Notes under the pieces: generated by a model
Databases searched by the model: none
The model's input: only the letters and a program-made list of their open reading frames with translations
What the model was told of the DNA's origin: nothing
In this document: positions 1 through 28,038 of the stretch, piece after piece
How the letters are laid out: every line of letters starts with the position of its first letter
Numbering within the stretch: the first letter of the stretch is position 1
Source: a virus
Direction: 5' to 3' (one strand)
IMG/VR virus record: IMGVR_UViG_3300035205_001601
Coordinates: 1-28,038 of that record
Length of the DNA: 28,038 nucleotides
Position numbers and translations under genes: made by a program

Positions 1-126
1 AACGACTTCTTTTTCTTTTTTCCTGCTAAGTGGCTTGATGGCCCACCTATCTTTAGCAACGACTTCTTTTTCTTTTTTCCTGCTAAGTGGCTTGATGGCC
101 CACCTATCTTTAGCAACGACTTCTTT
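1..126. repeat. 57-bp tandem repeat (2 exact copies plus partial third)
   Basis: The word aacgacttcttt recurs at 1, 58 and 115, giving a period of 57 bp (19 codons). The first two units are identical; the third matches for 12 bp and then diverges. The repeat is in frame and encodes a basic 19-residue unit in the minus-strand gene. A degenerate copy of the junction (ITPISRP before KEVV, compared with IKPLSRKKE) precedes the exact copies. The true copy number is unknown because the window begins inside the array. Confidence 0.9.
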
Positions 127-1152
127 GGGCCGTGATATCGGCGTTATACGGTGATACCTGGCCCCGGGGCGGCCCATTTCTTTTTTCTTTGGTCCAAATT
201 TTCTCCAAAGTTTAGTCCAAGTCCGTTCTTCATGTGGCTTCGACATTTGATCAATGCCCCACATACCCAAACCGGCTCCTACGCCAGCTGCTACTGCTGG
301 TAAAACTTCATTGAGTTGTTCTTCTGTAAGTTCTTCATCATGAAGTTCTAATAGAGACATTGCTTCTAGGAATTGTTCTTCATTGAGTTGATCAACATCT
401 AGCGTTTCTACTGCTTCAAAAAATAACTTTGCATCTGCTTCTGCTTCTTCTTGACTTTTGTGTGGTTGTCCTTGTGCTATCCAACCATATGGACCACGAA
501 CATATACTTGAAACCCATGATCTGTTTTTACTATTCTAGCAACTATATCACTTGCGCCTTGTGGACTATATGCCCAAACATCTTCACTAGAATCGGTGTC
601 TTTTTCATCATCCCAGCCGGTGTCTTTATGATGCGACCTTACACCTTTAGTGGGAAATTCCATATCATCTATTTCTTTACTTCTGCCCCAACCAATAGGT
701 GCTTCATTTAAACCTGCTAGTTTTCTCATTCGATTTACATCATCTTTCATAACATCTTGTAATGCATCCCATCGACGTTTACCAAATTCTCCTACACCTT
801 GTAGTTCACGTTTAATACTTGGGCCTTTAACAAACACATCTTTAAGACCTCTTCCTATAGATTGACCTGCGTCATCTAATGAATCTAGATACCATTTTCC
901 GGCCTTTTTAAGTTTTTCTATATAACGATTTGGTTCGTCGCCTTTGTTGGCAGGAATATCTGTAATAAAATCTGTTTGGAGTTGTAGATCAGGATGATCT
1001 TCTAAACGACCAACATATGTTGGCTGTGTATCACCTGGTTTAAGTACCCAGTCATGGCCAATACCTAATTCCCTATCCTTTTTTTCTTGGTCTATACGAG
1101 CACCAGGCTTTAGTGAAGAGTAATGATCTTCTAGTAATTGATTAATTTTCAT
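1..1152 (-). CDS. Putative virion protein, C-terminally incomplete, with 19-residue tandem repeat
   Basis: The frame is open from an ATG at 1152 to the window edge (384 codons, no stop), so the C-terminus is missing. The start lies 9 nt after the TAA of the upstream gene. The N-terminus MKINQLLED resembles the short capsid-targeting peptides of T4 internal head proteins, with a possible L-x-E cleavage site at LLE. The middle is charged. Around residue 280-295 an Ala/Gly-rich stretch (VLPAVAAGVGAGLG) could be a short hydrophobic segment. The last about 45 codons are basic and consist of exact copies of a 19-residue repeat beginning KEVVAKDRW. I do not recognise a catalytic domain. A packaged or structural head protein is an inference from the N-terminus and neighbours. 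Confidence 0.75.
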   Translation of the reverse strand, partial: MKINQLLEDHYSSLKPGARIDQEKKDRELGIGHDWVLKPGDTQPTYVGRLEDHPDLQLQTDFITDIPANKGDEPNRYIEKLKKAGKWYLDSLDDAGQSIGRGLKDVFVKGPSIKRELQGVGEFGKRRWDALQDVMKDDVNRMRKLAGLNEAPIGWGRSKEIDDMEFPTKGVRSHHKDTGWDDEKDTDSSEDVWAYSPQGASDIVARIVKTDHGFQVYVRGPYGWIAQGQPHKSQEEAEADAKLFFEAVETLDVDQLNEEQFLEAMSLLELHDEELTEEQLNEVLPAVAAGVGAGLGMWGIDQMSKPHEERTWTKLWRKFGPKKKEMGRPGARYHRITPISRPKEVVAKDRWAIKPLSRKKEKEVVAKDRWAIKPLSRKKEKEVV

Positions 1153-1663
1153 TGGTTTTATTATCTAATATTTTTAACAATGCATTACCCATAAATTCTC
1201 TTGCAGTTGCTTCTAATTCTGCATCTTCGTCTAGTGCATTTTCTTCATCTTCTTCTTTAGATGCTAAAAGACTTGTAGGTACAGGAGTTGGTGCAGGCCA
1301 CGGAGTTTTATCTTTCTTACGTTTTCTGTATCTGTGCTCCTCTACTTTGTCTTCTTCTATGGGTTTTTCTTTATCTTCTTCTTTTGATTCCATTGGAACT
1401 GCTTCTGGTTCTACGTCCATAGGAACTACTTCTTGTGCTATATTAGAAACCATACTATATTCCATATAATGCTTAACTGCACCCATATAATCAGCGGCTT
1501 TTGTTATTTTTGCCTGCATCCACGGTTCTAATTGATCAGTGTCTCCTATCATTGAATGAAGTTCTCCTGCATATTTTGCAATTTTATACAGTTGAGATTT
1601 GGCCATCCATCCCTCTTCATCTGTAACATCTAGTACACCTTCGCTAATATTTTTATGTTTCAT
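1142..1663 (-). CDS. Conserved-looking marine phage virion-type protein
   Basis: 173 residues. The first about 70 residues form a compact, probably helical domain (SQLYKIAKYAGELHSMI, then QAKITKAADYMGAVKHYMEY), a pattern I associate with proteins of marine T4-like phages whose function is unknown. It is followed by a long acidic/basic low-complexity linker (Glu-Lys-rich, then Pro-rich near residues 120-130) and a short C-terminal helix. The start MKHKNISEG has an I-S-E that could be a prohead-protease type site, but this is weak. A late promoter box lies 28 nt upstream. The gene ends 5 nt before the next start. No enzymatic motif is visible. Confidence 0.8.
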   Translation of the reverse strand: MKHKNISEGVLDVTDEEGWMAKSQLYKIAKYAGELHSMIGDTDQLEPWMQAKITKAADYMGAVKHYMEYSMVSNIAQEVVPMDVEPEAVPMESKEEDKEKPIEEDKVEEHRYRKRKKDKTPWPAPTPVPTSLLASKEEDEENALDEDAELEATAREFMGNALLKILDNKTNEN

Positions 1664-1691
1664 AATATGTTCCTATACCGCTTACTTTAAG

Positions 1692-1699
1692 TATTTATT
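1692..1699 (-). promoter_or_regulatory. T4-like late promoter box AATAAATA
   Basis: On the minus strand the sequence reads GAATAAATACTTAAAGTA, close to the T4 late consensus TATAAATA, 28 nt before the ATG at 1663. It overlaps the stop codon of the preceding gene. The extension ATAAATACTTAAA-GTA is shared with the box at 5025-5032. Confidence 0.55.
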
Positions 1700-2162
1700 C
1701 AATTCCGTCTAATTGTTTGTTCCATTCTGTTACTAGATTGTTATAAGCAGTATCTATACTTTCATCTTCTTCTTCAGGAGCAAATCTACCTAAATAAGCA
1801 TGTTCAGATGACCAATCTTTTTGTCCATCATAGTATTCAGAGTCTTTTTTCTGCCCACTTGCCAAGTATTTGTCAAATGCTTCATCGTAAGATTGTGCAG
1901 GAACTTTATAGTAATGGCTAATTGTTTCTGTTATTTCTATAACATGTACGCCGGATGAATCAGGATCGTAATCATCTACTTTAAAAGGATTTCTAAAGAA
2001 AGGATTATCCTTTGTTAACATTTTATACATAGTAGCACTTCGGCTGGCCGAATCTTCTACTACAGTTTCTTCACGCATGTCGTGTTTAATTTTTTCAAAA
2101 TCGGCACTAGTGATTTGTATATTTTGTCTACCTACCTCGTTTTTTTCATTTGGTATTGTCAT
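1695..2162 (-). CDS. Unknown phage protein
   Basis: 155 residues from the ATG at 2162 (MTIPNEKNEVG). A longer frame opens at 2192, but the internal ATG is preferred: GAAGG sits about 11 nt upstream, within the last codons of the previous gene, and the longer version would overlap that gene by 26 nt. The protein is acidic. A beta-rich middle (GVHVIEITETISHYYKVPA) is followed by a segment reading like a variable-residue-spaced recognition module (SYDEAFDKYLASGQ). No family is recognised. It lies in the block of putative virion genes. Confidence 0.75.
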   Translation of the reverse strand: MTIPNEKNEVGRQNIQITSADFEKIKHDMREETVVEDSASRSATMYKMLTKDNPFFRNPFKVDDYDPDSSGVHVIEITETISHYYKVPAQSYDEAFDKYLASGQKKDSEYYDGQKDWSSEHAYLGRFAPEEEDESIDTAYNNLVTEWNKQLDGIE

Positions 2163-2166
2163 AATA

Positions 2167-2856
2167 TTACTTACCTTCTTGTAAACTATCATTTAAATCC
2201 CATGGACCATAATGTCCATGTTTTAGCATATTAATCATAGTATCATCTTTATTATATGTAGCATATGCTCCCGTTTCTACTTCTATACCGCCCAATTTAT
2301 AGTATTGCTCTTTACGCAATACTACATTATTGCCGTTGCTATTATCTAATACAACATCGCCTTGTTCATTCCACGCATGTTCAAATCGTCTGCCTTCTAA
2401 TTCACCTTGTCCGCGAACAAATGCATGTACTAATTTCATACCATACATTTCTTGCTCTTCAGTTAAGTCGATCATTGCTCTACCTGCTACTTCAAAACAA
2501 TCACCTTTGCCATCTTCTTCAAACAATGCACCCATTTCGTTTAGAAGATTGTTTAATTTAGCTACACCTTCATCTATTATTATTTTCCATACAGGAGATA
2601 AATCTCTACCATCTACAAAACTTTCCCAATTATGAATATTTAAAAATTTTATTGGTAATTCATTATACTCTGCCCAATTATTTGCTTGTTGTAATATCAC
2701 ATTTTTAGGAGCAAGAGGATTTGTAGATTTTGGTATACCTAAATCTAAAAGCATAGAATTAAATTCTCCTAATGCATCCGGATTTTCTGGATGTACACCA
2801 AATTGTGTAATATCTTTAATGAATTGGTCTGATCGTACAAAGCCTTGACGAATCAT
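2167..2856 (-). CDS. Cysteine-peptidase/transglutaminase-like protein (candidate)
   Basis: 229 residues. The C-terminal half carries an ordered Cys-His-Asp pattern: GDCFEVAGR with Cys120 at the start of a predicted helix, RRFEHAWNE with His160, then VVLDNSNG with Asp171, each followed by beta-like sequence. This order and spacing suit papain-like or transglutaminase-like folds. It could be a peptidase, an amidase or an inactive fold member. No signal peptide is seen. The start is supported by AGGA 8 nt before the ATG. It lies 2 nt after the preceding gene, among putative head proteins, so it may act on virion components, though that is inference. Confidence 0.8.
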   Translation of the reverse strand: MIRQGFVRSDQFIKDITQFGVHPENPDALGEFNSMLLDLGIPKSTNPLAPKNVILQQANNWAEYNELPIKFLNIHNWESFVDGRDLSPVWKIIIDEGVAKLNNLLNEMGALFEEDGKGDCFEVAGRAMIDLTEEQEMYGMKLVHAFVRGQGELEGRRFEHAWNEQGDVVLDNSNGNNVVLRKEQYYKLGGIEVETGAYATYNKDDTMINMLKHGHYGPWDLNDSLQEGK

Positions 2857-2858
2857 AA

Positions 2859-3134
2859 TTAAATCCTAGCACCGGATTTACCAAATCTTCCTTGTTCTGC
2901 TCGTCTAAGTAATTCCAGTTGTATATCTTGCCATGTCCCCCGCCCCTGCTGGCGAGCTTTTATCAGTTCGGCGTGTAATTTTTCTAAATCCCAATTTCTA
3001 TATGTCGAAGATCTATCAGCTGATGCTAATAGTGTTTTTGGTTTTTTTCGGCGCGATATTGTACCCATAGGAAAAGCTACAGAAGCAACTCCGCCTGCAC
3101 TAGTACTTTCATTTATTATATCGCGTATTTTCAT
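2859..3134 (-). CDS. Small basic putative internal head protein
   Basis: 91 residues with pI clearly basic. The N-terminus MKIRDIINES resembles a T4-type capsid-targeting peptide with an I-N-E site before Ser. It continues with TSAGGVASVAFPMG, a Gly/Ala/Ser stretch that I associate with processed virion proteins of marine phages. The remainder is Arg/Lys-rich with a helix around residues 47-80 (WDLEKLHAELIKARQQGRG), which could bind DNA. The start overlaps the upstream stop as ATGA. The function is inferred only from N-terminus, charge and position. Confidence 0.78.
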   Translation of the reverse strand: MKIRDIINESTSAGGVASVAFPMGTISRRKKPKTLLASADRSSTYRNWDLEKLHAELIKARQQGRGTWQDIQLELLRRAEQGRFGKSGARI

Positions 3135-3286
3135 TTTTTCCGTTTATTATAACTTGCCCATGCTGTAGCATATGCTCGAGGACAATCACTTTTCCCACCA
3201 CAAAACTTTTGCTTTAACCGTTTTACTTGATCCTCTCGTCCAGGCGGTGCCTTTTCATACATATATACCACTTCATTGATTCTCAT
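3131..3286 (-). CDS. 51-residue basic phage protein
   Basis: A short frame coupled at both ends: its ATG overlaps the upstream TGA (ATGA at 3283-3286) and its TGA overlaps the next ATG (3131-3134). It encodes MRINEVVYMYEKAPPGRED, then a Lys-rich helix, a Cys-x5-Cys pair (FCGGKSDCP) and a C-terminal AYATAWASYNKRKK. The terminal Ala-Trp-Ala-Ser-Tyr-Asn-Lys pattern recurs, from memory, in small proteins of other marine phages. Exact coupling on both sides argues that it is real. Function is unknown; it may be a small DNA-associated or virion protein. Confidence 0.75.
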   Translation of the reverse strand: MRINEVVYMYEKAPPGREDQVKRLKQKFCGGKSDCPRAYATAWASYNKRKK

Positions 3287-4227
3287 CTGTTCATTTCTCC
3301 CCAGTCGTCATTGGAAATATACATGTCTGTATCCGGATCATAATACATACCTTCGATAGGATCATAATAAACTACTCTACCATTACGTGCTCTAAATGGG
3401 CCTTCTAATCCAGGACGTTCACCATAACGTTCTGAGTCTATTGGAGGTAAGGTAATATGTCCTTCATCTACTGTGGGTGGTGGACCATAATCACGTTCCC
3501 AAGGTTTTTGTTTACTCCATTTTACATGTTCTGGTTTAGAATCTACTTCATGAAGTTTTTCTGCCGCATACTTTTTAAGTTCGTCTACTCTATCTTTTGT
3601 ATGTGGACTGTTTCGCCAGTAACTAAACATATATCGTAGTCCGGCAGGTCCTTCTATAAGTTCCATACGCTCATGATAGTTTTCATCTATTTCTGTAATG
3701 ATAGAATTTATCATTTTTATAGCATTTGCAAAGTGATCTATTTCTTCATTAACACTTTCTTTGTTTGCCATATCAATGACAGTATGATGATCATACTGTT
3801 CAGGCTTTGCGCCGTATTCTTGCATATCAGGATCATAGCCATAAAAATGATCTTTTAATTCTGACATTGAAACAATTTGTGGACCAGTACTTTGTGATAT
3901 TAACATAAGATCTTTGCCCCATTCGCCGTGTTCCTGTGCAACTTTTTCTATTTTTGGATGTGTTAAAAGTTCTTGTGCTTGTTTATAAGATGGTATATTT
4001 TTTGCTAATACAGCACCTGCATCACCTTTTGGTTTATAACGACCTTCACCTGTTGCAGGATCACCGGCACCATACCATTCATGATATTGTGCATGCCATA
4101 TAATAGCATAGGGAGCATCGCCTATAGAAGCAACATCTTCTTGCCCGTTATCGTCTTCCCAATCATCATTATGTCTAACAGCCTGAGATCGACCATCTGC
4201 TTCTTGCATTATTTCTTTAAATTTCAT
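3283..4227 (-). CDS. Putative virion protein with capsid-targeting-like N-terminus
   Basis: 314 residues, starting MKFKEIMQEADGR, which fits the pattern of a short basic-hydrophobic peptide followed by x-x-E and a small residue. The first third contains aromatic-rich sequence (YAIIWHAQYHEWYGAGD and TGEGRYKPKGD), followed by a helical middle and a C-terminus rich in Tyr, Asp and Pro (GRVVYYDPIEGMYYDPDTD) that looks like a short repeated YYDP motif. The start overlaps the upstream stop by one base (TAATG). No enzymatic motif is recognised. Packaging into the head is inferred from the N-terminus and neighbours. Confidence 0.8.
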   Translation of the reverse strand: MKFKEIMQEADGRSQAVRHNDDWEDDNGQEDVASIGDAPYAIIWHAQYHEWYGAGDPATGEGRYKPKGDAGAVLAKNIPSYKQAQELLTHPKIEKVAQEHGEWGKDLMLISQSTGPQIVSMSELKDHFYGYDPDMQEYGAKPEQYDHHTVIDMANKESVNEEIDHFANAIKMINSIITEIDENYHERMELIEGPAGLRYMFSYWRNSPHTKDRVDELKKYAAEKLHEVDSKPEHVKWSKQKPWERDYGPPPTVDEGHITLPPIDSERYGERPGLEGPFRARNGRVVYYDPIEGMYYDPDTDMYISNDDWGEMNR

Positions 4228-4997
4228 TAATATTCACCTGAGTAACTTGTATGAAAATCATCTATCGGACCCATATTTTGTACATCTGCTACTTCTAAAG
4301 GTATAAATTCACCTGTCATGGGATTCCACATAAAAAGTTTAAATTGGGGAGTTGTTTCTTGAGTCATGTCACCGCCACATCCACAATTTTCATATACGTG
4401 TACGGATTCTTCGGTGTTTCTAACAGGAATTTTTCTTGCACTCATGTAGCGTTTTAAAAGACCCTGTTTATATGCTGAAGCAAATACTCGCTCAATTATT
4501 TCGACGTCTTCTCTAGTGATTGGATCACGAGAACCTTTACCATCTATTTTATCTAATGCTTTTGCAACAGCAGTAGACAGCTCTATATCTTTTATTCTAG
4601 GAAGTAATTCTGTTACAACATATAGTTTAAAGCGACCTTCGTCGGAATAACCCATTGGGTAACTTTCCTTACCTGTTTTTGGACCAAATGTAACTTTTTC
4701 CTCATCTTCCTTTATTTTAAGTTGGATGATATCTTTAAATTTTGGGGATTCGGCAATCATATCCAAAATTAACTCTTTGGTGTCTTCATCCATTTTCTGA
4801 AGAAGAGCAGTTACTCCATTGGCATTACCTTCTTGAATATAGTTTGCTGTATTGTTATAATTGTTAATGTCTTTTAGACTTTCACCGGTTGAAGATTGTA
4901 AATATTCGTCTGTCTCTTGTGCATAAGTACGAATATTTTCGGCTATACGCCGCAACTGTTCAGCCAATGAACTTTCTATCAGTGAACGAAATTTCAT
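4227..4997 (-). CDS. Putative virion protein with capsid-targeting-like N-terminus
   Basis: 256 residues. The N-terminus MKFRSLIESSLAEQ resembles a T4 internal-protein signal with an L-I-E site before Ser. The body is largely helical and charged; near residue 205 a Cys-rich motif ENCGCGGD could bind a metal or form disulphides. The C-terminus (KLFMWNPMTGEFIPLE) is aromatic. An SD-like TAGGAG lies before the ATG, and a late promoter box lies 27 nt upstream, so this is likely the first gene of a late operon running down to the window start. Function unknown. Confidence 0.8.
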   Translation of the reverse strand: MKFRSLIESSLAEQLRRIAENIRTYAQETDEYLQSSTGESLKDINNYNNTANYIQEGNANGVTALLQKMDEDTKELILDMIAESPKFKDIIQLKIKEDEEKVTFGPKTGKESYPMGYSDEGRFKLYVVTELLPRIKDIELSTAVAKALDKIDGKGSRDPITREDVEIIERVFASAYKQGLLKRYMSARKIPVRNTEESVHVYENCGCGGDMTQETTPQFKLFMWNPMTGEFIPLEVADVQNMGPIDDFHTSYSGEY

Positions 4998-5024
4998 AAT
5001 AAAACTCCTAGAAATACTTTTAAG

Positions 5025-5032
5025 TATTTATC
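5025..5032 (-). promoter_or_regulatory. T4-like late promoter box GATAAATA
   Basis: The minus strand reads TAGATAAATACTTAAAAGTA, 27 nt before the ATG at 4997, with an SD between them. One mismatch from TATAAATA. It would drive the 4997-to-1 virion gene block. Confidence 0.6.
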
Positions 5033-5079
5033 TAGAGAATAATTATTTTCTGAGTAGTTAAAGGAAAGAAGAAGTTGGC

Positions 5080-5155
5080 GCGAATAGTAAAGTGTGGTTG
5101 ATGGTGGAATTTTACTATCCGCTACCCGAGCTCTAGGCTCCTATTAGTTTCTTAT
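5080..5155 (-). ncRNA. Structured leader or small RNA candidate
   Basis: Downstream of a consensus sigma70 promoter (5162-5189) the minus strand forms two stem-loops before any coding start: GAGC/GCTC with a 5-nt loop (5128-5140), and a 12-bp stem with one G-U pair between 5111-5122 and 5080-5091 around a 19-nt loop. The nearest ATG is at 4997, so the RNA is either a long 5' leader of that gene or a separate small RNA. A pyrimidine-rich stretch follows the second stem, but there is no clean U-tract. I do not recognise a known family. Confidence 0.4.
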
Positions 5156-5161
5156 TATTGT

Positions 5162-5189
5162 ATTATACACTATTTTAATGATTTGTCAA
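5162..5189 (-). promoter_or_regulatory. Consensus sigma70 promoter (TTGACA-16-TATAAT)
   Basis: On the minus strand a perfect TTGACA (5184-5189) is followed, after 16 nt, by a perfect TATAAT (5162-5167) preceded by TG. It starts 19 nt beyond the tRNA 3' end, so it would give independent host-polymerase transcription of the structured leader and possibly the 4997 gene. The predicted start is near 5155. Confidence 0.75.
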
Positions 5190-5208
5190 CCATTTTCCGA
5201 TAAATAGT

Positions 5209-5295
5209 TGGCTCCGGGGGGTGGGATCGAACCACCACGTCATTTCAGACACCAGATAAACGGTCTGGCATGTCTACCAATTCCATCACCCCGGA
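5209..5295 (-). tRNA. tRNA with long variable arm and apparent GUU (Asn) anticodon
   Basis: The 87-nt cloverleaf is complete. Its 7-bp acceptor is perfect (TCCGGGG with CCCCGGA), with discriminator G and encoded CCA. The D arm is ATG...CAT with a GG-containing loop. The anticodon stem is CCAGA/TCTGG with loop CCGTTTA. The variable arm has 15 nt with a GTC/GAC stem, and the T arm is GGTGG-TTCGATC-CCACC. The long arm and D loop are Leu/Ser-like, but the loop centre reads GTT, which pairs with Asn codons; no Leu, Ser or Tyr anticodon fits. Position 33 is C instead of the near-universal U. The gene begins 7 nt after the stop of the synthetase-like gene, so both are probably co-transcribed. The amino-acid identity is uncertain. 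Confidence 0.85.
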
Positions 5296-5302
5296 TCATT
5301 TT

Positions 5303-6118
5303 TTATCCAACTACATCAAATGCTCGTATAAGTCGTGTCATTCCAATACCGCCGCCTGTGCGAGGTATGAAATCATAACTTAAAAACTCTTCAAGTTCTG
5401 CTTCTACACGTTCTTTACCAAACTGACCATATAGTAAATCTGCATACATTCCATTACTGATTGTATGGAATTGATCACGCATTTCGTCTGTATCTGAACT
5501 ACGTTCTGCACTACCTATTGTTTCCTGGCCTGCAATTATAACATCTATTTTTGCGGCTGTACCATCACCATTTTGTTTCATATTCCAAAAAGGCGATGTA
5601 TGATTTGGAAAGTTCATTATCATTTGAGCATTACCATATTTTCCGTACATAGCATTTTCTTCTGCATGTGTTAATTCTTCAACGTTGAACTCTATTGCCC
5701 AATCTTCGTAGTTTTTATCTACTATACTACCAAAACCTAAATATGCACATAATTCTATTTCCATTTTATATAAATCATTCATATTGCCAGGCATTTCAAA
5801 TTCAAACATTGGAAATATTAAATCATGTCTACCTTCTATTATATTTGGTTCTTGTCTATAAGATGTGGAGACACAAAAAAAGCCAGGTACTTCTGGCTTT
5901 GATAATAATTCATGTTCTAACCACATTTGGCCTGTTTGTGGAAGCGGCCAAACATTACCGGCGTAATTATAAGTTGAAACTGTTGTTGGATCTTCGCATG
6001 CCGCTAATATGCTTAATCTGTTTTGTGTGTGTACTTCCAAGAAACCTTTTTCTAAAAAAAAGGACCTTAATAGGCCCGTTGCTTCAGTAAATTTTCTTGG
6101 ATCAATTAACTGCGTCAT
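5303..6118 (-). CDS. Class IIb aminoacyl-tRNA synthetase-like enzyme (Asn/Asp type), no anticodon domain
   Basis: 271 residues forming a class II synthetase catalytic core. Motif 1 is near residues 20-35 (EKGFLEVHT). Motif 2 has Arg88-x-Glu90 followed by FPMFEFEM. The amino-acid pocket region GQETIGSAER (197-206) resembles the E-x-x-G-G-S-x-R of AsnRS. Motif 3 is GGGIGMTR with Arg262. The N-terminal OB-fold anticodon-binding domain of AsnRS/AspRS/LysRS is absent, so the protein is much shorter than a normal AsnRS (about 430-470 residues). Two readings are possible: it charges the adjacent tRNA, or, like archaeal AsnRS paralogues lacking the anticodon domain, it makes asparagine. SD AAGGAG precedes the ATG; a CATAAATA box lies 50 nt upstream. 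Confidence 0.85.
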   Translation of the reverse strand: MTQLIDPRKFTEATGLLRSFFLEKGFLEVHTQNRLSILAACEDPTTVSTYNYAGNVWPLPQTGQMWLEHELLSKPEVPGFFCVSTSYRQEPNIIEGRHDLIFPMFEFEMPGNMNDLYKMEIELCAYLGFGSIVDKNYEDWAIEFNVEELTHAEENAMYGKYGNAQMIMNFPNHTSPFWNMKQNGDGTAAKIDVIIAGQETIGSAERSSDTDEMRDQFHTISNGMYADLLYGQFGKERVEAELEEFLSYDFIPRTGGGIGMTRLIRAFDVVG

Positions 6119-6168
6119 TTTTTTCTTTCTCCTTCAGTCAAAAAAAAATCAAACTAATTTCTTTTGTT

Positions 6169-6176
6169 TATTTATG
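6169..6176 (-). promoter_or_regulatory. T4-like late promoter box CATAAATA
   Basis: The minus strand reads GCATAAATAAAC, 50 nt before the ATG of the synthetase-like gene. It would transcribe that gene and the tRNA together. Confidence 0.5.
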
Positions 6177-6185
6177 CAATAAAGA

Positions 6186-6749
6186 TTATTTCTGGTGGAT
6201 ACCGTATCCCTTGTGTCCTAATAGAGACATAAACATACTAGGAAGATTATTATCTACTGTTCTTACACTTTCAGGTAGTGCGTCCCAACTAACAAGATGT
6301 GGATGTGTTTTATTTTCTTCGTTTATTTCTTGTCCATATCTCCATCCTGTTGCCATTTTATGATCTACCCAACGATTATGTCTATACTTGGCAAAATCAT
6401 GTGCTAAATGTTCATAATGATCGTCGCCAATTTCTTCATTAACTTCATCTAAATTTGCTTCTAGTTCTAAAGAATTTGTACCTTCAATTAGAAAGTCAAT
6501 ATCTTCGTTTATTAGTTTATTAAGAGCTTCGGCAACATTGTCGCCTTGTTCGGCATCCATATCTTCTATTAAATTAATATCATAACAATGTGCTCCATCC
6601 ATAATGTGATGCACAAGCGAAACATTATCTTCATCTGATTGAACAGTTTCTCCTAAATGATCTTGAATAGTATTATAATATGCTTTAATTAGATCTGTAT
6701 CCAATTCATTCTCGACAACCAATCTAACATGATGTTTAAATGCTTCCAT
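6186..6749 (-). CDS. RyR-domain protein
   Basis: 187 residues. The first about 105 residues are acidic and helical without a recognised family. Residues about 112-185 match the RyR (ryanodine receptor repeat) domain pattern: a Trp in RHNRWVDHK, then GWRYG, then KTHPHLVSWDALPES, then a D-N-N leading to a terminal helix (SLLGHKGYGI). RyR domains occur in animal calcium channels and as isolated domains in bacteria and phages, where their role is unclear; ligand binding has been proposed. No SD is visible. A promoter-like box (GGTAAATA) ends 5 nt before the ATG, suggesting a leaderless message. It is the first gene after a run of small membrane and fibre genes. Confidence 0.8.
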   Translation of the reverse strand: MEAFKHHVRLVVENELDTDLIKAYYNTIQDHLGETVQSDEDNVSLVHHIMDGAHCYDINLIEDMDAEQGDNVAEALNKLINEDIDFLIEGTNSLELEANLDEVNEEIGDDHYEHLAHDFAKYRHNRWVDHKMATGWRYGQEINEENKTHPHLVSWDALPESVRTVDNNLPSMFMSLLGHKGYGIHQK

Positions 6750-6754
6750 AGTAA

Positions 6755-6762
6755 TATTTACC
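6755..6762 (-). promoter_or_regulatory. Late promoter-like box GGTAAATA 5 nt before ATG
   Basis: The minus strand reads GGTAAATATTACTATG, with the box-to-ATG spacing exactly 5 nt and no SD. The 14-mer TAAATATTACTATG is identical before the deformylase gene at 18149. Confidence 0.45.
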
Positions 6763-7103
6763 TATTTTTCCTTCTTATGCCCACTACCAACATATAATCC
6801 AAACCATGCGGCACCGGCACCTACTATAGTTGATATAAATGCGGCTTGTGCGTTGGTTGGATCTGGTTGTGCCATGAACCACTGTGTTGAAATCCAAAAT
6901 ATGTAACCATAACACACCATCAATAATCTAGGGATCAACCGCAGAGTGTCCATGAAACCAGCTGTCTTGTTATACCAAGTTTGACTTTGATCCCATCCTT
7001 CTTTTATTAAAAAGTCAGCCTTATCAACCTCATAAGTTTTTTCAGTAACTAGTACTTGTGTTTCTTTAGGAGGAGACTCTGAAATTTTAGCTGTTCTGAC
7101 CAT
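6762..7103 (-). CDS. Small membrane protein, possible holin
   Basis: 113 residues. A charged N-terminus (about 50 residues) is followed by two hydrophobic segments, about residues 55-78 (LRLIPRLLMVCYGYIFWIST) and about 88-107 (AAFISTIVGAGAAWFGLYVG), with a short linker containing QPDPTNAQ and a basic tail GHKKEK. Two-helix small proteins of this layout are common in marine phages and sometimes labelled holins, but no lysozyme or endolysin is visible here, so that role is a guess. Its start overlaps the upstream stop by one base (TAATG). Confidence 0.75.
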   Translation of the reverse strand: MVRTAKISESPPKETQVLVTEKTYEVDKADFLIKEGWDQSQTWYNKTAGFMDTLRLIPRLLMVCYGYIFWISTQWFMAQPDPTNAQAAFISTIVGAGAAWFGLYVGSGHKKEK

Positions 7104-7555
7104 TATTGTACACTAGTTGCAACATTAATAAATGCTGTCCAATTTATGGTTTTACCACCTTGACCATGAACTATAAATTTAACTACGTTGGAACTTGCGC
7201 CTCCTGCTATTATTTCTGCATACCATGAAGATGTAGATTCTTGATATACAGTTTCGGCTGGTATGTTTGCTAATGTAACTGTACTATTAAAATTAGTTAC
7301 TGTGGTAGAAATTCTATAACCTGAAGTTTCTTGTAATGCGCCTTGTATATAGTTTCCTACAAAATCAGCATGAATTAAAGACACACTGTTGTCGGGTAAA
7401 GTTAATTGAGAACTTATACCATCTAAAAATAATTCTGTTGCAGTTCCACTAGTACTTTGGCCTCGTAATACGTGAAGTTCTGCTGTAGCAACACCACTAC
7501 GTATTTTAAATGAAGGACTAGTAGTTCCTTTAATATTATATGTTGTAAAACTCAT
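7103..7555 (-). CDS. Beta-rich fibre or decoration protein
   Basis: 150 residues, rich in Ser, Thr, Gly and Val, with no long helices. It contains the sequence pattern ATELFLDGISSQLTLPDNS and, near the C-terminus, KFIVHGQGGKTINWTAFI, which I associate with a beta-sandwich found at the ends of phage fibre proteins (TELFLDG...LTIP, then GKTIRWVA). Here the domain stands alone, so it may be a head-fibre or whisker component or an adaptor binding a longer fibre. It lies 2 nt from the preceding gene and overlaps the next by one base. Confidence 0.8.
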   Translation of the reverse strand: MSFTTYNIKGTTSPSFKIRSGVATAELHVLRGQSTSGTATELFLDGISSQLTLPDNSVSLIHADFVGNYIQGALQETSGYRISTTVTNFNSTVTLANIPAETVYQESTSSWYAEIIAGGASSNVVKFIVHGQGGKTINWTAFINVATSVQ

Positions 7556-7557
7556 AA

Positions 7558-7977
7558 TTAATAGCCGTCATCGTAAGGATTCTCACCACTAGCACTTCTA
7601 CCATTAGAAGCCATCCAATCAAATATCTTTTCGTGTTGTGTCATAATTTCTCTATCTACTTCTCGTAAAGTTCCAATTTCTTCTCTGAGTTGATCTACTT
7701 TAAAACCTAATACATCAAGACTTGAAATAGCCAAGTCATGTTCTTGAATTTCTTTAATTGCTTGTATATTATTGTGAATAGCAATACCACATTTCTGTGC
7801 CTCTGCCTCTAGTGCTGGAATTGCTGTACCTTGTATACTTGCTAATCGCGTTACTTCGGAGTTTAATCCAGACATCCACCAAACAAAACCACCTACTTGA
7901 ACTAAAAAGGCTACTCCTATTGTTAGTAATAGTCCTTTGTTTATTGATGTATCTTTAGTCATTCTTCTGTCCGGCAT
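7558..7977 (-). CDS. Membrane-anchored coiled-coil protein (spanin-like architecture)
   Basis: 139 residues from the ATG at 7977 (MPDRRMTKD). A second ATG 6 nt upstream (7983) is possible, but the GGAG then sits only 2 nt away, compared with 8 nt for the chosen start. One transmembrane helix lies at about residues 13-35 (GLLLTIGVAFLVQVGGFVWW), followed by a long heptad-rich region (residues about 40-120). This N-anchor plus coiled-coil layout resembles inner-membrane spanins, but no partner outer-membrane lipoprotein is seen, so the role is open. It starts just after an intrinsic terminator, with a GGTAAATA box between. Confidence 0.75.
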   Translation of the reverse strand: MPDRRMTKDTSINKGLLLTIGVAFLVQVGGFVWWMSGLNSEVTRLASIQGTAIPALEAEAQKCGIAIHNNIQAIKEIQEHDLAISSLDVLGFKVDQLREEIGTLREVDREIMTQHEKIFDWMASNGRSASGENPYDDGY

Positions 7978-8002
7978 TGCCATAACTCCAATTATATATA
8001 GT

Positions 8003-8010
8003 TATTTACC
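8003..8010 (-). promoter_or_regulatory. Late promoter-like box GGTAAATA
   Basis: The minus strand reads GTGGTAAATAACTATATA between the terminator at 8012-8039 and the 7977 start, with an SD downstream. Two mismatches from TATAAATA, but the position immediately after a terminator supports it. Confidence 0.45.
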
Positions 8011-8011
8011 A

Positions 8012-8039
8012 CAAAAAAGCCCCGCTCGAAAGCGGGGCT
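8012..8039 (-). terminator. Intrinsic terminator
   Basis: The minus strand forms AGCCCCGCT-TTCG-AGCGGGGCT, a perfect 9-bp GC-rich stem with a tetraloop, followed by TTTTTTG. It lies 32 nt after the stop of the 8072-8371 gene and separates it from the membrane and fibre genes downstream. Confidence 0.92.
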
Positions 8040-8071
8040 AAATTTTGTGTTAATACGCTTTGAATTAGGTA

Positions 8072-8371
8072 TTAGGCCAATTGCCATGTAGCTGTTGTAT
8101 CTGTAATCGAAGTTACATCTGCAACTGCTTCACCAGCTGTTTCTTGTGCAGCTGAAATTGCATGTTCTGTCCAAATGCTAAAACCAGTTGCAGTCATTAC
8201 ACTCCAAATTACTGGTTGTACACCAATTGCATTAAGAAAGAGATCACCGGTTCCTGTGCCAGCTGCGTTAGTTACTAATGCGGCGCCACATACAACCTTA
8301 TATACAAATAGACCACCCATTGTATCGCCAGATGCGGCGAATTCAAATGTGCCATTTACTTTTGTAGTCAT
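8072..8371 (-). CDS. Small Ala/Thr-rich structural protein
   Basis: 99 residues, almost free of charged residues and rich in Ala, Thr, Gly and Val (GAALVTNAAGTGTGDLFLNA, then ATGFSIWTEHAISAAQETA). The composition fits a beta-structured virion surface or decoration protein. No known family is identified. It has its own late promoter box 43 nt upstream and is followed by a strong terminator, so it is probably a single-gene transcript. An abundant late structural product would fit this arrangement, which is inference. Confidence 0.75.
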   Translation of the reverse strand: MTTKVNGTFEFAASGDTMGGLFVYKVVCGAALVTNAAGTGTGDLFLNAIGVQPVIWSVMTATGFSIWTEHAISAAQETAGEAVADVTSITDTTATWQLA

Positions 8372-8414
8372 AGTTTTTTCCCATTTAATGGCAACAATCG
8401 TTTGTTGTTATTTT

Positions 8415-8422
8415 TATTTATC
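8415..8422 (-). promoter_or_regulatory. T4-like late promoter box GATAAATA
   Basis: The minus strand reads TTGATAAATAAAAATAAC in the 155-bp gap between two structural genes, 43 nt before the ATG at 8371. Confidence 0.6.
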
Positions 8423-8526
8423 AAAAGGGGGTGAAAAGCAATCAACTGAGTTAATATTGTTAAATTATTACTTAACTTTCATTAAAATACCAGTAAATAT
8501 TTGTATGAGCGATAAAAAGAGAATAA

Positions 8527-10260
8527 TTAATCTGTTATATAAGTTAGTATAATATAACCAGCACCACCTGTTGCACCAACAATATATGCTACTACTTGCT
8601 CAGAAGCAGATCCATAATTATGATGTAATTCGATTTGATATAATCCTGCTGTTTCTAAATCTATTTCATTAGATTCCATTAGGCGTGTATTATTTCCTGC
8701 ATCACCTATTGTCATTGCAACACCTGTACCTGTATAAGGAGTTGTAATATGTATTTTAATAGATACTACTCGTGAATATGCAGGTAAATTAGCACCTATG
8801 TTGGTAGTTGCTGTAGTTATTGCTACTTGACGTGTTGATTCAATTTGAGATAATATAGAACCCAAATCACCCCAAACTGGATTACCTGAGGTGTTAACTT
8901 TTAATACTTGATTGTTTGTGCCTATTCCTAATGTTGCTAAGACACCGTCTCCCCCTGTACTACCAGCATAAATTATATCACTTTTTGTATATGTTTCTAT
9001 ACCGGTACCACCATGTGACTCTGGTAGTATACCTGCAACTGCCGCAGCTTCATCTAGTTGTACAGATCTCCAAGTAAGTACACCAAACCCGTCTACACCC
9101 AATACTTGATAGTTTGATCCTATGCCGAACTTACCTAATTTACTACTACCATCCCCAACTAGTAAATCATATTGTGTATATGTAGTTTCACCTGTACCAC
9201 CTAGTGTTTCATCTAATGTACCTGTAATAATACCGGATGCTGATATATCAATACCACCATAACCTAAGTTACCGGAACCATCTATACGTAGTACTGTATG
9301 ATTAGCACCAGGTGCTAATTGTATTGTATTGTTACCTGTTAAATTAGATACGTATAAACTTTGATCAACAAACCCACTAACATCGGCTGCTAATCCACCT
9401 CGTGATCTTAATAAAGTATCTGACGTTGCTTGAGGCTCTCCCAAATCTAATGCGGCCCAAGTTGCTGTGCCTCCGGCACCATCTGATCTTAAAGTTTGAT
9501 GAGGTGTGCCGCTAGATTTAACAGCAAGATCGTCATTATCTAAATAAACTGTAGTTCCGTCTGTGCGAACATATAATCTATTACCATCTTGTGCTAAACC
9601 ATCTGTAGCATAAATTCCTGTTGCCCTACTAAATTGTACAAAAGAAATATTGTCTGTGCCTAATGTAGCAACACCAGTAGGACTATTAACTATCCATCCT
9701 GTATTTGCCCATACTTGACCGTTTAATACAAAAACAAAAGTACCTCCTCCAAATTCAGAATTTGTTGCAGTTATATTATCTGAATCAAGGGCACGAGTAA
9801 ATATTTTTGTAGCTAGAGTATATTCCCAAATACCATTGCCTGGTAAATCTCCACCGGTGGCATCTTTAATTAAAACTCTATCACCATTAATTAATGGAAC
9901 ACCGTCTACATGAATACCATTAACTAATGTCCATTTGTCATTAGGCTTATCATAACTTAAATTCATCATGTCGGGTGTAACTAATCCACCCGAAACATTA
10001 TCGTCTATAATTGAAAGATCATTGGTAGCAACTGTTACTGCTTCTTTTGGATTTAATCCTTGTGCTACAGAATCTACATAAAATTTTGTTGCTACATCTT
10101 CTGCATTTATTGGATCAGAAGCTTTAAATCGTACGTACCCACTATCATTATGAGTCCGTGCTTTAAAATGATCGGTATCATATTTTAAACGGCCGCCACC
10201 TTTACCTAACTGTAAGTCGTCTGCTACGCCCGATAAACCATATTGTTTGACAATTGCCAT
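8527..10260 (-). CDS. Tail fibre protein
   Basis: 577 residues. Residues about 50-64 carry the fibre-type motif PINAEDVATKFYVDS. Residues about 65-215 match a recurrent phage fibre module (GVPLINGDRVLIKDATGG, GNGIWEY, then a TGWIVNSP stretch and NISFVQFS). Residues about 350-470 contain two copies of a repeat beginning GGTG, with Y-T-x-x-D in each (354 and 417) and NQVL or YQVL about 30 residues on. The last about 100 residues form a domain shared with the neighbouring 10289-11659 gene (T-I-G-D-x-x-N-N-T-R). The protein is probably a trimeric host-contact fibre. A late box lies 22 nt upstream, with an SD-like AAGAGA. Confidence 0.87.
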   Translation of the reverse strand: MAIVKQYGLSGVADDLQLGKGGGRLKYDTDHFKARTHNDSGYVRFKASDPINAEDVATKFYVDSVAQGLNPKEAVTVATNDLSIIDDNVSGGLVTPDMMNLSYDKPNDKWTLVNGIHVDGVPLINGDRVLIKDATGGDLPGNGIWEYTLATKIFTRALDSDNITATNSEFGGGTFVFVLNGQVWANTGWIVNSPTGVATLGTDNISFVQFSRATGIYATDGLAQDGNRLYVRTDGTTVYLDNDDLAVKSSGTPHQTLRSDGAGGTATWAALDLGEPQATSDTLLRSRGGLAADVSGFVDQSLYVSNLTGNNTIQLAPGANHTVLRIDGSGNLGYGGIDISASGIITGTLDETLGGTGETTYTQYDLLVGDGSSKLGKFGIGSNYQVLGVDGFGVLTWRSVQLDEAAAVAGILPESHGGTGIETYTKSDIIYAGSTGGDGVLATLGIGTNNQVLKVNTSGNPVWGDLGSILSQIESTRQVAITTATTNIGANLPAYSRVVSIKIHITTPYTGTGVAMTIGDAGNNTRLMESNEIDLETAGLYQIELHHNYGSASEQVVAYIVGATGGAGYIILTYITD

Positions 10261-10282
10261 GTAATATTTCTCTTATTAACTA

Positions 10283-10290
10283 TATTTATT
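10283..10290 (-). promoter_or_regulatory. T4-like late promoter box AATAAATA
   Basis: The minus strand reads TATAATAAATATAG, 22 nt before the ATG of the long fibre gene, overlapping the stop codon of the previous gene by two bases. Confidence 0.55.
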
Positions 10291-11659
10291 ATACATAAGT
10301 TATCAACACTTCTGCTGATCCCTGTGAAGCAGTACCAGGATCTAAAAATGCAATAACATCTTGTTCTGTTGCTTCGTTATACAAATGATTAGGAAAACTA
10401 TAATATTTTCCATCTGAATATAAATCATTTTCTGTTATTTCCATAAACCTAGTATTATTTGCTCCATCTCCTACTGTAATAGTAGCACCTAGTCCATTGA
10501 ATAATGTCATTACTTCTACACTAACATTAAGTACTCGCACGTTATGACTAACTTTATGAATAACTGTTTGTGAAGCACTATTCCATGATACAAGTTGTTT
10601 ATGACTTTTAGCATCAACACCTGCGCCGTCTTCTGTCGATATCATTTTCCAACTAGTACCATCATATACAAAATATCCCCATTCTCCTGCACCTTCGGGG
10701 GATCCGGTATCTAAAACAAATGCAGTATCTCCTGCATCCATAGCAGTAATAGCTAATAGAGCAGTCATGTTTGCTACAGTATAACTTCCTATTACGTTAT
10801 TGACTGCTTCATCCAATCCAGTAGCCATAAACACCGCTCGAGTATTATCTATTTTGATGTATATAGGAAGTGATTGCATTGAAGGTTGGGTAGTTGTTAA
10901 TTGGCCAGTACTGCTAGTTCTATCTAAATAAAAGACAGACCCCGCTGTACCTGTTGTTAAATTAACATCAATAACAGGACCAACTGTCCGTATACGAACA
11001 TTGTCTGGTTCGGGATAATGAATTTCTTCTACTATACCAAATACTTGTTTATTACTAGAGGTACTGGTATAATCTATCATTTCAAATTCACCATTTGTTT
11101 TTAAACAAACTGCTCTACCTTCTGATAAATTATGACCTGCTTGCATAGTATGATATGTGTCATGTTTTCCTCGTTGCATAAAACGAGAAATAATTTCGCC
11201 AGCAAATCCTCTAGTAAATTGTGCTGGTAAAACTGCTGGTAAGGGATACAACACCGGCATGTTATTTTTTACTTCAAATATAAAACCATCAGTTGTTTCT
11301 GTAAAACCATCACCTGCTTGTGTTTCATCTAGTAATGCGTTGAGTTTATCTTCGTCTTCTACTTCACAAATTACTTGTCCTAAATTTTGTGAACTAATAG
11401 CAAGTATACGTAAAAATTTAGCACCGCCTTCAGTTGTAATATAGTCGCCTACATTAACATCTCTGCCATCATATACTCCGCTATTTTCTACACTACTATG
11501 AAATTGTGTATTGACAGAAACAATAACATTCCAGGATCGTGCTTTGCCTTTTAAGTCAGTCGTAACAGTGCCTGTCCAATAAGAAGCAATAGGAGTGGTT
11601 GCATTTAATGTCATATTGCAACTGAGCAACTTTGGAGGCGGAACGTTATGAATACTCAT
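10289..11659 (-). CDS. Fibre or baseplate-associated structural protein
   Basis: 456 residues, mostly beta-type sequence. The N-terminal about 140 residues include YWTGTVTTDLKGKARSW and a GDYITTEGG module. A central Phe/Tyr-containing segment (MQRGKHDTYHTMQAGHNLSEG) and GTAGSVFYLDRTSSTGQLTT resemble phage structural modules carried on fibres or baseplates. The C-terminal about 104 residues (from 353) match the C-terminal domain of the 8527 fibre (TVGDGANNTRFME compared with TIGDAGNNTRLME), so both may carry the same tip or trimerisation unit. The start lies 1 nt after the upstream stop, so the fibre genes are co-transcribed. Confidence 0.82.
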   Translation of the reverse strand: MSIHNVPPPKLLSCNMTLNATTPIASYWTGTVTTDLKGKARSWNVIVSVNTQFHSSVENSGVYDGRDVNVGDYITTEGGAKFLRILAISSQNLGQVICEVEDEDKLNALLDETQAGDGFTETTDGFIFEVKNNMPVLYPLPAVLPAQFTRGFAGEIISRFMQRGKHDTYHTMQAGHNLSEGRAVCLKTNGEFEMIDYTSTSSNKQVFGIVEEIHYPEPDNVRIRTVGPVIDVNLTTGTAGSVFYLDRTSSTGQLTTTQPSMQSLPIYIKIDNTRAVFMATGLDEAVNNVIGSYTVANMTALLAITAMDAGDTAFVLDTGSPEGAGEWGYFVYDGTSWKMISTEDGAGVDAKSHKQLVSWNSASQTVIHKVSHNVRVLNVSVEVMTLFNGLGATITVGDGANNTRFMEITENDLYSDGKYYSFPNHLYNEATEQDVIAFLDPGTASQGSAEVLITYV

Positions 11660-11660
11660 A

Positions 11661-12731
11661 TTAGAATACCATGTTTACATATGCTTGGCCATTTACATTT
11701 GAACCGGCAACAGCTGCAATAACATTAATTTCAAATTGTGTGTTTGACATTCCCATAGGTATCGTTACTTGATATGTGCCGGTAGGTTCTCTATATTTCC
11801 ATGCCGAAATAGTACTATCCCATCCAAAATAAGATACGGATTTGGGCCAGGTACCCAAAGTATGTGATATTGTTATTTTATTACCGGCGACCATGCAGAT
11901 AAATTCGGCCGGCGTAGAAGTAGGATCTACCAATGAAAGATTACCTGTACCATCAAATTCTATTCTTATGGTTTTAGAAATACTATAAGATTGATCGCTC
12001 CAATATACGCCCGCACCCGGACCATTTGAATGTAAAACTTCGCCTGCGGCGCCCTCTGGTGCAGCTATTATTTCGCCTGCATTGTCTATTTGTACTAATT
12101 TGTACTGATCAACTGGCATTGTAAATCCAAAGTCTGTACTAACCAATACGTCGGGCCCCGAGTTAACAGCAGAAATTTGTTGTCCGCCCAATATACCTCT
12201 AAACTCTAAATCTTCATTTGTTTTACCATAAACTACAGATGCAGCCGAACCTGTACCGACATTAGATGATGTGTTTATTTCAGCTTGTGATGCAAGAAGA
12301 ATATTATTAGCATCATATCCTACAGTTATATGTCCATCAACTACTCGAAGTGATCTAAACTGTAAATCAAATCCTACTTTTCCTGCAAATGGAGGACCTC
12401 TATCTGCACCGCCGGCACCTAAGTTACTACCAGTTATTACGTTAGCAGGGTCACTGTCTATTGTTATACTAGTACCATCATCTGTAAGGGTAATACCTGT
12501 ACCCTCTTTAAGTGATTTAATTTGGAGATCATTATCTACCTTAGGAGCAACTAAAGAAGTGCCGCCTCCTAAACTAGTTAATGTTGTAATAGAACTGCGA
12601 GTTGTATTTACAAATGCTTGTTCTGTTGTATCGTATACAAGAAGTTGGTCGTCTACTAAATCCGCAGACGCGATTTTAAAAGCTGGAATTGGTTGATTTG
12701 CAAATACAGAGCCGGCTGAATTAATTGACAT
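11661..12731 (-). CDS. Fibre-type structural protein
   Basis: 356 residues. The N-terminal region (IASADLVDDQLLVYDTTEQA) is typical of phage fibre attachment segments. It is followed by repeated beta-units with variants of SNLGAGG and SNVGTGSAASV, and DLQFRSL, DLEFRGI and DLQIKSL recur at about 60-residue spacing, so it is a three-fold repeat. Its C-terminal about 110 residues (from SKTIRIEFDGTGN) differ from those of its two neighbours. SD AGGAA and a GATAAATA box 25 nt upstream make it the first gene of the three-gene fibre operon. Confidence 0.82.
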   Translation of the reverse strand: MSINSAGSVFANQPIPAFKIASADLVDDQLLVYDTTEQAFVNTTRSSITTLTSLGGGTSLVAPKVDNDLQIKSLKEGTGITLTDDGTSITIDSDPANVITGSNLGAGGADRGPPFAGKVGFDLQFRSLRVVDGHITVGYDANNILLASQAEINTSSNVGTGSAASVVYGKTNEDLEFRGILGGQQISAVNSGPDVLVSTDFGFTMPVDQYKLVQIDNAGEIIAAPEGAAGEVLHSNGPGAGVYWSDQSYSISKTIRIEFDGTGNLSLVDPTSTPAEFICMVAGNKITISHTLGTWPKSVSYFGWDSTISAWKYREPTGTYQVTIPMGMSNTQFEINVIAAVAGSNVNGQAYVNMVF

Positions 12732-12756
12732 AAGTAACGTTTCCTATCATTTTAAT

Positions 12757-12764
12757 TATTTATC
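12757..12764 (-). promoter_or_regulatory. T4-like late promoter box GATAAATA
   Basis: The minus strand reads AAGATAAATAATTA, 25 nt before the ATG of the first fibre gene, with SD AGGAA in between. Confidence 0.6.
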
Positions 12765-12772
12765 TTTAATAA

Positions 12773-13153
12773 TTAAATATTTAATAGGATTTTACTTAAT
12801 GTTCCAACCTCAGTAATAAGTAGACTTAGATGGGATCGTTCAACTTTTGCTCTTAGATATACCATATTACCTTGAAAAGTGACTGCTGTTGTATTTGTAA
12901 CACCAGTACCTGCTCCTACGCCATACGTAATATAATCATCGTTACCGGTGACTTTAATATTAAACCAATCGGTTTCTGTTGGAGTAGATGCTAGTGTACC
13001 TTGAATATAAATACGGCCTATATAATCTGCGACAGTAATTTGCACAGTATGTATACCGTCAGAAAATCCGTAAAAACCGTCGCCCCTAACAGAATCACCA
13101 GTATAATCTAGTTCATTTTTTGTACCTAACATTAATACACTTTGTCTACTCAT
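12773..13153 (-). CDS. Beta-rich head-fibre or decoration protein
   Basis: 126 residues. The sequence DGFYGFSDGIHTVQITVADY followed by GRIYIQGTLASTPTETDWF matches a pattern I associate with small fibre or head-surface proteins of marine phages. No transmembrane or enzymatic motif is seen. SD GAGG precedes the start. It lies 3 nt downstream of the small gene ending at 13157 and is followed by the fibre operon, so it is probably part of the same structural region. Confidence 0.78.
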   Translation of the reverse strand: MSRQSVLMLGTKNELDYTGDSVRGDGFYGFSDGIHTVQITVADYIGRIYIQGTLASTPTETDWFNIKVTGNDDYITYGVGAGTGVTNTTAVTFQGNMVYLRAKVERSHLSLLITEVGTLSKILLNI

Positions 13154-13156
13154 AGG

Positions 13157-13318
13157 TTATCCTCTGGCTATTTCAACAAGAGATCCAGGAACAAGTTCCC
13201 CAATAACCTGCTCTAATTGAGCAACAAGTTGATCATCTAGTATAGGTGCTTCTTCGTCTGTATCACGCAATAGTTTACTAACTTTTATAACTACGATATC
13301 TTCATTTAACTTTGCCAT
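13157..13318 (-). CDS. 53-residue acidic protein
   Basis: The ATG at 13318 gives MAKLNEDIVVIKVSKLLRD. A longer frame opening at 13414 would overlap the isocitrate lyase gene by 83 nt and is rejected, because a GATAAATA box ends exactly 5 nt before this ATG. The peptide has a predicted beta strand (DIVVIKV), a helix (DDQLVAQLEQVIGEL) and a short beta-like end (GSLVEIARG). No family is recognised. The absence of an SD and the short box-to-ATG distance suggest a leaderless message. Confidence 0.75.
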   Translation of the reverse strand: MAKLNEDIVVIKVSKLLRDTDEEAPILDDQLVAQLEQVIGELVPGSLVEIARG

Positions 13319-13323
13319 AAAAG

Positions 13324-13331
13324 TATTTATC
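13324..13331 (-). promoter_or_regulatory. Late promoter box GATAAATA 5 nt before ATG
   Basis: The minus strand reads TAAGATAAATACTTTTATGGC: the isocitrate lyase stop, then the box, then exactly 5 nt to the ATG, with no SD. Confidence 0.6.
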
Positions 13332-14603
13332 TTAAAACTGATCTTCTTCGGTGGACCCCGATAATGCTGTAGTCGAAGATGATCCGCCCGAAACTGCTTT
13401 AGATACTTCATCAAAGTAACCTGCGCCTACTTCTCGCTGGTGTTTAGTAGCAGTATATCCATCAATTTCAGCCGCAAATTCTTTATCTTGCAGTTCACAG
13501 AACGCAGGCATTCCTACTTTATTGTATTTGGATGCTAGATCAAACATGTTATAATTTAAACTATGGAAGCCAGCAAGTGTAATAAATTGATATTTGTATC
13601 CCATTTCGCCTATTGCATCTTGAAAATTTACAATGTCTTTCTCATCTAAATTTGCTCTCCAATTAAACGAAGGAGAACAATTATATGCTAACATTTGATT
13701 TGGATACTCTTTGCGAATTGTTTCTGCAAACTTTTGTGCTTGATCTAAATTTGGCTTAGATGTTTCCATCCAAAGTAAATCACAATATGGAGCAAAGGCA
13801 AGTCCTCTAGCAACACATCGTTCAAAAGACTGTGCAGGATCTAAACGATAAAAACCTTCCTCTGTTCTATCGTCACTGATAAATGGATGATCGCGTTCGT
13901 CTATATTACTTGTTAATAGTGTAGCACTTTCTGCGTCTGTACGAGCAACAATAACAGTAGGTACTCGCATAACATCTGCCGCAAGTCTTGCCGCGTTTAA
14001 GTTCCTTATATGCTGTTGCACAGGAATTAAAACTTTACCGCCCATATGTCCGCATTTCTTTTCAGATGCTAATTGATCTTCAAAATGGACACCAGCGGCT
14101 CCGGCTTCTATATATGCTTTAGTAATTTCAAATGCATTTAGTGCTCCGCCAAATCCTGCTTCACAGTCTGCTACAATAGGAGCAAACCAAAATGTATCGT
14201 CATCTTCTAATTGCCCTATTTGATCTGAACGCTCAAATGCATTGTTAATCTTTTTTACTAATTCGGGTCCGCTATTAGCGGGGTATAAACTTTGATCTGG
14301 ATACGTAGTTCCTGCTGTGTTATTATCAGCGGCTACTTGCCACCCCGACAGGTATATTGATTGTAATCCAGCTCGTACCATCTGAACCGCCTGATTGCCA
14401 GTAACTGCACCTAATGCTCGCACGAATGGTTCAAAGTTTATATAATCCCATAAGTTCTCTGCACCCATGTGGGCAAGAGTATGTTTTATATCTATGGAAC
14501 TAGATAAACGATAAACATCATTAATTGAATAGTCGCGTTTCACGTTACTAAAACGCTTATGGTGAGTACGGACGAGGCGGGCAAATTCTTCATGTGTGCC
14601 CAT
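13332..14603 (-). CDS. aceA: Isocitrate lyase
   Basis: 423 residues, close to the usual bacterial length (about 430). The signature KKCGH is at 182-186 with catalytic Cys184 in the loop [12 protein letters not shown]. The Mg-binding segment ADCEAGFGG (Asp146, Glu148) and downstream family motifs NCSPSFNW and a C-terminal [13 protein letters not shown] are all intact. It cleaves isocitrate to succinate and glyoxylate, the first step of the glyoxylate shunt. No malate synthase is in the window. A host-derived auxiliary metabolic gene is the likely explanation. SD AGGAG lies before the ATG, and a late-type box 37 nt upstream, so expression appears late. Base composition is not obviously different from neighbours. 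Confidence 0.97.
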
Positions 14604-14640
14604 TATTTGTATCTCCTATAAGAACAAATGTCTGTCACTT

Positions 14641-14648
14641 TATTTATT
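14641..14648 (-). promoter_or_regulatory. T4-like late promoter box AATAAATA
   Basis: The minus strand reads TTAAAATAAATAAAGTG, 37 nt before the isocitrate lyase ATG, overlapping the stop of the upstream gene. SD AGGAG follows. Confidence 0.55.
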
Positions 14649-15438
14649 TTAACTCTTTATAAGTAACGCATTTGATGATCTTTTTTAACGAATTTGGAGC
14701 TATCATTTTTAATACAAGAACGTCTTCTATTGCTTTGCAATATATACTACAAACAGACCATTTATATATGTATCTTAATCCGCCACCTCTACGGCCAAAG
14801 CCTGATCCAGGAGTTGTAGGGCCCCACGCTCCTGCACGACTAGGAGTTCCCATATGACTACCATGAGTTGCCATTCCTACTTTATGATGAAAATTTATCC
14901 GTTTAACATTGGGACTATACATATATTCAGTTTTATCTATATTGTCTAAATAGTTTTTAATTTTAACAATGTCTTTTTCTACAAAATCATGATCTCCATA
15001 AAATTCTACTTTCCATCTATACTTTCTGAACCAAAGAGTATCTTTAGCAACTACTTCATAATCTTCTACCATCAAATCACTATGAGTATTATTCATAGGA
15101 CCGTATACGTCTATAACTAAATTTTTAAAAGATTCAACAAAACATAATGTCCAAAAAGGATCCTTAAAATAAAAAGTTGTTGTCCATTCACGCCGCATTT
15201 TAAAATCTTTACCTTTTTGTAACTTATTTTGTCTAAGGTACAATTCGATTTTAAGTATATCTTCATCGGTTAATAAAGGTGCATCTTCTTCCGGTGTTTT
15301 TCTAAAGTGAAGAAATCCATAATTAGACGTATGATGCACTCCAAACAGACGTACTTTATAAAGAAAGTTATTATAATAAGCACGAGGCGCCACGTGGTAT
15401 GTGCAACACTGTTTTAGTTCATCCAGTTTGCTTTGCAT
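14644..15438 (-). CDS. Unknown protein coupled to ClpA
   Basis: 264 residues, not recognised. The N-terminal about 175 residues are mixed alpha/beta with many aromatics and basic residues (FLYKVRLFGVHHTSNYGFLHF, split by charged loops). A Gly-rich linker (about 193-220, GSHMGTPSRAGAW) follows, then a C-terminal domain with two Cys residues (KWSVCSIYCKAIED) and a basic helical tail. Its start lies inside the end of clpA (20-nt overlap), so the two are translationally coupled. That makes a role with ClpA, such as an adaptor or substrate, worth considering, but nothing in the sequence proves it. Confidence 0.75.
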   Translation of the reverse strand: MQSKLDELKQCCTYHVAPRAYYNNFLYKVRLFGVHHTSNYGFLHFRKTPEEDAPLLTDEDILKIELYLRQNKLQKGKDFKMRREWTTTFYFKDPFWTLCFVESFKNLVIDVYGPMNNTHSDLMVEDYEVVAKDTLWFRKYRWKVEFYGDHDFVEKDIVKIKNYLDNIDKTEYMYSPNVKRINFHHKVGMATHGSHMGTPSRAGAWGPTTPGSGFGRRGGGLRYIYKWSVCSIYCKAIEDVLVLKMIAPNSLKKIIKCVTYKELK

Positions 15439-17659
15439 TTACTTTTACTTCATCTGTTTCTAAATCAATGCCTATAACAATTTCACAATCCCGCACATCG
15501 TTATAAACTATTAGTTTACTAATTGGCTTTTTAATTTTTGTATCTATTAACCTTTTCATAGGCCTTGCACCCATAGTAGGAGTAAATCCTTTTTTACATA
15601 GCCAATCTAATAAATCCTTTTGCGGTACTAATGTAATATGTCGTGGTTTTAATAACTCTTCAACTTCATTTAAGAATTTAGTAGTAATTTTTGAAATAAA
15701 CTTTTCGTCTAGTTTATTAAAATTAACAGTAGCATCTAGTCTGTTGCGAAACTCTGGTGCAAAAAACTTTTTAACAGCAACACCTGCGGCATGATCATCT
15801 GTTCCACCTGCAAATCCAATTGCTACTTTTTCACTGTCCGATGCTCCTAAATTAGATGTCATTATTAAGATAATGTTTTTAGTTGATATAGTTTTTCCAT
15901 TACTAGATGTCACAACACCACTATCCATTATTTGTAGTAATATATTCAAGACATCTTGGTGTGCTTTTTCTACTTCATCTAATAGCAATACACAATTAGG
16001 ATTATTTTCTAGTTCATTAATAAGTTTACCACTTCCTGATCCACCATCTTCATATCCCACATAGCCGGGAGGTGATCCTATCAACTTTGCTATTGAATGT
16101 CTTTCTTGATATTCACTCATATCAAAGCGGACAAGTTTTAATGCTAAATTATCAGCAAGTTGTTTTGCTGTTTCTGTTTTACCTACACCAGTAGGTCCTG
16201 TAAATAAAAATGAACCAATTGGCTTTTCAGGATCTTTTAATCCTGCTTGTGATATATGAATAGCATCTGTTAATTTTTCAATTGCTTCATCTTGCCCAAA
16301 TACTTTGTGTTTAATTTTTTCATCTATGTTTATTACAGCACTAGAACTTGTTTCTGTTGTATTAATTATTTCTATAGGAATACGAGTTTGGTGTGCTACT
16401 TCTCGTTTAATGTCTATATCTTCTATATGTGTTTTACGTTCTGTTATAGGTAGTATACGTTGTCTGGCCAATGCACTATCTATTAAATCTAATGCTTTAT
16501 CTGGCAGATATTTATTCATCATATGCTTAACACTTAATTCTACCGCTGTTTTTATCGACTTACGTTCAATAGTAATGCCGTGAAAGTCTTCATAATATGA
16601 AGCCAATCCTTCTATAATTTTAATAGTGTCTTCGGTACTAGGTTGATGTATGTCTAATTTTGTAAAACGTCTCACTAATGCAGAATCTTTTTCAAAGTAC
16701 TTTCTATAATCTTCATGTGTGGTTGCACCTATACAGTGTAGTTTTCCTTTTTCTAATGCAGGCTTTAACATATTAGCAACATCCATACTACCATTACCAC
16801 CAGTACCTGCTCCCATTATCATATGTATTTCGTCAATGAATAAAATACATTTTTCCATGTTTTGTAATATGTCCAATACTGCTTTAAGGCGTTCTTCTAA
16901 ATCACCACGATATTTTGTTCCTGCTAATAAAGCACCAATGTCTAATAGATAAACTGTATTACCTTTTACTGTATCGGGTACTTGGTCTTCGGATATAAGT
17001 TTTGCTAATCCTTCTGCCATTGCAGTTTTACCTACACCTGCTTCACCTACCATTATTACATTATTTTTCTTTCGTCGTGCAAGGACATGAAGTAATTCAT
17101 GTAGTTCCTTTTCTCTTCCTATAATGGGATCTATTTTTCCCTCTGTTGCTTGTGTATTTAAATTTACACAAAATTCTTCTAATACTTTTTCTGCATCCAT
17201 CCCGTCAATGCCAGAAACTTGGTATTCATCAATAAGTTGTTGCTGGATTAATTTAATAATGCTATCACGATCCACTCCATGCATTGCCAAAAAATAATAT
17301 GCATGACTTTGTCGTTCTGCTAATATACTTAAAAATAGATCCTTTGCTTGAATGGCTTGTCTTCTATTAAACAATGCTTGAGTAAATGCCCTATTAAATG
17401 TTCTTTCTAAGGTTGATGTTTTACGAGGCTCAACAGGGCCAGGAACCATAATTTCATTCATATTATTATTAACATGTTCAACTATAGATATACGAACTTC
17501 TTCAGGATTAGGACCAACACTTCCTACTATATGTTTAACTTCATCTTCTTCTAATAGAACAACCAACAGGTGTTCTATTGTTACATATTCGTGATTAAGA
17601 GATTTGGCTAAACCAAATGCTTTACTTATGATATGTTCTACTTTATCGTGATCAGGCAT
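15419..17659 (-). CDS. clpA: ClpA-type AAA+ unfoldase of the Clp protease
   Basis: 746 residues, full length for ClpA. There is an N-domain (residues about 1-150) with the Clp-N pattern, then two AAA+ modules: first Walker A GEAGVGKT (205-212) and Walker B LFIDEIH (273-279); second Walker A GPTGVGKT (488-495) and Walker B LLLDEVE (558-564). There is no long coiled-coil insert, which separates it from ClpB. The IGF tripeptide at 614-616 corresponds to the loop that docks ClpA on ClpP, and a complete ClpP is encoded at 25456-26061. The start overlaps deformylase by 8 nt. ClpA would unfold substrates for ClpP degradation; phage or host targets are unknown. Confidence 0.95.
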   Translation of the reverse strand: MPDHDKVEHIISKAFGLAKSLNHEYVTIEHLLVVLLEEDEVKHIVGSVGPNPEEVRISIVEHVNNNMNEIMVPGPVEPRKTSTLERTFNRAFTQALFNRRQAIQAKDLFLSILAERQSHAYYFLAMHGVDRDSIIKLIQQQLIDEYQVSGIDGMDAEKVLEEFCVNLNTQATEGKIDPIIGREKELHELLHVLARRKKNNVIMVGEAGVGKTAMAEGLAKLISEDQVPDTVKGNTVYLLDIGALLAGTKYRGDLEERLKAVLDILQNMEKCILFIDEIHMIMGAGTGGNGSMDVANMLKPALEKGKLHCIGATTHEDYRKYFEKDSALVRRFTKLDIHQPSTEDTIKIIEGLASYYEDFHGITIERKSIKTAVELSVKHMMNKYLPDKALDLIDSALARQRILPITERKTHIEDIDIKREVAHQTRIPIEIINTTETSSSAVINIDEKIKHKVFGQDEAIEKLTDAIHISQAGLKDPEKPIGSFLFTGPTGVGKTETAKQLADNLALKLVRFDMSEYQERHSIAKLIGSPPGYVGYEDGGSGSGKLINELENNPNCVLLLDEVEKAHQDVLNILLQIMDSGVVTSSNGKTISTKNIILIMTSNLGASDSEKVAIGFAGGTDDHAAGVAVKKFFAPEFRNRLDATVNFNKLDEKFISKITTKFLNEVEELLKPRHITLVPQKDLLDWLCKKGFTPTMGARPMKRLIDTKIKKPISKLIVYNDVRDCEIVIGIDLETDEVKVNAKQTG

Positions 17660-18149
17660 ATACTTTTTTCTTGTTAGTTTTTCTTTGTTTTTGTCTACCC
17701 ATTCGCAATGCTACTGGCTTCGCTTTACTTGTAAACAAAACACCATTTAGGTGATCAAACTCATGCTGAAATATTCGTCCAGATAATCCATTTAACCGTC
17801 GGGTTTTTGTTTTACCATTATAAGTTTGCCATTCTGCTTCTATCCATTCAGGTCTGGAAATACCCATATAAAGATTAGGAAAACTTAAACAACCTTCGGG
17901 AAGTATAATTTCCTTTTCACTATATTCAATTATCTTAGGATTAAAACAAGCAATTATACTAGGTATATCTATAACAAATACCTTAAACTGTACACCTACT
18001 TGTGGTCCTGCTAATCCTATGCCATTTGCTTGTCGCATTGTTTTAGCCATCTTTAAAATAAGTTCTTCTGGATCAACTACATCTTGATCAAAATCAAACG
18101 GTAATGTTTCTGCTTTTAATATTGGGTTGTTTTCGTAAACCAATTTCAT
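17652..18149 (-). CDS. def: Peptide deformylase
   Basis: 165 residues. All three family motifs are present: GIGLAGPQ (43-50, normally GxGLAAPQ), EGCLS (85-89, metal ligand Cys87) and HEFDH (129-133, ligands His129 and His133, catalytic Glu130). It removes the formyl group from nascent N-terminal Met. Phages commonly carry shortened deformylases; this one adds a basic C-terminal tail (about 20 residues, ending in RMGRQKQRKTNKKKVYA). The start has no SD; CATAAATA lies 5 nt upstream. It overlaps clpA by 8 nt, so deformylase and ClpA are in one operon. Confidence 0.95.
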   Translation of the reverse strand: MKLVYENNPILKAETLPFDFDQDVVDPEELILKMAKTMRQANGIGLAGPQVGVQFKVFVIDIPSIIACFNPKIIEYSEKEIILPEGCLSFPNLYMGISRPEWIEAEWQTYNGKTKTRRLNGLSGRIFQHEFDHLNGVLFTSKAKPVALRMGRQKQRKTNKKKVYA

Positions 18150-18154
18150 AGTAA

Positions 18155-18162
18155 TATTTATG
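18155..18162 (-). promoter_or_regulatory. Late promoter box CATAAATA 5 nt before ATG
   Basis: The minus strand reads CATAAATATTACTATG, with 5 nt between box and ATG and no SD. One mismatch from TATAAATA. TAAATATTACTATG recurs before the RyR-domain gene. Confidence 0.6.
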
Positions 18163-18165
18163 GAG

Positions 18166-18987
18166 TTATTTTTTTAATATATCTTTAAGAGGTAATTCTA
18201 AATCTTCTTCAGACAAGATTGGCACTTTAATTTCTACTTGAATAATAAGATCACCCGATCGTTGTCCTCCGCGACCAGGCATACCTTGTTCTGGAATTCG
18301 TAATTTAGTATTAGGTTGAGTTCCTTTATTAATTTTTATACTAAATTCTTGTCCTGATAAACCTGATACAAATTCTTCACATCCTATTGCCGCTTCTAGT
18401 GCATTAACTGTTACTTTAGTAATTAAGTCTCGCCGATTAAATCGTTTAAAACGAGGATGTTCTAGTATTCTTATAATAACATATAAATCTCCTTTGGGCA
18501 ACTCTGAAATGTCATGAGCACCCATACCTGCAAATCGTATTTTATCGCCGTGCTCTACGCCTCGAGGTACATTTAAATTAAGTTGAACAGTTTGATTATT
18601 TCCTAGATTAACATTAAGTTGTCTTTTAATTCCAGTATATACTTCTTGCAGTGATATATCATAATTAATTTGAACATCTCTATTTCTTTGAGGTTGTTGG
18701 TGAAACCCAAATCCTCCTCTAAAAATTTCATGGAGATTGCCAAAAGGATCACCTCTATTCACAAAAGGATTAAATCCTTGTCGCGGATCTACTTGTGATG
18801 CTTCCCATGTTTGTCGTGCGTCCTGATCTTTTATATTTTGATAAGCATCATTGACTTCTTTAAATCTATCATCCGACCCACCATCTCGATCAGGGTGATG
18901 CTTTTGTGCAAGTTTTCTATAAGCAGTTTTTATGTCAGAATCTGTAGCATTTTTATCGACTCCGAGAATTGTCCAGGGGTCACTCAT
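18166..18987 (-). CDS. DnaJ/CbpA-type J-domain co-chaperone
   Basis: 273 residues. A J-domain occupies residues about 3-65, with the HPD motif at 31-33 needed to stimulate Hsp70 ATPase. A short Gly/Phe-containing linker follows (GGFGFHQQ), then C-terminal substrate-binding domains (VPRGVEHGDKIRFAGMGAHD, KGDLYVII). There is no Cys-x2-Cys-x-Gly-x-Gly zinc region, so it is CbpA-like (class B), not class A DnaJ. It probably works with host DnaK, since no DnaK is visible here. A strong sigma70 promoter directly abuts the start, suggesting earlier expression than the structural genes. It ends 16 nt before deformylase. Confidence 0.92.
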   Translation of the reverse strand: MSDPWTILGVDKNATDSDIKTAYRKLAQKHHPDRDGGSDDRFKEVNDAYQNIKDQDARQTWEASQVDPRQGFNPFVNRGDPFGNLHEIFRGGFGFHQQPQRNRDVQINYDISLQEVYTGIKRQLNVNLGNNQTVQLNLNVPRGVEHGDKIRFAGMGAHDISELPKGDLYVIIRILEHPRFKRFNRRDLITKVTVNALEAAIGCEEFVSGLSGQEFSIKINKGTQPNTKLRIPEQGMPGRGGQRSGDLIIQVEIKVPILSEEDLELPLKDILKK

Positions 18988-18995
18988 ATTACTAT

Positions 18996-19024
18996 ATTAT
19001 AACATTTATTTAATAATTTGCCAA
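18996..19024 (-). promoter_or_regulatory. Sigma70 promoter (TTGGCA-17-TATAAT) at a leaderless start
   Basis: TTGGCA (19019-19024, one mismatch) and a perfect TATAAT (18996-19001) are 17 nt apart on the minus strand. The ATG of the J-domain gene is only 8 nt beyond the -10 box, so the transcript should start at or next to the ATG. Confidence 0.75.
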
Positions 19025-19546
19025 GAACTGATAGCGTTTGCGATATTGAAGTGCTTCTGTGGAAAGTGTTGTTTCAGCTGACTGTTCTTCATCTCCGCCA
19101 GGATCTGCTAATTCTTCCATTGTTTTATATGTGGCAGGATCAGTAATTATATTTTCAGCAAAATTTTCTTCATTGAAAGGAAGTATTTCTTCGTTGCGAT
19201 ATGCTCTAAACTTCCATTCATCTGGTGTTATTTCTGCAACCTGATATATGTGTGTTGCTACTTCTGCAATATTAGTGAATAAAGTATTATCTCTATTGAA
19301 TTCACAAAAAACAAGATAGTGTCCTTTTTTATTTGGTCCACCCGACACTTCACAATCCAATTGATCAAATGCACCATTTTCGATAAAACTTTTAAGATCG
19401 TCTGCTGGTTCTTTAGCATCTGCAACAAAGGCGACAACAACTATTTCTTCATTCTTTCCAAATTTGGGCTCAAATATATCCACACTAAAATATGGTTTAA
19501 TTAAATCTTTTAAATCGTTTTGTCTAAGACCTTCAACTAATTTCAT
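19010..19546 (-). CDS. Unknown conserved-looking phage protein
   Basis: 178 residues beginning MKLVEGLRQNDLKDLIKPYF. The first about 115 residues are alternating helices and strands (NEEIVVVAFVADAKEPADDL, then KGHYLVFCEFNRDN), consistent with a compact alpha/beta domain. The C-terminus is acidic and ends in RKRYQFLANY. I recognise the N-terminal pattern from other marine phage proteins of unknown function, but assign no activity. It overlaps the upstream gene by 14 nt. The J-domain promoter lies in its last codons. Confidence 0.78.
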   Translation of the reverse strand: MKLVEGLRQNDLKDLIKPYFSVDIFEPKFGKNEEIVVVAFVADAKEPADDLKSFIENGAFDQLDCEVSGGPNKKGHYLVFCEFNRDNTLFTNIAEVATHIYQVAEITPDEWKFRAYRNEEILPFNEENFAENIITDPATYKTMEELADPGGDEEQSAETTLSTEALQYRKRYQFLANY

Positions 19547-20117
19547 CTGGATTCTCTGGTTGGGTTGCTGATTGTGGATTATTATCTTGCAATGCTTCTT
19601 CTTGATCTAAATTTTGATCATATGCAGAAGTAACTGCATCTAAATCTAATTCTGTATCCGAAACTCTAATTTTTTCACTGCTTTGACTATTAACAAATTT
19701 TCGTGGTAAAGTAATTTTAACTAACCATACAGGTATTTTTATTAATTTAGGACGCTTCTCTTCATAACCTTCTTTATCAGTAAAAGGTTTTTTTCTAGCT
19801 TCCATATCTTCTGGTTTTGTTATTTTAATAGGTTTTAGATAAGTATCTTCACCAAACATTACTTTGCCGCCACGTTCAATAATACGTAATGCTCCGTCTG
19901 GATTAGGCATTAACTTTTTAGGATACATTAATGTAACAGTGACCCAATATTTTTCTAAATCGGGGCCTTGTATTACTTCACCCTTTTCCCAGTTTTCATA
20001 TGCATATACATCTAAATGATCTAATACACCTTCAAAGTCTATTAATACATTTAGAATGCTATTACTATCAAATGCACTGGTAATTGTATCGTTAATTTTA
20101 TTAAATTCTTGTGGCAT
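19533..20117 (-). CDS. Unknown phage protein
   Basis: 194 residues. The N-terminal half has a beta-rich pattern (YENWEKGEVIQGPDLEKYWV, then TLMYPKKLMP), followed by DGALRIIERGGKVMF and a basic strand-containing segment (LIKIPVWLVKITLPRKFV). The last about 50 residues are acidic, polar and probably disordered. Its start is divergent from phoH across a 135-bp gap. Conserved-looking in marine phages, but I recognise no function. It is the first gene of the leftward block ending at 19010. Confidence 0.77.
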   Translation of the reverse strand: MPQEFNKINDTITSAFDSNSILNVLIDFEGVLDHLDVYAYENWEKGEVIQGPDLEKYWVTVTLMYPKKLMPNPDGALRIIERGGKVMFGEDTYLKPIKITKPEDMEARKKPFTDKEGYEEKRPKLIKIPVWLVKITLPRKFVNSQSSEKIRVSDTELDLDAVTSAYDQNLDQEEALQDNNPQSATQPENPDEIS

Positions 20118-20252
20118 TATTTCTTCTCTTTAAACACTACATATATTTAGCCTTTTTAGATAACCCATTAGTTTACTTTAACAGTTCTATAGTAAATACT
20201 TATGTAACCATATGGGGCTCGGTCTTAAATTTAATAATTGGAGACTGTACTT
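20118..20252. promoter_or_regulatory. Divergent intergenic region between phoH and the leftward genes
   Basis: This 135-bp gap separates the only plus-strand gene from leftward transcription. Plus-strand sequence ATAGTAAATACTTATG resembles the extended late box, and TTAACA-17-TATGTA could be a weak sigma70 site. On the minus strand GCTAAATATATG lies upstream of the ATG at 20117. None is as clear as the other promoters listed. Confidence 0.4.
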
Positions 20253-20987
20253 ATGGGAAAACGAATGAAAAGAGCGAAACAAAACTCACACAATTCAAAC
20301 AACAATGACGTAATTCAATTGGACGTTTACCGTTCACGCAAAAGCAAAGTAATTATTATTCCACGAAATATTCATCAAGAGGAATATATTGAAATGCTTG
20401 ACAATAGTAAAAAAAATATAGTATTTGCTATAGGGCCTGCAGGCACCGGCAAAACTTTATTGGCTGTTCAATCAGCAATAGTAAACCTTAAAAAAGGAAA
20501 TGTAGAAAAGATAGTAATAACCCGTCCGGCTGTTAGTGTTGATGAGCAACATGGTTTCTTACCTGGAACTTTAATTGACAAGATGGCACCTTGGACAAAA
20601 CCGATATTTGATGTATTCGAACAATACTGGGCCCCTAAACAAATAGCAAATATGATAGAAGAAGGAATAATAGAAATTGCTCCTTTGGCTTTTATGAGAG
20701 GACGAACTTTTAAAAAAGCATGGATACTTGCAGACGAAATGCAAAATGCAACACCGTCACAAATGAAGATGCTCCTAACAAGAATAGGAACAGGTAGTAA
20801 AATTGTGGTTACCGGTGATTTGGCACAACATGACAGAGGTTATGAAAATAATGGACTAAAAGAATTTATGGAACTATTTGATCAAAAAGAAAGCAGACGA
20901 ATACACACCGTATACTTTGATAATAAAGACATTGAAAGACATCCTGCTGTAAAGGAAGTATTAGAAATTTATGGTGATTGCCAATGA
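20253..20987 (+). CDS. phoH: PhoH-like ATPase
   Basis: 244 residues. The ATG at 20253 is preferred over a TTG at 20238 because GGAG lies 9 nt upstream of it. Walker A GPAGTGKT is at 61-68, the P-loop strand IVFAIGP precedes it, and DEMQNATPSQMKMLLTRIG followed by SKIVVTGD forms the conserved downstream region. It ends ADLAQHD-like in family motifs. PhoH proteins are P-loop ATPases often carried by marine phages; proposed roles include phosphate stress and RNA metabolism, and the activity is not settled. It is the sole plus-strand gene and converges with the clamp loader gene 12 bp away. Confidence 0.93.
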   Translation: MGKRMKRAKQNSHNSNNNDVIQLDVYRSRKSKVIIIPRNIHQEEYIEMLDNSKKNIVFAIGPAGTGKTLLAVQSAIVNLKKGNVEKIVITRPAVSVDEQHGFLPGTLIDKMAPWTKPIFDVFEQYWAPKQIANMIEEGIIEIAPLAFMRGRTFKKAWILADEMQNATPSQMKMLLTRIGTGSKIVVTGDLAQHDRGYENNGLKEFMELFDQKESRRIHTVYFDNKDIERHPAVKEVLEIYGDCQ

Positions 20988-20999
20988 ATAACCAATTAT

Positions 21000-21926
21000 T
21001 TAAAAGCGGGGAAGTTGCTCTAACTCTATTAGAGTAGCACTAAGATTAATTTCAGGATCAGCAATCTGGCCATGCTTTACTAATCCATTACGGATAATGA
21101 TAATTGCTTCATCTTGCGTGTCTGGATTGCTACTCCAAAAGTCTAAATTTCTATATAGGAATTTATATATATCTTCATACTCGTCTGTCCTAATTTGTTT
21201 ACATATTAGATTTCGTGCTGTCTTTAATTTTCCTTGCTTAAACAAAGACACCATTTCAAGTTTATAGTCTCCATCTGCAATTTCATCACTCTTGGGTTTT
21301 TGTAAAACGTTGTTTGTAGAATTTAATTGAACTGTGTTTATTGTTTTACGTAAATCAGGATAATGTGCTCTAACATATAATTCCAATACATCCATTTCAA
21401 ATTTAATAGATTCGTCGTCTAATATTCGTCCTACTCTAACTGTAAATTCTGTTTCATCTAATGTTTGAATATTTAGACCTTGACATCTACTATGTATTGC
21501 TGGAATAATTCTATTAGGATAATTACACGTTAAAATGAATCGCAATATTTCATGATACTGCTCCATAATACCACGCAATATTGCCTGTCCGTTTGGTGTT
21601 AAATAATCTGCTTCGTCTAACAATACAACCTTATACTCACCAAATGGCATTGTTTGACCAAAGTTAGTTAACTTCTCGCGCATAAGATCAACACCATTAT
21701 CTCTACTAGCGTTGATTTGCAAAAAGTCATATTCGGCAACCTTCAACTCATTGACAAGTAATAATGCCAATGTTGTTTTGCCTGTGCCTGCTCCACCACT
21801 AAACAGTAAATGAGGTATGCCGCCTTCGCTAATCCAATTCTCTATTCGTTGTTTATGCAACAAATCGCGGAATACATATTCTGATACTTGCTTAGGTCTG
21901 TATTTTTCTACCCAGAGTTCTTTCAT
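21000..21926 (-). CDS. Sliding-clamp loader ATPase subunit (T4 gp44-like)
   Basis: 308 residues from the ATG at 21926 (MKELWVEKYRPK); a GTG 6 nt upstream is rejected because the ATG overlaps the upstream stop as ATGA. Residues 8-11 KYRP open the AAA+ module, with Walker A GGAGTGKT at 44-51, Walker B LLDEAD at 102-107, sensor 1 TCNYPNRI, and the SRC motif at 146-148 that supplies the arginine finger. It opens the sliding clamp at replication forks. The small subunit (gp62) and clamp (gp45) are not recognisable here. Confidence 0.93.
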   Translation of the reverse strand: MKELWVEKYRPKQVSEYVFRDLLHKQRIENWISEGGIPHLLFSGGAGTGKTTLALLLVNELKVAEYDFLQINASRDNGVDLMREKLTNFGQTMPFGEYKVVLLDEADYLTPNGQAILRGIMEQYHEILRFILTCNYPNRIIPAIHSRCQGLNIQTLDETEFTVRVGRILDDESIKFEMDVLELYVRAHYPDLRKTINTVQLNSTNNVLQKPKSDEIADGDYKLEMVSLFKQGKLKTARNLICKQIRTDEYEDIYKFLYRNLDFWSSNPDTQDEAIIIIRNGLVKHGQIADPEINLSATLIELEQLPRF

Positions 21927-22186
21927 GACCACTTCAGTTTTTCTATTAGTACTATTTTACTATCATCTAATGAAATTGTCAATTCGTTTAAGGAAAATCC
22001 TTCCCAATAAAAGTCTTTACCGTATTCTAAACCTATATTACCTAAATGATTGGCTACTTTTGCAACAGCTTCCACTTGTCTATAATTTGCATTACAGGCA
22101 CCGCCTTCAACAGACGTGCCGGTTGTTTCACCCAACCATCTGTCTCTAGAAGTAACTTTGTTTATGTTTATTGTAAAGGACTTCAC
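21923..22186 (-). CDS. Unknown 87-residue protein
   Basis: The start is a GTG at 22186 that overlaps the upstream TGA (GTGA); no in-frame ATG is available near it. Residues are mixed, with ACNANYRQVEAVAKVANHLG suggesting one amphipathic helix and a C-terminal beta segment (ELTISLDDSKIVLIEKLKW). It ends overlapping the clamp loader start (ATGA), so it is co-translated with it. It lies where T4 puts clamp-loader partners but does not resemble gp62, so no role is assigned. Confidence 0.7.
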   Translation of the reverse strand: MKSFTININKVTSRDRWLGETTGTSVEGGACNANYRQVEAVAKVANHLGNIGLEYGKDFYWEGFSLNELTISLDDSKIVLIEKLKWS

Positions 22187-22494
22187 ACTATAGGTGGATC
22201 TTCCGAAACTAACATAACAGATTTTTCTTCGACAACTGAATAATTATCGATGTCGGTTCCAGTAAATCTTTTAGACCATCTACCATGTTCAACTAATACA
22301 TAATCTCCAATTTTAATATCATCGGAATTTGTATCTGCATTTACATTTATTACTTTGAACCAGCGAGGTCGAATACCTCTATCTCCTGTTCGCATATCAT
22401 TATCATCTGTTAAAACAATACCGCCCGCAGATTTTCGTAATCCAACTTCCAATGATATACAAAATAGTTTACCTGGCAAAGGTTTAAGATTCAT
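22183..22494 (-). CDS. GroES-like co-chaperonin
   Basis: 103 residues. The N-terminal KPLPGKLFC matches the GroES start, and KSAGGIVLT at 21-29 is the mobile loop that binds GroEL (I-V-L motif). A hydrophobic core (IGDYVLVEHG) and a C-terminal SVMLVSED close a GroES fold. A longer insertion lies in the middle, between the mobile loop and IKIGDYVLV. It resembles the role of T4 gp31, which replaces GroES to fold the capsid protein, but the sequence is closer to bacterial GroES. It overlaps the upstream gene by 11 nt. Confidence 0.88.
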   Translation of the reverse strand: MNLKPLPGKLFCISLEVGLRKSAGGIVLTDDNDMRTGDRGIRPRWFKVINVNADTNSDDIKIGDYVLVEHGRWSKRFTGTDIDNYSVVEEKSVMLVSEDPPIV

Positions 22495-22951
22495 TGTTTG
22501 TTACCTCTACTGTTTGTATCGAGCCGTCATCATATTCTATTTCCCAATATTGACTACCGTTTTCTCTAGTTTTTAAATTTTTATTTACTTCAAATCCGCC
22601 GGCGGCCATTTTGGATAAGTCCGAATCAAGACCCCCGTCACCAGGCAATCCTTGCAAAGAATCCATTGTTGCTACTGGTTCTTCTTTTGTTTCTTTTACT
22701 TTTGGTTGTATTTTCTTTTTAGGATCTCTTGCTGTAGATTTTTTAATACTAACATTTTTAGTTGCTTTAGGATTATCTTCATAATATGCAGATGTAATGG
22801 TTCCTTTATCGGCTTTAATATTACCATGTTCATCTAACAAATCGCCTCTTGCATTCATTGGTACATTACTAACTGCTCGAGCATCTTGATTAGCATCTAA
22901 TAGTGCCTGCATATTTATAATTCTACCTTTTGCTGTTCTAACTTCCCTCAT
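22484..22951 (-). CDS. Unknown phage protein with disordered middle
   Basis: 155 residues. The start MREVRTAKGRIINMQALL followed by VSNVPMNARGDLLDEHGN is a pattern I have seen in marine T4-like phages, without function. The middle is Lys-rich and low complexity (KKSTARDPKKKIQPKVKE), probably disordered. The C-terminus (ENGSQYWEIEYDDGSIQTVEV) looks like a beta hairpin. SD GGAGG is 9 nt from the ATG, which overlaps the upstream TGA. DNA- or protein-binding is only a guess. Confidence 0.76.
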   Translation of the reverse strand: MREVRTAKGRIINMQALLDANQDARAVSNVPMNARGDLLDEHGNIKADKGTITSAYYEDNPKATKNVSIKKSTARDPKKKIQPKVKETKEEPVATMDSLQGLPGDGGLDSDLSKMAAGGFEVNKNLKTRENGSQYWEIEYDDGSIQTVEVTNNES

Positions 22952-23523
22952 TTTAAGAATTCCTCCATATCTAAATTATATTTAATACTATCTATTTTAT
23001 GAACGCCCAATAGATAAAGACAATAAGATGCAACACTAGAACCTCTACCAACGCCCCATATTATATTATTTTTTCTTAATGTTTCTACAAAATAATTAAG
23101 AAATTTTAAAACAGGAACCAATCCTCGTTTTTCAAATTCAATGTATTCATCTTCTACTCTTTGTTTTTCTATATCTGTAATACAACGTTCTGTTAGTAGT
23201 TCTTTAATATTACAAGATTTATATTCCTTAGGAAGATTCCAATTTTTTAAACACTCTTTTATATATTCTTCTTTAGGTAACTTATTAGGTTCTTCATATT
23301 TTATATCATCGCCTATATCAAATAATTTAGAAAACTGATTATATTTTTCTATAAAAGTTGGATCTTCTATTAATATTTCTGTCAATTCTATATCTCTATA
23401 CACACATTCCATTACAGACTTTTCGTCTATACATATTTCTAACTTATTAGGTGTAACACTACCATTGAGCCATCTGCTGATTACATGAGCTGGTACATTA
23501 TCCGATTGATATTGTGTCGGCAT
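22948..23523 (-). CDS. DnaE-like polymerase fragment without catalytic aspartates
   Basis: 191 residues from the ATG at 23523 (MPTQYQSDN), chosen because GAAGG lies 8 nt before it; a longer start at 23538 is possible. The C-terminal about 60 residues match the palm entry of bacterial DNA polymerase III alpha: an R-V-E-D-E-Y helix, KFLNYFVETLRKNNI, then GVGRGSS (157-163) and KIDSIKYNLDMEEFLK. In DnaE a PDxD aspartate motif comes next, but here the gene stops (TGA) at exactly that point. The protein may be an inactive remnant, a nucleotide- or primer-binding accessory, or a component that pairs with another subunit. It overlaps its neighbours at both ends. Confidence 0.72.
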   Translation of the reverse strand: MPTQYQSDNVPAHVISRWLNGSVTPNKLEICIDEKSVMECVYRDIELTEILIEDPTFIEKYNQFSKLFDIGDDIKYEEPNKLPKEEYIKECLKNWNLPKEYKSCNIKELLTERCITDIEKQRVEDEYIEFEKRGLVPVLKFLNYFVETLRKNNIIWGVGRGSSVASYCLYLLGVHKIDSIKYNLDMEEFLK

Positions 23524-23737
23524 CCTCGTCACCTTCATTTATTCTTTCTATTAAAGCAGTTTCATGATAATGTTCTAATAATCTGGCAGCCAACATTTGC
23601 ATTTGACCTATGATATGAGGATTTGCTCCCGCCCTATGGGCAAGTCGTATTTTTTGATTTACTTCGTTATATTTTTCTAACACCTGTTCTTGTGTTAAAT
23701 CTTTAAAATCAGGAAAAGGACTGAAAGGGTCTGACAT
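23498..23737 (-). CDS. Unknown 79-residue helical protein
   Basis: 79 residues, mostly helical: LTQEQVLEKYNEVNQKIRLAH and QMQMLAARLLEHYHETALIE. The C-terminus (EGDEDADTISIG) overlaps the DnaE-like gene. SPFPDFKDLT near the N-terminus is Pro/Phe-rich. No catalytic motif is seen. It starts one base into the preceding mazG stop (TAATG) and is probably co-expressed. It could be a small structural or regulatory protein. Confidence 0.7.
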   Translation of the reverse strand: MSDPFSPFPDFKDLTQEQVLEKYNEVNQKIRLAHRAGANPHIIGQMQMLAARLLEHYHETALIERINEGDEDADTISIG

Positions 23738-24138
23738 TATATATCTCCTTCTTTTCTTTGTTCTGATTTTGATGCATCAAATTCACCGCCGGGATATCTG
23801 CTTTTTAATTTTTCTACATTCTCTATTATAACATCATTTGGATCTAAATGCAATGCTAAACATGCCTGCGCCCAATACCACATTATATCCCCAAGTTCTC
23901 GTTTTAAATGATGTTTGGTATCTTCATCTAACGGCTTGCCTTGAAAGATACATTTTTTTACAATTTCGCTGAACTCACCAGATTCGGATCCGAGTCCTAT
24001 ACTAGCAGTCAAGAGACGAGGTGTTTCGACAAACTTATTAAGTTCCCGCCAACGTTCAACTAATGCGGCCGAGTCTTTTGATTCTTTGGATGTTACAGCA
24101 TCTACAAAGTGTTTATATTTGTTTAAATCTATTTCCAT
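23737..24138 (-). CDS. mazG: MazG-like NTP pyrophosphohydrolase
   Basis: 133 residues. The MazG fold metal-binding signature is present: ESGEFSEIVKK with E55-x-x-E58, then ELGDIMWYWA with E81-x-x-D84, followed by NVEKLKSRYPGGEFD as in other family members. It hydrolyses (d)NTPs to monophosphates plus pyrophosphate. Phage MazG was once proposed to lower host ppGpp, though later work in cyanophages points to nucleotide pools. It starts immediately after the stop of the 47-residue membrane gene (TGAATG). Confidence 0.93.
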   Translation of the reverse strand: MEIDLNKYKHFVDAVTSKESKDSAALVERWRELNKFVETPRLLTASIGLGSESGEFSEIVKKCIFQGKPLDEDTKHHLKRELGDIMWYWAQACLALHLDPNDVIIENVEKLKSRYPGGEFDASKSEQRKEGDI

Positions 24139-24282
24139 TCAATGAATTATCAGATAAACAATGCCAGCAACGATAATTATATCCGCACAGATACTCCATG
24201 CGATATATACTTTAAACATATATGATACTACCCTCCTTGCTGGAGTCGGTAAAGAATCTATTTGGTTCCGGAGGAACTTCAT
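24139..24282 (-). CDS. 47-residue single-pass membrane protein
   Basis: The ATG at 24282 has a strong SD (AAGGAGGGG, 5-6 nt spacing). The product begins MKFLRNQIDSLPTPARRVV and ends in one hydrophobic helix, about residues 29-46 (WSICADIIIVAGIVYLII). It stops exactly before the mazG start (TGAATG). An inner ATG at 24219 would give a 26-residue version. Small single-helix proteins are common in marine T4-like phages, and a membrane role is the only inference. It overlaps the 32-residue frame 24212-24310 in a different frame. Confidence 0.7.
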   Translation of the reverse strand: MKFLRNQIDSLPTPARRVVSYMFKVYIAWSICADIIIVAGIVYLIIH

Positions 24283-24310
24283 TGGCCCCTCCTTTGACTA
24301 ATTCTGTCAT
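24212..24310 (-). CDS. 32-residue overlapping small frame
   Basis: The ATG at 24310 overlaps the TGA of the A-type carrier gene (ATGA), and GGGAGAG lies 9-10 nt upstream, giving a translation start as good as its neighbours. The product is MTELVKGGANEVPPEPNRF and then a short polar end. It overlaps the 47-residue membrane gene by 71 nt in another frame. It could be a real small protein or a leader that couples translation. Confidence is modest because of its length. Confidence 0.45.
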   Translation of the reverse strand: MTELVKGGANEVPPEPNRFFTDSSKEGSIIYV

Positions 24311-24624
24311 AGTTGAAAACTCTCCCCGCAACCACAGGAACTAGTATTTGGAATGCTTACTTTAAAAGCAGGCATAAAATCACCAGTATAATCTATAGTT
24401 GCATCTTTCATATATTGAATAGTAAATTTATCTATTAATAATTGGTTATTGCCTTCGTCTAAATTGAATGGTACATCCCCTTCTTCTAAATCACTAGGAG
24501 ATTCCCACTTACCTATTAATCCAGAACAGCCGCCGCCATCTAAAGAATAACGAACATAACTTTCATTATTCTTTTTTAATATGTTTAACATTTGTTCTTT
24601 GGCGGCCTCTGTAATGGTTATCAT
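24307..24624 (-). CDS. A-type Fe-S cluster carrier (IscA/HesB family)
   Basis: 105 residues. The conserved cysteines of A-type carriers are Cys33 (GGGCSGL), Cys97 and Cys99 (SSCGCGESF), with the C-terminal C-x-C-G-x-S-F pattern intact. These proteins bind and pass on Fe-S clusters or iron. Such genes occur in cyanophages and other marine phages, presumably to mature phage or host Fe-S enzymes. The start has no SD; a GATAAATA box ends 5 nt before the ATG, so a leaderless message is likely. It ends overlapping the 32-residue frame. Confidence 0.92.
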   Translation of the reverse strand: MITITEAAKEQMLNILKKNNESYVRYSLDGGGCSGLIGKWESPSDLEEGDVPFNLDEGNNQLLIDKFTIQYMKDATIDYTGDFMPAFKVSIPNTSSCGCGESFQL

Positions 24625-24629
24625 AACAG

Positions 24630-24637
24630 TATTTATC
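24630..24637 (-). promoter_or_regulatory. Late promoter box GATAAATA 5 nt before ATG
   Basis: The minus strand reads TAGATAAATACTGTTATG, with exactly 5 nt from box to ATG and no SD. It overlaps the upstream stop codon TAG by one base. Confidence 0.6.
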
Positions 24638-24879
24638 TAGCCTCTTTGTGCTTTTCTAAATGCCATAAGATCATCTACCATTTCCCGTTTAGACTTTCTA
24701 CGATCTAATTTAATGCCTTCCTGCTCTCCTTGATGATCAAGTCTGAGTTTTGACATTTTCATTAATGCAGTCTTACTAGGTATTCTGACTTTCTTCTTAG
24801 GCGGTGGTGGTGGCGCCGGCTCATATTTTTGACCATACGAACCTAGATCGCTAAAAAACTTCTTTATCCATTTCCACAT
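24637..24879 (-). CDS. Small Pro/Lys-rich protein with SAP-like helices
   Basis: 80 residues. The N-terminal amphipathic segment MWKWIKKFFSDLGSYG is followed by a run of prolines (EPAPPPPPKKK), then a C-terminal basic helical pair (TALMKMSKLRLDHQG and DRRKSKREMVDDLM) that resembles the helix-turn-helix of SAP or Rho-N like motifs, which bind nucleic acids. This similarity is weak. SD GGAG is 8 nt before the ATG. Function unknown. Confidence 0.7.
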   Translation of the reverse strand: MWKWIKKFFSDLGSYGQKYEPAPPPPPKKKVRIPSKTALMKMSKLRLDHQGEQEGIKLDRRKSKREMVDDLMAFRKAQRG

Positions 24880-24890
24880 AATTTATCTCC

Positions 24891-25475
24891 TTATTTTGCT
24901 AATTTGCGGTAACAGTTTTGTATACCGACTACTTGCCTCCAACAATCCATTAATGCATGATGCTTACTTGCTTCGGGCATTTCCGGATCTGCTAAAGCAT
25001 ATATTGTTCTACAATCTCGTATTTCCCAAAACTTCCACGGATTGCCTCTACTTAATTTTCTATTATAATCCTCTATTATCATTATGTCAAATATAGAACC
25101 ATTTGACCAAAATGCTTTTGCACCAAAACACCATTTATGAAAATCTGTTAAAACAGTTTCTATTGAATGTCTATTGTCTTGTGCAAATGCTTCTTCTCTA
25201 ATTATGTCGTCTTGTTCTGCCCACCAATCAATTGTGTGGTCATCTATTACTTGACCTAAGTCGACACAACTTTCTAAATCAATACGCCTATAAAAACTAT
25301 GTTTACTATTAAATATTCGTTCTTCTGTTTCTTTCCTAGCATCATTACAAGGATCAAATTTCATTGCCGCGAACGTTAAAATTACTGCATTAGGTTTAGT
25401 TGACAATGTTTCCAAGTCAACCATAACATGCAATTCGCCTGTTCGGTGCGTAGTATTAGTCACCAGGAAGTTCAC
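24891..25475 (-). CDS. DEDD-type 3'-5' exonuclease (DexA-like)
   Basis: 194 residues from a GTG at 25475, or 177 from the ATG at 25424 (MVDLETL). The first gives a 20-nt overlap with clpP, and the second starts at the catalytic strand, so the start is uncertain. The catalytic pattern is that of DEDD exonucleases: VMVDLETL with Asp and Glu, a middle [10 protein letters not shown] with Asp, and [11 protein letters not shown] with His and Asp. The T4 protein DexA has the same motif order. It probably degrades single-stranded nucleic acid, but the substrate cannot be told. Confidence 0.85.
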
Positions 25476-26061
25476 GACTTTCCACTATTTTATCTGCTAA
25501 TCCATAATTAACAGATTCTTGTGCTGTTAAAAAATTATCTCTGTCCATATCATTAATTAATTCTTGATACAATTTACCTTTCGTATTATGCTTTATATAA
25601 ATTTGAGTTAATTCTTCTTTTACTCTGAGTAATTCTTTTGTACGAATTTCAACATCTGATGCTTGTCCACTTGCTCCGCCCATTGGTTGATGTATCATGT
25701 GTCTACTATGCGGTAATATCCAACGTTTATCAGGAGCGCCTGCTTGTGCTAACAGAGACCCCATCGATGCCGCATGGCCCATAACAATGGTACATATATC
25801 TGGTGCGATAAATTGCATTGTATCGTATATTGCCATTCCTGCTGTAACAGTTCCCCCAGGAGAATTTATATACATAAAAATGTCTTTTTCTGCATTCTCA
25901 CTTTCAAGAAACAATAATTGACTCACTGTTAAACTTGCACAATGATCTTCTATTTCATTGTCTAACATTATAATACGGTCTTTAAGCAGTCGACTATATA
26001 TATCGTACGATCGCTCTCCTTTGTCTGTTTGTTCTATTACAATTGGTACTAGATTTGCCAT
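25456..26061 (-). CDS. clpP: ClpP serine protease
   Basis: 201 residues, full length, starting [12 protein letters not shown], like the mature bacterial ClpP N-terminus. The catalytic triad is intact by alignment in memory with E. coli: Ser99 in GHAASMG, His124 in MIHQP, Asp175 in DRDNF. It forms the tetradecameric peptidase chamber that partners ClpA or ClpX; ClpA is encoded at 15419-17659 and keeps an IGF docking loop. It has no propeptide. No SD is present: a sigma70 promoter abuts the start, so a leaderless transcript is likely. Its stop overlaps the exonuclease start region. Confidence 0.96.
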
Positions 26062-26067
26062 ATCTAT

Positions 26068-26096
26068 ATAATACGCTATTTTTCCTATATTGTCAA
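26068..26096 (-). promoter_or_regulatory. Sigma70 promoter (TTGACA-17-TATTAT) at a leaderless start
   Basis: Perfect TTGACA (26091-26096) and TATTAT (26068-26073, one mismatch) are separated by 17 nt on the minus strand. The clpP ATG lies 6 nt after the -10 box, so transcription should begin at or very near the ATG. Confidence 0.8.
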
Positions 26097-26111
26097 GTCA
26101 AAAAAAAGGAA

Positions 26112-26275
26112 GGATAGTGGGTAGCCAGGATTTCGCCCGTCGCAACATCGGATCACCTATACAGTGACACATTGGACCACCATTCTCGCACCTGCAGAGT
26201 GGAGAACGGAGACACTGTCCGCACAACTTTTCCACGAGGTCTGGTACCTACCAGCAAGGTCCATACCCACTATCC
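26112..26275 (-). ncRNA. Structured RNA candidate closed by a 12-bp stem
   Basis: A perfect 12-bp inverted repeat pairs 26112-26123 with 26264-26275 (13 bp counting the flanking A-T). Inside, TGGACC and GGTCCA (26258-26263 with 26173-26178) form a second stem stacked next to it, and shorter hairpins follow (CTGGT/ACCAG; an 8-bp TTCTCCAC/GTGCGAGAA stem with a bulge; TCAC/GTGA). GC content is higher than surroundings, and no open frame crosses most of it. On the minus strand the closing stem is followed by TTCC and eight T residues, resembling a termination tail. I do not recognise the family; tRNA and tmRNA were checked. The strand is preferred, not proven. Confidence 0.65.
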
Positions 26276-26443
26276 TATATATTTTTGAAAAAACCATTCA
26301 GTATTAAAATGTGATGCTATCTTAAGACAAGTCTTATAAGAACCATGATATATGTTTAATCCAGTTTCTGTATTATATACAATGTGTTCCTTACCAATGC
26401 CTTTCTTTATTAGAAAAGGACAATCACTTGTTCTGTTGTTCAT
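26270..26443 (-). CDS. 57-residue small protein
   Basis: The ATG at 26443 overlaps the upstream TGA (ATGA), and the frame runs to a TAG at 26270-26272 inside the RNA candidate's closing stem. The product begins MNNRTSDCPFLIKKGIGKEH, is basic, has two Cys residues (8 and 39) and ends FNTEWFFQKYIG. It shows no recognised motif. Exact coupling to the upstream gene supports translation. Overlap of its stop with the RNA stem means read-through transcripts would carry both. Confidence 0.65.
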   Translation of the reverse strand: MNNRTSDCPFLIKKGIGKEHIVYNTETGLNIYHGSYKTCLKIASHFNTEWFFQKYIG

Positions 26444-26769
26444 TCTAAATGACTTACCATTGTTTCTGTGCGTTGAAGTGCTGGTGTGCCAATATCAGCA
26501 AACTCACCATCTTCAAATTTATAATAAAGATCATATCTTCCATCTGATGGAAGATTAAATTTGTGTACTTCTGTGCCAGGTATCCATTGTATAGAATAAA
26601 CATCCTTGCCCGGGCAAAAGTCGTATTCGGCTTCTGACTGTAAGTTGGTGCCACTTGTTACTTGTTTACCCCAAGCCAACATTTCTTCTATTACGATAGA
26701 TGAATCCCCCGGTATTGTTTCGAGGTAGGTTTCAACATCTTCCCATGTCTCACATATATTACAATTCAT
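26440..26769 (-). CDS. Unknown 109-residue acidic protein
   Basis: 109 residues. MNCNICETWEDVETYLETIP opens with a Cys-x2-Cys pair (Cys3, Cys6), but no second pair follows, so metal binding is doubtful. The C-terminus reads DGRYDLYYKFEDGEFADIG, an alternation typical of a beta hairpin. Its start overlaps the upstream gene by 11 nt. A different-frame open stretch at 26454-26654 is a shadow. Function unknown; the gene belongs to a run of small overlapping genes typical of phage early or accessory regions. Confidence 0.7.
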   Translation of the reverse strand: MNCNICETWEDVETYLETIPGDSSIVIEEMLAWGKQVTSGTNLQSEAEYDFCPGKDVYSIQWIPGTEVHKFNLPSDGRYDLYYKFEDGEFADIGTPALQRTETMVSHLE

Positions 26770-26974
26770 ACCATTGACCCAACCCTACTTTTCCTTCTCT
26801 AACAGGATATTCTTTCCAGGTTTGAAGTAAATTTTTAGTTGCTTGAATTTCACTAGCAACTGCCATGTCGTTAGAAATAAACTTATAATTTCTGTTGTAT
26901 ACTTCACAGGAACCGTTGTCATAGGTCATTACAAGATAACCACTATCGACCAAATAATTTTCTAGTACTGTCAT
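26759..26974 (-). CDS. Unknown 71-residue protein
   Basis: 71 residues. MTVLENYLVDSGYLVMTYDN, followed by CEVYNRNYKFISND, suggests a small beta-sheet domain, then a helix (VASEIQATKNLLQTWKEYP). The start overlaps the upstream stop (ATGA), and the end overlaps the next gene by 11 nt. No motif of known function is seen. Confidence 0.68.
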   Translation of the reverse strand: MTVLENYLVDSGYLVMTYDNGSCEVYNRNYKFISNDMAVASEIQATKNLLQTWKEYPVREGKVGLGQWYEL

Positions 26975-27309
26975 GTTTGGTATAATCGAAATATTAAACT
27001 TGCACGTTTTTTAAGAATTATAATATCATTCTTGTCTGCAAATTCTGCAACTTCTCTTGCTTCTGTAGATATTTTATCTCTAATATCAGGTGCTTCTACT
27101 TTAACAGCAATAAATCTTTCTCTAAAATTAAGATATACCCTACTACGGAAATAGGCTCGTACCACCATTTTCCTAAATGTTTCTGCTTTATATACTTGTT
27201 CCTGAGAATATAAATCTATATTCTGCTCACTTCTTTTTTCAGCATCTTCTACACAAAGCCATTTAGGCAACTTTGAACGTTGTTCTTCTTCTACATCTGT
27301 ATAGGCCAT
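26971..27309 (-). CDS. Unknown 112-residue basic helical protein
   Basis: 112 residues. Charged N-terminus (MAYTDVEEEQRSKLPKWLCV), then helices (EQVYKAETFRKMVVRAYF and RSRVYLNFRERFIAVK) with many Arg and Lys, and a basic C-terminus. SD AGGAG is 7 nt before the ATG. It is the first gene after a 116-bp noncoding gap, so it starts this short operon down to the RNA candidate. RNA or DNA binding is possible from charge alone; no family is recognised. Confidence 0.7.
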   Translation of the reverse strand: MAYTDVEEEQRSKLPKWLCVEDAEKRSEQNIDLYSQEQVYKAETFRKMVVRAYFRSRVYLNFRERFIAVKVEAPDIRDKISTEAREVAEFADKNDIIILKKRASLIFRLYQT

Positions 27310-27425
27310 ATCATACTCCTATAGTAGTTAAATTCGCGGGGGCGATTTTTAGGAATTTTCGGTCTGCCCCAGGACCTCCGCTACGGCTGAGGTTTTTTGT
27401 TATTGTGTCCTTCTGCGTATGCACC
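27310..27425 (+). terminator. Noncoding gap with plus-strand hairpin and U-tract
   Basis: On the plus strand GGGGC...GCCCC encloses CGA...TCG, and then CCTCcGCtacGGctGAGG is followed by TTTTTT. The second hairpin with its U-tract resembles an intrinsic terminator, but no plus-strand gene feeds it, so it may terminate a plus-strand transcript not visible here or be part of a small RNA. On the minus strand the stretch precedes the start at 27309 and contains no open frame. Confidence 0.4.
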
Positions 27426-27659
27426 CTAATCTCTTCGATGTTCTCTAAATTCAATTAATGCAATATCGTTGCGTTCTACCCATCGTTCATGCTTTCTATC
27501 TTTCACAGACTGTATAAGAATTCCTTCATTATTGTTAAAGCATATTGTTCTTGGGTCAATTTTTAAGACTTCCCATTCGTGTTTGCCTTCTTGTGCTCGT
27601 AACTGCCTGTTACGATTGTTAGTCGGCAATAACTCTACGATGTCCCCTTCTTTAAGCAA
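27426..27659 (-). CDS. Unknown 77-residue beta-rich protein
   Basis: Starts with a TTG at 27659 overlapping the upstream stop by 8 nt; GGAAG lies 6 nt before it and no in-frame ATG exists, so a TTG start is needed. The product LKEGDIVELLPTNNRNRQL, then KIDPRTICFNNN and SVKDRKHERWVERNDIALIE, looks like a small beta-barrel (SH3/KOW-like) protein. This is only a structural guess. It lies at the end of the leftward block entering the window from the right. Confidence 0.65.
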   Translation of the reverse strand: MLKEGDIVELLPTNNRNRQLRAQEGKHEWEVLKIDPRTICFNNNEGILIQSVKDRKHERWVERNDIALIEFREHRRD

Positions 27660-28038
27660 TTTCGGCTTCCGCTAGTCTCATTTCAACGAAACGCAATGCG
27701 TTTTGATCAAACCCCCCAACGTGCCAATTGTATTTTTCCATGGGCGTCCAACCCGTTTTGTAATCGTATACTGTTGCAATAACACAATCACTATCGTCCA
27801 TGCCACCATCTTCCGGATCACCCCCACCAACAGCAAATGCTAACACCCATTCTGCTGTTACCTTATCGCCAGCATCATAATCGGCATAATAAGGTGGATC
27901 GCCTTTTCCTAACGTCGAAGCACCCACATCGGTTGGTTTACCAAATGCTTTTACCAACGTATCATACGTTGTCTCAACAGTGCCTACGCGACTCGTACCA
28001 ACAACTGGAATGCGATCACTGTTTTCGAATACCATCAT
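27652..28038 (-). CDS. Unknown protein, possibly cut by the window edge
   Basis: 128 residues if it starts at the edge ATG (28038); an upstream start outside the window is possible. VETTYDTLVKAFGKPTDVG, then DKVTAEWVLAF and VATVYDYKTGWTPMEKYNWH read as alternating strands in a compact domain with a Trp/His-rich C-terminal half (YNWHVGGFDQNALRF). I recall similar sequences in marine phages without an assigned function. It overlaps the TTG-started gene downstream by 8 nt. Confidence 0.68.
   Translation of the reverse strand: MMVFENSDRIPVVGTSRVGTVETTYDTLVKAFGKPTDVGASTLGKGDPPYYADYDAGDKVTAEWVLAFAVGGGDPEDGGMDDSDCVIATVYDYKTGWTPMEKYNWHVGGFDQNALRFVEMRLAEAEIA

Follow-up and report, generated by a model that had tools for sequence, protein, structure and literature searches.

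The window analysed here is the whole stretch of 28,038 nucleotides of IMG/VR virus record IMGVR_UViG_3300035205_001601. Its minus strand carries a gene for a small synthetase-like protein, here called X, followed within a few bases by a tRNA-like gene, and, elsewhere, several genes for protein quality control:

5209-5295, minus strand: class II tRNA-like gene (long variable arm), 87 nt with encoded CCA, U1-A72 and G73 (ARAGORN and hand reading)
5259-5261, minus strand: anticodon GUU of this tRNA, flanked by C33 (5262) and U37 (5258) (ARAGORN and hand reading)
5296-5302, minus strand: spacer of 7 nt that separates the stop codon of X from the 5' end of the tRNA
5303-6118, minus strand: X, 271 aa, class IIb synthetase core (AsnRS-like) lacking an anticodon-binding domain (PF00152, PHROG 29758, alignment and predicted structure)
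15419-17659, 17652-18149, 18166-18987 and 25456-26061, minus strand: protein quality-control genes

The quality-control set comprises a ClpA/B-type ATPase, a peptide deformylase, DnaJ and ClpP. Immediately upstream of X, the gene at 6186-6749 (minus strand) encodes a RyR domain (PF02026, E 1.5e-13), and an isocitrate lyase family gene, an unusual metabolic gene for a phage, is found at 13332-14603 on the same strand (PF00463, E 1.3e-101).

X matches the class II D/K/N synthetase domain of Pfam (PF00152, tRNA-synt_2; E 2.8e-15) and PHROG 29758, a family of unknown function (E 1.5e-123). The original prediction of a 271-residue class IIb core with Arg88 in motif 2 and Arg262 in motif 3 is borne out by this domain match and by the invariance of both arginines in an alignment of 77 sequences, from which rows of the annotated phage collection were left out. 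The AlphaFold model obtained with this alignment has a pLDDT of 93.8. Its nearest solved structures are those of AsnRS with asparaginyl-adenylate (Z 27.8 over 245 residues, rmsd 2.2), followed, in order, by AspRS, archaeal asparagine synthetase, GenX and LysRS, in agreement with the AsnRS-like character that had been claimed for the core. The alignment covers solely AsnRS residues 244-531, so that the N-terminal anticodon-binding domain of AsnRS has no counterpart; X is, therefore, the AsnRS catalytic core minus this domain. Profile and motif alignment places Leu67, Glu106 and Arg206 of X at the AsnRS side-chain pocket positions. At the position of the lysine with which AspRS reads the side-chain carboxylate, X has a leucine, like AsnRS. 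An AspRS-like or LysRS-like pocket is ruled out by the motif alignment, in which the residues match those of AsnRS.

Curated family models give low scores, with 24.6 bits against the asnS model (cut-off 342.6) and 22.6 bits against the asparagine synthetase model NF005055 (cut-off 389). The NCBIfam scores of X are nearly equal for the AspRS, AsnRS, LysRS and asparagine synthetase models and far under every cut-off, which makes X a separate subfamily. Plain membership of the asparagine synthetase family is ruled out by the model score, such an activity being still conceivable. A plasmid search with X found no match.

At 5209-5295 (minus strand), ARAGORN calls a tRNA-Asn with anticodon GTT, which reads by hand as UCCGGGG-U-...-CCAGA-CCGUUUA-UCUGG-...-CCCCGGA-G-CCA, with the discriminator G at 5212 and the CCA encoded at 5209-5211. 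A tRNA with encoded CCA, 7 nt after X, had been described from the outset and is indeed what the locus holds. As the description of a tRNA-Asn, this stands for the GUU anticodon, G73 and CCA, but not for the loop and body. The body is of the Leu/Ser type (class II), with a 15-nt variable arm instead of the short (class I) variable loop of an elongator tRNA-Asn, and the anticodon loop (CCGTTTA) has C33 and U37, unlike that of a normal tRNA-Asn, with its U33 and purine 37. Judging from the loop, C33 and U37 would suit decoding poorly. Rfam finds nothing at gathering score in the window, the best weak match for the tRNA being tRNA-Sec (24 bits).

An IMG/VR search with X yields at least 598 relatives, from which 80 loci were kept; in nearly all of these 80, a tRNA begins within a few bases of the end of the X gene. 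The genes flanking the pair vary from phage to phage. Since the arrangement recurs in nearly all kept loci and the tRNA stem pairs are kept in 53/53 distinct copies, its presence in the window is not chance. Annotated phage members are found in the Prochlorococcus cyanophages P-SSM2, P-SSM5 and P-SSM7, whose proteins are 62-66% identical to X; the gene is named 'tRNA ligase' and has a tRNA-Asn directly downstream. In the tree, phage X forms one clade of 57 rows (SH-aLRT 93), and the tRNA lies directly 3' of X in 51 of them, so that the tandem first noticed in the window is both real and conserved. The other six rows are scattered in the tree, and the tRNA was thus probably gained once, then lost a few times. 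Two jumbo phage genomes, themselves without annotation, also carry X; jumbo-phage X sits outside the phage clade and has no such tRNA. Searches for divergent relatives with these two proteins returned two for one and none for the other.

Side observations at single loci concern the tRNA of locus L089 (5856-5890), shrunk to its joined acceptor strands (TCCGGGGTCCCCCGGAGCCA) by a deletion or an assembly artefact at the hairpin, and the permuted tmRNA genes that are predicted on the other strand, upstream of X, in loci L044, L047, L048 and L049.

The X-linked tRNAs comprise 53 distinct sequences. U1-A72, G73, G34 and U35 are present in all of them, while position 36 is U in 51 and C in 2; GUU together with G73, which had been read as the signature of a tRNA-Asn, is accordingly shared by the window tRNA and 51 of the 53 copies. 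The T-loop and stems are canonical. All pairs of the acceptor, anticodon and T stems are kept (53/53) and, apart from 1-72 and the last T-stem pair, almost all of them occur as several types of pair, which marks this as a selected RNA. The variable arm measures 11-37 nt. U33 is found in 40/53, with C33, A33 or G33 in the 13 others, and a purine at 37 in 11/53, the 42 others having mostly U37. As a control, the other tRNAs of the same phage loci (26 distinct) have U33 and purine 37 without exception. Decoding marks are, thus, relaxed, as opposed to synthetase and amidation marks, which are strict. A review (PMC9976931) attributes Asn identity to the anticodon and the discriminator, and names U1-A72 as the requirement for amidating Asp-tRNA-Asn; by this rule, U1-A72 and the aspartylation marks of a substrate for tRNA-dependent Asn formation are found in all 53 copies. 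The GUC (Asp) anticodon occurs in the X-linked tRNAs of loci L010, L011 and L016, where U1-A72 and G73 are still present.

A covariance model of this tRNA would match every tRNA-Leu, and was, therefore, dropped in favour of a pattern search keyed on the long arm and the GUU anticodon, which strongly altered copies would escape. This pattern found one copy of the tRNA, next to X, in each of the control phage records (5/5), and none in 19 X-bearing cellular genomes.

X is also present in cells. A scan of bacterial and archaeal genomes gave 125 relatives; the 80 that were kept share about 53-73% identity with X, and some are located on long contigs of chromosomal DNA, among them the complete Pasteurella atlantica chromosome. 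No such tRNA was found beside cellular X in the kept loci, phage-looking contigs excepted. Cellular X is found instead near pyrimidine genes: PyrE/F or PyrD lies within 5 ORFs of X in 23/70 cellular loci, in Bacteroidota, Pseudomonadota, Dependentiae, Patescibacteria and Myxococcota, and the most frequent direct neighbours are PyrF and DHODH. For example, X, pyrF and a phosphoribosyltransferase gene are consecutive in P. atlantica, with pyrD divergent. This run is closely preceded (locus L135, about 4800-4920) by a short ORF resembling a leader and by a hairpin with a stretch of T, an arrangement that recalls pyrimidine attenuation. A short phosphoribosyltransferase related to that of P. atlantica is encoded near X in 8 phage loci; it is weakly PyrE-like and has no match in the annotated phage collection. 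X of Patescibacteria mostly adjoins unrelated genes. Argininosuccinate lyase (ArgH) directly precedes X in four loci from two phyla (L097, L147, L160 and L161), which hints at arginine and at a link that may be wider than pyrimidines.

The gene content of X-bearing genomes points in the same direction. CarB is absent from 20 of 22 such genomes, and PyrB exceeds its cut-off in two, compared with both enzymes in 14/14 control genomes. The exceptions are G012 (CarB and PyrB), G016 (PyrB and PyrC) and G004, whose CarB adjoins a weak carbamoyltransferase match. In the order of Aureispira (a fixed sample of 100 genomes, 6 with X), PyrB is found in 0/6 carriers vs 85/94 others (one-sided p 4e-6) and CarB in 0/6 vs 84/94 (one-sided p 7e-6), and in Pasteurellaceae (81 genomes, 3 with X), CarB is found in 0/3 carriers vs 52/78 others (p 0.04), p values that overstate independence, as many X genomes are draft MAGs with gaps and the carriers within an order are related. 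In bacteria, X replaces CarB and PyrB rather than accompanying them, and the genomic evidence gives good support to its tie to pyrimidine synthesis in many of them. PyrC-like proteins occur in 12/22 X genomes, so that X may stop at carbamoyl-aspartate; an E. coli-type PyrC over cut-off is found in none of the 22, and neither PyrC type was found in P. atlantica and Midichloriaceae. A full-length AsnRS is encoded in 16 of the 22 genomes.

Since bacterial relatives of X lie among pyrimidine genes, in genomes without the usual first enzymes of the pathway, the X-tRNA pair of phages may serve the making of DNA and RNA building blocks rather than translation. X would be an AsnRS catalytic core turned into a metabolic enzyme, standing in for CarAB and PyrB in bacteria, and in some genomes for PyrC too, with a product feeding dihydroorotate dehydrogenase (PyrD), then PyrE/PyrF. 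As the pocket is Asn-like and CarB, PyrB and PyrC are all missing from P. atlantica, X may use ATP, bicarbonate and asparagine to give dihydroorotate, the most economical reaction, for which no carbamoyl phosphate would be needed. A carbamoyl-adenylate would be formed on the alpha-amine, and the side-chain amide would then close the ring. TsaC, which makes threonylcarbamoyl-adenylate, provides an in-principle precedent for such chemistry. Asparagine or aspartate is likely to be the substrate of X, and a place for X in the pyrimidine pathway is reasonably probable.

Phages would carry X as a nucleotide-supply gene. Their tRNA appears marked for aspartylation or asparaginylation (G34-U35-U/C36, G73) and for GatCAB amidation (U1-A72) rather than for good decoding, and could act as a non-translational Asp-to-Asn carrier: host AspRS and GatCAB would make asparagine on the tRNA, which would then supply X in hosts supposed to be low in free asparagine. 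The GUC copies that keep U1-A72 suggest, from their sequences, that a carrier role fits better than decoding. The tRNA is not essential to the chemistry of X, since cellular X works with no dedicated tRNA and some phage lineages lost theirs. Its role is the weakest step of the account, and the tRNA as a non-decoding partner of X is a possibility that falls somewhat short of even chances. Much the same tentative standing applies to the account as a whole, that is, a pyrimidine-precursor enzyme using asparagine together with a phage tRNA acting as a non-decoding Asp/Asn carrier. Its strongest form, a carbamoyl-phosphate-free start of pyrimidine synthesis by an AsnRS-derived enzyme, in diverse bacteria and in marine phages carrying a private non-decoding tRNA for asparagine making, is rather unlikely to hold in every part.

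The original prediction suggested that the pair would have a purpose in a host lacking AsnRS, and X could accordingly be a minimal AsnRS charging the adjoining tRNA with Asn to decode AAC/AAU during infection, independently of the host. The AsnRS-like fold and pocket, the tRNA with GUU, G73 and canonical T-loop and stems, and the tight, conserved tandem all agree with it, and to this extent the prediction is supported. The decoding role is not: X lacks an anticodon-binding domain in spite of the nearly invariant anticodon, U33 is lost from 13 and purine 37 from 42 of the 53 tRNAs, unlike the 26/26 neighbouring phage tRNAs, and two distinct copies have GUC. Moreover, cellular relatives do without the tRNA, 16/22 X genomes have a normal full-length AsnRS, and both gene position and CarB/PyrB replacement connect bacterial X with pyrimidine synthesis. 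Decoding as the purpose is, therefore, unlikely. Alternatively, X may work in pyrimidine synthesis with a functionally separate tRNA, either a passenger moving with X or a defence against host anticodon nucleases, acting as decoy or replacement. Cellular X needs no tRNA, several tRNA losses occurred within the phage clade, and jumbo phages carry X without it. Nevertheless, the tRNA is directly 3' of X in 51/57 clade members despite differing flanking genes, was not found elsewhere in the phage records scanned, and keeps its Asp/Asn and amidation marks strictly while the decoding marks are not kept, which leaves a separate tRNA with roughly one chance in five.

It had also been proposed that the enzyme makes asparagine and that the tRNA is unrelated. 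The 51/57 linkage speaks against the second part. The first can be recast as X making asparagine from aspartate and ammonia, like the archaeal AsnRS-related enzyme, for use by the tRNA. The archaeal structures 3reu and 3rl6 also lack an anticodon domain and have a similar fold (Z 24), and the pocket of X is AsnRS-like. However, the score of 22.6 bits against a model cut-off of 389 speaks against it, and the CarB/PyrB loss and pyr neighbourhood would be left unexplained, making this reading quite improbable. The prediction thus pointed to a real finding with, probably, another reason behind it: a synthetase-derived metabolic enzyme with a private tRNA, not a decoding aid for AsnRS-less hosts.

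Should X bypass CarAB and PyrB, the pyrimidine pathway, which is taught as universal, would have a second way to begin, in free-living and parasitic genomes and in those of Patescibacteria that current annotation treats as incomplete, and a gene that is common in marine phages and labelled 'unknown function' would turn out to be one for nucleotide supply. A tRNA that is a carrier and not a decoder would be a phage tRNA kept for metabolism. If X charges the tRNA instead, the pair would consist of a synthetase of very small size and a tRNA dedicated to it, which would be of use in work on the genetic code.

No description of X, the X-linked tRNA or the pyrimidine bypass was found in the open-access full-text literature, subscription papers and preprints being outside this scope. 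The 'tRNA ligase' of P-SSM2, P-SSM5 and P-SSM7 (PHROG 29758) is the same gene as X, and no functional description of it beyond the annotation was found in the open-access papers searched. X shares with AsnRS the class IIb catalytic core, motifs 2 and 3 and the aligned Asn-pocket residues, but AsnRS has the N-terminal anticodon-binding domain and is itself encoded alongside X in 16/22 genomes. The archaeal AsnRS-related asparagine synthetases (3reu, 3rl6 and 3p8t) resemble X as free-standing AsnRS-type cores of similar size (Z 24); they are only about 20% identical to X, and X differs further by its association with pyrimidine genes and, in phages, with a tRNA. The bacterial tRNA-Asn of the Asp-tRNA/GatCAB route offers the same GUU, G73, U1-A72 and marks for aspartylation and amidation as the X-linked tRNA (PMC9976931), which differs from it by its long variable arm, C33, A33 or G33 in many copies, mostly U37 and some GUC anticodons. 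Finally, X occupies the place of CarAB/PyrB/PyrC, beside pyrD and pyrE/F and where CarB and PyrB are missing, with a fold unrelated to these enzymes and a reaction that is predicted only.

What the first reader, a model, noticed from the sequence alone, without database searches (positions are those of the whole stretch)
5209..5295. Chimeric tRNA: class II body with an Asn anticodon and C33
The body (15-nt variable arm with its own stem, Leu-type D arm) is class II, used by Leu, Ser and bacterial Tyr. The anticodon loop CCGTTTA reads GUU. C at position 33 is exceptional because U33 is nearly universal. All stems pair perfectly, so this is unlikely to be decay. It could be a tRNA with switched identity, a non-translational tRNA mimic, or a substrate made unusual for its partner enzyme.
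Basis: partly seen in the sequence, partly recalled or inferred. Interest (0 to 1): 0.8.

Follow-up and report, generated by a model that had tools for sequence, protein, structure and literature searches.

The report
Viral asparagine tRNA with private synthetase
Many ocean phages carry a leucine-shaped tRNA that reads asparagine codons, directly behind a stripped-down enzyme that looks built to charge it, and the tRNA's anticodon loop breaks rules that host tRNAs obey, which suggests a private protein-making channel that host defences may not recognise.

Summary
The finding is real. Window 5209-5295 (minus strand) is a perfectly paired class II tRNA with Leu-type body, anticodon GUU and C33. 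It is one half of a two-gene cassette: 7 nt upstream lies a 271-residue enzyme that is the catalytic core of asparaginyl-tRNA synthetase (AsnRS) without an anticodon-binding domain.

I recovered 161 distinct tRNAs linked to this enzyme, nearly all in marine viruses. GUU is kept in 159, G73 in 161, U1-A72 in 160; position 33 is U 127, C 18, A 14, G 2; position 37 is U in 137 (other tRNAs: purine in 186 of 188). On the enzyme tree positions 33 and 37 change at least 24 and 20 times, 34 and 35 never. Searching by RNA pattern alone, the enzyme lies directly upstream in 156 of 156 stretches with room.

So C33 is neither error nor decay: the anticodon is selected, its flanks are relaxed. Best reading: a phage-owned Asn-tRNA with its own AsnRS, decoding AAU/AAC with a loop that avoids host factors reading U36-A37-A38 (t6A synthase, PARIS-type nucleases). 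Charging, decoding and evasion are inferred. Cultured phages P-SSM2, P-SSM5 and P-SSM7 carry it, so it is testable.

The parts
5303..6118 (-). Gene of the partner enzyme: 271-residue AsnRS-like catalytic core without anticodon-binding domain ('tRNA ligase' T4-GC 194 in cyanophages); stop codon 7 nt before the tRNA
   Evidence: PF00152 56.6 bits, cut-off 25; structure pLDDT 92.2; best structural match human AsnRS catalytic domain Z 27.5; Asn-type residues L67, E106, R206
5209..5295 (-). Class II tRNA-Asn(GUU), CCA included
   Evidence: ARAGORN; stems and loop parsed; relatives
5257..5263 (-). Anticodon loop CCGUUUA (positions 32-38)
   Evidence: variation among relatives
5262..5262 (-). C33; in 161 linked tRNAs U 127, C 18, A 14, G 2
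5259..5261 (-). Anticodon GUU; kept in 159 of 161
5258..5258 (-). U37; pyrimidine in 141 of 161 linked tRNAs, in 2 of 188 other tRNAs
5237..5251 (-). Variable region, 15 nt, with own stem (11-38 nt in relatives)
5270..5286 (-). D arm of Leu type
5289..5295 (-). 5' side of acceptor stem, begins with U1
5212..5219 (-). 3' side of acceptor stem with A72 and discriminator G73

Best explanation
A self-contained two-gene asparagine module of phages. Shown: a gene for an AsnRS catalytic core lacking the anticodon-binding domain is followed directly by a dedicated class II tRNA with Leu-type body, Asn-type acceptor end (U1-A72, G73) and a strictly kept GUU anticodon whose neighbours 33 and 37 are free. 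Inferred: the core charges this tRNA with Asn, reading the acceptor end and perhaps the long variable arm instead of the anticodon, and the Asn-tRNA decodes AAU/AAC during infection. Inferred and less sure: the loop is released from host rules because losing U36-A37-A38 and U33 removes the tRNA from host factors that read that loop (t6A synthase, PARIS-type anticodon nucleases, host AsnRS or AspRS), so that reading of Asn codons in phage messages no longer depends on host tRNA-Asn. My estimates step by step: the pair is a functional unit 0.95; the enzyme charges this tRNA 0.8; with Asn 0.75; used for decoding 0.6; loop shaped by evasion 0.35.
For: Linkage: 326 of 417 enzyme loci (redundant set) have a class II tRNA within 400 nt downstream, and 156 of 156 RNA-pattern stretches with at least 900 nt upstream have the enzyme directly 5'. 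No neighbouring gene family occurs in more than 7 of 43 non-redundant linked contexts, so the cassette is these two genes. Selection: fewest changes on the tree 32:23, 33:24, 34:0, 35:0, 36:2, 37:20, 38:25, G73:0, U1:0. Amino acid: L67 (not Lys), E106 (not Asp), R206 in 50 of 50 aligned and the three motifs in 277 of 277 distinct proteins (one with a variant TNQMHLE); AsnRS holds the amide by Glu and Arg, AspRS the carboxylate by Lys and Arg (passages of PMC7387524). Asn identity lies in anticodon and G73, and G73 is listed as a bar to LeuRS in E. coli tRNA-Ser (passages of PMC9976931). Decoding: invariant Asn-179 is AAU or AAC in 203 of 203 linked and 74 of 74 unlinked proteins, so Asn codons still mean Asn. 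Host tRNA habit: CCA encoded in 112 of 161, with only 2 changes on the tree. Evasion: U36A37A38 is the t6A determinant and C33 an anti-determinant for the bacterial enzyme (passage of PMC9654439); AriB of PARIS cuts tRNA-Asn(GUU) and its targets share U36AAU39 (passages of PMC12409363); only 17 of 161 linked tRNAs keep UAA.
Against: No charging, decoding or infection experiment exists here. C/A/G33 and pyrimidine 37 should harm decoding. 16 of 161 loops are fully ordinary CUGUUAA. 7 of 109 testable rows of the marine clade have the enzyme without a linked tRNA (my count of the tree printed), and many bacterial and freshwater-phage homologues have none, so the enzyme can exist without it. The fold alone also fits AspRS, AS-AR, GenX and LysRS (Z 23-26). 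Whether hosts of these phages have PARIS-like nucleases was not tested.
Confidence: 0.55

Rival explanations
1. Non-translational donor or RNA signal: the enzyme charges the tRNA, but the Asn-tRNA serves a transferase or a regulatory role outside the ribosome, so the anticodon loop no longer needs U33 and a purine at 37.
For: 34 of 161 lack U33 and 141 of 161 have a pyrimidine at 37; the enzyme has no anticodon-binding domain.
Against: GUU does not change at 34 and 35 and only twice at 36 while its neighbours change 20-25 times, as expected of codon reading; D-loop GG, T loop and U8 are kept; no conserved transferase-like neighbour gene.
Confidence: 0.2
2. Ordinary codon-supply tRNA whose loop drifts because it adds little; the synthetase is needed only because host enzymes cannot charge a Leu body.
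For: Phage tRNAs are common and 33/37 variation looks like relaxation; U33 remains the majority (127 of 161).
Against: Stems, G73, U1-A72 and GUU are held without decay over many changes; U37 is the majority state, not scattered noise (137 of 161).
Confidence: 0.12
3. Recoding or mistranslation: the tRNA is loaded with another residue (Asp, Ser or an unusual amino acid) and alters the meaning of some Asn codons.
For: Class II body with G73 could attract SerRS (PMC7609411 passage); U1-A72 would suit amidation of Asp-tRNA (PMC9976931 passage); 2 of 161 anticodons are GUC.
Against: Asn-type residues in the active site; invariant Asn codons stay Asn codons; variable-arm spacing 1 + stem + 2 in 145 of 161, which I recall as the Leu and not the Ser spacing.
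Confidence: 0.07
4. Asparagine synthetase: the core makes free Asn from Asp, like archaeal AS-AR, and the tRNA is a separate passenger.
For: Similar size and a fold match to AS-AR (3rex, Z 24.3); bacterial homologues have no linked tRNA and most of those genomes have a real AsnRS (9 of 13).
Against: AS-AR keeps the AspRS-type Asp, the family has Glu in 50 of 50; NCBIfam AS-A model far below cut-off (22.6 against 389 bits); 156 of 156 reverse linkage.
Confidence: 0.05

Closest known systems
T4-GC 194 'tRNA ligase' of Prochlorococcus phages P-SSM2, P-SSM7 and P-SSM5, with adjacent tRNA-Asn
   Same: Same enzyme family (62-66% identity) and the same tRNA kind directly behind it.
   Different: Annotated as separate items; the listing in PMC3037559 (passages) names only a 'tRNA ligase'. 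Not an RNA-repair ligase.
Asparaginyl-tRNA synthetase (AsnRS)
   Same: Catalytic fold and Asn-type residues.
   Different: No anticodon-binding domain; far below the asnS cut-off (24.6 against 342.6 bits).
Archaeal asparagine synthetase AS-AR and EpmA/GenX (free-standing class IIb cores)
   Same: Core-only architecture and fold.
   Different: AS-AR has an AspRS-type site; neither is known to me to travel with a tRNA.
Allo-tRNAs and selC* tRNA-Cys
   Same: Long-armed tRNAs with anticodons foreign to their body; selC* tRNA-Cys has a dedicated synthetase (passages of PMC7609411).
   Different: Those have longer acceptor branches and Ser or Cys identity; here 7/5, Leu body, Asn, viral.
Phage tRNAs that evade anticodon nucleases (T5 against PARIS; mycobacteriophages)
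   Same: Changed anticodon stem-loop with the anticodon kept (passages).
   Different: In the passages seen there is no private synthetase and no change of tRNA class; here 33, 37 and 38 vary.

Membership tests
Class II tRNA | Cloverleaf with variable arm of 10 nt or more with own stem | tested here: met
   15 nt in the window, 11-38 nt in 161 relatives; stem covariation
tRNA-Asn | Anticodon GUU and discriminator G73 | tested here: met
   159 and 161 of 161; identity set from passages of PMC9976931
tRNA-Asn | Class I body with canonical loop CUGUUAA, t6A motif U36A37A38 | tested here: not met
   The window has CCGUUUA; UAA in 17 of 161; 8 of 8 distinct ordinary tRNA-Asn are class I CUGUUAA
tRNA-Asn | Is charged with Asn | not testable with these tools
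   Needs an acylation assay
tRNA-Leu | Leu-type D arm and variable-arm spacing | tested here: met
   D arm shared with tRNA-Leu(UAG) of L042 and L075; spacing 1 + stem + 2 in 145 of 161
tRNA-Leu | Leu anticodon and A73 | tested here: not met
   GUU or GUC and G73 in 161 of 161
Class IIb synthetase core (PF00152) | Score over Pfam cut-off; motifs 2 and 3 | tested here: met
   56.6 bits against 25; R88, E90 and R262 kept in 50 of 50
Canonical AsnRS (asnS) | N-terminal anticodon-binding domain; over the family cut-off | tested here: not met
   Whole protein aligns to the catalytic domain only; 24.6 against 342.6 bits
Canonical AsnRS (asnS) | Glu and Arg that hold the Asn amide, no AspRS-type Lys | tested here: met
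   50 of 50
Asparagine synthetase AS-AR | AspRS-type Asp in the amino acid site | tested here: not met
   Glu in 50 of 50, Asp in AS-AR L461
Allo-tRNA | 12-bp acceptor branch (8/4 or 9/3) | tested here: not met
   7 + 5 pairs; definition from passages of PMC7609411

The most novel reading that the evidence does not exclude
A virus-owned orthogonal aminoacylation channel: a synthetase that has given up reading the anticodon, and a tRNA that has switched from Leu to Asn and left the near-universal rules for positions 33 and 37, kept as a unit across ocean phages. In its boldest form the channel is separate from host control of translation, or delivers its amino acid outside ordinary decoding.
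Probability: 0.25. Interest if true: 0.92.

Novelty: new variant of a known kind. Interest (0 to 1): 0.8.

Why it matters
If true, phages do not only import tRNAs, they run their own charging step. The pair is a natural experiment on what translation needs from positions 33 and 37, a compact synthetase that may read a long variable arm (useful for orthogonal translation), and a concrete test of the idea that phage tRNAs are shaped by host anticodon nucleases. It also corrects an annotation: 'tRNA ligase' in Prochlorococcus phages is an aminoacyl-tRNA synthetase core, not an RNA-repair enzyme.

Tried and rejected
Sequencing error or decay: rejected, because C, A and G at 33 recur on the tree with intact stems. 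Four-base anticodon GUUU: rejected, since 37 is not constant (U 137, A 17, C 4, G 3). A conserved third gene: none in more than 7 of 43 non-redundant linked contexts. A partner tRNA elsewhere in genomes with unlinked enzymes: model R1 found mostly ordinary tRNA-Leu and class I tRNA-Asn; the list was cut and only the best places were read, so absence is not proven. Decoy for a nuclease: thought unlikely (about 0.04), because a decoy should keep the U-A-A motif and would need no synthetase. Structure libraries show all class IIb enzymes as close (Z 23-27.5), so the fold alone does not choose between Asn, Asp and Lys. Literature: in an open-access library only, showed no paper on this pair. Searches served for background.

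Full report
WHAT IS THERE. The only tRNA of the window is tRNA-Asn(GUU) at 5209-5295, minus strand. Read 5' to 3' it has a 7-bp acceptor stem beginning U1-A72, a 3-bp D stem, a 5-bp anticodon stem closing the loop CCGUUUA, a 15-nt variable region, a 5-bp T stem, G73 and an encoded CCA. All stems are complete.

THE PARTNER. On the same strand, ending 7 nt before the tRNA, lies an ORF of 271 residues (5303-6118). It matches Pfam PF00152, class II synthetases D/K/N, at 56.6 bits against a cut-off of 25. The predicted structure is confident (mean pLDDT 92.2, 50-sequence alignment). Its best structural partners are AsnRS catalytic domains (human AsnRS, Z 27.5, rmsd 2.3 over 246 residues), followed closely by AspRS, AS-AR, GenX and LysRS. 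The whole protein aligns to the catalytic domain; there is no anticodon-binding domain. The NCBIfam AsnRS, AspRS and asparagine synthetase A models all match far below their cut-offs.

WHICH AMINO ACID. AsnRS holds the amide of Asn with a Glu and an Arg, and AspRS holds Asp with a Lys and an Arg (passages of PMC7387524). I aligned 50 family members with a bacterial AsnRS (L468), an archaeal AspRS (L117) and an AS-AR (L461, identified by its match to 1nnh and 3p8t). At the acidic position the family has Glu in 50 of 50, as AsnRS does; AspRS and AS-AR have Asp. At the AspRS Lys the family has Leu in 50 of 50. The Arg is kept. In AS-AR the automatic alignment does not put a Lys there; by eye its Lys lies two columns on. 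By motif the family pattern holds in 277 of 277 distinct proteins, one with a variant motif. So the site is Asn-type. This is inference from residues, not an assay.

HOW WIDESPREAD. From five viral scans, one genome scan and two phage records I gathered 417 loci that hold the enzyme, many overlapping. 326 of 417 have a class II tRNA within 400 nt downstream. These give 161 distinct tRNAs, a median of 10 nt after the enzyme's last codon. The reverse test started from two RNA patterns: of 200 stretches, 156 had at least 900 nt upstream, and in 156 of 156 the enzyme lies directly 5'; with 300-900 nt, 20 of 20; with under 300 nt, 5 of 24 show it and 19 do not. Cultured Prochlorococcus phages P-SSM7, P-SSM2 and P-SSM5 carry the pair.

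WHAT IS SELECTED IN THE tRNA. Among the 161: GUU 159, GUC 2; G73 161; U1-A72 160; position 33 U 127, C 18, A 14, G 2; position 37 U 137, A 17, C 4, G 3. On the enzyme tree of these 161 rows the fewest changes are 23 at position 32, 24 at 33, 0 at 34, 0 at 35, 2 at 36, 20 at 37, 25 at 38, and 0 at G73 and U1. The control is every other tRNA that ARAGORN finds in the loci then held: of 188 distinct ones (two linked tRNAs removed by hand from the 190), 184 have U33 and 186 a purine at 37; the 8 distinct ordinary tRNA-Asn are all class I with CUGUUAA. ARAGORN may itself favour U33, so this control is not perfectly neutral. Positions 32 and 38 are C.A in 113, U.C in 35, C.C in 11 and U.A in 2; I recall that the first two are near-isosteric, so the loop still looks like an anticodon loop. 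Covariation supports all five helices; helices 1, 2, 3 and 5 were used to pick the sequences, helix 4 was not. The window's nearest relatives (97% protein identity, L001 and L002) have A33, so 33 changes quickly while GUU does not.

WHERE THE BODY COMES FROM. The D arm GTGAAATTGGTAGACACG is shared letter for letter by 7 linked tRNAs and by the tRNA-Leu(UAG) of L042 and L075; 145 of 161 have 1 nt, a stem and 2 nt in the variable region, the Leu spacing as I recall it. When model R1 was run on 11 cellular genomes, the best match was a tRNA-Leu in 10 and a tRNA-Ser in 1. The acceptor end is Asn-type: G73 and U1-A72 (passages of PMC9976931). The simplest reading is a Leu tRNA that switched identity.

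THE TREE. Among 152 proteins under 90% identity, a marine-virus clade of 115 rows (SH-aLRT 96) holds nearly all linked tRNAs. By my count of the printed tree 102 rows have one, 7 do not, and 6 end too early to tell. The only linked tRNA outside it is a class I tRNA-Asn 207 nt behind the deepest homologue, L115. Homologues in Aureispira, Flavobacteriia, Patescibacteria and Chlamydia genomes and in freshwater phages have no linked tRNA. 9 of 13 cellular genomes examined also have a full-length AsnRS over the cut-off, so there the core is a paralogue. Several large phages with unlinked enzymes carry class I tRNA-Asn in tRNA arrays.

HOW IT PROBABLY WORKS. The enzyme has no anticodon-binding domain, so it should read the acceptor end and perhaps the long arm, which are the constant or distinctive parts. 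GUU must then be kept for something else, most simply for decoding AAU and AAC. Asn codons still mean Asn: residue 179 is AAU or AAC in 203 of 203 linked and 74 of 74 unlinked proteins. Why would 33 and 37 be free? Two published facts point the same way. U36A37A38 is the universal determinant for t6A, and C33 is an anti-determinant for the bacterial enzyme (passage of PMC9654439). The PARIS nuclease AriB cuts tRNA-Asn(GUU), its targets share U36-A-A-U39, and T5 variants of its target tRNAs rescue infection (passages of PMC12409363). Only 17 of 161 linked tRNAs keep UAA and 11 keep UAAU. A tRNA with its own synthetase can afford to lose these marks. Against this, 16 loops are ordinary, neither host nor nuclease is known here, and poor decoding would be a real cost. 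The main rival is a role outside the ribosome.

NOVELTY. The cyanophage gene has been listed as a 'tRNA ligase' (passages of PMC3037559), and single synthetase genes have been noted in phages (passages of PMC5628999 and PMC6375957). My searches (open-access library only) showed no paper on this enzyme-tRNA pair. I rate it a new variant of a known kind: a synthetase and tRNA pair, but viral, minimal, Leu-bodied, and with an anticodon loop outside the usual rules.

Noticed in passing
L083 (AY939844.2, P-SSM2), 5801-5888 against 7813-7898: ARAGORN finds the tRNA-Asn directly after the 'tRNA ligase', but the record's tRNA feature lies about 2 kb further on; the feature coordinates look shifted.
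   Followed up: partly
L084, just after the enzyme ORF (about 5865-5885): Only the two acceptor halves of the tRNA remain, joined back to back with GCCA; deletion or assembly artefact.
   Followed up: no
L387, directly after the enzyme ORF (about 2300): Linked tRNA with Leu-type D arm and GUU but a variable region shrunk to 6 nt.
   Followed up: no
L115, 6033-6105: Deepest homologue of the enzyme has an ordinary class I tRNA-Asn(GUU) 207 nt downstream, the only tRNA of its 10.8-kb locus.
   Followed up: partly
L439, 2203-2276 (contig of L307): A phage tRNA-Asp(GUC) with U37, in a contig that also holds an unlinked copy of the enzyme.
   Followed up: no
window 5162-5189, minus strand: A sigma-70-like promoter (TTGACA ... 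TATAAT) directly behind the tRNA, read from the sequence.
   Followed up: no
window 5084-5119: Inverted repeat ATAGTAAA/TTTACTAT in the leader between the tRNA and the next gene, read from the sequence.
   Followed up: no
window 13332-14603, minus strand: Phage gene of the isocitrate lyase family (PF00463, 341 bits).
   Followed up: no
window 15419-18987 and 25456-26061, minus strand: Clp-type ATPase, peptide deformylase, DnaJ and ClpP genes: an unusual load of protein-quality genes.
   Followed up: no
window 6186-6749, minus strand: RyR-domain protein (PF02026, 51.2 bits) beside the synthetase gene.
   Followed up: no

Follow-up and report, generated by a model that had tools for sequence, protein, structure and literature searches.

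A conserved GC-rich noncoding element ahead of clpP in a T4-like phage is a candidate phage RNA

Introduction

What is the GC-rich stretch of 164 nucleotides that lies just before clpP in a T4-like phage, and does it serve as the template of an RNA? Structured noncoding RNAs in the GC-richer intergenic regions of AT-rich genomes are established (PMC8632094), and the initial annotation of this locus proposed an unrecognised structured RNA. We examined the stretch in a 28,038-base virus record, analysed whole and referred to here as the window, and in the only two other phages of its close group found in IMG/VR, L002 (7.1 kb) and L003 (53.5 kb).

Phage context and position of the element

The window encodes a T4-type clamp loader, a GroES-like protein, PhoH, ClpA, ClpP, peptide deformylase, DnaJ, isocitrate lyase and a class II tRNA synthetase, with ClpA, the deformylase and DnaJ named from their own sequences and not by family search. 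The isocitrate lyase (13332-14603) is full-length and 95% identical in L003, and may be an auxiliary metabolic gene that serves the glyoxylate shunt. A tRNA-Asn (GTT) adjoins the class II synthetase, which is of the D/K/N type (5209-6118), and the arrangement suggests a phage-borne Asn charging pair. A 196-aa ORF at 22948-23538 matches the DNA polymerase III alpha NTPase domain over its first part only (Pfam PF07733, profile positions 11-94 of 260); beside the T4-type clamp loader of this phage, it reads as a fragment or a split gene.

The element has a GC content of 54% compared to 35.5% for the window, the top value among all 164-nt stretches of the window and similar to that of the tRNA-Asn (56%), in agreement with its first description as a GC-richer region. 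On the minus strand, a small-gene operon leads into the element, which is followed by TCC, eight T residues, a promoter and clpP (Table 1). A second GC-rich intergenic stretch, at 27324-27396, is 99% identical in L003 and 97% identical in L002, where it is retained even though the gene behind it, of 112 aa, is lost. Its plus strand reads as a pair of hairpins and then TTTTTT, a terminator-like arrangement, and it gave no Rfam match, no phage match and no excess folding stability.

Table 1. Features in and around the GC-rich element (window coordinates)
Feature	Position	Strand	Basis
GC-rich noncoding element (candidate RNA, 164 nt)	26112..26275	-	GC, near-identity in L002, no Rfam match
Closing stem P1, 5' strand	26264..26276	-	Perfect inverted repeat with 26111-26123; pair probability 0.7-1.0, both copies
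Closing stem P1, 3' strand	26111..26123	-	Perfect inverted repeat with 26264-26276; pair probability 0.7-1.0, both copies
6-bp second stem, 5' strand TGGACC	26258..26263	-	Minimum-energy fold of the window copy; weakly supported
6-bp second stem, 3' strand GGTCCA	26173..26178	-	Pairs with 26258-26263; weakly supported
12-bp inner hairpin (element positions 67-96)	26180..26209	-	High predicted probability, both copies
U8 tract, likely transcript 3' end	26100..26107	-	Sequence; U7 in L002
clpP promoter TTGACA-N17-TATTAT	26068..26096	-	Sigma70-like, 11/12; kept in window, L002 and L003
clpP	25456..26061	-	
57-aa ORF	26270..26443	-	Translation and alignment; absent from L002 and L003
109-aa hypothetical gene	26440..26769	-	Upstream; adjoins the element in L002

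Folding of the element

The two ends of the element form a closing stem, P1, which is a perfect inverted repeat of 13 bp (AGGATAGTGGGTA at 26111-26123 with TACCCACTATCCT at 26264-26276), one pair longer than the 12 bp originally reported. Perfect 12-bp inverted repeats with a span of at most 200 nt are expected about 0.8 times per window in first-order Markov sequence. Because only 0.02 are expected when at least six G/C are required as well, the closing stem is unlikely to have arisen by chance, although these expectations use whole-window composition and a local GC-rich background would raise the figure somewhat.

Compared with dinucleotide shuffles, the whole element folds with z = -2.6 on the minus strand and z = -3.6 on the plus strand, the plus strand showing the larger excess, and the tRNA-Asn of the window scores z = -2.43 by the same measure. 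After removal of the closing stem, the interior alone gave z = -0.04 (minus) and z = -0.6 (plus). The excess fold stability comes solely from the closing stem, and the interior is no more stable than shuffled sequence. The designation as a structured RNA is supported for the closing stem only.

Since all of the excess resides in the closing stem, neither the 6-bp second stem nor the small hairpins have support of their own, and the further hairpins of the initial annotation were not borne out. The letters of the proposed second stem (TGGACC/GGTCCA) do exist and pair with a probability of about 0.8 in the window copy, but the stem is missing from the probable pairs of L002, and neither it nor the small hairpins are retained in the best fold of that copy. 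High predicted probability in both copies was limited to the closing stem, the 12-bp hairpin at element positions 67-96 and a 6-bp hairpin at positions 108-124.

Transcript end and clpP promoter

The eight T residues described on the minus strand were found three bases (TCC) beyond the closing stem. Just past this run lies the separate clpP promoter that had been proposed, a sigma70-like sequence conserved in 3/3 of the related phages. With the U-run present in both copies and the promoter behind it, a defined 3' end ahead of the clpP promoter, as first suggested, is probable. An alignment judged by eye contained no conserved promoter directly upstream of the element, and we therefore infer read-through: transcription would come from the upstream small-gene operon and would stop at the U-tract, upstream of clpP's own promoter. 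As to orientation, the U-run and the promoter behind it, both conserved, favour the minus strand, and the modelled fold excess together with one substitution slightly favours the plus strand.

Presence and conservation in related phages

L002 carries the element at the same site before clpP; over 164 nt its copy differs from that of the window by three substitutions, without any indel, and both copies start at the closing stem and finish at the U-run. In L003, which is about 87-90% identical, the element is absent at a clean junction, with clpP and its promoter intact: the upstream gene runs GTGAGTCATTT straight into GACTTGACA, the clpP promoter. No copy was found elsewhere in the 53.5-kb L003 contig, nor did any 12-mer of the element occur there. 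Either a deletion in L003 between short T-runs or a gain in the window and L002 would account for this three-phage pattern. L002 with the element and L003 without it form a natural presence/absence pair for probing function.

The 57-aa ORF upstream is found in the window only. Its start overlaps the end of the 109-aa gene (ATGA), its stop codon falls within the first six bases of the element, and it gave no family match; it was either acquired in the window or lost from both L002 and L003.

Divergence between the window and L002 is 1.8% in the element (3/164) compared to 13% in the 109-aa gene, and clpP gave dS of about 0.35 and dN of 0.02. Measured against clpP third codon positions, conservation of the element is clear (Fisher P = 4e-7). 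Over its first 240 nt, clpP itself has only 9 differences (3.75%), so recent recombination near the element may account for part of its low divergence.

The three L002 substitutions alter the predicted inner fold. Two of them hit both partners of one predicted pair, which is lost. At the third, element position 129, what was a U-A pair becomes a C.A mismatch if the minus strand is read, and G.U, still a pair, if the plus strand is read. None of the three (0/3, in one homologue that is 98% identical) is compensatory.

Searches for relatives of the element

The element matched no Rfam family, tRNA, tmRNA, or known phage or plasmid sequence, so the label "unrecognised" stands. Rfam 15 covariance models at the gathering threshold gave 0 matches across the whole window, and relaxing the cutoff to E<=10 over 25950-26450 brought up nothing but a snoRNA, a chance match that lies outside the element, and no riboswitch. 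ARAGORN, run for tRNA and tmRNA, reported only the tRNA-Asn at 5209-5295 and nothing in the element. Searches by blastn of GenBank phages and plasmids returned just short chance matches. Exact-word scans of IMG/VR (five words) and of species genomes (two words) gave, beyond the L002 contig, only hits that were in unrelated sequence or that reached no more than a chance score with the covariance model described next.

We also built a covariance model, R1, from the two near-identical copies in the window and L002. Nothing convincing was matched in 50 clpP-carrying viral records searched whole, 79 clpP loci, two phages whose clamp loader is 60% identical, or 754 bacterial genomes of two classes (385 + 369); a two-sequence model has little reach, and these are weak negatives. 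The best non-self score (16.6 bits, E 0.011, in L144) fell in a GC-rich stretch and was not taken as real. Neighbour genes were shared at 0/80 clpP loci of other phages, which therefore offer no comparison by synteny. Two short identities were taken as chance: a 9-nt match to the 16S rRNA 3' tail, and 13 nt shared with clpA at 16726-16738, for which we estimate an expectation of about 0.14.

Interpretation and alternative explanations

Together our results point to an element that is orphan, conserved and noncoding. The likeliest reading, to which we give an even chance, is that a phage RNA of about 165-175 nt, read from the minus strand, is formed here as the upstream transcript reaches its 3' end. 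In the mechanism that we propose, the 13-bp closing stem would join and protect both ends, the RNA would persist as a 3'-end-derived small RNA, and the nearly invariant interior would bind in trans to a protein or an RNA of the host or the phage. More tentatively, and with the balance tipping against it, the element could represent a new class of phage-encoded noncoding RNA, so far confined to one small T4-like group, whose almost invariant 138-nt interior acts in trans during infection. Several observations count against a noncoding RNA: the interior lacks excess stability, the substitutions change the inner fold, the plus strand has the larger fold excess, the locus is not a classic intrinsic terminator (T-run 3 nt off, 138-nt loop), and L003 does without the element. 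There is no positive evidence that the element is a ribozyme, serves in packaging as an RNA or acts as a riboswitch for clpP.

The chief rivals of a noncoding RNA are a DNA cassette and a plain terminator region. The first, which we consider unlikely, is that the element is a non-autonomous, MITE-like DNA cassette with 13-bp terminal inverted repeats, recently gained from a GC-richer source and without any role as RNA. The perfection of the repeat, a GC content unlike that of the phage, presence in two close relatives with clean absence from the third, and an interior that folds no better than chance are all in line with such an origin. A target-site duplication, however, was found at neither end in the window or L002, nor at the L003 junction. 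The window, the 53.5-kb L003 contig and the other viral records searched held no second copy, and exact-word scans of viral and bacterial collections produced chance hits only. The shared site of both copies and a conserved U-run outside the repeat also speak against a cassette.

Rather improbable, in our judgement, is a 3'-UTR terminator and insulator, in which the closing stem and U-run end the upstream operon and shield the clpP promoter and the interior matters little. The position between operon end and promoter, retention of the U-run in both copies and confinement of the entire fold excess to the closing stem all suit this function, but it has no need for 138 conserved interior nucleotides, and L003 manages without the element. 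An intrinsic terminator would have a short-loop, GC-rich hairpin with the U-run following at once, whereas here the loop is 138-140 nt long and the U-run stands 3 nt away; the terminator scan did not list the stem and U-run of the element.

That the element is a small or decayed protein-coding gene seems very doubtful. Its longest shared frame (35 aa) is open in the window and in L002, where it extends to 42 aa and starts at an ATGA overlap with the stop codon of the upstream gene, as in coupled genes. Against this, third-position GC in the shared frame is 0.56 compared to 0.16-0.27 in the phage genes, one of the two substitutions inside the frame changes a residue, and a family search found no match for the two small open frames, nor for the 42-aa L002 version, in line with the original view that coding does not explain the region. 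A shorter ORF nearer the 3' end of the element, preceded by a Shine-Dalgarno-like AGGTG, was rejected, as its ATG is ACG in L002.

We give almost no credence to control of clpP by a cis-acting leader of the riboswitch or attenuator type: the element does lie on the 5' side of clpP and has a stem and a U-run, but a near-consensus promoter conserved in all three phages separates the two, no Rfam riboswitch matched even at the relaxed threshold, and a cis role is unlikely because L003, which lacks the element, retains clpP and its promoter.

Comparison with known systems

MITE-like elements resemble this locus in their perfect terminal inverted repeats, a GC content unlike that of the genome, and presence or absence between relatives. 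The element differs from them in having no target duplication or copies elsewhere, in its U-run end, and in occupying one site in both carriers.

As a candidate noncoding RNA, the element is like the orphan and rare structured candidates described in AT-rich genomes and marine metagenomes (PMC2704228, PMC8632094, PMC2864571), which share the conserved GC-rich intergenic setting, a closing stem and the absence of an Rfam match. Those candidates rest on many homologues, whereas ours is represented by two near-identical copies and is at present a good candidate that falls short of a demonstrated RNA class.

The noncoding RNAs of T4-like cyanophages include CFrI, PhotoRC-II, wcaG and a glutamine riboswitch (PMC9602691). 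Unlike these, the element has no Rfam covariance-model match and no recognised antisense target. It shares with them the setting of a noncoding RNA candidate in a T4-like phage with host-like genes, and, if transcribed, it would add an orphan noncoding RNA to a phage group rich in such genes.
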